Assembly (NCBI RefSeq): GCF_000428125.1
Contig: NZ_ATZI01000005.1
Location: forward strand, 1-64,000
Length of the DNA: 64,000 nucleotides
Direction: 5' to 3'
Origin: Bacteroides graminisolvens DSM 19988 = JCM 15093
GTDB taxonomy: Bacteria; Bacteroidota; Bacteroidia; Bacteroidales; Bacteroidaceae
Made by a program: the position numbers and the translations under genes. The notes under the pieces were generated by a model. It saw only the letters and a program-made list of their open reading frames with translations. It was not told the DNA's origin and made no database searches. This document shows, in pieces, positions 1 through 64,000 of this stretch; the first letter of the stretch is position 1, and each line of letters opens with the position of its first letter.

Positions 1-1
1 C

Positions 2-290
2 CTGACAAAGGCGAGTGTTCACGACATTCATTATTTGAAAGACGTAAAGTGTAACTTTCAGAATTGCACCATCATCGGTGATCGTGGATATATTGGAGCA
101 GCCATACAACTTGATTTATTTGAAAAAGCTAATATCAAGTTGGAAGTTCCATATCGGTCGAATCAAAAAGATTGGAAACCTGTATTTAGTCCATTTGCTA
201 AAGCAAGGAAAAGGGTTGAAACGCTTTTTGCACAATTATGCGATCAATTTATGATAATCAGAAATTACGCAAAACAAACAGAAGGATTGT
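2..290 (+). pseudogene. IS982-family transposase, C-terminal fragment
   Basis: The open frame enters from the left edge (LTKASVHD... before the TTG at 35) and reads through GDRGYIG, RKRVETLFAQL and MIIRNYAKQTEG, the order found near the C-terminus of IS982-type DDE transposases. The IS982 homology stops at residue 85; the last residues (WFFVKFGAK, stop at 319) are encoded by the terminal repeat of the neighbouring ISL3 element. The gene is therefore cut by that element. The 5' part lies outside the window, so an intact N-terminus cannot be excluded, but the product would lack its C-terminal end. Confidence 0.8.
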
Positions 291-2191
291 GGTTCTTCGT
301 CAAATTTGGTGCAAAATAACGGTTCTTAAACAACCAGTATAATTGACTTATTGTGTTGATATACAGGCAAATAAATAACAAAAAGCTAGTATAATAGAAT
401 TATTTTTATTATCTTTAAAGGTCTGACACTAAAGGATTTAAAGATGATTGACAACACTAGCCAACCCAAAGATAATAACTTTTTTATAAACAAACATTCG
501 CTCCAAGCTATTTTTGGAATCCCAGGTGTTGTATTCTATGATTCCGTTATAAGTGATAATTTGATTCTTCTATCTGCCCGTCTTAAAGACAAGACAGCAA
601 AATGTATCTGTTGCGGTAAAAGGAGTAAAAGTGTCCATTCATCCTATATGCGCAAATTAACAGATCTAGCTGTAGTTGGCAGAGCTGTTAAAATTATACT
701 GAAAGTCAGAAAGTTTAGATGCCGTTACAGTAATTGCACTCAAACAGTTTTCTCTGAGCAACATCTGCCCTTAACGCGGAAACACTCACGACTGACAGAT
801 CGCACAAGTCACTTTTTGCAAAAACTGCTCATTGAGGTCTCTTCTCGTAAAGGTGAGTATATAAGTGAGCTCCTATCAATAAAGCAGAGCAGTTCTACCT
901 GTCTTAGAATCGTTAAGTCTATAGAAATGCCCCATTTTCAGGAACTAACTACCATAGGCATAGATGACTGGGCATACAGGAAAGGCAAATCGTATGGTAC
1001 TATTATTGTAAATGCGATTAATCACCGTCCCGTAGAACTACTAAAGAGTAGAGACAAGGAGGAGGTTGCAGATTGGCTTATAAGACATAACTCCATACTG
1101 TATGTAACCAGGGATCGATCAAGCAGCTACTCTAATGCTATAAAGTCTGGGGCATCCAAGGCGTCACAAATAGCAGACAGGTTTCATTTAGTGAAAAATC
1201 TGGGAGATCACATAGCACATGAAATACGAATGGAGTATAAAACCATTAAAAATAGTTGGTTGGCTCACAGGAAGAGTCTTTATAAAAGCAAAAAAATAAC
1301 ATCTGCTTAAGTAGTGGAGATAACGAAAATACCAGCGATTCACAATATAACAAACACACCAATAGTGTTAACCATAGAAAACAGGAGTTGTTTAACAGGA
1401 TTCATGAGCTTAAAAACAACAACTACTCTCAAAGAGCAATTGCCAAGGCTTTAAACATTAGCCGTAATACTGTAAGATATTATTTTGAAATGGAAGAGTT
1501 GTTGCCACGAGCAACCATCTATTATAATAATTATGGAGATTTTATGGATCTGATTAAGGAGTGTTGTAATCAGGGGTTAAATGTAAGAAATATATTTGTG
1601 TCTCTGAAAAAACAGGGATTCAAGGGTAATCAAACATCTTTTTATCAGTGGTTCAACAGGCACTTCCCGGAATATCAGAATAAGAAAAGATTACCAGTAG
1701 CATTAAATACCTCTCCGATAGTTTATGAAGAAACTCGATTTAGCGGAATGTCACCCAACAGACTTGCTATACATTTAACAAATAGTGAATGGGGTGTTTC
1801 AAAGGAAACAGGCGAGTGTAGCAAGTCTCACATACTGGCAGAGGATATTATTAACTCCTCTATGTTATTAAAAAGCATGAGAGAGGTATACAACACTTTT
1901 AGAGAGGTTTTGAACAGTAAAGATGAACTTAGATTAGACCAATGGCTCGAGAAGTATAAGTCGACCCAAATACGGAGGATTAAAAGTTTTATAAATGGCA
2001 TTATTCATGATTTGGAAGCAGTAAAAAACGCCATTAAATACCCTTGGAGTAATGGAGTTGTGGAGGGGCATGTAAACAGATTAAAAAACAAGAAAAGAGA
2101 GATGTATGGCAGGGCTGGATTTGAACTGTTAAGACGAAAGGTCGTGCTTTCCAACTTAGGATAACCTGCACCAAATTTGACGAAGAACCAC
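289..2191 (+). mobile_element. ISL3-family insertion sequence
   Basis: Positions 289-313 and 2167-2191 are exact 25-bp inverted repeats, with the GGTTCTTCG-type tip common in the ISL3 family, and they bracket an ISL3-type transposase. ISL3 elements normally make 8-bp target duplications. The flanks here (AGGATTGT on the left, CTTTTGGG on the right) do not match, and the element separates two different truncated mobile genes. The left and right sides were thus probably joined by recombination or deletion after insertion. The transposase is frameshifted, so the copy is probably non-autonomous. Confidence 0.88.
444..2164 (+). pseudogene. ISL3-family transposase, frameshifted
   Basis: Two frames together make one ISL3 transposase. 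Part one (444-1310, 288 aa) has an N-terminal zinc finger (CICCG, then CRYSNC) and the first catalytic region (IGIDDWAYRKG, VTRDRSSSY). Part two reads in the -1 frame from about 1290 to 2164 and carries the helix-turn-helix (YSQRAIAKALNISRNTV) and the C-terminal catalytic block (SNGVVEGHVNRLKNKKREMYGRAG). The frame changes at an A7 run, 1290-1296; frame two is open across the junction, so one base gained or lost explains everything. Programmed or transcriptional slippage on A7 is possible but less likely, since ISL3 transposases are normally single ORFs. Confidence 0.85.
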
Positions 2192-3200
2192 TTTTGGGGT
2201 GAAATAAACAAACAAGCCGTAGGGCAGGTGCTGGGCAACCGGTTCGAAATGGATTTTGAGGATTACAGTTATGGTTTCCGTCCGAACAAAAATGCCCAAC
2301 AAGCAGTACTCAAAGCACTGGATTACATCAACAGCGGTTATCAGGACATTGTAGATATTGACCTGAAAAGCTTCTTCGATGAAGTTGACCACTGCGTTCT
2401 GCTTCAATTGCTGTATCGCAGGGTAAAATGCCCGCTTACCTTACGCCTTATCCGCAAATGGCTGAGAGCTCCGATTTTAATCAACGGGAAATTAGTCAAA
2501 CGCCGCAAAGGAGTACCACAGGGCAGTCCACTAAGTCCGATACTCTCCAATATCATGTTGGATGAACTGGACAAGGAACTGGCAAGGCGAGGGTTAAAGT
2601 ATGTCCGTTATGCTGATGACTTCAGCATTTACTGCAAAAGTCAATGGCAAGCCCGAAAAACAGGCAACGAAATTTATCTCTTCTTAAAGAATAAGCTTCA
2701 CCTGCCTATTAACAGGGAAAAAAGCGGCATACGACGACCAGTAAATTTCACCCTGTTAGGCTTTGCATTTGTCCCTACCTATAAAAAGGGGGAGAAAGGC
2801 AAATACCAGTTGGTGGTAAGCGACAAAGGATGGAAAAACCTGAAACTGAAACTCAAAGCCATTACCCGAAAAACCACCCCCGCCACTTTCGATGAGCGCA
2901 TTATCAAGCTGAAAGAAGTACAGCAAGGCTGGCTTCAATACTACCGTATGGCAAGTATTCAGGGAAAACTCAAAGACGTGGACGGCTGGGTACGCAATCG
3001 ACTGCGCTGCTGTATCTGGAAACAATGGAAGAAACCTGAACGACGACGGAAAAACCTGATGCGTTTGGGCGTTGACCTTGAACACGCTTACAGTCACAGC
3101 CGAAGCCGTATGGGAACCTGGGCAGTAGCTTGTAGTCCTATTTTGAAAACCACCATCACGGTGGAAGGACTGCAACAACGCGGGTGCGAGTCTATGTTAA
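2192..3200 (+). pseudogene. Group II intron reverse transcriptase/maturase, truncated
   Basis: About 335 residues of a bacterial group II intron-encoded protein: YSYGFRP, DIDLKSFFDEVDH, GVPQGSPLSPILSNIMLDELD, the catalytic VRYADDF, and a C-terminal maturase (GIIM-type) region with GWLQYYR and CIWKQWKKP. The N-terminus (RT-0, RT-1) is missing because the frame starts at the end of the ISL3 element. The last residues (ESMLIHAP) run into antisense carbonic anhydrase sequence. No domain V hairpin is visible downstream, so the 3' end of the intron is missing as well. The base composition is more GC-rich than that of the adjacent ISL3 element. Confidence 0.87.
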
Positions 3201-3483
3201 TCCATGCTCCCTAAATTGTCTTTAATCAAAACATTACCTGCAATCCGTATGCTAAAATATCCCCCAAGCCTTGTTCGAAGATTAATTCAGCCGAAGTTCT
3301 GGAATCAATACAACTAAGAATTGTTGCAAACGGAAATTGTCCTTCTGAAGTTTGATTTACTTGTTTGAGCAGATTTCTATCGGTTTAAAGTTGTTTATTA
3401 AACGCAGGTTACCTTCTATAAAAAAACGCTTAAGCTTTTTGAGATGTTATTTTGTCTTGTGATTCTTTGGTATGTATCCACAT
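3200..3483 (-). pseudogene. Beta-carbonic anhydrase, decayed fragment
   Basis: Reading the minus strand with frame changes gives a recognisable beta-carbonic anhydrase: start ATG at 3483 (MWIHTKESQDKITSQKA), then VNQTSEGQFPFATILSCIDSR (split here over two frames), TSAELIFEQGLGDI, then SIRIAGN and LGSM in another frame. The zinc-ligand/dyad core CIDSR is intact. At least three frameshifts are needed (near 3430, 3380 and 3255), and the coding sequence ends where the reverse transcriptase fragment begins. The start lies 6 bp beyond the Sua5 stop codon, so it was most likely the last gene of that operon. The enzyme interconverts CO2 and bicarbonate. Confidence 0.78.
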
Positions 3484-3489
3484 AAATCT

Positions 3490-4452
3490 TTAGTTTGTTG
3501 AATTATTATATTGATATGCAGCTTTTTTTACCCTGTCCATTATCGCGATTCCCAGTCCTTTTTCTTCAACAGGTTCAATATAAATACTTTTCACACTTTC
3601 ATCTTCTTCCATTGTATGAAGTGAGGCAAACAGATTGGCGGAAATTTCAATTTTATTGCAGGTTTGAGAGGTGTATATAACTTTCGTGGCCGTGTAATCG
3701 GCATTATTATTTCTATGCAAAATCAGCCCGGAGAATTCGGGAAAATACCTTAATGGCTCATTTAAAATATAAAGAGGTTTTTTGGGTGAATAGTGGCTTT
3801 TCAGCAAGCCCGGAGAAACTAATTTTTCAGGCCTGGTACTGTTGAAAATAAAAATATCCGGAAGAGCATTTTCAATATCTTCCAATGTAATAAAGCCCGG
3901 ACGTAATAAGCGACAGGTATCGCCTTCAATCGAAACAATTGTTGATTCTATTCCCACAGATGTATTGCCTCCATCCAACACATAATCGACATTGGGTAAT
4001 TGTTTTTTTACATGATGTGCATTTACCGGACTAAGCTGTCCGAACTTATTTGCACTTGGTGCGGCTATCGGACAATTCGACTGTTTTATTAATTCAAGGG
4101 CAATGGAATTATTGGGCATGCGAATGCCTACTGTGTCGAGCCCGGAAGTAACAATATCCGGAACAATCGATGATTTGGGTAACACAATGGTCAAAGGTCC
4201 CGGCCAAAAATGCTTTGCTAAACGCATTACATTTTCACATATACCTGTTGATAAAATGTGAAGGTCCTCGAACGAAGCAATGTGCACAATCAATGGATCG
4301 AATGATGGTCGCTCTTTTAATTCAAATATTTTAGCAACAGCAAAAGGGTTAAGTGCATTTGCACCTAACCCATATACTGTTTCAGTCGGAAAAGCCACCA
4401 GCCCGCCATCTTTGATAATTTGAGCCGCCTGGCTAATGCTGTTATTTTTCAT
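3490..4452 (-). CDS. Sua5/YrdC/TsaC threonylcarbamoyl-AMP synthase
   Basis: This enzyme makes L-threonylcarbamoyl-AMP from threonine, bicarbonate and ATP, the first step of the tRNA modification t6A. About 320 residues give the two-domain Sua5 form: the YrdC domain (GGLVAFPTETVYGLGANA near the N-terminus, KERPSFDPLIVH, PSANKFGQLSP) followed by a C-terminal Sua5 domain (SPGLLKSHYSPKKPL, MDRVKKAAYQ at the end). I chose ATG 4452 because an upstream extension would run through purE. It overlaps the end of purE by 11 bp, implying translational coupling. Whether it is the only tsaC gene or a paralogue with an operon-specific role cannot be seen here. Confidence 0.9.
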   Translation of the reverse strand: MKNNSISQAAQIIKDGGLVAFPTETVYGLGANALNPFAVAKIFELKERPSFDPLIVHIASFEDLHILSTGICENVMRLAKHFWPGPLTIVLPKSSIVPDIVTSGLDTVGIRMPNNSIALELIKQSNCPIAAPSANKFGQLSPVNAHHVKKQLPNVDYVLDGGNTSVGIESTIVSIEGDTCRLLRPGFITLEDIENALPDIFIFNSTRPEKLVSPGLLKSHYSPKKPLYILNEPLRYFPEFSGLILHRNNNADYTATKVIYTSQTCNKIEISANLFASLHTMEEDESVKSIYIEPVEEKGLGIAIMDRVKKAAYQYNNSTN

Positions 4453-4918
4453 TGACCAGATTATTATCGGCTTCTTCCAACTCTTTTCTCTTTTTGTCCT
4501 GAAAATCAATAATTTGTTTTTGAATTTCATGGTTAGATATGCCCAGTATTTTTGCAGCTGCCAGAGCTGCATTTTCGGGACTTAAAACGGTCATAGGAGC
4601 AACTCCCGATGGCATACGGATACTTGAATACAAATCGGCTCCACCAAATTTATCGCTATAGGGCGGACAGGCGATAACGGGACAGTACGTTTGAGCATCG
4701 GTAAAGCCGCTTAACGCATTACTCATGCCGGCTATGGTTATAAAAACAACATTTTCCTTTTCATATTCCTTTATCAGATTATAACATTTTAATGGCACTT
4801 TATGGGCCGAAGCTATTCTGGATACTGTTTTTATATCAAAACTTTCCAGCACGTTGCTTATTTGCTTAGCCCACTCAATGTCGGCTTTAGAACCCATTAT
4901 TATCACCACTTTGCTCAT
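4442..4918 (-). CDS. purE: Class II PurE, AIR carboxylase
   Basis: The 158 residues match the PurE fold: IIMGSKADIEWA and RIASAHKVP at the N-terminus. Several blocks resemble the class II (treponemal/animal-type) enzyme rather than E. coli-type class I: ITIAGMSNALSGF, IACPPYSD, GGADLYSSIRMPSG and NAALAAAKI. Class II enzymes carboxylate aminoimidazole ribonucleotide directly with CO2 and need no PurK. The start overlaps the end of the P-loop gene by 32 bp, and the stop overlaps Sua5, so it sits inside a coupled operon and away from other purine genes. That suggests either a back-up purine step or a related carboxylation in another pathway. Confidence 0.85.
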   Translation of the reverse strand: MSKVVIIMGSKADIEWAKQISNVLESFDIKTVSRIASAHKVPLKCYNLIKEYEKENVVFITIAGMSNALSGFTDAQTYCPVIACPPYSDKFGGADLYSSIRMPSGVAPMTVLSPENAALAAAKILGISNHEIQKQIIDFQDKKRKELEEADNNLVNEK

Positions 4919-6842
4919 AGTCTTCTATTTTATTAAATGAATACTCATATTGGTAGCTCATTGGGATAATCTCATTGTATTCCTCAATGCTTGCATTTGA
5001 CAAACAAGCATCAATTATTCGTTTGCCTGTATGTAATAAGTCTTCCTTTAAGTATTTTTGTAATTCTGTTCTGAAAAAATCACGAAGCATTTCGGCGCCG
5101 GCATCGTAACCCTCGAAACCAACTTCAGGTTGATTGTACACTTTCAAAAATCGCGAAGGAATTTTTGAACCTTCCAGGGTAAGGTAATTTAACTCATAAC
5201 CTAACAGCGGGCAGCGGGCGGCCTGATATTGATCGGTCTTCAGTTGGGCAGCACCTCTTCGTGTCAGGTACTCACGCATGAGAAGCTGCGGTTTGAAACC
5301 AACCTGCCAAACTCCAATGTTTTGATTGGGAACCAGGGTGAAAGTTGTACGGGGCGTATCAATGATTTGTTTGAGCATCATATTGGCTTGAGGTACTCGT
5401 TTCCCGGTAGCGAAAGGCCAATAAGAACCAATACCTTCGCTTTCCATACCGCCCGAACTCACAATACTTGGGTTATTGTGACCCCGTGGCGCAACTAAAC
5501 GCCACAACCATGCCAATGCCGGGGGTAAAACATGAAACAACCCGATAATTCCGTATGAAGGGTTTTCTTTTGAGCAAACAGGAGTGCGTATCCCGAAACT
5601 CCTGATGTCGACCGAAACAGGTCTGTTGACAACATTTGGTACCGTTTTTCGGGGTATAATAACCCTTGGATTGGGGCACGATTTTCCGGGTTCATCCTGT
5701 ATATGATCCCAAATCAGAGCAGTTGACCCGGGAGTAGTTTCAATATTTAAAAACAATAGCGGAGAAGATGGATTAATCGTTGTTTTTTCCAAAGTTGGGT
5801 CATCACCATATTGTTTAACACTATCGACACGAACAAACCAGGCGTTTTCGGCATCTATAATACGGAGTTTTCCATCTTTTTTCTGTACCGAAGGATGACA
5901 AAAAGCCATATCATCGGCCACAGCGTTGAACGAACAAAAACGGGGAATTGTAATAAACCTATCTTCTGAGGTTACCAGATTACGGCCTAATAGTACCCGT
6001 CCGTCAGATTCCCGCAGAATATGCTGGTGCATTTCACTTTTTCCTCCACCACTGGCACCTTCGTGCATGAATGTGGTTAAATTGTCGTAGGGGCTTATTG
6101 ATTGAACTGCCGAACAATGCGCAATTATCCAGTCTTCTTTTTCGGCATGGTTCAGCATAACACCGTAAAGACCTTTTTTTGCACTCGGCCCCGGATATAA
6201 ATTATAGGAATATAGCTCGTGAATTGATTCGGTGCGGTTATGGACAACCACCTGTTTCCCATTAAAATGGGTATGCCTGAATATGGGAGCCACAAATATT
6301 ACAGATTTCAGTTTTGCACCTATCTTTAATTCGTCAACCGCAACCATTTCCTGCAACATCGACAAACCCAATGCAAAGAATGCTGCATTGGCAGGAGCAA
6401 TAGCAATACCTAAAGAGCCAATATTTTCTCTTCCGGCAAAATAGAAGAAAACCGCAAGGTCTTGTTTTTTCAGCCAATCGAAAGTTTCGGTTTGCAGACC
6501 TGAAAATTCATACCCGTATTTATCAATAAAACGCTTTTTATCTGTTGGATTATTGTCGGCAATAACCATGGTATCAGGGTCTCTACGGCGCATGTATGCT
6601 TCGGTATAATTAGCCGAAATTCCATTTTTAACACGCTGTACAATTGCCTCTGTATAATTTCCTTTCCCTGGTACATCGTATTGCACTTCATATTGTACAT
6701 TTTCTTTGCCGTTGGTGGCTGCATCTGCCAATTCTTCGGATGTATTGAACACTTTAAAACTCTTGCATTCAGTTAACAACTTAGCAATGTTTTCAGGAAC
6801 AATAATATTTTTCCCATTTAAAACAGTCAATAAATTACTCAT
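4887..6842 (-). CDS. PEPCK-like P-loop protein (DUF4914-type)
   Basis: The 651-residue protein has a phosphate-binding loop GASGGGKSE at about residues 262-270, in a setting like the kinase-1 loop of phosphoenolpyruvate carboxykinase. Other visible blocks are FFYFAGREN (about 133-140), HNRTESIHELYSYNLYPGP, and a conserved-looking SSGGMESEGIGSYWPFATG. I believe this is the family Pfam calls DUF4914, whose function I do not know. It has no signal peptide and should be cytosolic. Its ATG overlaps the HAD stop codon (ATGA), so the two are translationally coupled. The substrate is unknown; nucleotide-dependent phosphoryl transfer, possibly with carboxylation or decarboxylation, is inferred from the fold only. 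Confidence 0.75.
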   Translation of the reverse strand: MSNLLTVLNGKNIIVPENIAKLLTECKSFKVFNTSEELADAATNGKENVQYEVQYDVPGKGNYTEAIVQRVKNGISANYTEAYMRRRDPDTMVIADNNPTDKKRFIDKYGYEFSGLQTETFDWLKKQDLAVFFYFAGRENIGSLGIAIAPANAAFFALGLSMLQEMVAVDELKIGAKLKSVIFVAPIFRHTHFNGKQVVVHNRTESIHELYSYNLYPGPSAKKGLYGVMLNHAEKEDWIIAHCSAVQSISPYDNLTTFMHEGASGGGKSEMHQHILRESDGRVLLGRNLVTSEDRFITIPRFCSFNAVADDMAFCHPSVQKKDGKLRIIDAENAWFVRVDSVKQYGDDPTLEKTTINPSSPLLFLNIETTPGSTALIWDHIQDEPGKSCPNPRVIIPRKTVPNVVNRPVSVDIRSFGIRTPVCSKENPSYGIIGLFHVLPPALAWLWRLVAPRGHNNPSIVSSGGMESEGIGSYWPFATGKRVPQANMMLKQIIDTPRTTFTLVPNQNIGVWQVGFKPQLLMREYLTRRGAAQLKTDQYQAARCPLLGYELNYLTLEGSKIPSRFLKVYNQPEVGFEGYDAGAEMLRDFFRTELQKYLKEDLLHTGKRIIDACLSNASIEEYNEIIPMSYQYEYSFNKIEDYEQSGDNNGF

Positions 6843-7384
6843 ATCTGATTATTTTTTAAAATTATATGCTTTGAAGCTTCTAAAAGATTAGAACAAATAA
6901 CAGTCTCTTTGTTTATTTCATTCTGATGTTTTTTACCATGACCGGTTAACAAATAAATTGGTGTAATTCCGGCATTTAATCCACACTGAATGTCTGAAGG
7001 ATGGTCGCCAATAATAAAAGAACGACTTAAATCAATATTGTACAATAGGTTAGCCTTGTCAATAAAATACGTTCTGGGTTTCTTACATTCACAATTATCC
7101 TCTGTATTATGCGGACAACAAAAAGTATCAGAAATAACTATATCCTGCTCTTTCAATTTTTTTATGATGTGTTTGTTTACCTCTGAAACCTCCTTTTCTG
7201 TGGTAATTCCTTTGGCTATACCTGATTGGTTAGTAATAATGAACAATAAAAAATGCTCCAGTAATAATGATAATGCTTCAAAAGTAAACGAATAAAAGCT
7301 TACTTCAGATGAATGTTTAATATAACCTACATCATCAATCAATGTTCCGTCTCTGTCTAAAAAAACCGCAGGATGCTTAGCCAT
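6839..7384 (-). CDS. HAD-IIIA phosphatase, GmhB/histidinol-phosphatase type
   Basis: A 181-residue HAD phosphatase with the nucleophile/acid motif DRDGTL (residues 10-15), motif II IITNQSG, the GmhB-type zinc site CPHN...CECKKP, and motif IV GDHPSDIQCG. Family members dephosphorylate heptose bisphosphate or histidinol phosphate; the real substrate cannot be told from sequence. No other LPS-heptose or histidine gene is nearby. It is coupled to the P-loop gene by a 4-bp overlap, so it more likely removes a phosphate from an intermediate of this operon. The product is cytosolic. Confidence 0.85.
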   Translation of the reverse strand: MAKHPAVFLDRDGTLIDDVGYIKHSSEVSFYSFTFEALSLLLEHFLLFIITNQSGIAKGITTEKEVSEVNKHIIKKLKEQDIVISDTFCCPHNTEDNCECKKPRTYFIDKANLLYNIDLSRSFIIGDHPSDIQCGLNAGITPIYLLTGHGKKHQNEINKETVICSNLLEASKHIILKNNQI

Positions 7385-7459
7385 TGCTTCAATTATTTCA
7401 TTGGCAAAGATAATACTTTTTACTTAATAAATAAAGTGCTACTTAATTTTATTTTTGGA

Positions 7460-7747
7460 TTAATAAGATGGAGGAGATTGCACCCAAATAATTTCGCTTA
7501 CACCATCGAAGTAATTAATGGCATTAAACTGAGATTTAGCATTAAAGTAGATATTATCACCGGGCTTAAGAACAAAACTTTTTCCGTCCAAATCAAACCG
7601 CACTTCGCCTGAAAGTACATAAGAGAATATCTGACCAAAGGTGTATATAACAATTGAAAAGGATTGTTTACCAGAATTACGGGGAAAATTAGTGCACTTA
7701 CAATCCTTCAATATATAAACAAGATTAATAACAAACCCATTGGACAA
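7460..7747 (-). CDS. Cupin-domain protein, probably the remnant of a regulator
   Basis: The last 60 residues are a clear cupin half: FSYVLSGEVRFDLDGKSF followed by LKPGDNIYF. This is the usual C-terminal domain of helix-turn-helix/cupin regulators of about 180 residues. Here the ORF is only 95 residues, the N-terminal 35 do not resemble a helix-turn-helix, and none is visible upstream in any minus-strand frame. It is probably a truncated regulator at the head of the operon, 75 bp before the HAD gene. A stand-alone small cupin enzyme is the alternative. Confidence 0.5.
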   Translation of the reverse strand: MSNGFVINLVYILKDCKCTNFPRNSGKQSFSIVIYTFGQIFSYVLSGEVRFDLDGKSFVLKPGDNIYFNAKSQFNAINYFDGVSEIIWVQSPPSY

Positions 7748-8426
7748 ATTAAATATGCACTAATTTAATTCCGCCAACGGGTTTTTAAAAATACGATTAT
7801 AGCAGTTTAACTGCTGAGACATTTAGTTTTCTCGTTTTTATTTTATTCTTAAATCTCCAGCATTTTATTCTGAAAGCAAAACCGATAAGTTCCTGTAACT
7901 AAAAGTTGAAGCTCGGATAAGAAAAAGATTTGTGTAAAAAGTAATAATCTTGACTTCGTTGTTTTTTATAAGGCTGAGTGAAACGAAACCTTAGATTATT
8001 GTATTTTTCATTATATAGCAATTTCTAATAAACATAAGCAGCGAATACTTTCATTTTCGCCAAGGGCTACTCTTAAAGGGGTGATTCATTGTTACAAATA
8101 TATGTTTTTTTGCTAATACTTTCCACTGTATCACCCGAAATTAACATAGTTTTTTATCCAAATGCTTTGAACAACAGCCACCATTCATCTACCATAAGTT
8201 ATAAAAACAGAGCTCCTAAAAATAGACCAAACGAACCTTTGTGAGGGGAATCTTGAATTTCTAAATCATATTAAATATCCTTCTTATTATTATATATTTA
8301 AACGAGTAGAACTAATTTTACAAATTCACCCCTTGAGATCATGAATCAGACGAATCTTGTCAAGAGCAGATTTATATATTATTAACGGGTAAACAGGGAA
8401 GCAACAAGGAGCAGCAAGACTTTGGT
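7748..8426. other. AT-rich non-coding stretch
   Basis: About 680 bp without a convincing gene on either strand. I see no tRNA, hairpin terminator or transposon end. It may hold the promoter of the minus-strand operon and eroded sequence. Confidence 0.5.
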
Positions 8427-8715
8427 AAAACATAACCAACTTTTTGAAAAACATAACCAACTTTTTCAAAAAGATAACCAGCAATTTTAAATCGTAAACC
8501 GTCTTTTGGGTCATGATAAACCGTCTTATGACCGTAACACGGTTGCTCAGGAACCTTTTGCTACCGTGCAAACCGGCGCGAGACACCGTGTTAATGCAAT
8601 CACAAGCCGGCAAGACATAAAAAAAGGCAAGAGTACGAACTCCTGCCTTTGCGCCTATAATAATTTGAATATACTATAAGCTTATAAGTACAAAGATAAT
8701 ACATTATACTGTCAA
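8427..8715 (-). repeat. 290-bp intergenic repeat, copy A
   Basis: The reverse complement of this segment aligns end to end with 39786-40075, with long identical blocks. In order, reading the minus strand, it contains a -7 box TATCTTTG (8691-8698), a short stem with a T-run (8619-8647), a 57-nt hairpin closed by AACACGGT/ACCGTGTT (8536-8592), AGACGGTTT repeats, and a roughly 21-bp tandem unit containing GTTGGTTATG. Short reading frames across it are artefacts of the repeats. It carries no transposase and could be a small mobile or RNA-based element. Confidence 0.85.
8619..8684 (-). ncRNA. Putative small RNA from repeat copy A
   Basis: On the minus strand a promoter (TTTG, 20-nt spacer, TATCTTTG at 8691-8698) is followed about 50 nt later by a hairpin (GGCAGGAGT/ACTCTTGCC, loop TCGT) and a run of T. 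A transcript of roughly 65 nt is expected. Compared with copy B, the stem sequence changes but pairing is kept (one G-U in A, all Watson-Crick in B). The start point is estimated from the promoter. Confidence 0.45.
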
Positions 8716-9234
8716 TTCCAAATCATTGTGGTTCTTTTATCAGGTTATTATTAGGGCACAAACCGTGGTGTTTCGAATGTAACGAAAATAGCCAATCCGC
8801 AAAATAAATACATAAAGGAACCAACGAAAAGCCTTATACAAAAATAATAAAAAGCTATATTATATAAGGAAAAATCACCAAAAATGTTGGTGATACTTGG
8901 TGATACTTGGTGAGGCTTTTTTTTAGCCAAGTGTCACACATAAAAAACTGATAATCAATCCGTTGCAAGGTTGGTGATACTTGGTGATACTTTATTTCAT
9001 ACTTTTTATGAGGAAAAACGAAAAAAAAGAGGAGCTGAAAACTGTTTTTCCTGAACTTTATCTGATGAATAAGACGGAAATAGTAAGTCTTTATTAAAAC
9101 GTTCTGAGGTAACTGTTATCACAAAAATCAGGTTTTTTTTATTTGCGTGCAACTTCCCGCGGGCTTGTTACGTCTAACATTTGTAGCGCGCACAAAAATA
9201 AAAATAGAGTATTAACTGGAATAGCCTGATTTTA
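8716..9234. other. Non-coding region with TTGGTGATAC tandem repeats
   Basis: There is no gene here. The decamer TTGGTGATAC occurs at 8887-8896 and 8897-8906, followed by the variant TTGGTGAGGC at 8907-8916, and again twice at 8971-8990. An inverted copy (ATCACCA, 8874-8880) pairs with the first unit. The decamers could be a binding array for a regulator. The region just before 9235 must carry the promoter of the outer membrane protein gene, but no clean TAnnTTTG box is seen. Confidence 0.5.
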
Positions 9235-11547
9235 ATGAAAAAGATACTAAGTTTGCTTGTCACCGTATTCGCATGTCAATGTGTGTTGGGCCAGGCACTG
9301 CAATTAAAGGGATTGATCATGTCATCATCCAAACAACCTGTTGAATTTGCCAATGTGGTTCTCAGAAATAACGACTCGGTTTTTGTGACGGGGGGTATTA
9401 CCGATGATAAAGGTCGTTTTAATATGAATAACCTTCGCAGAGGAGCCTATAAATTACAAATTTCTTGTCTGGGATACGAAACCAGAACACTGGAACTGAA
9501 AGACTTTACCAAAAATATTGATTTGGGGCGTATTGAGATTGACAGTACTTCAATCGCTTTAAATGAGGTGGTGGTAACGGGTGCCAACGTGATTAATAAA
9601 GTTGATCGCAAGGTGGTACTTCCCAGTGCCTCTCAACTTAAATCATCGACCAACGGATTTGATTTGCTGCAACGGCTTAATTTGAATCGCATCGACATTG
9701 ACTTGTTACGCAATGCGGTGTCGGGTGCAGGTGGTGGCGAAGTGCAACTTCGCATCAACGGCGTGAAGGCTAGTGTGGAAGAGATTAAATCGATCCGTCC
9801 GGAAGACATTGTCCGCATTGAACATTATGAAGAACCGGGAGCGCGGTACCAAAACGCCGAAGCGGTGATTGATTACATTGTGCGTCGTCGCAACAGTGGG
9901 GGATATGTATCTGCCGACCTGAGAAACTCTTTTCAGTTTCCTTTCGGCGACAATAATTTTAATGCCAAACTGAATCACAACAAATCTGAATTTGGCGTAT
10001 TCTACAGCGGCAGTTACCGTGGCATTGACGAGATGTACCGAAATAATTCGGAGGAGTTTCACATGGCCGACGGCCGAGTGTTGAATCGCATCGAGGAGGG
10101 ATCACCCGACTGGTGGAAGATGAACTGGCAATACATGCATTTGAATTATAGTTATCAGGAACCTGATAAATGGTTTTTTAATGCAACTGTCCGCAATCAG
10201 ATCAATGACGTTCCCCGCGAAAATCATACCAGTAAGCTGTATTGGCTTCATCGCTCAAACGAAGCAATGAACATGATCGAGAAATCGTCATCCGAAACGC
10301 ACATTCCTTCTGTGGACTTGTATTTTCAGTCAAATCTCAAGAATCAGCAATTTTTAATGTTCAATTTGGTGGGAACGTACATTGACACGGACAAGAAAAG
10401 ATATTATTCCGAAATGACGGGCAATGAAACTTTAACCGAATTGCTTTCTGACATAGATGGTAATAAGTATTCGGTGATTGGTGAGGGTATCTATGAGAAA
10501 GGTTTTAAAAGTGGCAGCCTCAGTGCGGGAATAAAGCATACGCAAAGCTATACGGACAATACGTATACCGGTTCAACCAATGCGGAGAGTACGATGAAGC
10601 AAGCGGAGACATACTTGTATGCTGAGTTTAAAGGAAAGGTAAAACGTTTCAATTATTCGTTGGGAATAGGCGGAACACGTTCTTGGATGAGTGCTCAGGG
10701 TAACGGGTATCAGGACTATACGTTACGCCCCACCATTAGTTTGAAGTATAACCTGACCGACAAGTCGTCTATCAAGTATACTGCCAATTTGTATAGCTCT
10801 TCTCCGTCTCTTTCTGATCTTGAGAATGTGGAGCAAATAGTTGACTCCATGCAGATTCGTCGCGGAAATAGTCAGCTGAAACCTTACATGGTGTATGCGC
10901 ATTCGTTGAATTATGAAATGAGTAAAGGCATCTTTAACGGTGGTGTGTATGTGGGGCACAGGTATTCTGATAATCCCATCATGGAAAGTACTACGCTGGA
11001 AAATGGGAAGTTTGTTCGCAGCATGGAGAATCAAAAGAGCTGGCAACGGTTGAATACGGAGGTTTCTATCTCGGTGAAGCCTTTTAAGGATCTGCTCACC
11101 ATGAAGTTTAGCGGAGGTATGGCTCATTTTGACAGCAGGGGACTGAACTATCACCACACGTATACCAACTGGTATTACAACGGAACTATCAATGCTACGT
11201 ATAAAGATTGGTCTTTATATGGCAATATCAAGAAAGGGCGCAACAATTTTTATGGCGAAACAATGAGTCGCAATGAGAATTTCCATTCCATTGGCATGAA
11301 CTATCGCCACAAGAGTCTGACGTTGGGTATGATGACGCTGAATCCGTTTACAAAGACTTGGAAAGGTGGAGACGATAACTACAGTGCCTTGGCTCCTTCC
11401 AAAGAACGTATTTACATCGGAAATCTTTCAAGAATGATGGTGTTCTCAGTCTCTTATAACTTTAATTTTGGCCGTAAGTTTAGCTCTGTAGAGAAAAGAT
11501 TGAATAACGAGGATAAGGACTCGGGAGTATTAGATGCAGGTAAATAA
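9235..11547 (+). CDS. Outer membrane beta-barrel protein with carboxypeptidase-like domain
   Basis: The 770-residue protein has a signal peptide (MKKILSLLVTVFACQCVLGQ), then a carboxypeptidase-regulatory-like domain (about 22-100: LKGLIMSSSKQPVEFANVVL, GAYKLQISCLGYETRTLEL). Next come a plug-like segment (VVVTGANVINKVDRKVV, INGVKASVEEIKSIRPEDI) and a long barrel ending in alternating aromatic strands (MMVFSVSYNFNFG). It is built like a TonB-dependent receptor of the OMP_b-brl_3 type, but no SusD partner or TonB box is evident. The substrate is unknown. It stands alone, with its own terminator downstream. Confidence 0.85.
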   Translation: MKKILSLLVTVFACQCVLGQALQLKGLIMSSSKQPVEFANVVLRNNDSVFVTGGITDDKGRFNMNNLRRGAYKLQISCLGYETRTLELKDFTKNIDLGRIEIDSTSIALNEVVVTGANVINKVDRKVVLPSASQLKSSTNGFDLLQRLNLNRIDIDLLRNAVSGAGGGEVQLRINGVKASVEEIKSIRPEDIVRIEHYEEPGARYQNAEAVIDYIVRRRNSGGYVSADLRNSFQFPFGDNNFNAKLNHNKSEFGVFYSGSYRGIDEMYRNNSEEFHMADGRVLNRIEEGSPDWWKMNWQYMHLNYSYQEPDKWFFNATVRNQINDVPRENHTSKLYWLHRSNEAMNMIEKSSSETHIPSVDLYFQSNLKNQQFLMFNLVGTYIDTDKKRYYSEMTGNETLTELLSDIDGNKYSVIGEGIYEKGFKSGSLSAGIKHTQSYTDNTYTGSTNAESTMKQAETYLYAEFKGKVKRFNYSLGIGGTRSWMSAQGNGYQDYTLRPTISLKYNLTDKSSIKYTANLYSSSPSLSDLENVEQIVDSMQIRRGNSQLKPYMVYAHSLNYEMSKGIFNGGVYVGHRYSDNPIMESTTLENGKFVRSMENQKSWQRLNTEVSISVKPFKDLLTMKFSGGMAHFDSRGLNYHHTYTNWYYNGTINATYKDWSLYGNIKKGRNNFYGETMSRNENFHSIGMNYRHKSLTLGMMTLNPFTKTWKGGDDNYSALAPSKERIYIGNLSRMMVFSVSYNFNFGRKFSSVEKRLNNEDKDSGVLDAGK

Positions 11548-11576
11548 ATTGTTTCAGGCAACAGTTAACAACAAAA

Positions 11577-11611
11577 AACTCTTCAACCATTTTTGATTGA
11601 AGAGTTTTTTT
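11577..11611. terminator. Rho-independent terminator
   Basis: A stem AACTCTTCAA/TTGAAGAGTT with a 10-nt loop and a T-run sits 29 bp after the outer membrane protein gene and directly downstream of the tRNA on the other strand. An A-run on the left side may let it work in both directions. Confidence 0.8.
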
Positions 11612-11614
11612 ATG

Positions 11615-11688
11615 AGCCTCTTGTCGGATTCGAACCAACGACCCCGAGATTACAAATCACGTGCTCTGGCCAACTGAGCTAAAGAGGC
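11615..11688 (-). tRNA. tRNA-Thr (anticodon UGU)
   Basis: The minus strand folds into a 74-nt cloverleaf: acceptor GCCTCTT/AAGAGGC, D arm GCTC/GAGC, anticodon loop TTTGTAA with anticodon TGT (Thr), T arm GTTGG/CCGAC with TTCGAAT loop, and discriminator T. CCA is not encoded. The anticodon stem (CGTGA/TCTCG) has one T-T mismatch at pair 29-41. Confidence 0.93.
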
Positions 11689-11786
11689 GTTTTCTGTTTT
11701 GCGGGTGCGAAGGTACAAACTATTTTTTGATCTTGCAATAGTGCATATACCACAGGTTAGCTATTTGATCTGCTGTTTTCTTTGCT

Positions 11787-11794
11787 TACATTTG
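11787..11794 (+). promoter_or_regulatory. Promoter of the TlpA-like gene
   Basis: TACATTTG (-7) with TTTG at 11764-11767 (-33) and a 19-nt spacer, 25 nt before the ATG at 11819. Confidence 0.65.
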
Positions 11795-11818
11795 CAAATC
11801 AATTAGTTAGATATATCA

Positions 11819-12379
11819 ATGAGAACAAAATTATTTTTTATTTGTGGCTTTTTTCTGCTTTCTGCCCTGGGTTGTGTGTCGGGTCAGCAGAAGAATCAGC
11901 AAGGTGTTGAGGCAAAAGCCGACAGTACCGGGTATATTGTTAGGGTAGGTGATGAGGCTCCCGATTTTACGGTGACGCTGACCGATGGGAAGCAGGTTAC
12001 TCTTTCTTCTTTGCGTGGCAAGGTGGTCATGTTACAGTTTACTGCCAGTTGGTGCGGGGTGTGTCGTAAAGAGATGCCTTTTATTGAAAAGGATATATGG
12101 CAGAAACATCAAGCGAACGATCGTTTTGTATTGATAGGCATCGACCGTGACGAACCGCTTGATAAGGTTATTGCATTTGGAAAGGCGGTAGGTGTTACTT
12201 ATCCGTTAGGACTGGATCCCGGTGCGGATATTTTTGCTAAATATGCTTTGAGGGAATCGGGCATTACGCGCAACGTACTGATTGACCGCGACGGACGCAT
12301 TGTGAAACTGACTCGCTTGTATAACGAAGAGGAGTTTGCTTCGCTGGTTGCTCACATTGATGCCATGCTGACTAAATAG
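11819..12379 (+). CDS. TlpA-like thiol-disulfide oxidoreductase
   Basis: The 186 residues start with a hydrophobic export signal ending LSALGC at residue 19, a probable lipoprotein site. A thioredoxin fold of the AhpC/TSA-TlpA type follows (VGDEAPDFTVTL, then the active-site motif WCGVC at 78-82, then LIGIDRDEP). It should reduce or shuffle disulfides in the periplasm. The residue before the lipobox is Leu but the -3 residue is Ala, so lipidation is likely, not certain. It is convergent with the methyltransferase gene and overlaps it by 8 bp. Confidence 0.85.
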   Translation: MRTKLFFICGFFLLSALGCVSGQQKNQQGVEAKADSTGYIVRVGDEAPDFTVTLTDGKQVTLSSLRGKVVMLQFTASWCGVCRKEMPFIEKDIWQKHQANDRFVLIGIDRDEPLDKVIAFGKAVGVTYPLGLDPGADIFAKYALRESGITRNVLIDRDGRIVKLTRLYNEEEFASLVAHIDAMLTK

Positions 12380-13100
12380 TCAGCTTGGCCAAGTAATCGT
12401 AATGTTTTCCTTCTTTGATCAATTCTGTTTGAAAGCCAAATTCGGAGGCGTACAGACTTAGTGTCTGAAAGTCGATGTACAACCAGTCGAACGTATCACC
12501 CTTGATGTCCTTGTATTGCATCTGGAAGTCTATTTCACCGTAATAATCGCCGGCCAGATCAATGACGTAACTGCCGTCTTCTTCCTCAAAAAGATAGCGG
12601 AGGTCACTGGAATCCATCAGAATGCAACCGCCCGGGCGAAGCAGTCTTTTCATTGTCTGAAAAAAGATAGGGAGGTTTTCTATTTTACCGATGATACCCG
12701 ATCCGTTCATCAATAATAAGATGGTGTCAAACTGTTCGTGAAAGGTTGCGTCGAAAAGATTAACCAGGCGGGCATCTTTTACGCCTCTCTTTTTCATCAC
12801 TTCAACAGATAAGGCCGATATGTCAATGGCACATACCTCTTTGTTCATCTCTTGCAAGGCGAGTGAGTGGCAACCGCTGCCTGCTCCTACATCCAATATT
12901 TTGCCTTCGGCCATTTGCAATGCCGTTTGTTCTATGACAGGCATCTGTTTCAGTCCGCGAAACAAATCCTTTACCGGTATTTCATCTTCATCAAAAAGAG
13001 AAGAAAAAACACGCAGACGTCCCGCTTTATGCAGGTTGTAATAGTCGGCTATGGCAGCACCCATGGGGTCCTTATCAGCAGATGGCAAAGAAAAATTCAT
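12372..13100 (-). CDS. Class I SAM-dependent methyltransferase
   Basis: The 242-residue protein has the SAM-binding motif I VGAGSGCHSL (about 71-80), motif II with VCAIDIS, and LLLMNGSG around motif IV. The C-terminal part (FDWLYIDFQTL) is typical of small-molecule methyltransferases in Bacteroides. The substrate is not identifiable. It has no signal peptide and is cytosolic. Confidence 0.8.
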   Translation of the reverse strand: MNFSLPSADKDPMGAAIADYYNLHKAGRLRVFSSLFDEDEIPVKDLFRGLKQMPVIEQTALQMAEGKILDVGAGSGCHSLALQEMNKEVCAIDISALSVEVMKKRGVKDARLVNLFDATFHEQFDTILLLMNGSGIIGKIENLPIFFQTMKRLLRPGGCILMDSSDLRYLFEEEDGSYVIDLAGDYYGEIDFQMQYKDIKGDTFDWLYIDFQTLSLYASEFGFQTELIKEGKHYDYLAKLTI

Positions 13101-13201
13101 GTTGATATAATCTGGTTATTTGCGGCAAAGATAGAGATTTATATGCGGGTAAGCAAAAAATGCTTATCTTTGTTGCCTCAATAACTTAAGTGAAGAAAAG
13201 T

Positions 13202-13390
13202 ATGGGCATCGAAGATGTAATAGTAGGTGGTTTGGTTTTCAAAGGAAAGAAGGAATCTTCCAATGAGAACAAGCCCAAAGTAAAGACTAAGGCCAAAAAG
13301 GCGACTTATATTCGTGGGCTTCACGGCTCGGGAGCTGCTAAAATGAAGGCCGAAATTAGAACTAAGCGTGCCAACCGGCATAAAAAGTAA
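13202..13390 (+). CDS. Small basic protein, function unknown
   Basis: A 62-residue, Lys/Arg-rich protein starting MGIEDVIVGGLVFKGKK and ending KRANRHKK. A promoter TATCTTTG (13165-13172) lies 37 nt upstream and a terminator follows, so it is its own transcription unit. GTG at 13190 would add four residues; I prefer the ATG. The charge suggests nucleic-acid or ribosome binding, but I do not recognise the family. Confidence 0.6.
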   Translation: MGIEDVIVGGLVFKGKKESSNENKPKVKTKAKKATYIRGLHGSGAAKMKAEIRTKRANRHKK

Positions 13391-13395
13391 TATAA

Positions 13396-13437
13396 AAAGA
13401 GGCAACTTTTATTTCGATAAAGCTGCCTCTTTTTTTT
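13396..13437 (+). terminator. Terminator after the small basic protein gene
   Basis: Stem AAAGAGGCA/TGCCTCTTT with a following T-run. It also lies just beyond the end of the convergent VOC gene. Confidence 0.8.
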
Positions 13438-13454
13438 ATCTGCCGGTTGCGTCT

Positions 13455-13832
13455 TTACTTTACCGGTAAGATTTCAATCCAATAACCGTCGGGGTCATTG
13501 ATAAAATAAAGCCCCATGTCATGGTTTTCGTAACAAACGCAGTTCATCTCTTTGTGAAACTGGCGTACTTCATCGTAATCACCTTCGGTGCGGAAGCACA
13601 AATGGCTTTCGTTTTCGCCCAGTTCGTAAGGCTGTGTATGGTCACGCAACCAAGTAAGTTCCAACAGGAAACCTGTGGTGCTGTCGGTTAGGTAAACCAA
13701 TATAAATGAGCCATCTTTCGCTTCTTTGCGGCGGTGTTCTTTCAAACCCAGCGCCTTTTCGTAAAAGGCTATGCTGCGTTCCAAATCAGTCACGTTGATG
13801 TTAAAGTGGTCGAATCTGCTTTTAATTTCCAT
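13455..13832 (-). CDS. VOC-family protein, glyoxalase I-like
   Basis: The 125-residue vicinal-oxygen-chelate protein has two beta-alpha-beta-beta-beta halves: FDHFNINVTDLERSIAFYEK with the first metal His, and ESHLCFRTE and GYWIEILPV carrying the likely second-half ligands. Lactoylglutathione lyase is the usual label for this size, but the real substrate (methylglyoxal or another) is not fixed by sequence. It is the last gene of a minus-strand run beginning near 18194. Confidence 0.82.
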   Translation of the reverse strand: MEIKSRFDHFNINVTDLERSIAFYEKALGLKEHRRKEAKDGSFILVYLTDSTTGFLLELTWLRDHTQPYELGENESHLCFRTEGDYDEVRQFHKEMNCVCYENHDMGLYFINDPDGYWIEILPVK

Positions 13833-13851
13833 TATTCGTAAATATTGCTAG

Positions 13852-15072
13852 TTATTTAACCCATACATTGATGATTTCACCAATGTACATTTTATGTAAT
13901 TGCTTACCCATCCATTTTTGCTGCAACTCATTGTTGTTGATTGCTTCGGGGGTGAGCGATTGAGATACTAATTTGCGGCATTCAATGATTAACCATGCCT
14001 CTGAGAATGCTTTACTTCCCAGTGGAGTGGTGATTGGCGTGAGTCCGGCGCCTTTTACCTTGTCTGTATCTTTACCGGAGTTACTACCACAGTATTGCAA
14101 GGCATTGCGATATGCTTCCGTATAGAAAGAAAGGGTGTACGTGTCATTCTTTTCCATCAGCTGATAGGTGTAGCGGGTGGGGTTGATGAAACAGTAAGTA
14201 ACCGGTTTCTCATAAAGGAAGCCCAGTCCGCCCCAGCTGGCTGTCATCATGTTGAACTGGCTGTTATTGCCTGCAGTGATAAGCATCCAGTCCTCGGAAA
14301 GCATCTTTATGATGTTTCCGGGTATCTTATCGGGCGCTATGGCTTTGTAACCGTTGAGGCTTGTGGTTCCCGATGCAGCAGGGGTGTTCGTCGTTACTGC
14401 CGGAATAGAACTGACATCGGGCTTTGCGGTTGCAACCTGTACGGCTGCTGCTGTTGCTGCGGGAGCTGCTGTTTGTGCAACTGTCGGTGCAGCACCCATG
14501 GCCGTTTGCGCGTTGGTTAACAGAGCATCGGCAAAATCAACTGTTTTAATGCGGAACTTTGATAACCCGCGTACCAGTTTGCTCTTGTCTTTGTTCAACG
14601 CATTTTGATCGGTAATCCATTCTTCGGCTGTGAACTTTTCTTTCTCCTGATATACGTAACGTATCTTTTCTATTTCCAGCAGGCATTTGCCGGTTTCGCA
14701 GGTGGCAGTAAGCTGGTAGTTTACTAGGGTACGATCAAGTGAAAGGGAAGTTGATTTAAAAACAATATACTCTTCACCTGTACCGGCTATCATACCTTTG
14801 CTTTTGTCGGCATATACTACGCGACTTTTGTTTTTATTCTTTTTCAAACGCTTTTCCATCCACGAAAGCATTTGGTCGTAAACCTGATCTTTAGAGAGAC
14901 CGGGCAATAACATCTCTTGAGAGAAAACTACTTTGCCGTCTTTCTCAGGAACAGCGCCAACCAGGTATTTACTCGGGTTTTCTTTTTCATCGTCATTATC
15001 ATCTTGTGCATACGTTAATACGGGTATACAAAGCAGTAGTGTAATGACCAGCAGGTGTGTTAATCGATTCAT
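13852..15072 (-). CDS. Exported DUF4468 / flavin-reductase-like fusion protein
   Basis: A signal peptide (MNRLTHLLVITLLLCIPVLTYA) leads to an N-terminal domain of DUF4468 type (KVVFSQEMLLPGLSKDQVYDQ, about 45-185). An Ala/Thr/Val-rich linker (about 190-235) follows, then a C-terminal flavin-reductase-like split barrel (MLITAGNNSQFNMMTASWGGLGF; FINPTRYTYQLME; LSFYTEAYRNALQYCGSNSGKD). Split barrels of this type usually bind FMN in the cytosol, so export is unusual. The role is unknown; a periplasmic flavin protein is an inference. Confidence 0.7.
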   Translation of the reverse strand: MNRLTHLLVITLLLCIPVLTYAQDDNDDEKENPSKYLVGAVPEKDGKVVFSQEMLLPGLSKDQVYDQMLSWMEKRLKKNKNKSRVVYADKSKGMIAGTGEEYIVFKSTSLSLDRTLVNYQLTATCETGKCLLEIEKIRYVYQEKEKFTAEEWITDQNALNKDKSKLVRGLSKFRIKTVDFADALLTNAQTAMGAAPTVAQTAAPAATAAAVQVATAKPDVSSIPAVTTNTPAASGTTSLNGYKAIAPDKIPGNIIKMLSEDWMLITAGNNSQFNMMTASWGGLGFLYEKPVTYCFINPTRYTYQLMEKNDTYTLSFYTEAYRNALQYCGSNSGKDTDKVKGAGLTPITTPLGSKAFSEAWLIIECRKLVSQSLTPEAINNNELQQKWMGKQLHKMYIGEIINVWVK

Positions 15073-15080
15073 ATTGGTAT

Positions 15081-15812
15081 TTATTTATTGATGTCGAATG
15101 TTTCTCCGCGCTGTGTGATGGTTATAAAACGACAACCGTGCTTACCGGCAGTTTCTGCAAAGGCATTCCCGCCTTTATAATCTTCACCAAAGTGCATGGG
15201 CACAAATATAGAAGTTTTTATTCGTTCTACGAACTGTGTGGCTCCTCTAAAATAATCTTTTCCCAATCTAGAGTCAACGGGAAACATAACAACATCAATA
15301 GCAGGGGCTTTGGCCTGCAAAAGCTTGACTTCTGCCAGAAAATCGCCTTCGGCTTTACGTACTTCTTTTTCAGTCGATTCTTCACTCCAGTGCCAATTGT
15401 TCAGGTCGCCGGCATGAAAAATACGCATTCCTTGCACATCGATGAGATAAGATATGCCGGCGTCGGTTGAGCCGAAAGCCTCTATTCGCAGTTGGTCGTC
15501 TTTGTAAACTTGCGATTTGCGGATGTAGTTGCCCTCTGCTTTCGAGGCCTTTTTTTGTGCCAATATGTCTCTCGAAAAAAGGTAAATGATGTCGGGCCGT
15601 TTTTCTTTCCAAGCCAGTATGTCGCGATTAAAATGGTCGGCATGGAAGTGGGTTGACAATACATAGATTTTCCCCGGACGCTGTAGCAGGTAGTCGTGCA
15701 CCACTCCCTGATCGGGGTGTGTTTCCGACGAGTCTTGGTAGTAATCAATGATAATGGTTACTTCTTCGGCTTCAATGGCGAAGCCACTGTGATAAATATA
15801 GGTAAGTTTCAT
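15081..15812 (-). CDS. MBL-fold metallo-hydrolase, UlaG-like
   Basis: A 243-residue metallo-beta-lactamase fold. The metal site THFHADHFN, IFHAGDLNNWHW, and MHFGEDY near the C-terminus are all present. Short proteins of this kind resemble UlaG/YcfR-type lactonases or phosphodiesterases; the substrate is unknown. It is cytosolic. Nine bases separate it from the DUF4468 fusion gene, suggesting co-transcription. Confidence 0.82.
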   Translation of the reverse strand: MKLTYIYHSGFAIEAEEVTIIIDYYQDSSETHPDQGVVHDYLLQRPGKIYVLSTHFHADHFNRDILAWKEKRPDIIYLFSRDILAQKKASKAEGNYIRKSQVYKDDQLRIEAFGSTDAGISYLIDVQGMRIFHAGDLNNWHWSEESTEKEVRKAEGDFLAEVKLLQAKAPAIDVVMFPVDSRLGKDYFRGATQFVERIKTSIFVPMHFGEDYKGGNAFAETAGKHGCRFITITQRGETFDINK

Positions 15813-15824
15813 TTCTTATAAGTT

Positions 15825-16472
15825 TTATGGCGCAAGCCGTTCTAGTTTCCAACTGTTGTCCTGAGCCGAAAAGGTATAAAGAAAACGATCGTGCAGTCTG
15901 CTGGGGCGTCCCTGCCAAAACTCAATGCGGAGCGGCTCTACCTCGTAACCGCCCCAGTTGGAGGGGCGTTCAACTTCTTTTCCCAACCAGCGGGCTGCTT
16001 CGGCTACAAATTTACGCATAATTTCCATGCGATTGGCTATGGGGCGACTTTGCGGAGAGATGCGAGCACCGATGCGACTTTTGTAGGGCCGTGTTTGAAA
16101 ATAAGCATCAGATTCTTGCGCACTCACTTTAGAGGCTATTCCTTCTACATGCACCTGGCGTTCGAGTTCATGCCACACAAAGGAAAGAGAAATGTGCGGA
16201 TTGTTGGCCAAATGAGTTCCTTTACGACTTTCGTAGTTGGTGTAAAATACAAATTTGCCTTCGCGCAGAGCTTTCAACAAAACAGTGCGGGTAGAAGGAG
16301 TACCCTCCGGCGATACGGTTCCTACCAGCACAGCAGTAGGTTCTGCTGTTTGGGCTTCAATGGCTTCATTGAGCCATTTTTCAAATAAAGGAAGAGGATT
16401 ATCGGGCATGTCGCTGACCTTTAATCCTCCTTTTGCATATTCTTGACGGATGTTCGCCAGATTGATCTTCAT
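15825..16472 (-). CDS. pdxH: Pyridoxamine 5'-phosphate oxidase
   Basis: PdxH oxidises pyridoxine or pyridoxamine 5'-phosphate to pyridoxal 5'-phosphate with FMN. At 215 residues it has the usual length. Diagnostic blocks are the N-terminal MPDNPLPLFEKWL, RTVLLKALREGKFVFYTNY, SHKS-type FMN contacts (here ESRKGTHLANNP), and the C-terminal WGGYEVEPLRIEFWQGRPSRLHDR (a near-universal PdxH signature, read in two parts). It is in line with the pirin and dehydrogenase genes, 11 bp after pirin. Confidence 0.95.
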   Translation of the reverse strand: MKINLANIRQEYAKGGLKVSDMPDNPLPLFEKWLNEAIEAQTAEPTAVLVGTVSPEGTPSTRTVLLKALREGKFVFYTNYESRKGTHLANNPHISLSFVWHELERQVHVEGIASKVSAQESDAYFQTRPYKSRIGARISPQSRPIANRMEIMRKFVAEAARWLGKEVERPSNWGGYEVEPLRIEFWQGRPSRLHDRFLYTFSAQDNSWKLERLAP

Positions 16473-16483
16473 TGTTCTGTCTT

Positions 16484-17188
16484 TTAGAGTGGAACTTCAA
16501 TAACCAGAAGATGACTTTTCTTTTTAGAAGCAATCTTCACTTGATCGACATCATATATTCCCATGGCATCTCTGCGGTTCAGCGTGGTATTCTCTATTTG
16601 TGCTTCACCTTCAATAACGAACACATAAATACCGTTCTGTTTATTGTGCAATGAATAGCTGAAGTCTTGTCCGGCATCAAATGTCCCCATGGAGAACCAT
16701 GCTTGCTGTAAAAGTGTGCCCGGGGCACTGCCGTCGGGGGCAACAAGGGTAGTCAGTTCATTGGGTTTGAGCAGCTCGCGTATGTTGTAATCATTATAAT
16801 TGGGTTCGGTATTGCGGGTGTGCGGCAATATCCATATCTGAAGAATCTCCGCATTAACGGAACCATGAGGATTACTCTCGCTGTGATATATACCTGTTCC
16901 GGCACTCATAACCTGAATATCTCCGGGGGTAATGATCCGCTCGTTCATTTTACTGTCGCCATGTTTCAACTCTCCTTTCAGAGGAATGGTTACAATCTCC
17001 ATGTTTTTGTGGGGATGAGTATCAAAGCCCGTTTCGGGGGCAATGATGTCATCATTCAATACCCGCAGCGCACCAAATCCCATTTTCTCGGGATTGTAAT
17101 AGTTGCCAAAGCTAAAGCTATGATAACTATCGAGCCATTCGTAAAGTGAATGGCCCCGTTTGTTACTCCTGTCTATAATTGTTTTCAT
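16484..17188 (-). CDS. Pirin-family protein
   Basis: The 234-residue double-cupin protein has the pirin metal site: FDTHPHKNMEIVT and LKHGDS, followed by IQVMSAGTGIYHSE. Bacterial pirins act as quercetinases or redox-linked regulators; the role here is not known. It lies 4 bp after the dehydrogenase gene on the same strand, so the two are probably co-expressed. Confidence 0.9.
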   Translation of the reverse strand: MKTIIDRSNKRGHSLYEWLDSYHSFSFGNYYNPEKMGFGALRVLNDDIIAPETGFDTHPHKNMEIVTIPLKGELKHGDSKMNERIITPGDIQVMSAGTGIYHSESNPHGSVNAEILQIWILPHTRNTEPNYNDYNIRELLKPNELTTLVAPDGSAPGTLLQQAWFSMGTFDAGQDFSYSLHNKQNGIYVFVIEGEAQIENTTLNRRDAMGIYDVDQVKIASKKKSHLLVIEVPL

Positions 17189-17192
17189 ACGT

Positions 17193-18194
17193 TTATACTT
17201 TTACTTCGTTTGCCAAAGATTTGTTCTCGGCAAAATCTTTAATATTTTGCAACGTAGTGCTAGCTATATTTTCAAGCGCTTCGTGCGTGAAGAATGCCTG
17301 ATGCGATGTAACGATTACGTTGTTGAATGATAACAGGCGAGCCAATACATCATCATCAATGATGCGATCCGACTTATCTTCATAAAAATAGTCGCCTTCT
17401 TCTTCGTATACATCTAGTCCGGCTGAACCTATTTTTTTGTTTTTTAATCCTTCAATCAATGCGTTGGTATGAATGAGCTGTCCGCGCCCAGTGTTGATAA
17501 TCATCACCCCGTCTTTCATCTTACTGATGGAATAGTCATTGATGAGATATTTGGTTTGTTCCGTAAGCGGACAGTGCAGAGAAATGATGTCGGAACTGTG
17601 GTATAATTCATCCAGTGAAGTGTAAACCACCTGGTGTTCTCGTGCAAAGTTGTTGTCAGGATATAAATCGTATGCCAGAATATTCATACCGAATCCCTTT
17701 AGAATTTGAATTAATATCTTGGCTATTTTACCGGTGCCGATAATTCCCGCCGTTTTGCCGTGCATATCGAATCCCAGCAATCCGTTCAGAGAAAAATTGC
17801 CGTCGCGTGTGCGCCAGGTTGCCCGGGGAATTCTTCTGTTGAGGGCTAACATGAGTGCCACGGTATGTTCGGCTACGGCGTAAGGAGAATAAGCGGGCAC
17901 GCGCACCACTTTAATTCCGTTCTCTTGAGCAGCGTTAAGATCTACGTTGTTGTATCCGGCACAGCGCAAGGCAATCAGTTTGACACCATTGGCAGCCATG
18001 GCACGAATCACTTGTGCGTCGGCAATGTCATTCACAAAAATACATACCACGTCAACCCCCTGAGTCAGAATAACATTGTTCATGTTCAGATGCCCTTTGA
18101 AAAACTTCAGTTCAAAGCCAAATTCAGCATTCTTGTGTTTGAATGATGATTCGTCATAAGGTTGCGTACCGAAAAAAGCGATATTAAAAGCCAT
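17193..18194 (-). CDS. D-2-hydroxyacid dehydrogenase (D-lactate dehydrogenase-type)
   Basis: A 333-residue NAD-dependent dehydrogenase of the LdhA type: the Rossmann motif GIIGTGKIAKI at about 147-157, catalytic Arg in NTGRGQLIHT, Glu in GLDVYEEEG, and His in SHQAFFTHEAL. Such enzymes reduce pyruvate to D-lactate to recycle NADH. It is the first gene of the minus-strand run and reads away from the FadL-like gene. The promoter should lie in 18195-18476. Confidence 0.88.
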   Translation of the reverse strand: MAFNIAFFGTQPYDESSFKHKNAEFGFELKFFKGHLNMNNVILTQGVDVVCIFVNDIADAQVIRAMAANGVKLIALRCAGYNNVDLNAAQENGIKVVRVPAYSPYAVAEHTVALMLALNRRIPRATWRTRDGNFSLNGLLGFDMHGKTAGIIGTGKIAKILIQILKGFGMNILAYDLYPDNNFAREHQVVYTSLDELYHSSDIISLHCPLTEQTKYLINDYSISKMKDGVMIINTGRGQLIHTNALIEGLKNKKIGSAGLDVYEEEGDYFYEDKSDRIIDDDVLARLLSFNNVIVTSHQAFFTHEALENIASTTLQNIKDFAENKSLANEVKV

Positions 18195-18439
18195 GATTAT
18201 AATTGTTTTATTGTTGTTTGGTATTTTGTTCTAATATAAGTTAACGTTCCGTTAGCCAGAATTGTTTCTAAAAAGACTAAAAAGCTCTTGCCGAGTTATT
18301 AAAAGATAACAGCTTTTGAAAACAGGATGGCACTGATTCTGAGCGGTTAGTTTCATTGCGAACAGTTTGTTTCTTTAATTAATTTTGCCGTTTAGAGAAA
18401 TAATATGCACAAATATATTTGAGGTGTGCAATTTTGTGC

Positions 18440-18447
18440 TATCTTTG
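18440..18447 (+). promoter_or_regulatory. Promoter of the FadL-like gene
   Basis: TATCTTTG (-7), with TTTG at 18418-18421, 30 nt before the ATG at 18477. The shared 282-bp divergent region also has to serve the dehydrogenase gene. Confidence 0.65.
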
Positions 18448-18476
18448 CGCCCTGATTAACTTAAATAGCGAACTTA

Positions 18477-19817
18477 ATGAGAAAAGTATTTCTGATGAGC
18501 GCCTTGTCGCTGATCGTTTCAGTTTCAACTTTTGCAGGAGGTCTCCTGACAAATACAAATCAGCATGTTAGTTTTCTTCGTATGATAGCCCGTGGGGCTT
18601 CTGTTGATATCGACGGTGTATATTATAACCCGGCCGGTCTGGGATTTCTGCCAACGGATGGCCTTTACCTTTCTTTGAATGGTCAGAGTGCTTACCAGAC
18701 ACGTGTAATTGATGCCACTTTCCCTTTGTTCCCGGAAGAAGGACATACACGCAACTATAAAGGTACGGCATCCGCTCCGTTCATACCCAGTGTGCAGGCA
18801 GCTTATAAAAACGGAAATTGGGTGTTTTCTGGTAGTTTTGCTGTAGGTGGAGGAGGAGGAAAGGCCTCTTTTGATACAGGTTTGCCGATGTTTGATTCGA
18901 AGGTAATGGCCGGAATGGCTCAGCAGTTACAACCGTTGGTGGCTGCGACAGGTGCCAATGCTGCAACAGATCTATATACAATTGCTTCCGCTATGGAAGG
19001 TCGTCAGTTTATTTATGCAGCGCAATTTGGTATTACGTATAAAGTAAATGATTGGTTGTCTGTGTTTGGCGGTGGTCGTATGAACTACTTCTCGGGCGGA
19101 TATACCGGCTATCTTACTGCGAATATAAAGGATCAGTATAAGGGGTATGTTTCCAATCCAACACTGTATAGTCTGGAACTTGATCTGGATCAAACCGGAT
19201 GGGGGCTGACTCCTATTATCGGTGCTGACGTGAAGCTTGGCAAATGGAACATGGGATTGAAATATGAGTTTATGACAAGTCTGAACATTGAAAACCAGAC
19301 AAAGAAGAACAGCGATCCTGATGGTGCATTGGCTGCTTATAAGAATGGAGTTAATACGCCAAATGACATTCCGGCTTTGCTGACAGCGGCCGTAGGTTAT
19401 GAAATTCTTCCTACTCTTCGCGCTTCTGTGGAATATCATTTCTTCGATGACAAGCAGGCAGGTATGGCCGGTGACAAACAAGAGGCTTTAAAGGGTGGTA
19501 CCAATGAGTACTTAATGGGTATTGAATGGGACGTGCATGATCGCGTTAGCATTAGCGGTGGTTATCAACGTACTGATTACGCTTTGGCTGACGGTTTTCA
19601 GAGCGATACAAGTTTTTCTTGTGACTCTTATTCATTAGGTTTCGGTGCCGGAATTAAACTTTCATCAAAACTAAAACTAAACGTGGCTTATTTTTGGACC
19701 ACCTACAGCGACTACACAAAGAAAATGGATAATTACAACGGACTTCCATTAGGAGGAACTGATGTTTATTCACGTACTAACAAAGTATTCGGGTTGGGTG
19801 TAGACTATAAATTTTAG
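18477..19817 (+). CDS. OmpP1/FadL-family outer membrane transport protein
   Basis: The 446-residue protein has a signal peptide (MRKVFLMSALSLIVSVSTFAG) and the FadL N-terminal signature (FLRMIARGASVDIDGVYYNPAGLGFL), followed by a 14-strand-type barrel ending RTNKVFGLGVDYKF. FadL proteins pass long-chain fatty acids or other hydrophobic molecules through the outer membrane; the substrate here is not known. It is single, with its own promoter and terminator. Confidence 0.9.
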   Translation: MRKVFLMSALSLIVSVSTFAGGLLTNTNQHVSFLRMIARGASVDIDGVYYNPAGLGFLPTDGLYLSLNGQSAYQTRVIDATFPLFPEEGHTRNYKGTASAPFIPSVQAAYKNGNWVFSGSFAVGGGGGKASFDTGLPMFDSKVMAGMAQQLQPLVAATGANAATDLYTIASAMEGRQFIYAAQFGITYKVNDWLSVFGGGRMNYFSGGYTGYLTANIKDQYKGYVSNPTLYSLELDLDQTGWGLTPIIGADVKLGKWNMGLKYEFMTSLNIENQTKKNSDPDGALAAYKNGVNTPNDIPALLTAAVGYEILPTLRASVEYHFFDDKQAGMAGDKQEALKGGTNEYLMGIEWDVHDRVSISGGYQRTDYALADGFQSDTSFSCDSYSLGFGAGIKLSSKLKLNVAYFWTTYSDYTKKMDNYNGLPLGGTDVYSRTNKVFGLGVDYKF

Positions 19818-19845
19818 GTTTTCTCTCTTGCTGTTTAACAGCAAT

Positions 19846-19890
19846 GTTCGGCTGCCACAAAGGGTGTTGTGTGCAGCCGAACTTTTTTTT
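19846..19890 (+). terminator. Terminator after the FadL-like gene
   Basis: A strong stem GTTCGGCTGC/GCAGCCGAAC with a 17-nt loop and eight T. Confidence 0.88.
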
Positions 19891-19926
19891 ATGGGTTATC
19901 AAATCGGTTAATTTAAATAATATGTT

Positions 19927-20071
19927 TACCTTTGCACCGCAAAAGAGTATGCAATAGCATTTACTCTTTGCATAGAGTTAATAATTTGTGGCACCGCATG
20001 CTTTCAGTGAAAGATACTGAAACGGGAAGTTTGCGGTCGTGTGCTTGAATACCACGTAAAAAACAAGATTT
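19927..20071 (+). promoter_or_regulatory. Structured leader of the queuosine operon, possibly preQ1-responsive
   Basis: Promoter TACCTTTG at 19927-19934 is followed by a leader of about 130 nt. It can form a long stem (CACCGCA with TGCGG near 20032) enclosing a hairpin TTTCAGT/ACTGAAA. At 20038-20067 there is a small H-type pseudoknot candidate: stem CGTG/CACG, loop CTTG (20044-20047) pairing with CAAG (20064-20067), and an A-rich tail between. That layout is like preQ1-I aptamers, and the downstream genes are queuosine genes. The base after CTTG is A, not the C that contacts preQ1 in known aptamers, so the assignment is open. CAAG ends 4 nt before the ATG, so folding would mask the start site. 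Confidence 0.4.
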
Positions 20072-20752
20072 ATGAACAGTAAAGTTTCTGTGCCTTTCAT
20101 GCTGCTTGGCATTTTATTTAATGTGTGCCTTATTGCGGCTAATCTTCTTGAAACCAAAGTTATTCAGGTTTTTGGTATAACTGTAACTGCCGGCCTGATT
20201 GTTTTTCCCATCTCTTACATTATTAATGATTGCATTGCTGAAGTATGGGGTTTTAAAAAAGCTCGACTGATTATTTGGAGTGGCTTTGTCATGAACTTCT
20301 TTGTTGTTGCTTTAGGGCAAGTAGCAGTTGCACTCCCCGCAGCTCCTTTCTGGGAGGGTGAAGAGTCTTTTAACTTTGTCTTTGGTATGGCTCCTCGCAT
20401 CGTAGTAGCCAGCTTGTCGGCTTTCTTGGTTGGCTCTTTTCTAAATGCTTATGTGATGAGTAAAATGAAAATAGCCAGTAAGGGAAAGAACTTCTCGGCA
20501 CGGGCTATTTGGTCAACGGTTGTGGGCGAGACGGGTGATTCTATTATTTTCTTTCCCATTGCTTTTGCTGGAATAATTCCTTGGAATGAACTGGTTTTGA
20601 TGATGGGTGTGCAAATTGTATTGAAGTCTCTGTATGAGGTATTGGTACTGCCGGTTACTATCCGTGTTGTTAAATACATCAAGAAGGTTGATGGCAGTGA
20701 TGTGTATGACGAAAACATTTCGTACAACATCCTTAAAGTCAAAGAGGTATGA
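20072..20752 (+). CDS. Queuosine precursor transporter (YhhQ/VUT family)
   Basis: A 226-residue inner membrane protein with six predicted helices ([37 protein letters not shown], later [15 protein letters not shown]). The motif ...NDCIAEVWG and [11 protein letters not shown] are typical of the YhhQ/DUF165 vitamin-uptake-like family that imports queuine or preQ0/preQ1. Its last codons overlap the queC start (ATGA), so the operon combines salvage and biosynthesis. Confidence 0.92.
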
Positions 20753-21411
20753 CGGATGTAGAAGATGCGGCGGTAGTTTTGTTCAGTGGCGGACAAGATT
20801 CCACAACTTGCCTGTTTTGGGCGAAAAAACAATTTGAAACGGTATATGCGCTGAGCTTCGTTTACGGACAAAAACACGTGCACGAAGTGGAATTGGCAAA
20901 AGGTATTGCCGCAAGGGCAGGAGTGGAGTTTCATGTGATGGATGTTTCTTTTATCAGTCAGCTGGGACGTAATTCCTTGACGGATACGTCTTTGTTGATG
21001 GACGAAGAGAAGCCGGCAGATTCTTTCCCTAATACATTTGTGCCGGGCCGAAACCTTTTCTTTTTAAGCATTGCTGCGGTTTTTGCCCGAGAAAGAGGAG
21101 TACGTGACATTGTTACCGGAGTTTCTCAGACGGATTATAGCGGCTATCCGGATTGCCGGGATTCGTTTATCAAGTCGTTGAATGTGACACTGAATCTGGC
21201 CATGGATGAACAGTTTATATTGCATACCCCACTGATGTGGATAAACAAAGCTCAAACATGGGCTTTGGCAGATGAGCTGGGAGTGCTTGATGTAGTTCGT
21301 AATGAAACATTGACTTGTTATAACGGAGTACCTGCAGATGGGTGCGGTCATTGCCCGGCGTGCAAACTTCGTGGGCAAGGGCTGGATGAATATTTAAAAA
21401 CAAAAAAATAA
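20749..21411 (+). CDS. queC: 7-cyano-7-deazaguanine synthase
   Basis: QueC converts 7-carboxy-7-deazaguanine to preQ0 with ATP and ammonia. The 220-residue protein has the PP-loop [12 protein letters not shown] near residue 13, TFVPGRN, and the C-terminal zinc site [10 protein letters not shown]. It overlaps the transporter by 4 bp and precedes queF by one base. queD and queE are not in the window. Confidence 0.96.
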
Positions 21412-21412
21412 T

Positions 21413-21877
21413 ATGGCGGAACTAAAAGATCAACTCTCTTTGTTGGGAAGGCACACGGAGTATAAACAGGACTATGCTCCCGACGTTTTGGAGGCTTTTG
21501 ATAATAAACATCCCGGAAATGATTATTGGGTAAGATTTAATTGTCCCGAATTTACGAGTTTGTGTCCTATTACCGGTCAGCCCGATTTCGCGGAGATACG
21601 CATTGCTTATCTGCCCGATGTGAAAATGGTTGAGAGCAAAAGCTTAAAACTTTATCTTTTTAGCTTCCGCAATCACGGAGCCTTTCATGAAGATTGTGTG
21701 AATATCATTATGAAAGATCTCATACAACTGATGAATCCCAAATATATTGAGGTAACAGGCATTTTTACCCCGCGGGGAGGTATATCTATTTATCCTTTTG
21801 CTAATTATGGCCGTCCGGGTACATCTTACGAAGAGATGGCACGTTTCCGCATGATGCATCACGATTTGAACGGATAG
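21413..21877 (+). CDS. queF: NADPH-dependent preQ0 reductase
   Basis: QueF reduces the nitrile of preQ0 to preQ1. At 154 residues it is the short, single-domain (YkvM-type) form. The catalytic Cys lies in [14 protein letters not shown], and the QueF motif with [13 protein letters not shown] and FHEDCVN is present. It ends the queuosine operon and is convergent with rlmH, 3 bp apart. Confidence 0.96.
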
Positions 21878-21880
21878 TCG

Positions 21881-22354
21881 TTATTCATGGTGGTAAGGAC
21901 CTCCGTGAAGTATGTTCATGGCTCTGTAAAGCTGCTCAGTGAAGATTAGTCTGATCATTTGATGAGAGAATGTCATTTTTGACATAGAAATCTTTTCATG
22001 GGCAGTTTGATATACTTTCGGTGAAAATCCGTAAGGACCTCCAATGATGAAGATGAGACGCTTGTTTACGTTAGCCATCTTTTTCTCCATCCATGAAGCA
22101 AATTCAACCGAGCGAAACTCTTTGCCGTTCTCATCGAGCAGCACCACAACATCTCCCGACTGAAGGAATTTGCAAATCAATTCGCCTTCTTTCTCTTTTT
22201 GTTGCTCTTCCGTAAGGCTTTTCGTGTTTTTAAGCTCAGGTATAACTTCCATATCAAACGAAATATAACGTTTGGTTCGTTCGATGTAATCGTTGATGGC
22301 TGTTATGTAATGTTGCTCAACGGTGCGTCCTACTACTAATAATATTGTTTTCAT
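21881..22354 (-). CDS. rlmH: 23S rRNA pseudouridine-1915 N3-methyltransferase
   Basis: RlmH methylates pseudouridine 1915 of 23S rRNA. The 157-residue SPOUT protein has the SAM-binding IFIIGGPYGFSPKV and the family C-terminus MTFSHQMIRLIFTEQLYRA, HGGPYHHE. Usual length. Confidence 0.96.
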   Translation of the reverse strand: MKTILLVVGRTVEQHYITAINDYIERTKRYISFDMEVIPELKNTKSLTEEQQKEKEGELICKFLQSGDVVVLLDENGKEFRSVEFASWMEKKMANVNKRLIFIIGGPYGFSPKVYQTAHEKISMSKMTFSHQMIRLIFTEQLYRAMNILHGGPYHHE

Positions 22355-22465
22355 TTTCTCTGTCAGGGATTGATTGATGTGCCCTTTGAACCGACAAAAA
22401 TAATGCTTTTTTGTTGTTTTCTTATATAAATGCTTACCTTTGCTTATCTTTTAATGCTTTTGTTT

Positions 22466-22858
22466 ATGAGAAAAAGAGTGTTTTTATGGATGAGTGCCTT
22501 ATTTCTTTTTGTGTCGGTTTCACTGGCACAGGATATACCGGCCGGATTATCAATAGCTTTTAAAAAAGGGAATTCACAAGAATTAAGCAACTACCTTGGA
22601 AGTAAAGTCAACTTGATTATTCAGAATCGTTCATCTGACGTGAATAATCAGACTGCACAAACTATGATGGCTGATTTTTTCTCAAAAAACAAGGTGATTG
22701 GTTTCAGCGTGAACCACCAGGGTCGACGAGATGAGTCGGGCTTTGTCATCGGAACGCTTACTACAGATAATGGCAGCTTCCGTGTGAATTGCTTTTTCAA
22801 ACGAGTAGACAATAGATTTTTAATTTATCAAATAAGAATAGACAAAACCAATGAATGA
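22466..22858 (+). CDS. DUF4783-type secreted protein
   Basis: 130 residues with signal peptide MRKRVFLWMSALFLFVSVSLA, then a small NTF2-like domain (AFKKGNSQELSNYLG, FRVNCFFKRVDNRFLIYQIRI). I believe this is the DUF4783 family; function unknown. I chose ATG 22466, not the upstream ATG at 22430, because a -7 box TACCTTTG at 22435-22442 lies between them. The stop overlaps the nadC start by 8 bp, a common pairing in Bacteroides. Confidence 0.8.
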   Translation: MRKRVFLWMSALFLFVSVSLAQDIPAGLSIAFKKGNSQELSNYLGSKVNLIIQNRSSDVNNQTAQTMMADFFSKNKVIGFSVNHQGRRDESGFVIGTLTTDNGSFRVNCFFKRVDNRFLIYQIRIDKTNE

Positions 22859-23690
22859 GTTGATAGACAGACTGATTGATCTGGCTTTTGCCGAGGATAT
22901 AGGCGATGGCGATCATACAACGCTTTCGTGTATTCCTGACACAGCTATGGGGAAATCAAAACTGCTGATTAAAGAGGCAGGAGTATTGGCCGGAATTGAG
23001 ATTGCCAAAGAAATATTTCATCGTTTTGATTCGGAGATGAAAGTGGAAGTATTTATAAATGATGGAACGGAGGTTAAACCCGGTGATGTTGCCATGATTG
23101 TGGAAGGCAGGGTGCAGTCTCTTTTACAAACGGAAAGATTGATGCTAAACGTGATGCAGCGCATGAGTGGTATTGCCACCATGACACGTCGTTACGTGAA
23201 ACAGCTTGAAGGGACGAAAACGCGCGTTCTCGATACTCGTAAAACGACTCCGGGCATGCGTATGCTCGAGAAAGCGGCAGTCAAGATAGGTGGTGGAGTG
23301 AATCACCGTATTGGACTCTTTGATATGATTCTTCTAAAAGATAATCATGTTGACTTTGCCGGTGGTATTGATAAAGCCATTCAGCGAGCACAAAACTATT
23401 GCAAGGAAAAAGGAAAAGACCTGAAGATTGAAATTGAAGTCCGTAACTTTGATGAATTAAATCAAGTGCTTGCCATTGGTGGAGTTGACCGAATCATGCT
23501 TGATAATTTCACGCCCGAAAACACACGCAAAGCGGTAGAGTTGATTGCTGGTAAGTATGAAACGGAGTCTTCGGGAGGTATTACTTTTGATACACTGCGC
23601 GACTACGCATTGTGCGGGGTGGATTATATATCGGTTGGGGCGTTGACCCACTCGGTGAAAGGTCTTGATATGAGTTTCAAGGCTTGTTGA
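22851..23690 (+). CDS. nadC: Nicotinate-nucleotide pyrophosphorylase (carboxylating)
   Basis: NadC turns quinolinate and PRPP into nicotinate mononucleotide, CO2 and PPi, in NAD synthesis. The 279-residue protein has the family blocks FAEDIGDGDHTT, VMQRMSGIATMTR, DTRKTTPGMRMLEKAAVKIGG (read in two parts), HRIGLFDMILLKDNH and MLDNFTPE. Complete. nadA and nadB are not nearby. Confidence 0.96.
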   Translation: MNELIDRLIDLAFAEDIGDGDHTTLSCIPDTAMGKSKLLIKEAGVLAGIEIAKEIFHRFDSEMKVEVFINDGTEVKPGDVAMIVEGRVQSLLQTERLMLNVMQRMSGIATMTRRYVKQLEGTKTRVLDTRKTTPGMRMLEKAAVKIGGGVNHRIGLFDMILLKDNHVDFAGGIDKAIQRAQNYCKEKGKDLKIEIEVRNFDELNQVLAIGGVDRIMLDNFTPENTRKAVELIAGKYETESSGGITFDTLRDYALCGVDYISVGALTHSVKGLDMSFKAC

Positions 23691-23790
23691 TTTTAATATT
23701 CTTTAATATTTTTGTTTGCAGCATTCTTTCGTTTACTGCGTCTAACTTGCAAACGGCGCAAACATAACGTTAGGCAAAAAGGCATTTAAG

Positions 23791-24345
23791 TTGGAAAACG
23801 AAATTGAATTAATTAAAGGCTGTAAGGCAGGTGACAATGTAGCCCGCAAGAAACTTTACACCCTCTATTCCAACAAGATGCTGGCGGTGTGCTACCGTTA
23901 TACTGGCGATATGGATGCAGCGCATGATGTACTACACGATGCTTTCATTAAAATATTTACCGGGTTTAATTTCCGGGGTGAAGCATCGCTTAGTACATGG
24001 ATTACCAGAATTATGGTCACTCAATCACTCGATTATCTGAGAAAGCAAAAGAAGATTAGTCAGACAATGGTGAGAGAGGAACAGATTCCTGATATTCCCG
24101 ATGAACTTCAAGACAGGGAGAACGCGAACCGGATTTCAGAAGAGCAATTACTGGCGTTTGTTGCCGAGTTACCCGATGGGTGCCGTACCGTGTTCAACTT
24201 ATATGTTTTTGAAGATAAATCGCACAAGGAAATTGCAGATTTGCTTCGTATAAAAGAGCATTCTTCGACTTCCCAATTGCATCGCGCTAAAAGTTTGCTT
24301 GCAAAAAAAATTAAAGAATATTTGAATCATGAAGAAAGAAAATGA
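23791..24345 (+). CDS. ECF-type RNA polymerase sigma factor
   Basis: A 184-residue sigma-70 family ECF factor. Region 2 reads LYTLYSNKMLAVCYRYTGD...AHDVLHDAFIKIF, and region 4 is VFEDKSHKEIADLLRIKEHSSTSQLHRAK. The best start is TTG 23791, since no ATG exists upstream in frame and the N-terminus MENEIELIKGCKAGD is typical. It overlaps the following gene, its likely anti-sigma factor, by 17 bp. In known Bacteroides pairs of this type the sigma factor activates its own operon; no autoregulatory promoter could be identified. Confidence 0.9.
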   Translation: MENEIELIKGCKAGDNVARKKLYTLYSNKMLAVCYRYTGDMDAAHDVLHDAFIKIFTGFNFRGEASLSTWITRIMVTQSLDYLRKQKKISQTMVREEQIPDIPDELQDRENANRISEEQLLAFVAELPDGCRTVFNLYVFEDKSHKEIADLLRIKEHSSTSQLHRAKSLLAKKIKEYLNHEERK

Positions 24346-25384
24346 TGAATTAACGGACTTGTTTCGTTCGCGATTGACAGAAGCAGAGCTTCCTGTCAGG
24401 GAAACATGCTGGGAGAAGCTTGAAAAAGATTTGCCTGTTGCTGTTCGTCATCGCAAACTGATGATTTATCGTTTCAGTGCAGCAGCTTCGGTATTGCTTG
24501 TACTTATGGCTGCCTCTGCGGCATTTTGGTATTTCTCTCCCAAAGAAGAAATAGCCAACGCATTTGTTCAGGCAGAGCGTACTGCCGGTGCCAATGCTAC
24601 TTTGGAGGATGATGCTGTAAAAGAGGACTTTCCTTCCATTCATCCGGCTACTGTTTTGAGTAAATCATCGGGCTCAGGCGATCTACCTTCTTCTTCAACT
24701 AATCTTTCTGAAAATGCATCCGATTCTGTTTCTGTAACAGTATCCATGTCTTTTTCGTTTTCTTCTTCCTCTTCTTATACCAGCCGCAACAGAAACAAAC
24801 GCCAGCAACAAACAGCAATGGTTAGCGAACAGGCAGTCTCTGATAGAACAGAGGCTCAAAGCGTGAATAATTCAAACGACAATTCTTCCGAAAGTACGAA
24901 AAAAGCAACCACAGCATTGAAGATAGGGGCAAGTATAGCTCCTGTTTCAGCGAAAGGATTACGCGCGCCTATAGGGGCTAGCGTTACGCTTGAGAAAAAA
25001 CTCAGTAAGCGTTTTTCTGTGGAGGCTGGGATCAATTACTCGTGCGAACAGAGTGTTGATGAAGGAAACCTGCATTACATAGGTGTTCCGGTTAAAGCGA
25101 ATTTGTTAATTGCTACCAATGACAAGTTGGATGTTTATGCTTCGATAGGCGGAATTGCCGACAAATGTATCGGGGGAGCACCTCGCAACGGGTTTGGCAG
25201 TGAACCGATACAGTTGGCTATGACAGCTGGTTTAGGAGTGAATTACAAACTGAATGATAAGTTTGCTGTGTTTGCCGAACCCACTCTGGTTCGCCACTTC
25301 GATGCGGATAGGCAATGGGAAACTGCTCGTTCCAGAAAGTCTACCAATTTGAACCTTCTTTGCGGAGTAAGAATGACATATTGA
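24329..25384 (+). CDS. Dual-membrane-spanning anti-sigma factor with outer-membrane barrel
   Basis: The 351-residue protein combines three parts. Residues 1-48 are a cytoplasmic segment (LTDLFRSRLTEAELPVRETCWEKLEKDLP). A single helix spans 50-69. A Ser/Asn-rich disordered stretch covers about 75-190. A small beta-barrel covers about 195-351 (LKIGASIAPVSAKGLRAPIGA, LAMTAGLGVNYKLNDKFAVF). This matches the dual-membrane-spanning anti-sigma (Dma) architecture described in B. thetaiotaomicron, where one chain connects the cytoplasm to the outer membrane. It overlaps the ECF sigma gene, which fits. What the barrel senses is unknown. Confidence 0.75.
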   Translation: MKKENDELTDLFRSRLTEAELPVRETCWEKLEKDLPVAVRHRKLMIYRFSAAASVLLVLMAASAAFWYFSPKEEIANAFVQAERTAGANATLEDDAVKEDFPSIHPATVLSKSSGSGDLPSSSTNLSENASDSVSVTVSMSFSFSSSSSYTSRNRNKRQQQTAMVSEQAVSDRTEAQSVNNSNDNSSESTKKATTALKIGASIAPVSAKGLRAPIGASVTLEKKLSKRFSVEAGINYSCEQSVDEGNLHYIGVPVKANLLIATNDKLDVYASIGGIADKCIGGAPRNGFGSEPIQLAMTAGLGVNYKLNDKFAVFAEPTLVRHFDADRQWETARSRKSTNLNLLCGVRMTY

Positions 25385-25409
25385 TTCGGTAATCCCTAAA
25401 TTAAATGGT

Positions 25410-25937
25410 ATGAAAAACATTGTATTCATAATAACGATGACGCTTTTACTGTTGGGCTTTTGCGGATGTACCGATGAGGTGATCGATTACAATGATCCTG
25501 ATGTGGATCTTTTCGTGAAGCAGTTAAAAGATGGTAGTTATAAAACTAAAGGGCCCGACGGATATGTTGAGGTTCCTAAATTTGCAAGAGAAGATATTCC
25601 CAAACTATTGACCTATGCCGATGATCTGACCATTATTCCTTCATTCCCGTTGCCACCGGTATGCACTTATTTTGGAACCAAGGTTCGGTTGGGAGAGTGC
25701 ATGTTGTGGATTGTAGAAAGTATACGCTTAGGGCAATATGCTTCTTTGGGGTGCAAGATGGTTTACGCTGACGCAACTAATTATGAGGGAATCTACTTCC
25801 TTTCAAATGAGGAAGTACACGATGCTGCTAAAAGATATCGATTCTGGTGGGAAAACTCTCAATATCCTCAAACTCAATGGACCATAACCCCGTGCTATAA
25901 TGACCCGCTTTGTGGTAGCGGATATCGTTGGTGGTAA
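25410..25937 (+). CDS. Lipoprotein of unknown function
   Basis: 175 residues with a lipoprotein signal ending LLLLGFCGC (Cys about 20). The mature part has acidic patches (DYNDPDVDLFVKQL), several Cys (CTYFGTK, GLGCK-like, CYNDPLCGSG) and a Trp-rich C-terminus (YRFWWENSQYPQTQW, YRWW). I cannot name the family with confidence (DUF4943 is a guess). It lies 25 bp after the anti-sigma gene on the same strand and is probably part of its regulon. Confidence 0.6.
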   Translation: MKNIVFIITMTLLLLGFCGCTDEVIDYNDPDVDLFVKQLKDGSYKTKGPDGYVEVPKFAREDIPKLLTYADDLTIIPSFPLPPVCTYFGTKVRLGECMLWIVESIRLGQYASLGCKMVYADATNYEGIYFLSNEEVHDAAKRYRFWWENSQYPQTQWTITPCYNDPLCGSGYRWW

Positions 25938-25958
25938 TCTTTTAAAAATAGATGTTGA

Positions 25959-26630
25959 ATGACAAAACGTATAGCTTTATTTGTTTTTGTCACTTCCTTG
26001 TCGCTGTTGTCTCATGCACAATGGACAGGGAAGGACTCTATCAATCTGAAAAGATTGTTAGAGGGTGACGGTGAGATAAAATTAAATCAGGAAGCCATAA
26101 AACAGGTGCAGCAAGCTCTGGGAAGTCCTTTGATCATTCGTGAATCTTCTGCTACAAAGTACGACGAATCTCTTCCAAAGGTGTATCCCGAGAAAGAAAA
26201 GTTGGTTTTGACGCTAATGCCTTATACGGCGAGAACAAAATATAACTATGATCCCATTTATAAAAAGAAAATTGACGTAAAGGCAGACACCTATAAATCC
26301 AATCCTTTTGAGACTCTTTATGCCTTGTCTATTCCCACAAATTGGGCCAAACATCCGTTTGAGGGTGGTTACAGGAAATCGCTGGAAGAGATAGAAGCTA
26401 CGGGTTTGAAGTACAATCCCTTGGCAGAAGGGGCTAACAATAAGGCTGTCGGAGCGTGGAAGTCAGCTGCAGGTCCCACCGGATATGATTTTATGACGCC
26501 TTTCACAAAAGACTTCTGGAATATTAAAGGAAATAAACGTAAGGCACGTACACTAGAGGTGTTAGCTAGCTATGGCGATTCTACTTCGGTTTTGATAGAT
26601 GAACCTATACTACGCCAAAAAATCAAGTAA
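25959..26630 (+). CDS. Secreted protein of unknown function
   Basis: 223 residues with signal peptide MTKRIALFVFVTSLSLLSHA. The mature part begins WTGKDSINLKRLLEGDGEIKLNQEAIKQVQ and later has SIPTNWAKHPF and DFMTPFTKDFWN. It resembles Bacteroides proteins I recall under the label DUF4858, without a known role. It follows the lipoprotein gene by 21 bp and should be co-transcribed with the sigma/anti-sigma pair. Confidence 0.55.
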   Translation: MTKRIALFVFVTSLSLLSHAQWTGKDSINLKRLLEGDGEIKLNQEAIKQVQQALGSPLIIRESSATKYDESLPKVYPEKEKLVLTLMPYTARTKYNYDPIYKKKIDVKADTYKSNPFETLYALSIPTNWAKHPFEGGYRKSLEEIEATGLKYNPLAEGANNKAVGAWKSAAGPTGYDFMTPFTKDFWNIKGNKRKARTLEVLASYGDSTSVLIDEPILRQKIK

Positions 26631-26695
26631 AAAGGTTTTTGGCTTCATAGACGCTCTATTTGGCTTTTTTATTTGGTCGTTTTATATGTGAGCTT

Positions 26696-26703
26696 TACAT
26701 TTG
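26696..26703 (+). promoter_or_regulatory. Promoter of the FabK-like gene
   Basis: TACATTTG with TTTG at 26672-26675 and a 20-nt spacer, 24 nt before the ATG at 26727. Confidence 0.7.
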
Positions 26704-26726
26704 CATATATTTAAAAATAAAGTAAT

Positions 26727-27665
26727 ATGAATAGAATAACTTCTCTTTTGGGAATTCAATATCCAATTATACAAGGTGGAATGGTTTGGTGCAGCGGTTG
26801 GAGACTTGCTTCTGCTGTTAGTAATGCGGGTGGTCTTGGTTTACTTGGAGCCGGGTCTATGCATCCGGATGTTTTGCGCGACCATATTCAAAAATGCAAA
26901 CTGGCCACAACTAAGCCTTTTGGAGTAAACGTGCCGCTGATGTATCCGCAGATTGAAGAGATCATGAATATCATTGTGGAAGAAGGTGTTAAGATTGTTT
27001 TTACATCAGCCGGAAACCCTAAAACCTGGACGAGTTGGTTGAAGGAAAAAGGAATAACGGTAGTGCATGTTGTTTCGTCTGCTAAGTTTGCTTTGAAATG
27101 CCAAGAAGCCGGTGTTGATGCTGTTGTAGCCGAAGGCTTTGAAGCGGGTGGACATAATGGAAGAGAAGAAACGACTACCTTGTGTCTAATTCCGGCTGTT
27201 CGTAAGGCTATTTCACTTCCTCTGATTGCTGCCGGCGGAATAGGAACAGGCGAAGCGATTCTTGCGGCCTCTGTTCTAGGTGCCGACGGGGTTCAGATAG
27301 GTAGCCGCTTTGCGTTGACCGAAGAGAGCTCGGCACACAATGACTTCAAAGACTATTGCCTGACTCTGAAAGAGGGTGACACTAAATTGTTGCTAAAGAA
27401 ACTGGCGCCTACGCGACTTGCCAAAAATGCATTTCGTGACTTGGTGGAAGATGCTGAAAATAAAGGGGCTTCAGTGGAGGAGATGCGTGATTTGCTTGGT
27501 AAGGGACGCGCTAAAAAAGGTATCTTCGAAGGAGATCTGGATGAAGGTGAACTGGAGATAGGTCAGGTTACTACTTTGATTGATCAAAAAAATACGGTAG
27601 CAGAGGTTATGGCAGAGTTGGTTGAGGATTTTAAAGCCGCATGTCAGAAAGAAAATAATTGGTGA
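26727..27665 (+). CDS. FabK/nitronate monooxygenase-type flavoprotein
   Basis: The 312-residue TIM-barrel FMN protein has PIIQGGMVWCSGWRLASAVSNAGGLG (read in parts), the flavin-site VAEGFEAGGHNG, and IAAGGIGTGEA...GADGVQIGSRFA. These blocks are shared by enoyl-ACP reductase II (FabK) and nitronate monooxygenase; the GGHNGR version is common to both. FabK would complete fatty-acid elongation. No other fab gene is adjacent, so the choice is open. Confidence 0.82.
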   Translation: MNRITSLLGIQYPIIQGGMVWCSGWRLASAVSNAGGLGLLGAGSMHPDVLRDHIQKCKLATTKPFGVNVPLMYPQIEEIMNIIVEEGVKIVFTSAGNPKTWTSWLKEKGITVVHVVSSAKFALKCQEAGVDAVVAEGFEAGGHNGREETTTLCLIPAVRKAISLPLIAAGGIGTGEAILAASVLGADGVQIGSRFALTEESSAHNDFKDYCLTLKEGDTKLLLKKLAPTRLAKNAFRDLVEDAENKGASVEEMRDLLGKGRAKKGIFEGDLDEGELEIGQVTTLIDQKNTVAEVMAELVEDFKAACQKENNW

Positions 27666-27704
27666 ATGTCATCGCGTTATTCTATATAATAATAGATATA
27701 GATA

Positions 27705-27745
27705 AAAAGGCTGCCTCGAGAAGAATTCTTTTGAGACAGCCTTTT
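27705..27745. terminator. Bidirectional terminator
   Basis: Stem AAAAGGCTGCCTC/GAGACAGCCTTTT (with a bulge) between two convergent genes; A-run and T-run on the two sides. Confidence 0.8.
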
Positions 27746-27766
27746 ACGTATTTATTAAAATCAGAA

Positions 27767-28873
27767 TTATAGAGTAATCGGTTCGTATTTTAATCCATAG
27801 ACATCTGCCACTGCCTTGAATGTGACTTTTCCACCCACGACATTAAGCCCAGCAAATAATGCAGAACTTTCTTTGCATGCCCGTTGCCATCCTTTGTCTG
27901 CTAAAAATAGAGCATACGGCAGAGTTGCATTTGTCAGAGCAAGTGTGGATGTATAAGGTACAGCTCCGGGAATATTCGCTACTGCATAGTGTACAACTCC
28001 GTCAACCGTGTATACGGGTTCACTGTGGCTGGTGGCATGTGATGTTTCAAAACATCCGCCTTGATCAATTGCAACATCTACCATAACAGTTCCGGGTTGC
28101 ATCATCTTTAACATCTCTTTGGTGATGAGATGCGGAGCTTTATCACCGGGTATGAGTACGGAGCCAATGATAAGGTTGGTTGATGGCAATTCCTCTTTAA
28201 TGTTGTGCTCAGAAGAATAGAGCGTTTTTACGTTTTTGGGAAGTATCTCACTTAAGTAACGTAAACGTGGAAGAGAAATGTCTACAATGGTAACATCTGC
28301 ACCTGCACCCGCAGCAAGAAGTGCCGAATGAGTGCCCACTACTCCTCCTCCCAAAATAAGAACTTTAGCAGGTTTTACTCCGGGTACGCCACCTAAAAGA
28401 ATGCCTTTACCACCTTGAGGCTTTTCTAAGAAACGTGCTCCTTCTTGTACGGCCATTCTTCCGGCCACTTCACTCATGGGAATAAGTAGTGGGAGTGAGC
28501 CATCCTCTTTTCTCACCGTTTCGTAAGCCAAACAAACAGCTCCACTTTTAATCATGGCATGAGTCAATTCTTCATCTGATGCAAAATGGAAGTAAGTAAA
28601 AAGCAGTTGACCTTCTTTGATCAGTTCATACTCAGGTTTTATAGGCTCTTTAACTTTAATGATCATCTCAGCTGTTGCATAGACCTCCTCAATTGTAGGT
28701 AATATTACTGCACCTGCTGTGAGGTATTCATTATCACTGAATCCGCTACCCATACCTGCGGTATGTTGCACAAATACTTTGTGCCCTCTTTTACATAACT
28801 CAAAAACTCCGGCCGGCGTCATTCCAACCCGGTTTTCGTTGTTTTTAATTTCTTTGGGAATTCCAATTATCAT
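27767..28873 (-). CDS. ald: Alanine dehydrogenase
   Basis: Ald interconverts L-alanine and pyruvate plus ammonia with NAD. The 368-residue protein has the N-terminal MIIGIPKEIKNNENRVGMTP (exactly the family start), YFHFASDEELT, the NAD loop ILGGGVVGTHSALLAAGAGA, and DVAIDQGGCFETS. Complete. It is transcribed away from amtB, and the two share the 336-bp region between them, consistent with a common ammonium theme. Confidence 0.94.
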   Translation of the reverse strand: MIIGIPKEIKNNENRVGMTPAGVFELCKRGHKVFVQHTAGMGSGFSDNEYLTAGAVILPTIEEVYATAEMIIKVKEPIKPEYELIKEGQLLFTYFHFASDEELTHAMIKSGAVCLAYETVRKEDGSLPLLIPMSEVAGRMAVQEGARFLEKPQGGKGILLGGVPGVKPAKVLILGGGVVGTHSALLAAGAGADVTIVDISLPRLRYLSEILPKNVKTLYSSEHNIKEELPSTNLIIGSVLIPGDKAPHLITKEMLKMMQPGTVMVDVAIDQGGCFETSHATSHSEPVYTVDGVVHYAVANIPGAVPYTSTLALTNATLPYALFLADKGWQRACKESSALFAGLNVVGGKVTFKAVADVYGLKYEPITL

Positions 28874-29209
28874 AATGTCCGTTTTTGGGGGTTAATTATT
28901 TCGCAATGTAGTAATATTCCTCATTCGTTATTCTCTGAATTGTATTGTTTTACAGCATACGTAGTGAAAGTTTCTAATTTCTTTTTTTGTTTTTTAATAA
29001 GTAATGAAATGTAAGTTGAAGCTGCTTTATTCTGATATTATGTATTTTTCTGTCTTTTTATTGCTACTTGTGTCAATATGGCTTTGAATTTGTTTTATTT
29101 ATATCTAAAAGTTATCTATATTTGCATTTTATTTTATTAAATGATTGTATTATAGGTTTTGTTATTTCTATATGATAATTATATATTAACCAATAAAAGC
29201 TGTTTGTAA
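28874..29209. promoter_or_regulatory. AT-rich ald/amtB divergent promoter region
   Basis: 336 bp with no ORF. A -7 box TATATTTG at 29117-29124 points to amtB. The region is very AT-rich with several T-runs. No defined operator was recognised. Confidence 0.5.
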
Positions 29210-30556
29210 ATGAAGAAAAGATGGATTATTTTGATGGCTATACTAGTAGTCATTAGTGTAATGGGCCTTTTTGCTCCTGAGCAACCCGAATTGTGGACTG
29301 TTGATTCAAATGTAAATAACGCGGATGTTGCCTGGATGATAACCGCAACTATTTTTGTGCTGATGATGACTCCGGGATTATCTCTGTTTTATGGAGGAAT
29401 GGTACGCCAAAAAAACGTAATATCAACCATATTGCAAAGTTTTATAGCAATGGGTGTTATTAGTATTATATGGGTTGTTTTTGGTTTCAGTTTGGCTTTC
29501 GGCGATGATATCGGCAGTTTTGTGGGTAATCCGGCAACGTTTTTCATGTTTGATGGTGTAGGAGCCAAAACCGATCCTTTGCTTGCTCCAACAATACCAT
29601 TGGCTCTTTTTGCTTTGTTTCAGATGAAGTTTGCCATCATAACTCCTTCTTTGATAACGGGCTCTTTTGCAGAGCGCGTGAGGTTCTCAGGCTATCTCGT
29701 ATTCATGATGCTTTTCTGTATTTTTGTATATTGCCCATTGGCTCATTGGACGTGGCATCCGGACGGTTTTCTTCGTCAGATGGGGGTTGTTGACTTTGCC
29801 GGTGGTATTGTGGTTCATGCTTCATCGGGTGTGGCAGCGCTTGCCGGCGCTATATTTTTAGGCAAAAGAACAGAACAAAATTCAACTCATGTACCTGCCA
29901 ATATACCTTTTGTTATATTAGGTGCTGCTATGTTGTGGCTGGGTTGGTTTGGCTTTAACGCGGGCTCATCGTTGGCTGCTAACGGAGTTGCGGTAAAAGC
30001 CTTCTTAAATACAAATACTGCGTCGGCAACAGCTATGATGGCATGGGTTGTTTTTGATTGTTTACGTGGACGTAAACCGTCTGCTATGGGTGCGGCTATC
30101 GGAGCTGTTGTGGGATTGGTTGCTATAACCCCGTCTGCCGGCTTTGTTACAGTGGGTGAAAGTATTTTTATAGCTCTGGTAACAACAATTGTTTGTAACG
30201 TGGCGGTTTACTGGAAAAATCACACTTCAGTAGATGATGCTTTGGATGTTTTTCCTACGCATGGAGTAGGAGGTATCTTAGGTACTGTACTAACAGGTGT
30301 TTTTGTGCACGGGTTGATAGACGGTCATTGGGATGTATTTTTCATTCATATCCTGGCCGTGATTATTGTTTGTGTCTATACGTTTGTAGTGACTTATGCA
30401 TTGTATTGGCTAACTAACAAAATGATACCCATGCGGGTTTCGGCTAACAGTGAAAGAATAGGTCTTGATATCAGCCAGCATGATGAACAATATGGCATGC
30501 TTGAGCCGGAACGTGAACTTGCCGAATATTCCGAGGGAGAAGTTTCGAGTAAGTAA
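29210..30556 (+). CDS. amtB: Ammonium transporter
   Basis: The 448-residue inner membrane channel has MTPGLSLFYGGMVRQKNV, the first pore His in IVVHASSGVAALAG, FGFNAGSS, and the second pore His in FPTHGVGGILGT. About eleven helices follow a short N-terminal hydrophobic segment. It conducts ammonia into the cell. No glnK (PII) gene follows, unlike the usual glnK-amtB pair. Neighbours are ald and a peptidase. Confidence 0.95.
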   Translation: MKKRWIILMAILVVISVMGLFAPEQPELWTVDSNVNNADVAWMITATIFVLMMTPGLSLFYGGMVRQKNVISTILQSFIAMGVISIIWVVFGFSLAFGDDIGSFVGNPATFFMFDGVGAKTDPLLAPTIPLALFALFQMKFAIITPSLITGSFAERVRFSGYLVFMMLFCIFVYCPLAHWTWHPDGFLRQMGVVDFAGGIVVHASSGVAALAGAIFLGKRTEQNSTHVPANIPFVILGAAMLWLGWFGFNAGSSLAANGVAVKAFLNTNTASATAMMAWVVFDCLRGRKPSAMGAAIGAVVGLVAITPSAGFVTVGESIFIALVTTIVCNVAVYWKNHTSVDDALDVFPTHGVGGILGTVLTGVFVHGLIDGHWDVFFIHILAVIIVCVYTFVVTYALYWLTNKMIPMRVSANSERIGLDISQHDEQYGMLEPERELAEYSEGEVSSK

Positions 30557-30661
30557 TTTTAGGGGGCGTAAATGAATAAAATGTGTGTTAATTATTCTTG
30601 TATGTATATGCTCTGTGGCTAGTTTGCAAAAGGATGCCAATGTTTTTAGGAAAAAAAACGC

Positions 30662-30669
30662 TAAGTTTG
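30662..30669 (+). promoter_or_regulatory. Promoter of the M23 peptidase gene
   Basis: TAAGTTTG, 26 nt before the ATG at 30695, within a run of A and T. Confidence 0.5.
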
Positions 30670-30694
30670 CACTCCCGATTAAAACTGCATATAG

Positions 30695-32335
30695 ATGAAA
30701 AAATATATAGTAACTTTATTACTGCTAGGTAGTATTAAAGTATACGCTCAGACCAATCATACTACAACTTTTACCCCTCCGCTTGATATTCCTTTGACAC
30801 TCAGCGGGAACTTCGGCGAATTGCGTCCGAATCATTTCCACGGAGGTATTGATTTTAAAACCCAAAACACAATTGGCAAGAGAGTATTGGCAATTGCTGA
30901 CGGATACATATCCCGAATTATGGTAACACATGGTTCGGGATATATGCTACATGTTCGTTACAGTAACGGATATACTGCCATATATCGCCATTTGTCCGGG
31001 TTCGTTAAGCCAATGGCCGATGCTATTGAAGCGTATCAATACGAAAAAGAGTCATGGGAAGTTGATTTGATCCCTTCAGCAACACAATATCCCGTGCATG
31101 CCGGTCAGCAAATTGCATGGAGCGGAAATACGGGCTATTCTATGGGACCGCATCTTCACTTGGACCTGATAGAAGACTCTACCGGTGATCGACTGGATCC
31201 CTTGCCATTTTTTAGTAAATATATAAAGGACAATCGTGCTCCCCGAGCTGAAGCAATTATGATTTTTCCCCAGCCGGGAAAAGGAGTTGTTCAGGGAAGC
31301 CTGCAAAATAAAATCATTGCATTAAATACCGTAGGGCCTACAGAAGCTTGGGGAGTGATTGGTACCGGCATAAAGGCTTATGATTATATGACGGGAACTT
31401 CAAACCGATACGGGGTATACTCTGTTACACTGTATGTTGATGGTGCTGAAGTGTATAATAGTGTGGTGGATCGCTATTCACCCGATGAAAATCGAATGAT
31501 CAACTCGTGGACTCACGGGCATTTCATGAAATCGTTTATTGATCCGGGTAATACATTGCGTATGTTGCGTGCCCATAATGCTGAGAGGGGATTAGTTACT
31601 ATTAATGAGGAGCGAGATTATCATTTCCTGTATGAACTGAAAGATTATTATGGGAATACGGCTCGATATCGGTTTGTAATAAGTGGGAAGAAACAACCTG
31701 TTCCCCCTTTTGAACACAAGGAAAAATATCTTTTTAAATGGGATCAGGTCAATTATTTGCAGGAACCCGGTATGACATTAATCGTTCCAAAGGGTGTGCT
31801 TTATACTGATTTGCCCGTACAATTTAAAGTTTATCCGGATTCCAATGCTGTTTCGTACATTTATCAGCTGAATGATGAAGGGGTTCCGTTACATGCCAGT
31901 TGCGAGTTATCGATCGGTGTGCGCCGGAGAGTTGTTCAGGATACAACCAAATACTATATAGCCCGAAAAACAGGGAGCCGTTTATCGAGTGTTGGCGGAC
32001 GTTATGAAAATGGATTTGTAAAAGCCAAAATCCTTTCGCTGGGAACTTATGTCGTAGCAGTCGATACTGTTCCCCCGGTCGTTACTCCATTGAGTAAGAA
32101 TACGTGGGCAAGGGCCGGAAAAATACTTTATCGGGTAAAAGACGGGCAGACGGGAATCCGTTCTTACCGCGGAACAATTGATGGAAAATATGCACTTTTC
32201 CAATGGGAAATGATGACTAATCGCTTAATTTGCAAAATAGATCCGGCCAGAGTAAGCAAAACGGGTAAACACATTGTTGAACTAACAGTGACGGACCATT
32301 GCGGAAATGTAACGGTATTGAAAGATATATATTAA
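30695..32335 (+). CDS. M23-family metallopeptidase
   Basis: The 546-residue exported protein has a signal peptide (MKKYIVTLLLLGSIKVYA) and an N-terminal LytM/M23 zinc peptidase domain: HFHGGIDFKT supplies the first His/Asp, and GPHLHLDL the second His pair. A long C-terminal region of beta-sandwich-like sequence (about 200-546) follows, which I do not recognise. It should cut peptidoglycan cross-bridges or bind them. It is upstream of the C69 dipeptidase by 32 bp. Confidence 0.88.
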   Translation: MKKYIVTLLLLGSIKVYAQTNHTTTFTPPLDIPLTLSGNFGELRPNHFHGGIDFKTQNTIGKRVLAIADGYISRIMVTHGSGYMLHVRYSNGYTAIYRHLSGFVKPMADAIEAYQYEKESWEVDLIPSATQYPVHAGQQIAWSGNTGYSMGPHLHLDLIEDSTGDRLDPLPFFSKYIKDNRAPRAEAIMIFPQPGKGVVQGSLQNKIIALNTVGPTEAWGVIGTGIKAYDYMTGTSNRYGVYSVTLYVDGAEVYNSVVDRYSPDENRMINSWTHGHFMKSFIDPGNTLRMLRAHNAERGLVTINEERDYHFLYELKDYYGNTARYRFVISGKKQPVPPFEHKEKYLFKWDQVNYLQEPGMTLIVPKGVLYTDLPVQFKVYPDSNAVSYIYQLNDEGVPLHASCELSIGVRRRVVQDTTKYYIARKTGSRLSSVGGRYENGFVKAKILSLGTYVVAVDTVPPVVTPLSKNTWARAGKILYRVKDGQTGIRSYRGTIDGKYALFQWEMMTNRLICKIDPARVSKTGKHIVELTVTDHCGNVTVLKDIY

Positions 32336-32366
32336 TAAGAGAGAATATTTTAATTAAAGTAAATGA

Positions 32367-34064
32367 ATGATGAAGACACTTTTGAATGTGCCAGGAGGAA
32401 ATTTACGTAAAGCAAACGATGGAATGTTACGTAGATTTTTATTTTTGAGTTTGATGATGTTGTTAGTTCCCTTTGTAGGAACAGACGCGTGTACTAATTT
32501 AATTGTAGGTAAAAACGCATCGGCAGATGGTTCAACCATTGTTTCTTATTCTGCTGACTCATACGGTTTGTTTGGTGAGTTATATCATTTTCCGGCAGGA
32601 ACGCACAAAAAAGGAACAATGGTTGATGTATATGAGTGGGACACACACAAATATCTTGGTCAGATAGAGCAAGCCCGTCAAACGTATAATGTAATTGGCA
32701 ATATTAACGAGTATCAGGTTACTATAGCAGAAACTACATTTGGCGGACGACCGGAGTTGGTTGATACCACAGCGGTTATTGATTATGGCAGTTTGATTTA
32801 TTTAGGTCTTCAACGTTCAAGAACTGCGCGTGAAGCCATTAAGGTGATGACCGAACTGGTGCAGCAATATGGCTATTACAGTAGTGGAGAGTCTTTTACT
32901 ATTGCCGATCCGAATGAAATCTGGATTATGGAAATGATAGGCAAAGGTCCCGGCATACGCGGTGCTGTTTGGGTAGCCGTGCGTGTTCCCGATGATTGTA
33001 TTTCGGCTCATGCCAATCAGTCCCGTATCCATACATTTGACATGGAAGATAAAAACAATTGCATGTATGCACCGGATGTGATTTCTTTTGCCCGCGAAAA
33101 AGGATATTTCAATGGCATCAACAAAGATTTTAGCTTTGCCAATGCTTATGCGCCACTTGATTTTGGAGCCCGCCGTTTTTGTGAGGCACGTGTTTGGAGT
33201 TACTTTAATATGTTCACGGATCAAGGGGCTAACTATTTGCCTTACATTCAGGGTAAAACCAACGAGCCTATGCCTTTATTTGTGAAAGCAAATCGTAAAA
33301 TCTCGGTAAGAGATGTACAGAATGCTATGCGTGATCATTATGAAGGCACTGCTTTAGATATTACGAAAGATTTTGGCGCCGGCCCTTACCATACGCCTTA
33401 TCGCCTTTCTCCGTTGACTTTTAAGGTTAACGATCAGGAGTATTTTAACGAACGTCCTATCTCTACCCAACAAACCGGATGGGTTTTTGTATCACAAATG
33501 CGTGCTAATAAACCTGATGCTATTGGAGGAGTTCTTTGGTTTGGGACAGACGATGCTAATATGACTGTCTTCACGCCAGTTTACTGCTGTACGGATAAAG
33601 TCCCTGATTGTTACGCGGCAAACGGTGCAGACTATGCAACGTTCTCCTGGAATTCTGCATTCTGGATTTTCAATTGGGTATCTAATATGGTATATCCGCG
33701 ATATAGTTTGATGATTGAAGATGTGCGTGCCGTACAGAGAAATCTGGAAGATACGTATGCTCAAAGCCAAGAAGCCATTGAGGCAACTGCTGCCAAACTA
33801 TACGAAAAAGATCCTGCGCAGGCAAAGGCTTTCCTTGCTAATTACACCTCTGCCATGGCACAAGGCGCATTTGACAGTTGGAAACGTTTAGGCGAATTTC
33901 TGGTAGTGAAATACAACGACGGAGTTGTAAAGCGTGTAAAGAATGGTAAGTTTGAACGAAACGAATACGGACAGCCGGCAACAGTGATACGCTCAGGGTA
34001 CCCCAAAGAGTTTCTTGAAGAGTACGTGAAACAAACCGGCGACCGCTACAAAGTGACAGAATAA
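32367..34064 (+). CDS. C69-family dipeptidase
   Basis: The 565-residue protein has an export signal ending at GTDACTNLIVGKNASADGS (Cys 42 would be the N-terminal nucleophile after processing), and the family blocks QYGYYSSGESFTIADPNEIW and FSFANAYAPLDFGARRFCEARVW (read in parts). C69 enzymes hydrolyse dipeptides in the periplasm. ATG 32424 (MLRRFLFL) may be the true start, because the first 19 residues lie outside the signal peptide. Confidence 0.9.
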   Translation: MMKTLLNVPGGNLRKANDGMLRRFLFLSLMMLLVPFVGTDACTNLIVGKNASADGSTIVSYSADSYGLFGELYHFPAGTHKKGTMVDVYEWDTHKYLGQIEQARQTYNVIGNINEYQVTIAETTFGGRPELVDTTAVIDYGSLIYLGLQRSRTAREAIKVMTELVQQYGYYSSGESFTIADPNEIWIMEMIGKGPGIRGAVWVAVRVPDDCISAHANQSRIHTFDMEDKNNCMYAPDVISFAREKGYFNGINKDFSFANAYAPLDFGARRFCEARVWSYFNMFTDQGANYLPYIQGKTNEPMPLFVKANRKISVRDVQNAMRDHYEGTALDITKDFGAGPYHTPYRLSPLTFKVNDQEYFNERPISTQQTGWVFVSQMRANKPDAIGGVLWFGTDDANMTVFTPVYCCTDKVPDCYAANGADYATFSWNSAFWIFNWVSNMVYPRYSLMIEDVRAVQRNLEDTYAQSQEAIEATAAKLYEKDPAQAKAFLANYTSAMAQGAFDSWKRLGEFLVVKYNDGVVKRVKNGKFERNEYGQPATVIRSGYPKEFLEEYVKQTGDRYKVTE

Positions 34065-34088
34065 ATAGGATATGTAAACTTATTCTTT

Positions 34089-34096
34089 TACATTTG
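34089..34096 (+). promoter_or_regulatory. Promoter of the phosphohexomutase gene
   Basis: TACATTTG, 49 nt before the ATG at 34146. Confidence 0.55.
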
Positions 34097-34145
34097 TACA
34101 GTTTTTAAGACGAAGAATACAACCTAATTTATAAAAGATTACCTT

Positions 34146-35891
34146 ATGGAAAATCAGGAACTAATAAAACAAGTAACGGAGAAAGCTGAGAAATGGCTCT
34201 CACCGGCTTATGATGCAGAGACTCAGGCTGAAGTGAAAAAAATGCTTGAGAACGAAGATAAAACAGAGCTGATTGAATCGTTCTATAAAGATTTGGAATT
34301 TGGTACGGGAGGCTTACGCGGCATCATGGGTTCGGGAAGCAACCGTATGAACATCTATACAGTAGGTGGTGCTACTCAAGGGCTATCAAACTACCTGAAT
34401 AAAAACTTCAAAGAACTAAAGCAGATTTCAGTTGTTGTGGGGCACGATTGCCGTAACAACAGTCGCAAGTTTGCCGAAATCTCTGCGAATATATTCTCGG
34501 CCAATGGCATCAAGGTTTATTTGTTCGAAGCCCTTCGTCCAACACCCGAGATCTCATTTGCTATTCGTCATCTGGGATGTCAGAGCGGTATTGTGATTAC
34601 AGCTTCTCACAATCCTAAAGAGTACAACGGATATAAAGCTTATTGGGATGATGGAGCGCAAGTTCTGGCTCCTCATGATACAGGCATTATTGAAGAAGTG
34701 GAGAGAATCTCTTCTGCAGCTGAAATTAAATTTGAAGGAAACCCCGATTTGATTGAGATAATCGGTGAGAACATAGACAGTGCATTCCTTGAGATGGTTA
34801 AAACAGTGTCTATTGCTCCCGACGTAATCAAGCGTCATCATGATATGAAGATTGTGTACACGCCTATTCACGGTACAGGAATAACACTTATTCCCAGAGC
34901 TTTGAAATCTTGGGGATTCACCAATGTAATTGATGTACCTGAACAGAACGTTATCAGTGGAGATTTCCCAACCGTAAAATCACCTAACCCCGAAGAGCCG
35001 GCTGCTCTTTCCATGGCAATTGATAAAGCCAAGGAAATGGATGCCGACTTAGTGATGGCTAGTGACCCCGATGCCGACCGTGTAGGTATTTCTTGCAAAA
35101 ATGATAAAGGAGAGTGGGTACTTATAAATGGTAACCAGACCTGTATGATGTACCTTTATTACATTCTTACTCAATACAGAGCTTTAGGCAAGATCACCGG
35201 AAACGAATTTTGCGTGAAGACCATTGTGACTACGGAGTTAATCAAGAAGATAGCCGACAAGAATAACATTGAAATGCTTGACTGTTACACCGGCTTCAAA
35301 TGGATTGCCCGCGAGATTCGTTTGAACGAAGGTAAGAAGAAGTACATTGGTGGTGGTGAAGAGAGCTATGGTTTCCTTGCCGAAGACTTTGTACGTGATA
35401 AAGATGCTGTTTCAGCTTGTTGCTTAATTGCCGAAATTGCTGCTTGGGCAAAAGACAATGGCAAAACATTGTATCAATTGCTTCAGGATATCTATGTGGA
35501 ATACGGATTCTCTAAAGAGAAAGGTATCAGCGTAGTGAAAAAAGGAAAGAGCGGAGCCGAAGAAATCAAGCAGATGATGACCAACTTCCGTAACAACCCT
35601 CCTAAGGAAATGGCCGGTTCAAAGATTGTGTTATGGAAAGACTTCCAGACTTTGAAGCAGACTGATGCTGCAGGTCATGTGACTGATTTGGTAATGCCCG
35701 ATACTTCGAACGTTCTGCAATATTTCACTGAAGATGGAAGTAAGGTGTCTGTTCGCCCTTCGGGAACCGAACCTAAGATTAAGTTCTATGTAGAAGTGCA
35801 AGGAGAAATGGGATGCCGTAACTGTTATGCAGGAGCCGATGCTGCTGCCGACGAAAAGATACAGGCAGTACTGAAGTCCTTGGGCGTATAA
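34146..35891 (+). CDS. Phosphoglucomutase/phosphomannomutase
   Basis: A 581-residue alpha-D-phosphohexomutase. It has FGTGGLRGIMG near the N-terminus, the phosphoserine loop VITASHNPKEYNGYK, the metal loop ASDPDADRVG, the sugar-binding GGEESYGF, and the phosphate-binding RPSGTEPKIKFY. The length matches the PGM2/phosphopentomutase-like class. It interconverts hexose 1- and 6-phosphates in the cytosol. Complete, with a strong terminator. Confidence 0.94.
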   Translation: MENQELIKQVTEKAEKWLSPAYDAETQAEVKKMLENEDKTELIESFYKDLEFGTGGLRGIMGSGSNRMNIYTVGGATQGLSNYLNKNFKELKQISVVVGHDCRNNSRKFAEISANIFSANGIKVYLFEALRPTPEISFAIRHLGCQSGIVITASHNPKEYNGYKAYWDDGAQVLAPHDTGIIEEVERISSAAEIKFEGNPDLIEIIGENIDSAFLEMVKTVSIAPDVIKRHHDMKIVYTPIHGTGITLIPRALKSWGFTNVIDVPEQNVISGDFPTVKSPNPEEPAALSMAIDKAKEMDADLVMASDPDADRVGISCKNDKGEWVLINGNQTCMMYLYYILTQYRALGKITGNEFCVKTIVTTELIKKIADKNNIEMLDCYTGFKWIAREIRLNEGKKKYIGGGEESYGFLAEDFVRDKDAVSACCLIAEIAAWAKDNGKTLYQLLQDIYVEYGFSKEKGISVVKKGKSGAEEIKQMMTNFRNNPPKEMAGSKIVLWKDFQTLKQTDAAGHVTDLVMPDTSNVLQYFTEDGSKVSVRPSGTEPKIKFYVEVQGEMGCRNCYAGADAAADEKIQAVLKSLGV

Positions 35892-35909
35892 CGATATGCT
35901 TCTTTAAAT

Positions 35910-35951
35910 AAAAAACCTCCGGAATCCTTTTAGGGCACCGGAGGTTTTTTA
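35910..35951. terminator. Bidirectional terminator
   Basis: Stem AAAAAACCTCCGG/CCGGAGGTTTTTT between convergent genes. Confidence 0.88.
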
Positions 35952-35952
35952 T

Positions 35953-36738
35953 TTATTTCTGTTTCTCAATCCACCAATCAATCATTTTCCGAGCGAGACT
36001 AAGTCGCCGGGGTAATTCCGGCAAATGATCTTTCGTATAGAAACGTCCCTCGCTCAACTCTTCCTCCTGTAGTTTAATCTCTCCACTTTCGTAGTCGGCA
36101 ATAAAGCCTACCATCAGTCCGCTGGGATAGGGCCAGGGTTGATTACCGAAATACTTTATGTTTTTTATTTTCAATCCGGTTTCCTCCATCACTTCTCTGG
36201 CAACACACTCTTCGAGCGTTTCACCTGTTTCAAGGAAGCCCGCAACGAGACTGTGGAAGGGGCCACGGAAATTACGTGCATGTACCAATAACAGCGAATC
36301 TTCCTTTTGAATCAAAGCCAATATGGCCGTTGAGATAGCAGGATATAATTCGTTGCCACAATTAGGGCATTTCTTCATAATAGGTTCCCTCTTTTCCGTG
36401 GGAGTACCGCAAGCCGGACAGAAATTACTATTCTTATCCCAATGCAAAATTTCGTGTGCTTTGCCTGCTATTTGGTATTGAGAATAAGGCAGACAATCAT
36501 ACGATGCACGAAGTCCGGTCATGAAGAACTTTTCATTTTCATGCACAGCCTCATCAATAGAAAAGGCTTTGCACACTTGTCCCATGGGTGTGGTAATACT
36601 GTGTATGGTAGTATCTGCCAATGGCTTTACCGGAGGTTGAATTCCCAAAGGGAGAACACATTTATTATCTTTCTTTTCAAGTAACAGCTGGTCGTTAAAG
36701 AAGACCAACCAGTGCACCTGCTCTGTTTCAGCTTTCAT
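35953..36738 (-). CDS. nudC: NAD(+) diphosphatase
   Basis: NudC hydrolyses NAD(H) to NMN and AMP and removes NAD caps from RNA. It has an N-terminal domain, a zinc ribbon (CPACG, then CPNCG), the Nudix box GFLETGETLEECVAREVMEETG (read in parts), and the NADH-specific QPWPYPSGLM. I chose ATG 36738 (MKAETEQVHW), 13 bp after the cdd stop, since the longer frame runs into cdd. Co-directional with cdd. Confidence 0.93.
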   Translation of the reverse strand: MKAETEQVHWLVFFNDQLLLEKKDNKCVLPLGIQPPVKPLADTTIHSITTPMGQVCKAFSIDEAVHENEKFFMTGLRASYDCLPYSQYQIAGKAHEILHWDKNSNFCPACGTPTEKREPIMKKCPNCGNELYPAISTAILALIQKEDSLLLVHARNFRGPFHSLVAGFLETGETLEECVAREVMEETGLKIKNIKYFGNQPWPYPSGLMVGFIADYESGEIKLQEEELSEGRFYTKDHLPELPRRLSLARKMIDWWIEKQK

Positions 36739-36751
36739 AAAGAATATATTT

Positions 36752-37231
36752 TTATTCCATTTCAGATCCGTCGAAAGACAGCGGAAGTAAATCACGAATG
36801 CTCTTCACCTCGTAAACTTCTTCTTTACCATAAAGAAGAATCCGCATCGGCTGATTGAAACGTTTTTCTGTTTCTAATATCACCTGTCGGCATGCACCGC
36901 AAGGAGGAATAGGCGCGTCAAGAAAATCTCTTTCTGTGCGTGCGGCAACTGCAAGTGTTGCAACTGCCTGATCAGGATATTGCGAGTTAGCGTAGAACAA
37001 GGTTGTTCGTTCGGCACATAAACCTGACGGATAAGCGGCGTTCTCCTGATTGGTTCCCGTTACTATTACATCATTATTTAAACGAGCGGCGGCTCCCACA
37101 CTGAATTTGGAGTAAGGCGCGTAACTGCGCTTAGTAGCATCCATGGCAGCTTGAAGCAGGGTGCGGTCGGCCTCGGTTAATTCTTCGAATTTATACACAT
37201 TGAGAACGGCTGTAATAGTAAGTTCTTTCAT
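36752..37231 (-). CDS. cdd: Cytidine deaminase
   Basis: A 159-residue cytidine deaminase. The zinc site is LCAERTTLF (catalytic Glu) and PPCGACRQV, with an N-terminal YAPYSKFSVGAA. It deaminates cytidine and deoxycytidine in pyrimidine salvage. It is probably co-transcribed with nudC. Confidence 0.95.
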   Translation of the reverse strand: MKELTITAVLNVYKFEELTEADRTLLQAAMDATKRSYAPYSKFSVGAAARLNNDVIVTGTNQENAAYPSGLCAERTTLFYANSQYPDQAVATLAVAARTERDFLDAPIPPCGACRQVILETEKRFNQPMRILLYGKEEVYEVKSIRDLLPLSFDGSEME

Positions 37232-37328
37232 AATCTATGTTTTTATAAGGGTCACAAAGTTAGCAAAGAGATTGTTAATTCCGATATTTTTTATGATTTT
37301 TGTGAACTCATAACCTATATGCATTCCA

Positions 37329-38240
37329 ATGAATAGAAAACAATCTATCCGTATCATCTTACTAGTTGTGCTTTGTGCTTTTGCATTTAGCGCACAGGCA
37401 CAAAGAAGAAACCAGCGCTATGAGGAATATATTGAAAGGTATAGTCCGCTGGCTGTAGAGCAAATGCGTGTTCACAAGATACCTGCAAGTATAACATTAG
37501 CACAAGGACTTCTTGAAAGCGGGGCCGGTTACAGTGAGCTTGCCCGTAAAAGCAACAACCATTTTGGTATAAAGTGTGGCGGCAGGTGGAGCGGTCCTTC
37601 CGTGCGTCATGATGACGATGCCCGTCAGGAGTGCTTCCGTGCATACGGTAATCCGGTAGAGTCTTATGAAGACCACTCGCTCTTTTTGAAACGAGGTGCA
37701 CGATATGCTTTCCTTTTTGACCTTGATATAACAGATTACAAAGGCTGGGCACGCGGATTGAAGAAGGCCGGTTATGCAACTGACCCTTCGTACGCCAATC
37801 GTCTGATTACAATTGTTGAAGATTACGAACTATATAAGTATGACCGTGCCCGTCAGCGTGGAGGCGCCTATGTGCCCCGCGTTGAAAACATAGTCATCAA
37901 TCCGCATCAGGTGTACCTGGCCAATGACCTTGCCTATGTGGTGGCACGCAGAGGAGATACTTTCGAATCTATAGGCAAAGAGTTCGATATAAGCGCCCGT
38001 AAACTAATAAGGTATAATGACCTGCACAAAGATTACACGCTGGCCGATGGTGATGTGATCTACCTGCATGCCAAGAAAAAGAAAGCTTCGAAGAATTACA
38101 TCGTTCACGTGGTGAAAGACGGTGACTCCATGCACAGCATTTCGCAGACTTACGGTATCCGTCTGAAGAACCTTTATAAGATGAATCGTAAAGATGCCGA
38201 ATATGTGCCCGAGGTGGGTGATCGGTTAAGGCTTCGTTAA
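37329..38240 (+). CDS. Glucosaminidase with two LysM domains
   Basis: The 303-residue exported protein has a signal peptide ending AFSAQAQ, then a GH73-type glucosaminidase domain (about 30-175: ITLAQGLLESGAGYSELARKS, NHFGIKC, catalytic Glu in LLESG). Two LysM repeats follow (YVVARRGDTFESIGKEF and YIVHVVKDGDSMHSISQTY). It should cut the glycan strands of peptidoglycan in the periplasm. Confidence 0.92.
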   Translation: MNRKQSIRIILLVVLCAFAFSAQAQRRNQRYEEYIERYSPLAVEQMRVHKIPASITLAQGLLESGAGYSELARKSNNHFGIKCGGRWSGPSVRHDDDARQECFRAYGNPVESYEDHSLFLKRGARYAFLFDLDITDYKGWARGLKKAGYATDPSYANRLITIVEDYELYKYDRARQRGGAYVPRVENIVINPHQVYLANDLAYVVARRGDTFESIGKEFDISARKLIRYNDLHKDYTLADGDVIYLHAKKKKASKNYIVHVVKDGDSMHSISQTYGIRLKNLYKMNRKDAEYVPEVGDRLRLR

Positions 38241-38267
38241 CGCCCGCTTTTCGGGGTGTAAACGTAC

Positions 38268-38298
38268 AAGGTGTCCGCTAACGGACACCTTTCTTTTT
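38268..38298. promoter_or_regulatory. Palindrome TGTCCG-N4-CGGACA; also terminator-like
   Basis: TGTCCGCTAACGGACA (38272-38287) is a perfect palindrome embedded in a 24-nt inverted repeat (38268-38291) followed by a T-run, so it can also end transcription of the glucosaminidase gene. Its 16-nt core sits 43 nt before a sigma-54-like promoter, exactly as at 42917-42932. It is a plausible enhancer-binding site. Confidence 0.6.
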
Positions 38299-38330
38299 TT
38301 ATATCCATTGATTATCAGTACTTTATATAT

Positions 38331-38347
38331 TTGGCACGGCAGTTGAT
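38331..38347 (+). promoter_or_regulatory. Sigma-54-like promoter
   Basis: TTGGCACGGCAGTTGAT: GG at 38333-38334 and G at 38345, ten bases between, as in -24/-12 promoters (consensus TGGCACG-N4-TTGC). The last base is A, not C. It lies 35 nt before the HlyD ATG at 38382. Confidence 0.6.
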
Positions 38348-38381
38348 AATAGTATATCCGAATCATAATAAGCTCAAGGCA

Positions 38382-38687
38382 ATGGATAGAGAAATACCAA
38401 AAGATGAGAAGAATAAGTTGCGTAACAAGAAGATCATTCGGTTTTCAGTTATCGGCATCTTATGTGTAGCAGGAGTCATCACGCTGATTAGTTTAACACG
38501 TACGGGAGTGAAACGGAAAGACTTGTTTGTTCACAGCTCCTCGGACGAACTAACGAAGCGGAGAGTGCAGCTGGGCGAATCGAACTTTGAATATGTAGAA
38601 GTGCGTAGTGGACTGCAACCCGGCGACAAAGTGGTAGTGTCTGACATGAGTCCTTATAAGAACAAGAACCGCTTAAAAGTAAAATGA
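38382..38687 (+). pseudogene. HlyD-family efflux adaptor, internally deleted
   Basis: It joins an intact N-terminus (MDREIPKDEKNKLRNKK, membrane helix FSVIGILCVAGVITLI) to the C-terminal tail (LTKRRVQLGESNFEYVEV, SGLQPGDKVVVSDMSPY). The whole barrel-sandwich and coiled-coil middle is missing: 101 residues against about 400 in the family. The remaining frame is open. It would be the first gene of a HlyD-MacB-type operon behind the sigma-54 promoter. Confidence 0.85.
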
Positions 38688-38718
38688 TGAATAGAAACAA
38701 GAATAAATACAGAAATTA

Positions 38719-38855
38719 TGATTAATCTAACTTCCCTCTCTAAAATCTATCGTACTGACGAAATAGAAACGATAGCACTTGAAAACGTGAACCTTACCGT
38801 AGAACAAGGAGAATTCCTTTCCATAAGGGACCTTCGGGTTGCATGGAGCCCGATA
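38719..38855 (+). pseudogene. MacB-type ABC ATPase, N-terminal fragment
   Basis: It begins MINLTSLSKIYRTDEIETIALENV and reads to GEFLSI. The Walker A that follows (GPSGC) is present only after a one-base deletion (CCATAAGGGA, where ATAATGGGA is expected), and the sequence then ends abruptly. The rest of the ATPase is missing, and the next bases belong to a permease. Confidence 0.85.
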
Positions 38856-39151
38856 TGAAATCGGTTCATAACCGTAGGATGTTGATCTTTGCTTTGTTGC
38901 TCCTTATTCCGGGCATTAACCTGAGTTCCATGACTCAAAGCCGCTTAAATCAACGAATAACAGAAATCGGTATACGCCGTTCTTTTGGTTGTTCCAGAGG
39001 AGACATTATGTGGCAAGTGTTTTGCGAGAACCTGGTACTTACCTTTGTGTATGCTTTCTTATTTTGTTTGCTGATGAACCTGCTCAGTTCCGGTTTTCCT
39101 GCCTGGAGAGTCTCACGGGTTGCAATTACAAACGCTCTTAATAACCATTAA
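38856..39151 (+). pseudogene. FtsX-type ABC permease, C-terminal fragment
   Basis: This is the last part of a MacB/FtsX permease: LIPGINLSSMTQSRL, RITEIGIRRSFGCSRGDIMW, and the tail PAWRVSRVAITNALNNH. Together with the preceding ATPase fragment, a deletion of more than 1 kb is implied. The two pieces abut at about 38855. Confidence 0.83.
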
Positions 39152-39162
39152 AACGACAGATA

Positions 39163-39719
39163 ATGAATAGAATACTTTTTACGCAAGTATGGAATGAAAG
39201 AAGATCTAACTCATGGCTTTGGATTGAGTTGCTTCTTGTATACGTGGTTTTGTGTTTTGTCATTGACATGTGCTATGTTGATTTGAGGACTTTCTTTGAA
39301 CCCAAAGGCCATGATATATCTAATACATACATGATTCAGGTAAATACATTGCCCCCAATAATCCTGATTATCAGGTACAGACAAGAAAAAGACAACCGGA
39401 GGGCAAGACTTACTTGAACTCGTGAATCGTTTAAAACGATTTGACGGTGTTGAGGCTGTTAGTATTTCCATCAATTCATATCCTTATAACGGATCGAATA
39501 GCGGAACGGGCATAAAATATGATACGATTAATGCGGGAAGTCTCCGCCGTTTGGTGACACCAGACTTCTTCAGGGTTTTCAGGATTGAAGGTATCAATGG
39601 TGAATCACCCCAAAAATTAGCTTCTTTGATGAAAGAGGGTGTGTTGATTGTAGGCGGCATCTGGATTCTGCTAGGCAGGCCATGAAAATACAACCGGCAA
39701 TGGCGCTTCGTGAAGAATA
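39163..39719 (+). pseudogene. FtsX-type ABC permease, fragmented
   Basis: The N-terminus (MNRILFTQVWNERRSNSWLW) is followed by a frameshift near 39350-39400, then QDLLELVNRLKRFDGVEAVSISIN in another frame. After SLMKEGVLIVGGIW the frame changes again to end SARQAMKIQPAMALREE, the usual FtsX C-terminus. Most of the transmembrane core is missing. It is the fourth broken gene in a row. Confidence 0.8.
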
Positions 39720-39785
39720 AGTAGCGGTGCAATATTCCAAAAGAATCGTTGCGTACGGCAAAGTTTTTCTCTTAAAAGCTTGACT

Positions 39786-40075
39786 TTGATTGTATAATGT
39801 ATTATCTTTGTCAATGTAATCCTATAGTACGTTCAATTTATTATAGGCGCAAAGGCAGGAGTTTCAACTCCTGCCTTTTTTTATGTCTTGACGGTTTATT
39901 ATTGCATTAACACGGTGGCTCGTGCCGGTTTGCACGGTAGCAAAAGGTCCGCGAGAAACCGTGTTACGGCCGAGAGACGGTTTCTCGCGGACCAAAAGAC
40001 GGTTTCTCTTTTCAAATTGCTCGTTATCTTTTTGAAAAAGCTGGTTATGTTTTTCAAAAAGTTGGTTATGTTTTG
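39786..40075 (+). repeat. 290-bp intergenic repeat, copy B
   Basis: Same order of elements as copy A on the other strand of 8427-8715: TATCTTTG (39803-39810), stem GGCAGGAGT/ACTCCTGCC (39854-39875) and T-run, 57-nt hairpin (39909-39965), two AGACGGTTTC units, and the tandem unit with GTTGGTTATG. It separates the wrecked efflux genes from the kinase gene. The short frames are not genes. Confidence 0.85.
39816..39882 (+). ncRNA. Putative small RNA from repeat copy B
   Basis: A promoter (TTG at 39780, 20-nt spacer, TATCTTTG) is followed by a perfect 9-bp stem with loop TTCA and a 7-T run at 39876-39882. The expected transcript is about 66 nt. Conserved in copy A in both sequence and fold. The start point is estimated. 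Confidence 0.45.
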
Positions 40076-40244
40076 CCCAACTCTTCCCGATGCATGCCCA
40101 ACATTCCTCGATTAGTTAATAATATGTAAACTTGCACTTGACAAGATGAGGCGATAGGTGTGACTGTTTGTAATGAATACTGATTTTAAATTCATCCGCC
40201 TTTATTTTTTAGATAGCAAACTGTTTTTAATATAAATTATAAAT

Positions 40245-40252
40245 TATCTTTG
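40245..40252 (+). promoter_or_regulatory. Promoter of the sensor kinase gene
   Basis: TATCTTTG, 33 nt before ATG 40286. It overlaps a TTG at 40250 that would otherwise extend the gene, so the ATG is the better start. Confidence 0.65.
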
Positions 40253-40285
40253 TGCAATAAACAAAACATTATAATTGATACTCCG

Positions 40286-42892
40286 ATGAATACGATATAC
40301 CGACTAGCTATGATCTTACTGATCATAGTTGGCTCCTCTATGGCTACGTTTGCGCAAAAAACTTATGATGTTCTTTTCATACAATCTTATTCGCGTTCCA
40401 ACAATTGGGTAGGTGAGTTAAACGAAGGCTTAAAGGCCGGCTTTGATGAACGCGATGTGAAAGTGAACATCACAACAGAGTTTCTTGATTCGCGCAGTTG
40501 GTTAGGACAGGCGGAGATGGAGGTGATGCGGCGCATTTGTCAGCGGGCCAATAAGCAGAACTACGATTTGATTATTACGGCCAACGATGAGGCTTTGTAT
40601 GACTTGCTCACCTGTGGCGATTCTTTGCCGCGCAAAGTACCCGTGATGTTCTTCAATGTGGTTTATCCCAATCAGGAAGTCTTAGCCAATTACCCCAACG
40701 TATACGGTCTGGAGGCGCCCAAGCCCTTTCACCGGTTACTTGAAACCATCAAAGAAATGTTCCCGTCCCGAAAACAGATGATACTGGTGAGCGATGCCAG
40801 TTACCTGGGACAAAAATCACTTAAGGAGTTTGATGTGCAGTGGAATGCCTTTTTACAAAGCAATCCCGACTATAAGCTGAGCCGTTTCAACATCAACGAT
40901 GATCATACTACTAATATTCTTTATGAAATAAGAATATCACCCAAAGCACGGCAAAGCATTTTGATTATGCCTTACTGGGGCTTGTTTATGTCGTCCATAG
41001 CCAAGGTTTCCAAAGCCCCCTGTTTTACGATTGCCGATGAGTCTTTGTTGCAGGGCGGATTGTGCGCCCTGGCTCCTTATCCTTACGAAGAGGCTCGCAG
41101 GGCAGCACTGATGGCTGTAGATGTGTTGCAGGGCAAAAAGCCGGATAACAAAATAGTGAAGAACAGCAAGCCCAATCTTATTTTCGATTACAAACAGCTC
41201 GACTTCTTCAAGATGGACAAAAGTGATGTTCCTCGCGGAAGCATTATTATTAACGAACCTCTGTGGGAAAAATATCAACCTTTATTCCTTTTGTTCTACA
41301 GTGCCCTTGTTGTTATATTGGTTTTAGCCATTATTGCCCTCTTCCGTGCCAATCGTCGTGAGTTTAAGCGTCGTTATTATGCGCAAACAAGGTTGTTGCT
41401 GCAAAGCAAAATGGTTGACCAGCGCAATGAGTTCGATAATGTTTTTCATTCCATTCACGAAGGAGTCATCATTTACGGCGCCGATTTTAAGATTCATTCC
41501 GTCAACAAAGCAGCGGCGGCCATGATTAGTCTGGAGCATGACCGTGAGCGAAACCAATACGAAAACTTGCCGGCGGGAAGTTTCCTGAAGATATACCACA
41601 AAGGCGACGAAGTATTATATAAGTTATTGGAAGAGGTGAAGCGAACGGGCGCCAGTGTTTCCATTCCCGAAGGTTCGTTTATGCTGGAACTGAAAACAAA
41701 CGGTTATTTTTCTGTTTGGGGAGAGGTGATTCCGCTTTACTCCAAATCAAGGTTGAACGGCTATGTCCTTTCATTCAGAAACATTGCTGCCGACGAGGTG
41801 AAGAAGCGCTTCTTTAACCTGGCGGTGGAAGAAAGTTCCATTTATCCGTGGCAATTTAATGTTTCCGATGGGGTGTACACTTTTCCAAAAGGATTTATTG
41901 AACGAATGGGATTTAACTCCACATCGGGTCGTTTATCTCGTAGTGAATTAAGAAGGAAAATTCATCCGGATGATTTACCCGGAATAAAGATAGAATTTGA
42001 TGCTTTATTGGCAGGGGATAAGAACAATTCCCGCATTGCTTTTAGGCAGAAGAATAAAAAGGGACAATACGAGTGGTGGGAGTATCGCATGATGGTATTC
42101 AATGCTCTCATTCCACACTCTCCCTCCTCTATATTAGGTGTTTGCCAAAGCATACAACGCCACAAAGATGTGGAGGCAGAACTGATTGCAGCACGCGACA
42201 AAGCCATGCAGTCCGACCGACTTAAAACGGCTTTCCTCGCCAATATGAGTCACGAAATACGTACACCGCTCAACTCCATTGTGGGCTTCTCGGGCTTGCT
42301 GAAGGAAATTCACTCGTTCTCGGAAGAAGAGGTGGCGCAGTTTGTCGATACAATCAACCAAAACTGTGAACTGTTGCTTTCGCTGATTAGTGACATTCTC
42401 GATATGTCGCGCATTGAATCGGGTGCCATGGACTTTCAAATTGCGGAATGCAACCTCTCCTTGCTGGTCGATGAAGTTTACCAGTCACAACGGTTCAACA
42501 TACCACCGGCGGTGTCGTTGCTTAAAAATGTACCCCTGCATGAGGAGAAACAAATACTGGCCGACCCGGTAAGGCTCAAACAGATACTCAACAACCTCAT
42601 TAACAATGCGTCGAAGTTCACCAAAGAAGGCTCCATCACCGTGGGGTACCACCTCAACGAACCGGGGTTTGTTACGTTCTTTGTGGAAGATACGGGCATT
42701 GGCATCTCCGAAGATGATCAGAAACATATATTCGAGCGTTTCTTTAAGGTGAACAGTTTTGCGCAGGGCACGGGCTTGGGACTGAGCATTTGCTACAACA
42801 TTGTTGAACGCATGCACGGAACCATTCAGGTAACCTCGCAACAGGGCAAGGGAACTTGTTTTACTGTCCGCATTCCCGATACCGAAGCATAA
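40286..42892 (+). CDS. Membrane sensor histidine kinase with periplasmic binding-protein-like domain
   Basis: About 868 residues. A signal segment is followed by a periplasmic domain resembling an ABC substrate-binding protein (about 20-320: VLFIQSYSRSNNWV, VMFFNVVYPNQEVL, GLCALAPYPYEEARRAALMA). Next come a membrane helix, two PAS-type domains, HisKA (FLANMSHEIRTPLNSIVGFS), and HATPase boxes (NNLINNASKFTKEG, DTGIGIS, GTGLGLSI). No receiver or DNA-binding domain is present, and no response regulator is adjacent. It is intact in a neighbourhood of broken genes. Confidence 0.88.
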   Translation: MNTIYRLAMILLIIVGSSMATFAQKTYDVLFIQSYSRSNNWVGELNEGLKAGFDERDVKVNITTEFLDSRSWLGQAEMEVMRRICQRANKQNYDLIITANDEALYDLLTCGDSLPRKVPVMFFNVVYPNQEVLANYPNVYGLEAPKPFHRLLETIKEMFPSRKQMILVSDASYLGQKSLKEFDVQWNAFLQSNPDYKLSRFNINDDHTTNILYEIRISPKARQSILIMPYWGLFMSSIAKVSKAPCFTIADESLLQGGLCALAPYPYEEARRAALMAVDVLQGKKPDNKIVKNSKPNLIFDYKQLDFFKMDKSDVPRGSIIINEPLWEKYQPLFLLFYSALVVILVLAIIALFRANRREFKRRYYAQTRLLLQSKMVDQRNEFDNVFHSIHEGVIIYGADFKIHSVNKAAAAMISLEHDRERNQYENLPAGSFLKIYHKGDEVLYKLLEEVKRTGASVSIPEGSFMLELKTNGYFSVWGEVIPLYSKSRLNGYVLSFRNIAADEVKKRFFNLAVEESSIYPWQFNVSDGVYTFPKGFIERMGFNSTSGRLSRSELRRKIHPDDLPGIKIEFDALLAGDKNNSRIAFRQKNKKGQYEWWEYRMMVFNALIPHSPSSILGVCQSIQRHKDVEAELIAARDKAMQSDRLKTAFLANMSHEIRTPLNSIVGFSGLLKEIHSFSEEEVAQFVDTINQNCELLLSLISDILDMSRIESGAMDFQIAECNLSLLVDEVYQSQRFNIPPAVSLLKNVPLHEEKQILADPVRLKQILNNLINNASKFTKEGSITVGYHLNEPGFVTFFVEDTGIGISEDDQKHIFERFFKVNSFAQGTGLGLSICYNIVERMHGTIQVTSQQGKGTCFTVRIPDTEA

Positions 42893-42916
42893 TAACAGTT
42901 GCGTGAGCGAACGATG

Positions 42917-42932
42917 TGTCCGTTTACGGACA
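42917..42932. promoter_or_regulatory. Palindrome TGTCCG-N4-CGGACA upstream of tolC
   Basis: TGTCCGTTTACGGACA, same half-sites as at 38272-38287, again 43 nt before a sigma-54-like promoter. Confidence 0.6.
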
Positions 42933-42975
42933 GTTGTATTTTTTGTAATTCCCTGTAAACAAGCCGTTTGACGCT

Positions 42976-42992
42976 TTGGCATGCGCTTTGAA
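42976..42992 (+). promoter_or_regulatory. Sigma-54-like promoter of the tolC-type gene
   Basis: TTGGCATGCGCTTTGAA: GG at 42978-42979, G at 42990, ten bases apart, A in place of the final C as in the other copy. An ATG at 42981 falls inside this promoter, so the gene starts at 43020. Confidence 0.6.
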
Positions 42993-43019
42993 CAGTTATT
43001 CTCAAGAAATATACGTCTT

Positions 43020-44456
43020 ATGAGAACAAAAAAAATATGGATTGCCTTATTGTTCACTGCGGCTTCCTTGCCGGCAGTTGCACAAACGGAGAAATTAATC
43101 ACCTTGTCGGAAGCCATTGCACTGGCGCGCACACAATCTGTCGACGCGGCCGTGGTGCTTAATAAACTGAAAACATCTTATTGGGAATACCGCACGTTCA
43201 AAGCCGATTTGTTGCCCGAGGTAAACCTCACCGGCACGTTGCCCAGCTATAAGAAGTCGTACAGCACCTACCAGCAGTCCGACGGCTCCTATACTTTTGT
43301 GCGCAACAACAGCATGGTGCTTCCGGGCGTTTTCTCGGTCGACCAGAACATCTGGCTGACCGGTGGAAAACTCTCCCTCACTTCTTCACTTAACGCCAAA
43401 GCGGCGGTCACAACGGCCAACAGTAATCTCAATGCTAAAATGTTTCAACTCAGGGCTTTCTTGGGTTCGTCCGAGGAGGTAACACTCCAACCGGTGTTGC
43501 CCGAATCGGTACCCGATCTGTCTATCAATTACGACCGCCTGCTTCAAAAGGCATTGGAACGTAATGCGTTTGCTCAAAACATTCGCCGCCGTCAGCTGGA
43601 AGCCGATTATGAGGTAGCTACTGCAAAAGGAAATTTGCGTAGTGTGGACCTCTTTGCCAGTGTGGGTTATAGCGGACTGGACCATACGCTTTCATCGGCT
43701 TACAAGGTTTTGAAGGACAACAGTGTGGTGGAGGTTGGAGTGAAGATTCCGATACTCGACTGGGGCAAGGTAAAGGTGGCGCAAAGTAACCGTGAGGTGA
43801 TCAAGGCGGAAAAGAAAGCGTATGAGAAGGTGATTCGAATGATTGCGCACGAGGTAAATAATACCACGGCAGGAATAACTTCCACGCTCGACACACTAGA
43901 GCAGGCTTTCTCTACTCAGGAAGACAATGCCGAGCTGACTGAAGTATTGCGTGTTTGCATTGATCGCTGCTTCTCCATGAGTCATTTCATTACTCGCTTT
44001 GCGGATGTGGTAAAGATACCCGATCCTAGTTTTTCTCCTACTGATTTAAATGAAATATTGACTTCGTGCGTGCGCTTTATGCAGGGAATGTGTAACGAAA
44101 GAAACATTCAGATTCTATCTAAATTTGAGAAAATGCCCCTGCTGATGGTCGACGGTGCTCTTTTTGAACAGGTATTGCTGAACATCATAAAGAATGCGGC
44201 TGAAAGTATCGGGCAGGAAGGGGTAATTACCATTACTACATCCGGCAACGGCGATATAGAGATTGCCGATAACGGAAAGGGAATATCCAAAGAGGTGGAA
44301 GATAAACTTTTTAGTCCGTTTTTCTCTACCAAGCCAAATGGGCAGGGTATCGGACTGATATTGATTCGCGAAATACTTACCCGCCACGGTTGTACGTTTT
44401 CATTGAGGACATACCACGACGGCATCACTCGTTTTCGTATTCATTTCTCGCAGTAA
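43020..44456 (+). pseudogene. TolC N-terminus fused to histidine kinase C-terminus
   Basis: A single open frame of 478 residues has a TolC-family first part (signal MRTKKIWIALLFTAASLPAVAQ, then ITLSEAIALARTQSVDAAVV, WLTGGKLSLTSSL, VGVKIPILDWGKVKVAQSNR; about 1-270). It is joined near KKAYEKVIRMIAHEVNN to a histidine kinase core (HEVNNTTAG H-box, NIIKNAAES N-box, DNGKGIS, GQGIGLILI). An outer membrane channel and a cytosolic kinase cannot work in one chain, so this is most likely a deletion chimera between two genes of the same locus. The kinase part lacks its sensor, the TolC part its second half. Confidence 0.85.
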
Positions 44457-44594
44457 AATGAATGTTAGCGCATGGCTTTTTGTGCTTTCTCCGTAATGCT
44501 GCTATATAACATCTTTTTATTAAATTTCCTGATAATAAGAGTTTTCGGCTACTTTAGACTACATATAGAACTTTTCGCGCTGATATTGATTCTA

Positions 44595-44602
44595 TACTTT
44601 TG
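44595..44602 (+). promoter_or_regulatory. Promoter of the inositol-lipid operon
   Basis: TACTTTTG, 38 nt before the ATG at 44641. Confidence 0.6.
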
Positions 44603-44640
44603 TCACTATTATATCAACAAATAATAAAACGATAAGAAAA

Positions 44641-45939
44641 ATGAAACAGGAAATTCAACCGGCAAAAGGTCGGCTAGGGATATTATTAGTCGGATTAGGT
44701 GGTGCTGTATCTTCCACTGCAGTTGTAGGTACCTTGGCAGTTCGCAAAGGACTTGCAAAACCTATCGGATCTATCACTCAACTTGCAACCATCCGTTTGG
44801 GCAAAAGGAATGAAAATCGTTTTCCTAAAATTAAAGATGTAGTTCCATTGGCAGATCTTAATGATTTGGTATTTGGTGGATGGGATATCTTTGAAGATGA
44901 TGTGTATGCAGCTGCTCAGCATGCTGAGGTTTTGGTGCAAAAAGATCTGGATGGCGTGAAAGAAGAACTGCAGGCTATCAAACCGATGAAAGCTGCTTTC
45001 GACCAGAACTGGGTGAAACGTCTTCACGGAACTCACGTTAAACAGGCTGCTACCCGCTGGGAAATGGCTGAACAGATCCGTCAGGACATACGCGACTTTA
45101 AAGCTGCTAACAATTGTGACCGTGTAGTGGTTATCTGGGCTGCAAGTACTGAAATATACATTCCTTTGTGTGATGAACATCAGTCATTGGCGGCTTTCGA
45201 AAAAGCAATGAAAGAAAACAATACGGAGAAAATCGCTCCAAGTATGTGTTATGCTTACGCTGCTATTGCCGAAGGTGCTCCTTATATTATGGGTGCTCCT
45301 AACTTGTGTGTTGACATGCCTGCTATGTGGGAGTTTGCTGCACAAAAAAATGTGCCTATCTGCGGTAAGGACTTCAAAACCGGCCAGACTATGTTGAAGA
45401 CGGTTCTTGCTCCGATGTTGAAAACTCGTATGCTGGGATTGGACGGATGGTTCTCTACCAATATCTTGGGTAACAGAGACGGAGAAGTTCTCGATGATCC
45501 AGATTCATTCAAGACAAAAGAGGTAAGCAAGCTGTCGGTTATCGACACTATTTTGCAACCGGAATTGTATCCTGAACTTTACGGAAGCATTTACCACAAA
45601 GTACGTATCAATTATTATCCTCCACGTAAGGATAACAAAGAAGGATGGGATAACATTGACCTTGTAGGATGGATGGGTTACCCCATGCAGCTGAAAGTGG
45701 ATTTCCTTTGCCGTGACTCTATCTTGGCTGCTCCGTTGGTACTTGACCTTGTGTTGTTCGCTGACTTGGCTCAACGTGCTAACATGTCGGGCATTCAAAG
45801 CTGGTTGTCATTCTACTTCAAGAGTCCTATGCACGACTTTGATCACATTCCCGAACACGATTTGTTTATTCAGTATACCAAGTTGAAGAACACTCTTCGC
45901 AAAATGATTGGTGAAGAAACAATCGATTACTTAGATTAA
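44641..45939 (+). CDS. Myo-inositol-1-phosphate synthase
   Basis: This NAD-dependent enzyme turns glucose 6-phosphate into inositol phosphate, the first step of inositol lipid synthesis. The 432-residue protein has LLVGLGGAVSSTAVVGTLAV near the N-terminus, VVIWAASTEIYIP, GKDFKTGQTMLKTVLAPMLK (read in parts), and SWLSFYFKSPM. These are typical of the bacterial/archaeal short form. It is the first gene of the cluster and has its own promoter and a terminator-like stem downstream. Confidence 0.93.
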   Translation: MKQEIQPAKGRLGILLVGLGGAVSSTAVVGTLAVRKGLAKPIGSITQLATIRLGKRNENRFPKIKDVVPLADLNDLVFGGWDIFEDDVYAAAQHAEVLVQKDLDGVKEELQAIKPMKAAFDQNWVKRLHGTHVKQAATRWEMAEQIRQDIRDFKAANNCDRVVVIWAASTEIYIPLCDEHQSLAAFEKAMKENNTEKIAPSMCYAYAAIAEGAPYIMGAPNLCVDMPAMWEFAAQKNVPICGKDFKTGQTMLKTVLAPMLKTRMLGLDGWFSTNILGNRDGEVLDDPDSFKTKEVSKLSVIDTILQPELYPELYGSIYHKVRINYYPPRKDNKEGWDNIDLVGWMGYPMQLKVDFLCRDSILAAPLVLDLVLFADLAQRANMSGIQSWLSFYFKSPMHDFDHIPEHDLFIQYTKLKNTLRKMIGEETIDYLD

Positions 45940-45975
45940 TTGAAGGTAGGGCAATTGAGTCTGACCTGAACATAT

Positions 45976-46023
45976 AAAGGGGAGAACTAAAGAACCGGTT
46001 TCTTTGAGTTTTTCCCCTTTGTT
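45976..46023 (+). terminator. Terminator-like stem after the inositol-phosphate synthase gene
   Basis: AAAGGGGA/TCCCCTTT-type stem with an inner AAAGAAACC-like hairpin and a T-rich tail. It lies 35 bp before the next gene, so it may attenuate rather than fully separate the operon. Confidence 0.65.
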
Positions 46024-46057
46024 TTTGAATTGATAATTGAACTCTTAATCCGTTTAT

Positions 46058-46765
46058 ATGGAATATGCAATTATTGCGGCCGGACAAGGTTCGCGATTAG
46101 CTGGCGAAGGCATTGAAACGTCAAAGCCGTTGTTGCGCCTTAATGGCACTGCCATGCTCGATAGGCTTATATCTATTTTCCTGGCCAATAGGGCGGAATC
46201 AATTAGCATCATCATCAATGAAGAAATGACCGATGTGCACGAGCATGTAAAGCAGCTTAAACTTCCTGTACCCTTGCATGTACTCATCAAATCGACCCCC
46301 GATTCTTTGCATAGCTTTCACGAATTGGCTTCGCTGATTCCTAACAGAACCAAGTTGTGCCTCACAACAATTGATCCAATTTTTTCTCCGTTGGAATTTT
46401 CTGCGTATATTCGCGCCTTTGAAGCAGATAACGAACATGATGCACTGATGGCGGTGACTGATTACATTGATGATGAGAAACCGCTATATGTGAAAACAGA
46501 CGATGATCTGAAAGTTCTTGATTTTGTTGACACAGCTTACGAAGGCTGTCGTTATGTTTCGGGAGGTGTGTATTGTTTCAATAACAAAGTGCTCAATTTG
46601 CTTCAGGAAGCTGTTGACGAAGGTGTATCGCGTATGCGTAATTTTCAACGCAAAATCGTTTATAGCGGATTAAAGGTGCAGGCGCACCCTTTCTCTAAAA
46701 TCATTGATGTTGATCATGCGAGCGATATTCAAAAGGCTGAGTTGTTTTTAAATGAAATGAAGTAA
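46058..46765 (+). CDS. Nucleotidyltransferase (sugar/inositol-phosphate type)
   Basis: A 235-residue GT-A-fold nucleotidyltransferase with AIIAAGQGSRLAGEG and SKPLLRLNGTAMLDR at the N-terminus and DVDHASDIQKAE at the C-terminus. In the cluster, a role activating inositol phosphate to a CDP- or similar form is the natural inference. It resembles the cytidylyltransferase partner of archaeal-type inositol lipid enzymes. The nucleotide specificity is not visible. Confidence 0.85.
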   Translation: MEYAIIAAGQGSRLAGEGIETSKPLLRLNGTAMLDRLISIFLANRAESISIIINEEMTDVHEHVKQLKLPVPLHVLIKSTPDSLHSFHELASLIPNRTKLCLTTIDPIFSPLEFSAYIRAFEADNEHDALMAVTDYIDDEKPLYVKTDDDLKVLDFVDTAYEGCRYVSGGVYCFNNKVLNLLQEAVDEGVSRMRNFQRKIVYSGLKVQAHPFSKIIDVDHASDIQKAELFLNEMK

Positions 46766-46767
46766 AA

Positions 46768-47634
46768 ATGAAGTTAGTATCTATTGCCGGTATTCAGCGT
46801 GCAACGGTCTATTCTCCCAATCATGTAGGGAACGATGCTGCTATTTTTTCGGCTACGGCCCGTTGGCTGGAGAAAGCCGGCTATCAAGTAAATATGTATA
46901 CGGAACAGGAGTTCCTTAGTAATGGTATTGAAGAGAAAGTGGCAATGACCATGCTTCGCAATCTTCAATCGATGAAGAAATTACAGGATTTTGAATCCAA
47001 AGGTTGTCTGGCTATCAATTCGGCTTTCGGTATAGAGAATTGTACGCGCGAAAAGATGACGCGCTTGCTGATGGAGCACGAGGTGCCACATCCGAAAAGT
47101 TACATTATGAACACGCACGATGATGTGTCTGACTACATACCCGAAGGGGAATCTTTTATGCCGTGCTGGGTGAAAAGGGGCGATTTTCATGCCATACACC
47201 GTGAGGATGTTTCTTATGTTCGCACACGGGAAGAACTTATCGGTTTGCTTTCTGAATATGCTTTAAGAGGAATACAGCGTGCTGTGGTTAACGAACACCT
47301 GAAGGGTGATTTGGTTAAGTTCTACGGTGTGGCGGGAACAAATTTCTTTCATTGGTTTTATCCTTTTAATGAAAATCATAGTAAATTTGGGCACGAAGCT
47401 ATTAACGGACACCCCAAGGGCATTCCGTTTAGAGCGGATGAGCTGCAAGATATTTGCAATAGAGCCGCCGACGTATTGAAGGTGGTGGTCTATGGAGGCG
47501 ATTGCATTGTATCTCCCGATGGAGAGATGCGTATTATTGATTTCAACGATTGGCCTAGTTTTGCTCCTTGTCGCGAAGAGGCATCACGAGAAATCGCTAA
47601 CCGTGTAATTCAAATGATTGATGAGTACAGATAA
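46768..47634 (+). CDS. ATP-grasp-like protein
   Basis: 288 residues with a C-terminal ATP-grasp metal site (GGDCIVSPDGEMRIIDFNDWPSF) and the middle blocks CWVKRGDFHAIHRED and VNEHLKGDLVKFYGV. RimK-like relatives make amide or ester bonds. It begins two bases after the nucleotidyltransferase stop, and its end overlaps the CDP-alcohol enzyme. Its function in inositol lipid synthesis is not obvious. Confidence 0.75.
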   Translation: MKLVSIAGIQRATVYSPNHVGNDAAIFSATARWLEKAGYQVNMYTEQEFLSNGIEEKVAMTMLRNLQSMKKLQDFESKGCLAINSAFGIENCTREKMTRLLMEHEVPHPKSYIMNTHDDVSDYIPEGESFMPCWVKRGDFHAIHREDVSYVRTREELIGLLSEYALRGIQRAVVNEHLKGDLVKFYGVAGTNFFHWFYPFNENHSKFGHEAINGHPKGIPFRADELQDICNRAADVLKVVVYGGDCIVSPDGEMRIIDFNDWPSFAPCREEASREIANRVIQMIDEYR

Positions 47635-48544
47635 TTCAAAGAAAAAACCTTCTATTGAGTCTTCACTGAAATCGACTGATACGGAAGAGTTTATCGACTT
47701 GGTGTTTTACCGTCCGGTAGGTTATCAGTGGGCGCTTTTGTTTAACAGAATGCGTATTTCGCCCAATCAGGTAACGTTGTTCTCCATCTTCTTGGGTGTG
47801 GCAGCGGGTATTATGTTTTATTTTGATAATCTGTGGTACAATGTTTTGGGCATGGGCTTGCTCATTTGGGCCAATATGTATGATAGTGCCGACGGGCAGC
47901 TTGCGCGCATGACCGGACAGAAGTCTGAAATTGGCCGTATCCTCGATGGGGTATCGGGCGATTTTTGGTTTATCTCCATTTACGCTGCCATTTGTTTGCG
48001 ATTAACTCCGGAGCATTCATGGTACATTTGGGCATTGGCTGCCATAACGGGGTATTTTCATAGTAAGCAAGCGGCTATGGCCGATTATTATAGAAACATT
48101 CATTTGTTTTTCTTGAAAGGGAAGAGTGGTAGTGAACTGGATAACTCTCAGCAGCAGCGCGAACTGTTTCGTTCTTTGTCTTGGAGTAACCACTTTGTGA
48201 AGAAGACTTTTCTTTGGTTTTATGGTAATTACACTGCCGGACAGGAGAAAAGTTCTCCTTGTTTTCAGCAACTCTTTGCCGTATTGCGTCAGAAGTACGG
48301 TGAGACTATTCCCAAAAACATCAGACAGGAATTTAGAAACGGTAGTTTGCCTTTGATGAAGTACACTAATATTTTGTCTTTCAACACCCGTGTCATTGTT
48401 CTTTTCATCTCTTTGTTTATGGGTATGCCGTGGGTTTATTTTGTATTTGAACTCACTGTGCTGAACATCTTGTTGGTTTACATGGTGGTACGTCACGAAT
48501 CATTGTGTAGTCGTTTATTGAAGAAAATAGAAACGGTTGATTGA
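47621..48544 (+). CDS. CDP-alcohol phosphatidyltransferase-family protein
   Basis: A polytopic inner membrane enzyme of 307 residues. The signature D-x2-DG-x2-AR-x8-G-x3-D-x3-D reads DSADGQLAR...GRILDGVSGD. It joins a CDP-activated group with an alcohol, here most likely forming phosphatidylinositol phosphate. I chose ATG 47621 over TTG 47618. It overlaps the preceding gene by 14 bp. Confidence 0.9.
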   Translation: MSTDNSKKKPSIESSLKSTDTEEFIDLVFYRPVGYQWALLFNRMRISPNQVTLFSIFLGVAAGIMFYFDNLWYNVLGMGLLIWANMYDSADGQLARMTGQKSEIGRILDGVSGDFWFISIYAAICLRLTPEHSWYIWALAAITGYFHSKQAAMADYYRNIHLFFLKGKSGSELDNSQQQRELFRSLSWSNHFVKKTFLWFYGNYTAGQEKSSPCFQQLFAVLRQKYGETIPKNIRQEFRNGSLPLMKYTNILSFNTRVIVLFISLFMGMPWVYFVFELTVLNILLVYMVVRHESLCSRLLKKIETVD

Positions 48545-48547
48545 ACG

Positions 48548-49546
48548 ATGAGCAGTAAATTTAGAAATGTATTTTTGGTGTTCGGAGTTTTGGTAGTGGT
48601 TATCATGCTCTTTTCATTCGATATGAAGTATGACGAGCTTTGGAATAATCTGAAGCGGGCAGGAGGCTATTTGCCGCTTGTATTGTTGTTGTGGCTGGTC
48701 GTTTATTTCATTAATGCGCTTTCTTGGTTTGTTATTATCAGAGGCGGAAAACCAAGTCCGGTTTCTTTTTTAAGGGTTTATAAGTTTACCGTATCGGGCT
48801 TTGCGCTCAATTATGTCACGCCTGTGGGACTGATGGGAGGTGAGCCTTATCGAATCATGGAGTTGACTCCTTATTTGGGAGTGGAAAGGGCTACGTCATC
48901 GGTTATTCTATATGTGATGATGCACATCTTTTCTCATTTTTGCTTTTGGCTGGCTTCTGTGTTTCTTTACTTATTCATGTTTCCGGTTAATATGTTCATG
49001 GCTATTATATTGGGACTGATTTCTGCTCTTTGTTTGTTTCTGATTATGGTTTTTGTTAAAGGATATAGGCATGGAATGGCTGTGGCTTTTGTGCGTTTGT
49101 GCAGTCACATCCCGTATCTGAAAAAATATGCAGCCCGTATCGCCGATAAACACAAAGATAAACTTGAAACGATTGACAAGCAGGTTGCTTTGCTGCATAG
49201 CCAGCGAAAAAGTTCGTTTTACGGAGCTTTGTCACTGGAGTTTTTAGCGCGCATTGTATCGTGTGTGGAGGTATGGCTAATTCTCAACGTGCTCACAACC
49301 GACGTTAGTTTCTTAGGCTGTATCTTAATCGTTGCTTTTTCTTCTTTGTTGGCTAACCTTCTCTTTTTTATGCCCATGCAATTGGGAGGACGCGAAGGTG
49401 GCTTTGCGCTAGCCGTAGGAGGTTTGTCTCTTTCGGGTGCTTATGGCGTTTATACTGCGCTTATAACACGGGTTCGTGAGCTTTTCTGGATCGTGATAGG
49501 CTTAGCGCTTATGAAGATTGGTAATATTAAAAAAACGGATAATTAA
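48548..49546 (+). CDS. LPG-synthase-TM/flippase-like membrane protein
   Basis: 332 residues with about eight membrane helices (LPLVLLLWLVVYFINALSW, GFALNYVTPVGLMGGEPYRI). The pattern is that of the lysylphosphatidylglycerol synthase transmembrane/UPF0104 family. Members flip or scramble lipids; here moving an inositol lipid or its precursor is inferred. It follows the previous gene by 3 bp. Confidence 0.85.
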   Translation: MSSKFRNVFLVFGVLVVVIMLFSFDMKYDELWNNLKRAGGYLPLVLLLWLVVYFINALSWFVIIRGGKPSPVSFLRVYKFTVSGFALNYVTPVGLMGGEPYRIMELTPYLGVERATSSVILYVMMHIFSHFCFWLASVFLYLFMFPVNMFMAIILGLISALCLFLIMVFVKGYRHGMAVAFVRLCSHIPYLKKYAARIADKHKDKLETIDKQVALLHSQRKSSFYGALSLEFLARIVSCVEVWLILNVLTTDVSFLGCILIVAFSSLLANLLFFMPMQLGGREGGFALAVGGLSLSGAYGVYTALITRVRELFWIVIGLALMKIGNIKKTDN

Positions 49547-49549
49547 AAT

Positions 49550-50281
49550 ATGATTGCAGAAAACTTATCGACGATAAAAGCTTTGGCATTTGATTTTGGC
49601 GGTACACTGGATGCGCCTTTCCTGCATTGGTTGGATATCTATTTAATGGCGTACGCTGAAACACTGGGTAAACCTTTGGACAGAGATGTCTTTTATGAGT
49701 CGTATGTTTACGGCGAACGCCAGATGGAATCTCAGCAGTTGGTAAATAAGGAGCATTCATTGTTGGAAACTCAGCTGTTTAAAACACACTTGCAAACGGC
49801 TCATTTAATTGAACGGAAGGTTTTGGATGACACTCTTTATAACAGAGAGGAACTTCCTAAACATGTGGCAGAGTGGGTTACCAATTATTCGGCAGGATAC
49901 GTAAGACGGAATGAACCGGTACTGCGTAAACTGTCTGAGAAATACACTTTACTACTTGTTTCCAATTACTATGGTAACATTCGTCGCATTGCAACCGACC
50001 TGCACATTGCCGATTGTTTCCGGTCAATTACCGATTCGACCATTGAAGGGGTTCGCAAACCCGATCCTAAATTATGGGAATTGGCTATTCAACGGGCCGG
50101 TTTTCGTCCCGAAGAGGTAATGGTGATTGGTGATTCTACTAAGAATGATATCTTACCGGCTTTGAGCCTGGGATGCCATACTGTGCAAGGTTATCCGGAG
50201 AATATAAAACCGGAGAAGATTGACCTTTCTCGTGATTATATTTTCTCCATTGAGGAGTTGCTTCCATTATTATTGGGATAG
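49550..50281 (+). CDS. HAD phosphatase
   Basis: 243 residues of a HAD-IA-type hydrolase: LAFDFGGTLDAPF (nucleophile Asp), LLVSNYYG (Thr/Ser motif as Ser), KPDPKLWE and VIGDSTKNDILPA. As the last gene of the cluster it may remove the phosphate from phosphatidylinositol phosphate to give phosphatidylinositol. That role is by position only. Confidence 0.85.
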   Translation: MIAENLSTIKALAFDFGGTLDAPFLHWLDIYLMAYAETLGKPLDRDVFYESYVYGERQMESQQLVNKEHSLLETQLFKTHLQTAHLIERKVLDDTLYNREELPKHVAEWVTNYSAGYVRRNEPVLRKLSEKYTLLLVSNYYGNIRRIATDLHIADCFRSITDSTIEGVRKPDPKLWELAIQRAGFRPEEVMVIGDSTKNDILPALSLGCHTVQGYPENIKPEKIDLSRDYIFSIEELLPLLLG

Positions 50282-50334
50282 TTTCTTTGGTGGATTCTCT
50301 TTGTTGTTGACTAAAAGTTATAATAGATAAAGCA

Positions 50335-50679
50335 ATGAAAATAGTACCTAAAGAATACTCAGCATGTCCTATACGCAACGTAATTGACCGTTTTGGAAAT
50401 AAATGGTCTATGCTGATATTATATATATTAGATAAGGGAGGAACTCTTCGCTTTAGTGAAATTCAGCGTGAAATGGTTGATATTTCACAGAAAATGCTGT
50501 CTACGACTTTAAAACGTCTGGAGGAGGATCGCTTAATAACCAGAACGGTTTACCCGGAAGTACCTCCTCGTGTGGAATATGCGTTAACAGAGGTAGGTAA
50601 ATCATTAATGCCCCACATACTTGGCCTGACGGCATGGGCAGTGGAGCATTTTGATGATGTGGCAGGTAGTAACTCTTGA
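50335..50679 (+). CDS. HxlR-family transcriptional regulator
   Basis: 114-residue winged helix protein: CPIRNVIDRFGNKWSMLILY, RFSEIQREMVDISQKML, RLEEDRLITRTVYPEVPPRVEY (read in parts). HxlR regulators respond to reactive small molecules or redox. It faces the thioredoxin pair, 8 bp from the end of the first one (convergent). Confidence 0.92.
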   Translation: MKIVPKEYSACPIRNVIDRFGNKWSMLILYILDKGGTLRFSEIQREMVDISQKMLSTTLKRLEEDRLITRTVYPEVPPRVEYALTEVGKSLMPHILGLTAWAVEHFDDVAGSNS

Positions 50680-50687
50680 AAAAGTTC

Positions 50688-51149
50688 CTATTTATTCTTG
50701 AGCAAAAACTCGTCAATAGCTTTCTTGTAGGTTGCTTTATCGGCAGCACCTTTGAATAGTTGAGGTTCTCCTTCCATAGGTATAAAGACAAAAAGAGGAA
50801 TGCTGGTTGCTTGAAACAAAGCGGCCAGCTCTTTTTCTTTATCTACATTTACTTTATAAATGGTTATTTTGTCTTTATATTCTTTTGCCAATTCTTTCAT
50901 GATAGGGGCAACCATGCGGCAAGGGCCACACCAATCGGCATACAGGTCAATGATAGCCGGAAGCTTACCTTTGTATTTCCAATCGGGTGTATTCTGGTAA
51001 TCGAATACATCGTTGATGAACATATTCTTGTCCATAACAACTACTTGCCCGCTGTTAGTACTGTCTTTACTTGCTTTTGTCTGCTGATTGCCGGCAAAAC
51101 AAAGAGCCGAAATCAATACCAGGGCAAATGCCATAATTACTTTTTTCAT
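50688..51149 (-). CDS. Exported thioredoxin-fold protein
   Basis: 153 residues: signal peptide MKKVIMAFALVLISALCFAG, then a thioredoxin fold with YADWCGPCRM and IYKVNVDKEKELA, and the cis-Pro TSIPLF. It should act on disulfides in the periplasm. It is 9 bp after the cytosolic thioredoxin gene, so the two are co-transcribed. Confidence 0.9.
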   Translation of the reverse strand: MKKVIMAFALVLISALCFAGNQQTKASKDSTNSGQVVVMDKNMFINDVFDYQNTPDWKYKGKLPAIIDLYADWCGPCRMVAPIMKELAKEYKDKITIYKVNVDKEKELAALFQATSIPLFVFIPMEGEPQLFKGAADKATYKKAIDEFLLKNK

Positions 51150-51158
51150 TCTTCGTTA

Positions 51159-51455
51159 TTATATGTGTTGTTTGATAATTTCTTTCAATTCTTTTGCTTG
51201 AATGACACCGGAATGTCTCCATAATGATTCGCCGTTTTTAAAGAGTATAAAGGTTGGCACTGACTGAATACGATATTTGTCGGCCAACTCTCCAAATTTA
51301 TCTACGTCTATCTTTATGATTCTGGCCTTTTCACCAATGTCAGCTTTTACTTCTTCAAGAATGGGCTTCATAGACTTACACGGCCCACACCATTCAGCAA
51401 AGAAATCTACTAAGACAGGACTCTCTGATTTTATGAGTGCATCGAACTTTTCCAT
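51159..51455 (-). CDS. trxA: Thioredoxin
   Basis: 98 residues of a classical cytosolic thioredoxin: [11 protein letters not shown] active site, [21 protein letters not shown] with cis-Pro, and no signal peptide. It precedes the exported relative in one operon. Confidence 0.93.
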
Positions 51456-51611
51456 TTCTATTTATTTTAATTGTTAGGCAGCCGAGACTGCAATCAAGTT
51501 ATTTTAGTATAAAAACGTTTCATCAAAGAGAATGTTCACGTGATAGTAACGCCACAGTCATCATCTTGTAATTTATATGTGTGATTTTTGCATAAGTAAA
51601 ATATAAAACGT

Positions 51612-52427
51612 ATGTATTCACGAACTTATTATCCAACAGTGGTTCTTTCAGATATTCATTTGGGAAGCCCACATGCAAAAACGGAAGAAGTGACTGCTTT
51701 CCTGAAATCAGTTAACTGTGACAAACTGATTTTGAATGGAGATATTATTGACGGCTGGCATCTCAAAAAAAGCGGATTACACAGATGGAAGGCTAAGCAT
51801 ACAGAGTTTTTCAAGGTTATCATGAAAATGATGGAGAACTTTGGAACTGAAGTCATTTACGTGCGTGGTAACCACGACGACTTTCTCGACGCCCTTGCTC
51901 CGCTTAATTTCTATAATGTGAAGATTGTAAAAGATTGCATTTATGAAAGCAAAGGAAAACGATACTATATTACGCATGGAGATATATTTGATACTGTCAC
52001 CACTCAGATGAAATGGTTGGCAATGTTAGGTGACACGGGCTATTCTTTTCTGTTGTGGGTCAATAAAGTATACAATGCTTACCGTATGAAGCAAGGTAAA
52101 CCTTATTATTCTCTTTCACAGAAGATTAAGCATAAAGTGAAATCTGCCGTTTCTTATGTGTCCGACTTTGAGAAGGAATTGGTTAATCTGGCCAAATCAA
52201 AGAAGTGCAATGGAGTTATTTGCGGGCACATACACCATCCTGAAAACTGTTATTATGATGGTATTCACTATTTAAACTCGGGTGATTGGGTTGAAACGTT
52301 ATCGGCGCTGACTGAAGATGAGAATGGTAATTGGGAAGTGAAGTATTTCGATAGGGCCGATTACCGGATAACTGCTTTTCAGGAGGAGCTGGCTGTCATC
52401 GATAAATTAATAACAATTGCGTCATGA
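51612..52427 (+). CDS. LpxH-like metallophosphoesterase
   Basis: 271 residues with the phosphoesterase motifs VVLSDIHLGSPHA, LILNGDIIDGW, VRGNHDD, ITHGDIFD and CGHIHHPE. The match is to UDP-2,3-diacylglucosamine diphosphatase-like proteins of lipid A synthesis, though this size class also includes enzymes for other lipids. It overlaps the glycosyltransferase start by 4 bp. Confidence 0.85.
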   Translation: MYSRTYYPTVVLSDIHLGSPHAKTEEVTAFLKSVNCDKLILNGDIIDGWHLKKSGLHRWKAKHTEFFKVIMKMMENFGTEVIYVRGNHDDFLDALAPLNFYNVKIVKDCIYESKGKRYYITHGDIFDTVTTQMKWLAMLGDTGYSFLLWVNKVYNAYRMKQGKPYYSLSQKIKHKVKSAVSYVSDFEKELVNLAKSKKCNGVICGHIHHPENCYYDGIHYLNSGDWVETLSALTEDENGNWEVKYFDRADYRITAFQEELAVIDKLITIAS

Positions 52428-53548
52428 AATTCTTATTTATAGTTCAAGGTGAAGGAAGAGGACACTTCACTCAGGCTCTTGCAATGGAGGAAATGCTGTT
52501 GCGTAACGGACACGAGGTGGTAGAAATTCTGGTTGGTAAAAGCAATAGTCGCCGATTACCGGGGTTCTTTAACCGCAACGTTAAAGCGCCGGTCAAACGA
52601 TTTATTAGTCCCAATTTCCTGCCGACAGCAGAAAATAAACGTGCTAGTATAGGACGGAGTGCACTTTACAATGCAATGAAAGTGCCCGAATATTTACGAA
52701 GCATGTACTACATACAAAAACGTATCAAACAGAGTGGGGCAGAAGTAATTATAAACTTCTACGAACTTCTAACCGGATTAACTTATGCTCTTTTCAAACC
52801 TTCTGCCCCTTATATTTGTATCGGTCATCAATACCTGTTTTTACATAAAGATTTTGAGTTCCCTCAAAAAAGTATGTCTCAATTGGCTATGCTGCGTCTT
52901 TTTACGAGAATAACCAGTATAGGCAGCATGAAGCGACTGGCTCTTTCTTTTCAAGATATGCCTGAAGATGAGGAACAGAGAATAACGGTGGTGCCTCCTT
53001 TATTACGCAAAGAGATTACATCTGTACAGGCTGATAATGGGGACTACATACACGGATATATGGTAAATGCGGGCTTTGCAGATAGTGTTATGGCTTTTCA
53101 TGAGGAGTATCCCGATGTACCTTTACATTTTTTCTGGGACAAAGCCGATGCTGATGAGACAACCCGAATGGATGAAACGCTGACTTTTCATCAGATTGAC
53201 GATACTAAATTTATGAATTCAATGGCAGGTTGTAAAGCCTATGCTACTACAGCGGGGTTTGAATCAGTTTGCGAAGCCATGTATTTAGGGAAACCGGTAC
53301 TGATGGTGCCGGCTCATATCGAACAAGATTGTAATGCACACGATGCCGCTATGGCTGGAGCCGGAATTGTTTCTGATTCTTTCGACTTGGAGGCCTTGCA
53401 ACGTTTTGCTTCAAGTTATCGGCCAAACTCTGAATTTATTTATTGGGTTCGTAGTAGCGAGCGAGTTATAGTCAACGAGCTTGAGGAGCTGATGAACCCT
53501 CAATCCATTATTACTTTTCCAGAATTTTCTAAATACGTATCAATATGA
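52424..53548 (+). CDS. Glycosyltransferase (GT-B, MurG-like)
   Basis: 374-residue GT-B protein: FIVQGEGRGHFTQALAMEEML at the N-terminus (glycine-rich acceptor loop), YICIGHQYLFLHKDF, and the donor site ATTAGFESVCEAMYLGKPVLMVPAH (read in parts). It is coupled by 4-bp overlaps to the genes on either side. The sugar and acceptor are unknown; a lipid acceptor is likely given the LpxH-like neighbour. Confidence 0.82.
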   Translation: MKFLFIVQGEGRGHFTQALAMEEMLLRNGHEVVEILVGKSNSRRLPGFFNRNVKAPVKRFISPNFLPTAENKRASIGRSALYNAMKVPEYLRSMYYIQKRIKQSGAEVIINFYELLTGLTYALFKPSAPYICIGHQYLFLHKDFEFPQKSMSQLAMLRLFTRITSIGSMKRLALSFQDMPEDEEQRITVVPPLLRKEITSVQADNGDYIHGYMVNAGFADSVMAFHEEYPDVPLHFFWDKADADETTRMDETLTFHQIDDTKFMNSMAGCKAYATTAGFESVCEAMYLGKPVLMVPAHIEQDCNAHDAAMAGAGIVSDSFDLEALQRFASSYRPNSEFIYWVRSSERVIVNELEELMNPQSIITFPEFSKYVSI

Positions 53549-53727
53549 GACTGAAGAGAGAAGATTACGTACTTGAACGTACGTCAGACGGAGGTTATTT
53601 TGCCTGGCTGTCTTTTAATATGCAATGCAACGCTTACGGTGATTCACCCGAAGAAGCTGTTCTTAACCTGCAACAGGTTATGGAAGAATTGGTAAATGAC
53701 ATGTATCTGGTTGAAGATTTTGTATAA
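53545..53727 (+). CDS. Small HicB-like-fold protein
   Basis: 60 residues, MRLKREDYVLERTSDGGYFAWLSFNMQCNAYGDSPEEAV... (read in parts). The pattern of a short sheet (YFAW..SFNM) followed by a helix (SPEEAVLNLQQVMEELVNDM) is like the HicB half-fold. No hicA gene is next to it, and it overlaps the glycosyltransferase stop by 4 bp, so it is more likely a partner of that operon than an antitoxin. Confidence 0.55.
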   Translation: MRLKREDYVLERTSDGGYFAWLSFNMQCNAYGDSPEEAVLNLQQVMEELVNDMYLVEDFV

Positions 53728-53752
53728 TCTTCAACCAGAACATGTGCTGTGA

Positions 53753-55921
53753 CTATTCTTTGATAGTCAGTTCATTGATGAGATGTGAGGCTCCGGCATA
53801 CTTTTCAATAATGAATAAAGTGTATCGGATGTCTACACAAGCGGCTCTTTGTGATGAAGGTCGGAAGGCTATATCGCCGGTTAATCCTTCGTAGTTTCTA
53901 TCAAAACCGGTTCCAATAAGTTCTCCTTTACTGTTGAAAACCGGACTACCTGAATTCCCTCCTGTATTATCGGTGTCGATAATGAAGCAAACAGGCATTT
54001 CTCCATTCTTCATGGCATATCGGCCAAAGTCTTTGGCTGTATACAAGGATTTTAATTTCTCAGGAACAACGAACTCCCAATTGGCAGGATCTTCTTTTTC
54101 CATCGCTCCTTTTAATGTAGTATAGTATTCATATACCACTCCATCTGACGGTTCATACGAGGCTACTTTACCATAAGTGAGCCTTAAAGTTGAATTTGCA
54201 TCCGGATAGATGGGTTTTCCTTGCTCAAGTTTTAAATCCATCATACCTTTGACCCATACTTTATGGGCAGCATCATAATTCTGATTGGCATCTTTCATGT
54301 CCAAGGCTGTTTGATAAAGTCCGTTGGTAATGGAGTTTTTAAAGAGAATCATCCAGTCTCCCTCCAAAACTTTTTCCGAAGGTTTGGCTATGAATTTATT
54401 GAAGTTTGCTTCTGAACCGAATATGGAATAACGAAAACATGCATCAACAAAGGCATCTGTATTCCCTTTAAAACGGTCATTGATGACATTGAAAATGCTG
54501 ATACGTTGTTGAGCCGGAATATATCCAGCATAAGTTGCGAGCATTCGTTTTCCTACTAAGTTTTCAACTTGGGGGTAGGGTACTGACTCGAAATACTTTT
54601 TCGCTTCTTCTTGAAGTTTAGCTTTTGCTTCAGCAATTTGAACCTTGTCTTTCTTGTGCAAGGCTTCCTGCAAAGCTGAAGTAGAAGGTATTTTCATAAA
54701 GTCGAGTGCCGTAACCAATGCTTCGCCCAGAGCTTGTTGATGATACATGGCATCTTTGCGATGGGCTACGATGCTGCGTATTTCGTCAAAAGCTTTTTGA
54801 TACGAATCGTCGCCTTTCTCTCTTCCCTTTGCCAATAATTGCTCTTGTTGTTGCTTTTTGGTATCCAATACTTTCAGTCGAACCAGTCCTTCATTCATGC
54901 CGATGGCATTTTTCCAATAGTTAGCCGATGAAGCATATTTACTAGCATAATGAATGCGAACGGCAGGGTCTTTCTGCATCTGTTCCATGAGTACTTCCTG
55001 ACGTGCTTCACGAACGTGATGACGCATGAAGTTGGTTGTTTGCATGCGTTCTTCTACTTCGTCGGAAATCATGTACCGCCAGTTGCGTCCCGGAAAGCCC
55101 ATCACAAAAGCAAAATCACCTTCCTGAATTCCGGCCAAACTGATTGTTAGATGCTTTTTTACTTTCAAAGGAACGTTGTCTTTGGAGTATGAAGCAGGTT
55201 TACCGTTTTTATCAGCATAAATTCGGAATATAGAGAAATCTCCCGTATGTCTGGGCCACATCCAGTTGTCGGTATCTGCTCCAAACTTCCCGATAGAAGA
55301 AGGAGGTGCACCTACCATACGTATGTCACTGTATACGGTTTTAATAAACAGATAATATTTGTTTCCTCCATAAAAAGCTTTTAGCTCTAGCTTAGTGGCT
55401 GGAGTTATCTCAATATTTTCTTTTTTTGCGAATCTGTCGGCTACCGTTTCCAAGTATTTGGGTGATAAATAATTGGTTCCGTTAGGATCTTCATCTTTTG
55501 TTAATTGCTCATTTACATAAGCTGTTACATCAAGAATACGATCAATAAAGGTAATGGTTAGGTCTTTGCACGGCAATTCCTCGTTACGGTTCATGGCCCA
55601 GAAACCATCGGTCAGGTAATCGTGCTCCACGCTGCTCTGTTGCTGAATAGCTCCATAACCACAATGATGGTTGGTGAGAACAAGGCCTTCAGACGATATA
55701 ACTTCTCCGGTACATCCTCCGCCAAAGTGTACAACGGCATCTTTTAACGAGATGCCGTTGGGGTTATACACTTGGTCGATCGGAATTTCAAGTCCTAGTT
55801 CCATCATAGCAACCGCATTCTGTTGCTTGAGATCAGTTAGCATCCACATTCCTTCATCAGCATTCGCTTGAAGTAATGTACTGCCCGACAGAATAAGGAT
55901 ATATAGAATTCTTTTGATCAT
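53753..55921 (-). CDS. S46 peptidase, DPP11 type (Asp/Glu-specific)
   Basis: 722 residues. Signal peptide, then catalytic His in [13 protein letters not shown], and catalytic Ser in [11 protein letters not shown]. Counting 18 residues on from this Ser reaches Arg in FDRNYEGLTGD; Arg at this place marks DPP11, which removes dipeptides after Asp or Glu. It acts in the periplasm on peptides. The next gene upstream on the same strand is its paralogue, 23 bp away. Confidence 0.88.
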   Translation of the reverse strand: MIKRILYILILSGSTLLQANADEGMWMLTDLKQQNAVAMMELGLEIPIDQVYNPNGISLKDAVVHFGGGCTGEVISSEGLVLTNHHCGYGAIQQQSSVEHDYLTDGFWAMNRNEELPCKDLTITFIDRILDVTAYVNEQLTKDEDPNGTNYLSPKYLETVADRFAKKENIEITPATKLELKAFYGGNKYYLFIKTVYSDIRMVGAPPSSIGKFGADTDNWMWPRHTGDFSIFRIYADKNGKPASYSKDNVPLKVKKHLTISLAGIQEGDFAFVMGFPGRNWRYMISDEVEERMQTTNFMRHHVREARQEVLMEQMQKDPAVRIHYASKYASSANYWKNAIGMNEGLVRLKVLDTKKQQQEQLLAKGREKGDDSYQKAFDEIRSIVAHRKDAMYHQQALGEALVTALDFMKIPSTSALQEALHKKDKVQIAEAKAKLQEEAKKYFESVPYPQVENLVGKRMLATYAGYIPAQQRISIFNVINDRFKGNTDAFVDACFRYSIFGSEANFNKFIAKPSEKVLEGDWMILFKNSITNGLYQTALDMKDANQNYDAAHKVWVKGMMDLKLEQGKPIYPDANSTLRLTYGKVASYEPSDGVVYEYYTTLKGAMEKEDPANWEFVVPEKLKSLYTAKDFGRYAMKNGEMPVCFIIDTDNTGGNSGSPVFNSKGELIGTGFDRNYEGLTGDIAFRPSSQRAACVDIRYTLFIIEKYAGASHLINELTIKE

Positions 55922-55944
55922 GTTATTATATTAAATAATTGTAG

Positions 55945-58110
55945 TTACTCAATAATGGTCATTTCGTTAATCAAGTGACCACAGTTTCCAAGCTTTTCAA
56001 CGATGAAAAGAACATAACGAATATCCAGATTGATACATCTTTGCAATTCGTTGTTGAAATTGATATCTCCACTCAATGATTCCCAGTTACCATCAAAAGC
56101 ACACCCTATTAACTCTCCGTTCTCATTGATTACCGGACTGCCTGAGTTACCGCCTGTAATGTCATTGGTTGTTAGGAAACATACGGGCATATCACCGTTA
56201 GGAAGAGCATAACGACCAAAATCTTTCTTTAGAATTAGCTCTTTTAATTTAGCCGGAACAACAAACTCTCGATCTTCGGGATTTTCTTTCTCTAGAATTC
56301 CGTTTGCTGTAGTGTAATACTTATAGTGTACACCGTCTCTTGGACTGTATGATTTCACATTACCATAAGTCAAACGAATGGTGAAGTTTGCATCAGGATA
56401 AGAAGGAACAGGAGCTTTCATTTCTCCTAAGCCTCTAACGTATGTTTTATGCAAAAGCTCAAGTTCATCGGCCAATGGATTGAGCTGTTTATTGATTTCT
56501 GTGAACTTGTTATATGCCGAGCGATAGTAACGTGCTGCCAAGTCAGATTCCAATGCTTTTTTATTGGGTTTGCTTAAGAACTTCTCCAAGTTCTCCTTGC
56601 TTGACATGATGCTGTTGCTATACATATCATCAACAAATTTATTGAAATCTCCTTTGTATTCTTTTTCAATAAATCCGTAAATATCAGGACGTTGATCAGC
56701 TGGAATCATTTCTGCATAAAGCGGGAATAATGCTTTAGCTACTTTACGGTCAACTTCATGATCGTAATCTTTATTGTGAATCCTTTCAAAAGCCTTTCGG
56801 AAATTATCCTTTAATGAATCAACCTTAGCCTTATCTTTATTTTCAATAGCTTTTAGCATGGTATCGAATGTCGTAAAAGGTGCGCTGTATTCAATTCCCA
56901 TGAGGAAAGCTTCGGTCAAACAAGTTCTCTGGTATTTTAATGGAGATGATTTTGCAACCGTTTCATCAATCAGTTTTACTACTTTTGAGTATTCATCGTT
57001 GCTCTTTTCTTTAGCGAATTGTGCAAACTTAGACTCTTGTTCGGCTTTCGTTCCTAAAACATCATTGTCAATAATAGCTTTGTTCATACCAATGGAGTTC
57101 TTCCAATAGTTAGATGATCCTGCATATTTGTTGGCATATTGAATCCTGATTTTATCACTGCTATTCATCTCTGCTTTTAGTACATCCTGACGCACTCCAC
57201 GAATACGAATGCGAGGTGAGTTGGTTGCCTCCATACGTTCTTTGACTTCAGATACGGTCAGGTATCGGCTAGTGCTGCCGGGGAATCCCATAATCATGGC
57301 ATAGTCACCTTCTTTAAGTCCTTTGATGTTGATAGCAAGATGTTTCTTGGTTTTTAACGGAGCGTTACTTGCACTATAATCGGCAGGCTCACCGTTGGCA
57401 TCTGCGTAGATACGGAACATAGAGAAATCACCTGTATGGCGAGGCCACATCCAGTTGTCGGTTTCACCTCCGAATTTACCTACCGAGGAGGGAGGAGCGG
57501 CAACCATACGTACGTCGGTATATGTTTTCTTGTAGAACATATAGAATTTGTTACCTGCGTAAAAGGGTAGTGCCTGAGGAACAATCCCTTTTTTCCCTTT
57601 CAAATCACTTTTGTCATACAACTCTTGAGCGAGTGCAGTCAGGAATTTCCCTGTGAAAGATTCCGTTTCAGTAATTTCCTTTGATGCAATTTTTGCATTT
57701 ACAATATCTGTAACATCTTCAATTCGTTCAATGAATGTAAAAGTCAGCCCCGGTGTGGGTAATTCTTTGTCTCTGGAAGTGGCCCAAAAACCGTCAGTCA
57801 AGTAATCGTGTTCCACCGAGCTATGTTGTTGAATAGAAGAATAACCGCAATGATGGTTTGTTAAAATCAAACCTTCCGATGAGATAATTTCACCGGTACA
57901 ACCTCGTCCGAAGATTCCGACAGCATCTTTTAATGATACTCCGTTGGGATTGTACAAATCGGTTGCATTCAATTTCAATCCCTGCTTCTTCATCATATCA
58001 ATAGAATGTTGTTCTTGCATCAACTGCAATAACCACATGCCCTCATCCGCTTTTGCGGGAGATAATACCAGCACAAGAAGTGCCAGCAAATAGAGCTTAA
58101 ATTTGTTCAT
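55945..58110 (-). CDS. S46 peptidase, DPP7 type (hydrophobic-specific)
   Basis: 721 residues with the same architecture: signal peptide, catalytic His in [13 protein letters not shown], catalytic Ser in [11 protein letters not shown]. Here the specificity position is Gly ([11 protein letters not shown]), as in DPP7, which prefers hydrophobic residues. The two enzymes are clearly diverged paralogues, not a recent duplication. Confidence 0.88.
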
Positions 58111-58136
58111 TTGTAAATTAATTTAATAAAAACATT

Positions 58137-59372
58137 TTATATATTCTCTCTCTTTATTCTTTCTAATTCATTCATAACATTGCTGGGAGCTCGTTGGTTC
58201 ATCAATTCTTTTTTCATGAAATCCATGTAAGGTGACACGTGATGAAAGAATTTTTTGTAACCTTCACAAAGATAGTTCATCCTTTTATCTCCGTTGGATG
58301 TTTCAATAAATCTGTTTTTTGGGCATTCGCCATTGCAAGCAAACAGAAACTCGCAACTGTTGCATTGTTCAGGCAATGTTTCTTGTTTGGCCCTTCCAAA
58401 ATCTAATTGTCGTTGGCCATACATCATTTCAACGATTGACTTTTCATAGATGTTGCCTAACTTATATTCTGGAAAAACATAGTGGTCACATGAATAAATA
58501 ACTCCATTAAACTCCATGACTCCGGCATGTCCGCATCTCACGTCAATGGAACACAGACCGGGTGTAACTCCCATCCAATTGGCTAAAGTGGCATCAAACA
58601 ACTGGATAAAAACCTGCCCTACGTCTTCTTTTATCCATAAGTCGAATAAGGCACATAAAAAATCACCCCACTGTTGCGGTTTAACCGAAAAAGGAGCGAG
58701 TTCGTTTGGCTTCTCATTGTTATTGGCAGATAACATGTTGCCTTCGTCAGTACTTAATCGCTCAACAACAGGAGTGAATTGTATGTAATTGCATTTAATT
58801 TCTTTGAAAAAATGATAGAATTCGGTTGGGTAATTGGCATTATAATTATTTATAGTGGCCATTGCATTCCACTGAACCCGATGTTTATTTAAGAGTTCTA
58901 TACCACTTATCACTTTCTGGAACGTTGGCTCTCCATGAATACCATGTCTGTAATAGTCATGCACATGTTCCGGTCCATCAATGGAAACACCAACTAACCA
59001 ATTGTTCTTCTTAAAGAAAGCACACCATTCATCTGTCAATAAGCTCGCATTTGTTTGAATGCAATTATCGATCATTTTTCCTCGTGCATATTTGTTTTGG
59101 TATTCAATAGCCTTTTTGTAAAATTGGAGGTTGCGTAAAGTAGGCTCTCCTCCATGCCAAGTAAAGAGTACCTCCTGGCTAGTTTGTGAAGCAATATATT
59201 CTTCCGTGAATTTCTCTAATAATGCGTCTGACAAAAACTGTTGTCTACTCTCATTGTATAGCTCTTTTTTTTGCAGATAATAACAATATTCACATGCCAG
59301 ATTACATGTTGATCCGGCAGGCTTAAGCATAACATATAGTGGTTTTGAGAAGGGAGCAGAGGTTCTTAACAT
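58137..59372 (-). CDS. anSME-type radical SAM maturase
   Basis: 411 residues. The radical SAM cluster motif is CNLACEYCYYL (Cys 23, 27, 30). A SPASM-type C-terminus brings two further Fe-S clusters: CGHAGVMEFNGVIYSCDHYVFP, and CNSCEFLFACNGECPKNRF (each read in parts). Such enzymes turn an active-site Cys or Ser of sulfatases into formylglycine. No sulfatase gene is in the window. It lies 27 bp upstream of the DPP7 gene, on the same strand. Confidence 0.88.
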   Translation of the reverse strand: MLRTSAPFSKPLYVMLKPAGSTCNLACEYCYYLQKKELYNESRQQFLSDALLEKFTEEYIASQTSQEVLFTWHGGEPTLRNLQFYKKAIEYQNKYARGKMIDNCIQTNASLLTDEWCAFFKKNNWLVGVSIDGPEHVHDYYRHGIHGEPTFQKVISGIELLNKHRVQWNAMATINNYNANYPTEFYHFFKEIKCNYIQFTPVVERLSTDEGNMLSANNNEKPNELAPFSVKPQQWGDFLCALFDLWIKEDVGQVFIQLFDATLANWMGVTPGLCSIDVRCGHAGVMEFNGVIYSCDHYVFPEYKLGNIYEKSIVEMMYGQRQLDFGRAKQETLPEQCNSCEFLFACNGECPKNRFIETSNGDKRMNYLCEGYKKFFHHVSPYMDFMKKELMNQRAPSNVMNELERIKRENI

Positions 59373-59551
59373 GGCTTTTTATTAATTGTCAAAACATAGA
59401 TTGACAGAATACTAATAAATATCGTTAGGCAAATTTAGATAAACTTATTGAATTATGGGTTTATAGCCTTTACTTAATTAGTATTATTAAAGAAATATGT
59501 CTTACGAATTTTAAATAAATAAAAAATGTTTCGTAAAATGCGATTAGATTG

Positions 59552-59559
59552 TAACTTTG
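59552..59559 (+). promoter_or_regulatory. Promoter of the DUF4369-type lipoprotein gene
   Basis: TAACTTTG, 84 nt before the ATG at 59644, in the AT-rich region 59373-59643 that also serves the divergent maturase gene. Confidence 0.5.
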
Positions 59560-59643
59560 TATGCAGATAATAATTATGAAGTGAGAATTTGTAAGTGTTT
59601 GCATTTTGCTCAATCCTTAATTTCACAATTAATAATATTCTAA

Positions 59644-60375
59644 ATGAATGTAGTTAGACCGTTATCATATTTGTTTTTGCTTTTATTACTTAGTTCTTGT
59701 GGTAATAAGTACAAAATTGAAGGAACATCTTCCGTGACTAGTCTGGATGGCAAGAAGCTATTTCTAAAGACTTTACGTAATGGTGAATGGTTTTCTTTAG
59801 ATTCCGCAGAAGTTGTTCATGGCACTTTTAAGATGAAAGGTTCCGTTGATTCTATCATGATGGTAACTTTGTATATGGATGATGAAAGCATCATGCCTTT
59901 AGTGGTTGAGGATGGAAACATAAAAATTTCTATCGATAATACGCAGATGTCGGCTAAGGGAACTCCTTTGAATGATGCCTTGTATGAATTCATAGAAAAG
60001 AAAAATTCCATGGATCTGAAGATTGAAGAATTGGAACGTAAGGAGGCCAGAATGGTAATGAATGGGGCCGATTTCGCAGTCATTCATGAAGAGTTAAACA
60101 AGGAAGGAGAGGCACTGGCAAAAGAAATGAATGAATATGTTAAGCAGTTTATTTCAACGAACTACGATAATGTATTAGGTCCTAGCGTTTTTATGATGTT
60201 ATGTAGCAATTTACCTTATCCGGTTATGACGCCTCAAATACAAGACATTATGAAAGATGCTCCTGTTACTTTTAAGGATAATTGCATGATTAAAGAATTT
60301 GTTTCTAAAGCAAAGGAAAATATGCAGCTTATTGAAGAGCATCGCCGTATGGAACAGAATGCTTCTATGCAATAA
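59644..60375 (+). CDS. DUF4369-type lipoprotein
   Basis: 243 residues with a lipoprotein signal ending LLLLLSSCG (Cys 19). The mature part starts with a beta-rich DUF4369-like domain (KKLFLKTLRNGEWFSLDSAEV, GTFKMKGSVDS), followed by helices (IEELERKEARMVMN). DUF4369 often heads thioredoxin-fold proteins in Bacteroides, but the thioredoxin domain is absent here. Function unknown. Confidence 0.7.
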   Translation: MNVVRPLSYLFLLLLLSSCGNKYKIEGTSSVTSLDGKKLFLKTLRNGEWFSLDSAEVVHGTFKMKGSVDSIMMVTLYMDDESIMPLVVEDGNIKISIDNTQMSAKGTPLNDALYEFIEKKNSMDLKIEELERKEARMVMNGADFAVIHEELNKEGEALAKEMNEYVKQFISTNYDNVLGPSVFMMLCSNLPYPVMTPQIQDIMKDAPVTFKDNCMIKEFVSKAKENMQLIEEHRRMEQNASMQ

Positions 60376-60387
60376 TGTCGCGTTCAT

Positions 60388-61143
60388 TTAGTCTTGATCT
60401 GCATTGTATATCATTCCTTTATATTTTTCGGGCAATGCACTTTCTACAGCAGAATAGGCTTCTTCCAGTGTTTCCTTAATGTTTCTGCTGCCTTTCCCTT
60501 GGGGAGCAATCGGTTTATGTATTGTCAATGTCATTTTATGCCTGTGTATCCATTTGCCGGTGCGAGGCAATATTTCAAAAGAACCATCAATGGTTACGGG
60601 TACTACTGCCAGTTGCAGGTCGTCTGCTAATTGAAATGCTCCCTTTTTAAAGTAACCCATGTGCCCTGTAAAAGTACGGGCTCCTTCAGGAAAGACAACC
60701 AATGAAACGCCGTCTTTTAGTGATTCTTTAGCTTGCAGTATAGTTTCTAATACTTTTTTGGGACCCGATCTGTCAACGAAAATGTGCCCTGCACTTTGAC
60801 ATGCTTTTCCTACAAATGGCAGTTTTCTGAGACTTTTCTTCATCATCCATTTGAAATTACGACCAATAAAGCCATAAATGAGAAAAATATCAAATGCTCC
60901 TTGGTGATTGGGCACAAAAACATAAGAAGTACGTTTATGAAGATTTTCTTTGCCTTTGACTTCTACAGGTATTAGCAGCATGATACAGATTAGTCTTGAC
61001 CAAATTCTCCCCGGGTGATAACCCCAAAAATGAGCTCCTCCAAGTATGGACCCAACAATAGTTACTAATGCGGTTAGAATGGTTAAAACGAATAAAATTG
61101 GCAGAGCAATGCAAATTTGATAGATATAGTATAGTACTTTCAT
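60388..61143 (-). CDS. plsC: 1-acyl-sn-glycerol-3-phosphate acyltransferase
   Basis: About 251 residues; an N-terminal membrane helix, then the acyltransferase motif NHQGAFD (His/Asp) and VVFPEGARTF. PlsC makes phosphatidic acid from lysophosphatidic acid. I chose ATG 61143 (MKVLYYIYQ) over 61161, since six residues of the longer form add only polar sequence. Confidence 0.88.
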   Translation of the reverse strand: MKVLYYIYQICIALPILFVLTILTALVTIVGSILGGAHFWGYHPGRIWSRLICIMLLIPVEVKGKENLHKRTSYVFVPNHQGAFDIFLIYGFIGRNFKWMMKKSLRKLPFVGKACQSAGHIFVDRSGPKKVLETILQAKESLKDGVSLVVFPEGARTFTGHMGYFKKGAFQLADDLQLAVVPVTIDGSFEILPRTGKWIHRHKMTLTIHKPIAPQGKGSRNIKETLEEAYSAVESALPEKYKGMIYNADQD

Positions 61144-61234
61144 GTTTTTCTTTATTATCAATAAAATCGACCTGTGATTAATTCTAATGCAAATATACCG
61201 ATTTTGTTTGGTGGTCGAAATATTCCATAAACAA

Positions 61235-61268
61235 AAAGAAGGCTACCCTGGAGATAGCCTTCTTTTTT
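61235..61268. terminator. Terminator after rng
   Basis: Stem AAAGAAGGCTA/TAGCCTTCTTT with A- and T-runs on both sides. It overlaps the last base of the rng stop region. Confidence 0.8.
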
Positions 61269-62841
61269 ATTTAATTTCCAATTCTTCCTTCATGTCAATT
61301 TCTTCTCCCTGAGAATCATAAAAGATATACTCAAGGAAAGCTAATTTTTGATTAGGAATAATTTTAATACCAAATCCGTATTTTACGTGCCATTTACGTT
61401 TAAGGGATAATACACCCTGATTAATGTAAGCGGCAACATACGGATGGATGTGTAACGAAAATCTTTTAACCTTCAATTTATTGACTAAATAATCAATTTT
61501 ACTCTCAAGAGATTCCGTAAAGAGAATGGAGGATTTGATTGTACCTTTACCAAAGCAAGTTGGACAGGTTTCCATTGTGTTAACGTCCATGGCTGGACGA
61601 ACTCTTTGACGTGTAATCTGCATAAGTCCAAATTTACTCAGAGGCAGAATATTATGTCTTGCTCTGTCTTTTTGCATGTTTGAGCACATGCGTTCGTAAA
61701 GCTTCTGGCGATTTTCAGCTTCATTCATGTCGATGAAGTCAATAACAATGATTCCGCCCATGTCTCTTAATCTGAATTGGCGGGCTAATTCATCGGCAGC
61801 ACCTAAGTTTACTTCCAATGCATTGGCTTCTTGTCCGTTAGCATTCTTCGTTCTATTGCCACTGTTCACGTCAACTACATGAAGAGCTTCAGTATGTTCA
61901 ATGATTAAATATGCCCCACTTTTGTATGATACGGTCTTGCCAAACGAAGATTTTATCTGTTTGGTAATACCGAAATTATCGAAGATTGTCAGCTGACCCT
62001 TATATAGCTTGACTATATTGGCGCGTTCGGGTGCAATTAATGCTACGTAATCTCTTATTTCATTGTATACAGCTTCGTTATTCACGAATATGTTCTCGAA
62101 TGAAGGATTGAATAAATCACGTAGTAAAGCAACTGCACGACTGGTTTCTTCGTAAATCAGCGTTGGATATTTAGTGGCTTTTTGTACTTTGGTAATGCTT
62201 TCTTCCCAGTGTTTAAGCAATATTTTCAGCTCCCCGTCGAGTTCGGCAACACGTTTACCTTCAGCTACTGTTCTTACTATCACACCAAAGTTTTTTGGTT
62301 TGATGCTCATTAGTAACTGTTTCAAACGCGCCCTTTCTTCGCTCGATTTAATTTTTTGAGATACAGAAACCTTATCATTGAAAGGGATCAAAACCAGATA
62401 TCTTCCTGCAAATGAAATCTCGGAAGTTAGTCTGGGGCCTTTAGTTGAAATAGGTTCTTTCACTATTTGTACAACAACTTCTTGTCCGACTTTTAGCACA
62501 TTAGAGATGCTTCCATCTTTGTCGAGATCAGGAAGAATTGTTGCTTTGGTAATTTGGGCGAGCTTCTTTTTATCACTTAAAGTTTGCTTTACGTACTTTT
62601 CGAGTGAGTTAAATTGAGGTCCTAAGTCTAAATAATGAAGGAAAGCATCTTTTTCGTAACCTACATCTACGAAGCAGGCATTTAGTCCAGGCATTAATTT
62701 CTTAACCCGACCTAAATACATATTGCCCACAGAGAAAGATATATTTCTACCTTCGCTTTGAAGTTCTACTAAGCTTTTGTCTTCGAGCAAAGCAATGGAA
62801 ACTTCTTTGGGCTGTACATCTACTACTAGTTCGCTTGTCAC
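61267..62841 (-). CDS. rng: Ribonuclease G/E
   Basis: 524 residues, starting at GTG 62841. An S1-like RNA-binding domain (about 35-130) is followed by the RNase H-like catalytic part with metal-binding VVDVNSGNR and IVIDFIDM, and the zinc-link CPTCFGKG. The C-terminus ends soon after, so it is the short RNase G form, without the degradosome tail of RNase E. It processes 16S rRNA ends and decays mRNA. Confidence 0.93.
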   Translation of the reverse strand: MTSELVVDVQPKEVSIALLEDKSLVELQSEGRNISFSVGNMYLGRVKKLMPGLNACFVDVGYEKDAFLHYLDLGPQFNSLEKYVKQTLSDKKKLAQITKATILPDLDKDGSISNVLKVGQEVVVQIVKEPISTKGPRLTSEISFAGRYLVLIPFNDKVSVSQKIKSSEERARLKQLLMSIKPKNFGVIVRTVAEGKRVAELDGELKILLKHWEESITKVQKATKYPTLIYEETSRAVALLRDLFNPSFENIFVNNEAVYNEIRDYVALIAPERANIVKLYKGQLTIFDNFGITKQIKSSFGKTVSYKSGAYLIIEHTEALHVVDVNSGNRTKNANGQEANALEVNLGAADELARQFRLRDMGGIIVIDFIDMNEAENRQKLYERMCSNMQKDRARHNILPLSKFGLMQITRQRVRPAMDVNTMETCPTCFGKGTIKSSILFTESLESKIDYLVNKLKVKRFSLHIHPYVAAYINQGVLSLKRKWHVKYGFGIKIIPNQKLAFLEYIFYDSQGEEIDMKEELEIK

Positions 62842-62982
62842 TGCTATTTCCTGATTATTAGATTAAAAATGAACGCTTAATGGAATTAATTGTTCATACT
62901 CAATGTCTTTAAACAAAGAACAAACCTGAAAGACATTAGCTTTACAAGTTTGTTCTTTATTTCTGATTACCAGACTAAAAAA

Positions 62983-63075
62983 TCATTTTTTGCTTTTATG
63001 TCTGTTCTTTCTTAGTCTTTTCTTACGCTTGTGGGTAGACATTTTATGTCTTTTTTTCTTTTTTCCGCTTGGCAT
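62983..63075 (-). CDS. 30-residue basic peptide, AURKAIP1/COX24 type
   Basis: The frame reads MPSGKKKKRHKMSTHKRKKR then LRKNRHKSKK. Twenty of 30 residues are Lys, Arg or His. The KRHKMSTHKRKKRLRKNRHK pattern is the AURKAIP1/COX24 (mitochondrial mS38-like) motif that Bacteroidetes annotate as a short ribosome-associated protein. It lies between rng and HU, and its size hides it from most gene finders. Confidence 0.75.
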   Translation of the reverse strand: MPSGKKKKRHKMSTHKRKKRLRKNRHKSKK

Positions 63076-63110
63076 AGCTAAAACGTTTTATGGGTTAATA
63101 CTCTTGTTTA

Positions 63111-63389
63111 TTATATTTTTCTAACTGCATCAGTAAAATCCTTAGCAGGTTTGAATGCCGGCGTATTGTGTTCCGGGATAATTATTGTAGTGTTTTTAGA
63201 GATGTTTCTGGCTATCTTTTGGGCTCTCTTCTTTACAATAAAGCTACCAAAGCCTCGGAGATAAACATTCTCTTCCCTTGCCAAAGAAGTGACAACTGAG
63301 TCCATAAAAGCCTCCAGCGTTTTGTATACTGTGGCTCTGTCAATCCCAGTGTTCTTTGCAATCTCGTTTACAATATCTGCCTTAGTCAT
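63111..63389 (-). CDS. HU-family DNA-binding protein
   Basis: 92 residues beginning MTKADIVNEIAKNTGIDRATV, with the HU arm signature (LRGFGSFIVKKRAQKIARN, then PEHNTPAFKPAKDF). I chose ATG 63389; a longer frame would add 50 residues that do not resemble HU. A dimer bends and coats DNA. It reads away from mutY. Confidence 0.93.
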   Translation of the reverse strand: MTKADIVNEIAKNTGIDRATVYKTLEAFMDSVVTSLAREENVYLRGFGSFIVKKRAQKIARNISKNTTIIIPEHNTPAFKPAKDFTDAVRKI

Positions 63390-63554
63390 TTTTTCTAAAA
63401 AAAATATTATTGTTATACTATATATTAAATTCGTGAATTTTGGGAATGCAAATATATGGCTTTTTAGGTTGCTAAAAAAATATCTGCAGAACATTTTTCC
63501 AAAAAACTCCTTTATCAACAGCATTGGTATGCGTTGCATACAATAAAAAAGTAT

Positions 63555-63562
63555 TATTTTTG
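63555..63562 (+). promoter_or_regulatory. Promoter of mutY
   Basis: TATTTTTG, 31 nt before ATG 63594. Confidence 0.5.
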
Positions 63563-63593
63563 AGCCGTATTTTATGAAATATAATATTATTTG

Positions 63594-64000
63594 ATGGAAA
63601 AAGAGTTTGCCCGATTACTTATAGAGTGGTATCATGAGCATAAACGAGATTTGCCTTGGAGGAATACAAATGATCCTTATTTAATATGGATTTCTGAGAT
63701 TATTCTACAACAAACGCGTGTAGCGCAGGGTTATGCCTATTATCAAAGATTTATAGAACGATTCCCTAATCTTGAGTCATTGGCAGCAGCAGAGGAAAAT
63801 GAAGTGCTGAAGTATTGGCAAGGTTTGGGTTATTATTCACGAGCAAGAAACTTACATCAAGCTGCCATATCGGTGAACGGTGTTTTCCCCGTAAAATATG
63901 AAGATATTCTAAAACTTAAAGGTGTTGGTACCTATACTGCTGCAGCGATTTGTTCATTTGCTTATAATCAGCCGCATGCAGTCGTTGACGGCAATGTTTA
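63594..64000 (+). CDS. mutY: A/G-specific adenine glycosylase, 3' end beyond window
   Basis: The first 135 residues of MutY: FARLLIEWYHEHKRDLPWR, then ILQQTRVAQGYAYYQRF, and the helix-hairpin-helix LKGVGTYTAAAICSFAY, HAVVDGNV. It removes adenine opposite 8-oxoguanine. The catalytic Asp of the HhH motif is in VVDGN. The frame is open to the last base of the window. Confidence 0.93.
   Translation, partial: MEKEFARLLIEWYHEHKRDLPWRNTNDPYLIWISEIILQQTRVAQGYAYYQRFIERFPNLESLAAAEENEVLKYWQGLGYYSRARNLHQAAISVNGVFPVKYEDILKLKGVGTYTAAAICSFAYNQPHAVVDGNV

Follow-up and report, generated by a model that had tools for sequence, protein, structure and literature searches.

Genes and remnants at the locus

The minus strand of the window, the 64-kb stretch of DNA analysed here, carries genes in the order HAD phosphatase, DUF4914 protein, PurE, Sua5 and carbonic anhydrase, confirmed from both the open reading frames and the sequence. 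The HAD and DUF4914 genes (6839–7384 and 4887–6842) overlap by 4 bp, the DUF4914 gene and purE (4442–4918) by 32 bp, and purE and the Sua5 gene (3490–4452, with its ATG at 4452) by 11 bp. A gap of 6 bp separates the Sua5 gene from the anhydrase remnant (3200–3483, ATG at 3483). An earlier, sequence-only reading had described the gene order, overlaps, gap, broken anhydrase and class II type of PurE exactly. The family name DUF4914, the truncated XRE-cupin gene at 7460–7642 and the operator-like site at 7423–7447 were absent from it.

The HAD-IIIA phosphatase is GmhB-like. It scores 111.8 bits against TIGR01656 (cut-off 84.15), and the GmhB cut-offs are not reached (NF006506, 134 versus 178; TIGR00213, 104.7 versus 149.6). 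The Sua5 protein, an L-threonylcarbamoyladenylate synthase by its matches to PF01300 (191.6), PF03481 (75.6) and TIGR00057 (193.3; cut-off 123.2), has the YrdC and C-terminal Sua5 domains of other Sua5/TsaC proteins; it differs in being an addition to two further YrdC-domain genes, three in the host in total. The beta-carbonic anhydrase is a pseudogene, frameshifted and missing its C-terminal half. There is an early stop, and a tblastn search with the anhydrase of a related operon (L010; NF011765 score 249, cut-off 221, identifying it as a beta-carbonic anhydrase) finds homology only to residues 1–95 of 208, in two frames. An open reading frame for a group II intron reverse transcriptase/maturase, with RVT_1 and GIIM matches, lies on the plus strand at 2177–3214 in the flank outside the operon, and the broken anhydrase ends beside it.

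The window PurE scores 144.4 bits against PF00731, and its best relative in the PDB is the PurE of 3rg8, which we take to be that of Treponema denticola. The SAHK and SNALSG motifs and the conserved catalytic histidine, shared with the class II PurE/AIR carboxylases 3rg8 and human PAICS, assign it to class II at the sequence level; it scores 149.0 bits against the TIGR01162 purE equivalog (cut-off 149.6), a model that appears not to separate the classes. Unlike those enzymes, it coexists with a class I PurE: the host class I purE lies on another contig (C11), making the operon gene an extra copy, and by score a class I purE is found elsewhere in 14 of the 15 genomes whose operon PurE-II is intact. 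Comparison with the substrate-phosphate contacts of human PAICS (PMC9376930) shows that the operon PurE-II keeps the equivalents of Ser274 and Lys304, whereas Ser276 is replaced by Ala and Arg331 by Met. The Met is present in 14 of 16 operon PurE-II sequences, which makes an altered specificity possible. The host class I PurE likewise has Met at this position.

Upstream of the HAD gene, a remnant of an XRE-cupin regulator gene (7460–7642, minus strand) comprises the cupin half only, with a Cupin_2 match; the helix-turn-helix half is lost. A tblastn search with the intact 193-residue regulator of a relative (L011) covers only residues 134–193 (coverage 0.31), and identity between the window and L006 stops at 7641. 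The gene of the relatives encodes an N-terminal helix-turn-helix and a C-terminal cupin, the layout of PuuR-like XRE-cupin regulators, but scores only 52 bits against PuuR (cut-off 211). The 25-bp operator-like site ATTAAGTAGCACTTTATTTATTAAG (7423–7447, minus strand) is intact. It agrees with 21 of 22 positions of a consensus drafted from eight loci, the window locus among them, and is the only site scoring above 17 in the 64 kb. All 32 XRE-cupin loci have a site with at least 17 of the 22 positions ahead of the operon; the shuffle control used two-base blocks, which is not a true dinucleotide-preserving shuffle. The site is followed by TATCTTTG (7405–7412, minus strand), a putative −7 promoter box that we take to be of the Bacteroidota type by its consensus TAnnTTTG, and many relatives, judged by eye, have this or a similar box after their site. 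The remnants of the regulator and the anhydrase suggest that the four intact genes of the window are probably unregulated or under host control.

The DUF4914 protein and its predicted PEPCK-like fold

The 651-residue DUF4914 protein matches PF16260 with 952.6 bits (gathering score 25.7) over positions 2–612 of 612. A literature search found no mention of 'DUF4914' or 'PF16260', and the family appears unstudied. The Pfam profiles of the PEPCK families, PF01293 and PF00821, gave no match to the window protein at E 0.001. Against the PDB sequences, phmmer returned 0 matches at E<=1 and a profile search only three chance matches (E 0.93–2.1), so a comparison of folds was needed.

The AF2 model (pLDDT 86.2, pTM 0.86) is predicted to adopt the two-domain PEPCK fold along its whole chain. 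The best 50 Foldseek matches listed are PEPCKs, with 1xkv found at E 1e-21 and a TM score of 0.74 by target length, and VIA-align places 8e1u (Z 29.6 over 599 residues) and 2pc9 (Z 28.9 over 486) in a tie. The highest Z, with nearly the whole model aligned, thus belongs to 8e1u, which like 6k31 is a PPi-dependent PEPCK; this likeness comes from a comparison of structures, and the PPi-dependent enzymes have about 1,100 residues.

The identity of DUF4914 to known PEPCKs is only 13–17%. An hhalign comparison with 10 ATP-PEPCKs (P 6e-7), read with the residue roles that we assume for the E. coli enzyme (P-loop, Lys/His metal ligands), sets Arg-86, Tyr-216, Lys-222/Lys-223, His-242 and the P-loop at residues 262–269 against catalytic positions. 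The weak alignment with GTP-PEPCK (P 0.003, Prob 9.9) pairs His-242, the P-loop, Asp-310/Asp-311 and Arg-393, whereas the ATP-PEPCK alignment puts other residues opposite the Asp-310/Asp-311 and Arg-393 positions. All of these residues are invariant across 21 DUF4914 sequences. Most catalytic PEPCK positions therefore align with invariant DUF4914 residues, and the Asp pair that follows the P-loop and the second substrate Arg (Arg-393) do so only weakly. The sequence-only description of a PEPCK-like P-loop protein holds for the full fold and most of the catalytic positions, with that reservation. DUF4914 shares the whole fold and the P-loop with both PF01293 and PF00821 enzymes; it differs from them in having its own Pfam family, the P-loop sequence GASGGGKS, and in usually being an addition to a classical PEPCK of the genome.

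The family is present in MAGs labelled Bacteroidetes, Planctomycetota, Verrucomicrobia, Anaerolineae and others. ATP-PEPCK was searched for in 38 distinct genomes with DUF4914, most of them Bacteroidota (39 entries, of which G517 and G386 were merged for their identical places and scores). It exceeds the cut-off in 29, the host included, with partial or weak matches in G519, G523 and G534. Seven of the nine genomes without it have a GTP-PEPCK and two (G514 and G532) have neither, in a GTP-PEPCK search of 22 entries. Since most of these genomes, including the host, keep ATP-PEPCK, it may be that DUF4914 is something other than a plain PEPCK, and the idea that it stands in for an absent PEPCK was rejected for the majority of them. 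Control searches of Thermotoga maritima found DUF4914 and neither ATP- nor GTP-PEPCK, and its published gene table is without pepck (PMC3561251, Table 3).

The operon in related genomes

DUF4914 loci were divided into 44 near loci, at least 65% identical to the window protein, and 19 distant loci below 65%; most of the genomes behind them are MAGs. The fullest order, in Prolixibacteraceae, is XRE-cupin regulator, (HAD), DUF4914, PurE-II, Sua5 and beta-carbonic anhydrase. Among the near loci the XRE-cupin gene occurs in 30 (plus 2 partial), Sua5 in 27 (plus 1 fragment), PurE-II in 16 (plus 3 fragments), PurK with PurE-I in 3, the anhydrase in 7, closing the operon (plus 2 fragments), and HAD in full length in 6 and degenerate in 4. 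None of the 19 distant loci has PurE-II, Sua5, HAD or the anhydrase beside DUF4914, or an operator-like site with at least 16 of 22 positions. DUF4914 is independent of these partners, and their lack beside the P-loop gene in the distant loci refutes the earlier reading in part, by its own criterion.

The recurrence of intact orthologous operons in other genomes indicates that the arrangement in the window is more than chance, and the coupling proposed from the sequence proved to be a real, recurring operon. A set of ordinary housekeeping genes adjacent by accident is very improbable. Each family is common and the distant DUF4914 genes lack these neighbours, but such an accident is already disfavoured by the extra copies (neither purE nor Sua5/tsaC is the sole one in the host, as the earlier reading required), by an order conserved across DUF4914 proteins of 66–100% identity, by the common site and regulator gene, and by the outer flanks, where only 10 of 78 locus pairs have any gene in common (closely related pairs up to six).

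Of the 121 genomes searched from the host's family, only that of the host has DUF4914 above the cut-off. A stretch of 3,896 bp matches a contig from another Bacteroidales MAG at 99.97% identity. The G+C content gives no foreign mark (0.393 for the operon, 0.415 for 9235–64000). The window locus is probably a horizontally acquired, partly decayed copy of a Prolixibacteraceae operon. FastTree trees without support values place the DUF4914 of L159 with the Maribellus clade and its Sua5, anhydrase and PurE-II with L157/L158, which points to exchange in place.

Three related loci carry PurK and a class I PurE with DUF4914 and Sua5 and without an intact PurE-II; the purK of L174 is full-length, that of L163 almost so and that of L160 split. 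Their occurrence in the PurE-II slot points to ordinary CAIR synthesis. The sequence-only reading had proposed one undescribed carboxylation or carbamoylation pathway yielding a new product, with the HAD phosphatase removing a phosphate from an intermediate. The tight coupling and recurrence of the genes, the extra purE and YrdC-domain copies and the change of two of the four PurE-II phosphate contacts are in keeping with such a pathway, but the PurK loci fit CAIR, a PurE-II in G300 (64% identical) adjoins a purC-like open reading frame and is the sole purE match there, and the HAD gene is dispensable. A single shared task is thus improbable, and the role given to HAD is weak. A neofunctionalised PurE-II was likewise held less likely in view of the PurK loci and the Met of the host class I enzyme.

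Malate dehydrogenase and citrate synthase each precede DUF4914 in 4 of the 44 near loci, and OadA, an oxaloacetate decarboxylase, in 1. These few loci point to oxaloacetate. The four malate dehydrogenase loci stem from three genomes. Alternatively, DUF4914 could be a PEPCK-fold kinase or decarboxylase acting on another substrate, with neighbours that are merely co-regulated. The usual presence of a classical PEPCK, the low identity to known PEPCKs, the weakly paired Asp pair and Arg and the remaining neighbours, which differ from clade to clade, argue for this. The invariant residues at most catalytic positions and the oxaloacetate enzymes ahead of DUF4914 argue against it, and we consider it somewhat unlikely.

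CO2 and bicarbonate as a possible common theme

The reading we favour, tentatively and at a little below an even chance, is that the operon is a regulated, mobile set of spare CO2/HCO3−-using enzymes for oxaloacetate, purine and tRNA-t6A steps, plausibly serving under CO2/bicarbonate limitation. DUF4914 would interconvert oxaloacetate and PEP + CO2, PurE-II (elsewhere PurK and class I PurE) would turn AIR into CAIR, Sua5 would build threonylcarbamoyl-AMP from bicarbonate, and the anhydrase would balance CO2 and HCO3−. The XRE-cupin protein may repress the operon at the operator-like site until CO2/HCO3− is scarce, or be released by an oxaloacetate-node metabolite binding its cupin. The CO2 theme is suggested by the known substrates of the enzyme families. 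According to a passage in PMC5951830, human YRDC has a Km for bicarbonate of 13 mM. In a bolder form, DUF4914 would form, within the ATP/GTP PEPCK superfamily, a third branch acting on oxaloacetate/PEP, and would be the PEPCK of T. maritima; in Prolixibacteraceae it would head a mobile XRE-cupin/25-bp-operator regulon of second-copy CO2/bicarbonate steps (C4 acids, purines and tRNA t6A) with carbonic anhydrase under CO2 scarcity. This we regard as rather unlikely.

For the PEP-oxaloacetate node, that of T. maritima included, DUF4914 is a candidate enzyme open to direct assay. As for the operon, it suggests a regulated and transferable reserve of CO2/bicarbonate enzymes in some bacteria, and a narrow literature search found no published description of such a set. 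If the operon is CO2-responsive, the site and regulator would be a handle on CO2 sensing in Bacteroidota.

The same set of genes might instead encode substitutes resistant to a compound that inhibits the housekeeping copies, with no response to CO2. Every member resembles a second copy of a common enzyme and the operon seems mobile; against this, carbonic anhydrase and several CO2-using enzymes would be an unlikely shared target, and the PurE slot is also taken by ordinary class I enzymes. We hold resistance to be highly unlikely. Among the recurrent neighbour clusters read by eye none resembles a resistance gene, although an MFS transporter is found repeatedly, in four loci. Ten neighbour proteins (six beside distant DUF4914 genes, three from L012 and L015 and one downstream of the L008 operon) show no common theme; six have no Pfam match and one, in L024, is an ATP-PEPCK. 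A cysD-like gene lies beside DUF4914 in the near loci L013, L028, L030 and L170.

Composition of the operon and its probable arrival in the host

The window operon lies on the minus strand in the order HAD, DUF4914, PurE, Sua5 and a broken carbonic anhydrase, as the sequence-only reading had described it; its genes overlap by 4, 32 and 11 bp and then leave a gap of 6 bp, exactly the values given there. The HAD protein (6839–7384) belongs to the HAD-IIIA group and failed both GmhB cut-offs. The P-loop protein of that reading is DUF4914 (4887–6842), a full match to PF16260 with 952.6 bits. It is followed by a class II PurE (4442–4918), whose best solved relative is the PurE of 3rg8, presumably from Treponema denticola, by a Sua5 (3490–4452) that contains both Sua5 domains and passed TIGR00057, and by the broken anhydrase, which starts at 3483. 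Upstream of the operon, an XRE-cupin regulator gene survives at 7460–7642 only in its cupin half; the whole gene is present in relatives. No clear gene was seen in the roughly 1.6 kb from this truncated regulator to the gene of an outer-membrane beta-barrel protein (7641–9235), which look like rearrangement debris. A group II intron reverse transcriptase is situated at the other end, beyond the broken anhydrase, and the 3' side is a heap of mobile elements, with transposase-type ORFs of 105, 288 and 258 aa at 2–2164 (named by eye from translations) and then the reverse transcriptase.

The genome of the host, 3.63 Mb in size and 99.9% complete, bears out that the operon purE and tsaC are not the only copies: it contains a class I purE on another contig, C11, next to gcvH- and ispG-like ORFs (assigned by eye from translations), and two YrdC-domain genes besides the operon Sua5. 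There is one ATP-PEPCK, and a search of the host genome for a second DUF4914 found none. Of 121 genomes in the host's family, the host alone has DUF4914 over the cut-off; the phylum sample gave 13 such genomes among 395, host included. Window positions 3746–7641 are 99.97% identical over 3,896 bp to L006, a contig of another Bacteroidales MAG; the identity ends at 7641 within the regulator remnant and, on the opposite side, at the end of the L006 contig. Because of this rarity and near-identity, the operon probably reached the host recently, barring a misbinned contig. Its G+C content gave no sign of foreign origin.

DUF4914 as a relative of PEPCK

When a model of DUF4914, built with AlphaFold2 from 21 sequences (pLDDT 86.2, pTM 0.86), was compared with known structures, PEPCKs filled all of the 50 best rows. 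Foldseek matched it to 1xkv with an E value of 1e-21, and with VIA-align the PPi-PEPCK 8e1u (Z 29.6, rmsd 3.5, 599 aligned) tied with the ATP-PEPCK 2pc9 (Z 28.9, rmsd 3.1, 486 aligned). This predicted fold by itself proves no function. Using hhalign, DUF4914 aligned with 10 ATP-PEPCKs at P 6e-7 (Prob 92) and with three at P 3e-5 (Prob 72.5). The ATP-PEPCK alignment matches Arg-86, Tyr-216, Lys-222/Lys-223, His-242 and the P-loop to catalytic positions, which we take to correspond in role and number to Arg-65, Tyr-207, Lys-212/Lys-213, His-232 and 248–255 of E. coli PEPCK. Structure titles cite PEPCK mutants at R65, Y207, K212, K213, S250, K254 and D269. In the same alignment Asp-310/Asp-311 and Arg-393 are not matched to the expected Asp pair and Arg, with Arg-393 five columns off; a weak GTP-PEPCK alignment (P 0.003, Prob 9.9) does match them. 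All of these DUF4914 residues and the P-loop are invariant across the 21 sequences. Beside these matches, it seems rather unlikely that DUF4914 acts on a substrate other than oxaloacetate.

Most DUF4914 genomes also contain a classical PEPCK, so that DUF4914 is usually additional. In the control genome of Thermotoga maritima, DUF4914 is over the cut-off, and searches for PF01293 (ATP-PEPCK) and PF00821 (GTP-PEPCK) found neither; one 2012 table gives no pepck for this species (PMC3561251).

The operon and its predicted operator in relatives

The comparison covered 63 loci: the window itself, 26 taken from a genome scan, 29 from the family of the Maribellus genome G515 (Prolixibacteraceae) and 7 from the phylum sample. 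The family set comes from 28 of 29 further genomes over the cut-off, the fragmentary G588 being omitted; from the 12 other phylum-sample genomes over the cut-off, eight loci were taken with flanks and L187 was dropped as a duplicate of L012. Most sequences are MAGs, and several contigs are short. In 44 loci (near loci) DUF4914 is at least 65% identical to that of the window; the other 19 are distant.

The gene counts hinge on the tblastn thresholds chosen and are lower bounds, since some loci are short. Among the 44 near loci, the XRE-cupin gene occurs in 30 full and 2 partial copies, Sua5 in 27 and one fragment, PurE-II in 16 and three fragments, carbonic anhydrase in 7 and two fragments (one being that of the window) and HAD in 6 and four fragments. 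PurK with class I PurE occurs in three, malate dehydrogenase in four, oxaloacetate decarboxylase alpha in one and citrate synthase in four (in L164 downstream and in the others upstream, where contig ends truncate two of the three). In the distant loci none of these genes was found on the same strand within 6.5 kb (0/19), which partly counts against the proposal that they accompany DUF4914. Where PurE-II or PurK and sufficient flanking sequence were present (13 loci), only 10 of 78 pairs have any gene outside the cassette in common, which indicates that the cassette is conserved while its surroundings mostly differ; close pairs share up to six flank genes. At least two YrdC-domain genes are present in 27 of 27 genomes checked.

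Other neighbors were also seen. In four loci (L013, L028, L030, L170), three of them with XRE-cupin, DUF4914 is followed by cysD-like and then cysN-like genes, read by eye as sulfate adenylyltransferase, and in L017, L031 and L148 hydrogenase/NADH-dehydrogenase-like genes surround it (by eye). The distant locus L024 has an ATP-PEPCK gene (9073–10701) directly downstream on the same strand. L175, in genome G606, contains a divergent homologue, 31% identical to that of the window (369.5 bits to PF16260).

Before the window operon lies a 25-bp operator-like site, ATTAAGTAnTACTTnATTnATTAAG (7423–7447, score 21/22), followed by the putative promoter box TATCTTTG (7405–7412). The site consensus was drafted by eye from eight loci (window, L006–L011, L016), and all loci were then scored. 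A site of at least 17/22 is present at the operon in 32 of 32 XRE-cupin loci. Of these loci, 24 had no part in drafting the consensus, and for 23 of the 24 the observed score was never reached in 50 block shuffles each. The site follows the regulator gene in 27 loci; in the remaining five (L017, L031, L149, L150, L156) the regulator gene is downstream and the site precedes DUF4914. A site of at least 17 also lies upstream of the regulator gene itself in 19 of the 32, not including the window because its far regulator end is lost. None of the 19 distant loci reaches 16. Eight of the 12 near loci lacking XRE-cupin were scored, with L158 reaching 17 and L159 reaching 16. The window site is the sole one above 17 in 64 kb. 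We infer that the XRE-cupin protein recognizes this predicted operator.

Proposed role and exchange of parts

Class II PurE uses CO2, and PurK and Sua5 use bicarbonate. DUF4914 would handle oxaloacetate, PEP and CO2, a substrate used by PEPCKs (PMC8100219), and carbonic anhydrase would connect the CO2 and bicarbonate pools of the operon enzymes. The Km of human YRDC for bicarbonate when it forms TC-AMP is given as 13 mM, and t6A synthesis is therefore sensitive to the bicarbonate level (PMC5951830). Jointly regulated spare copies may help under growth-limiting CO2/HCO3-, the candidate signal; alternatively, the cupin may sense an oxaloacetate-node metabolite. A regulated set of spare CO2/HCO3--using enzymes is our best overall explanation, though a tentative one. 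It is very unlikely that the operon consists of inhibitor-resistant substitute copies.

The occupation of the PurE slot by PurK and class I PurE in three loci suggests that its role is AIR-to-CAIR conversion. L174 has a full-length purK (384 aa) and then class I purE, with a PurE-II fragment closer to DUF4914; the purK of L163 (366 aa) apparently lacks about its last twenty residues, and both L163 copies passed the purK and purE cut-offs; L160 has its purK broken into two separate ORFs. In G552, G554 and G609, the genomes of these loci, there is a further class I PurE elsewhere, as there is in 14 of 15 genomes with an intact operon PurE-II, by a high-scoring class I-type match; a search of the fifteenth, G513, found none. 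Genome G300, which gave no DUF4914 match, has a single PurE match, a PurE-II (64% identical) that adjoins a purC-like ORF (by eye from translation).

In L159, DUF4914 too was apparently replaced in place, since this locus has a Maribellus-type DUF4914 while its Sua5, anhydrase and PurE-II cluster with those of L157 and L158. Genome G547 contains both the L158 and the L159 operon, whose DUF4914 genes belong to separate clades and share 68% and 89% identity with that of the window.

Compared with the human PAICS residues named in PMC9376930, operon PurE-II retains the catalytic His and the equivalents of Lys-304, Ser-274 and Asp-277. The equivalent of Ser-276 is Ala in 16 of 16, and that of Arg-331 is Met in 14 of 16, with Arg in L151 and L152; the host class I PurE has Met there as well. 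From these residues, a changed specificity is possible, though not required. In L089, L095 and L112 (genomes G192, G286 and G504), PurE matches lie within frames of 472–492 codons, which may be fusions.
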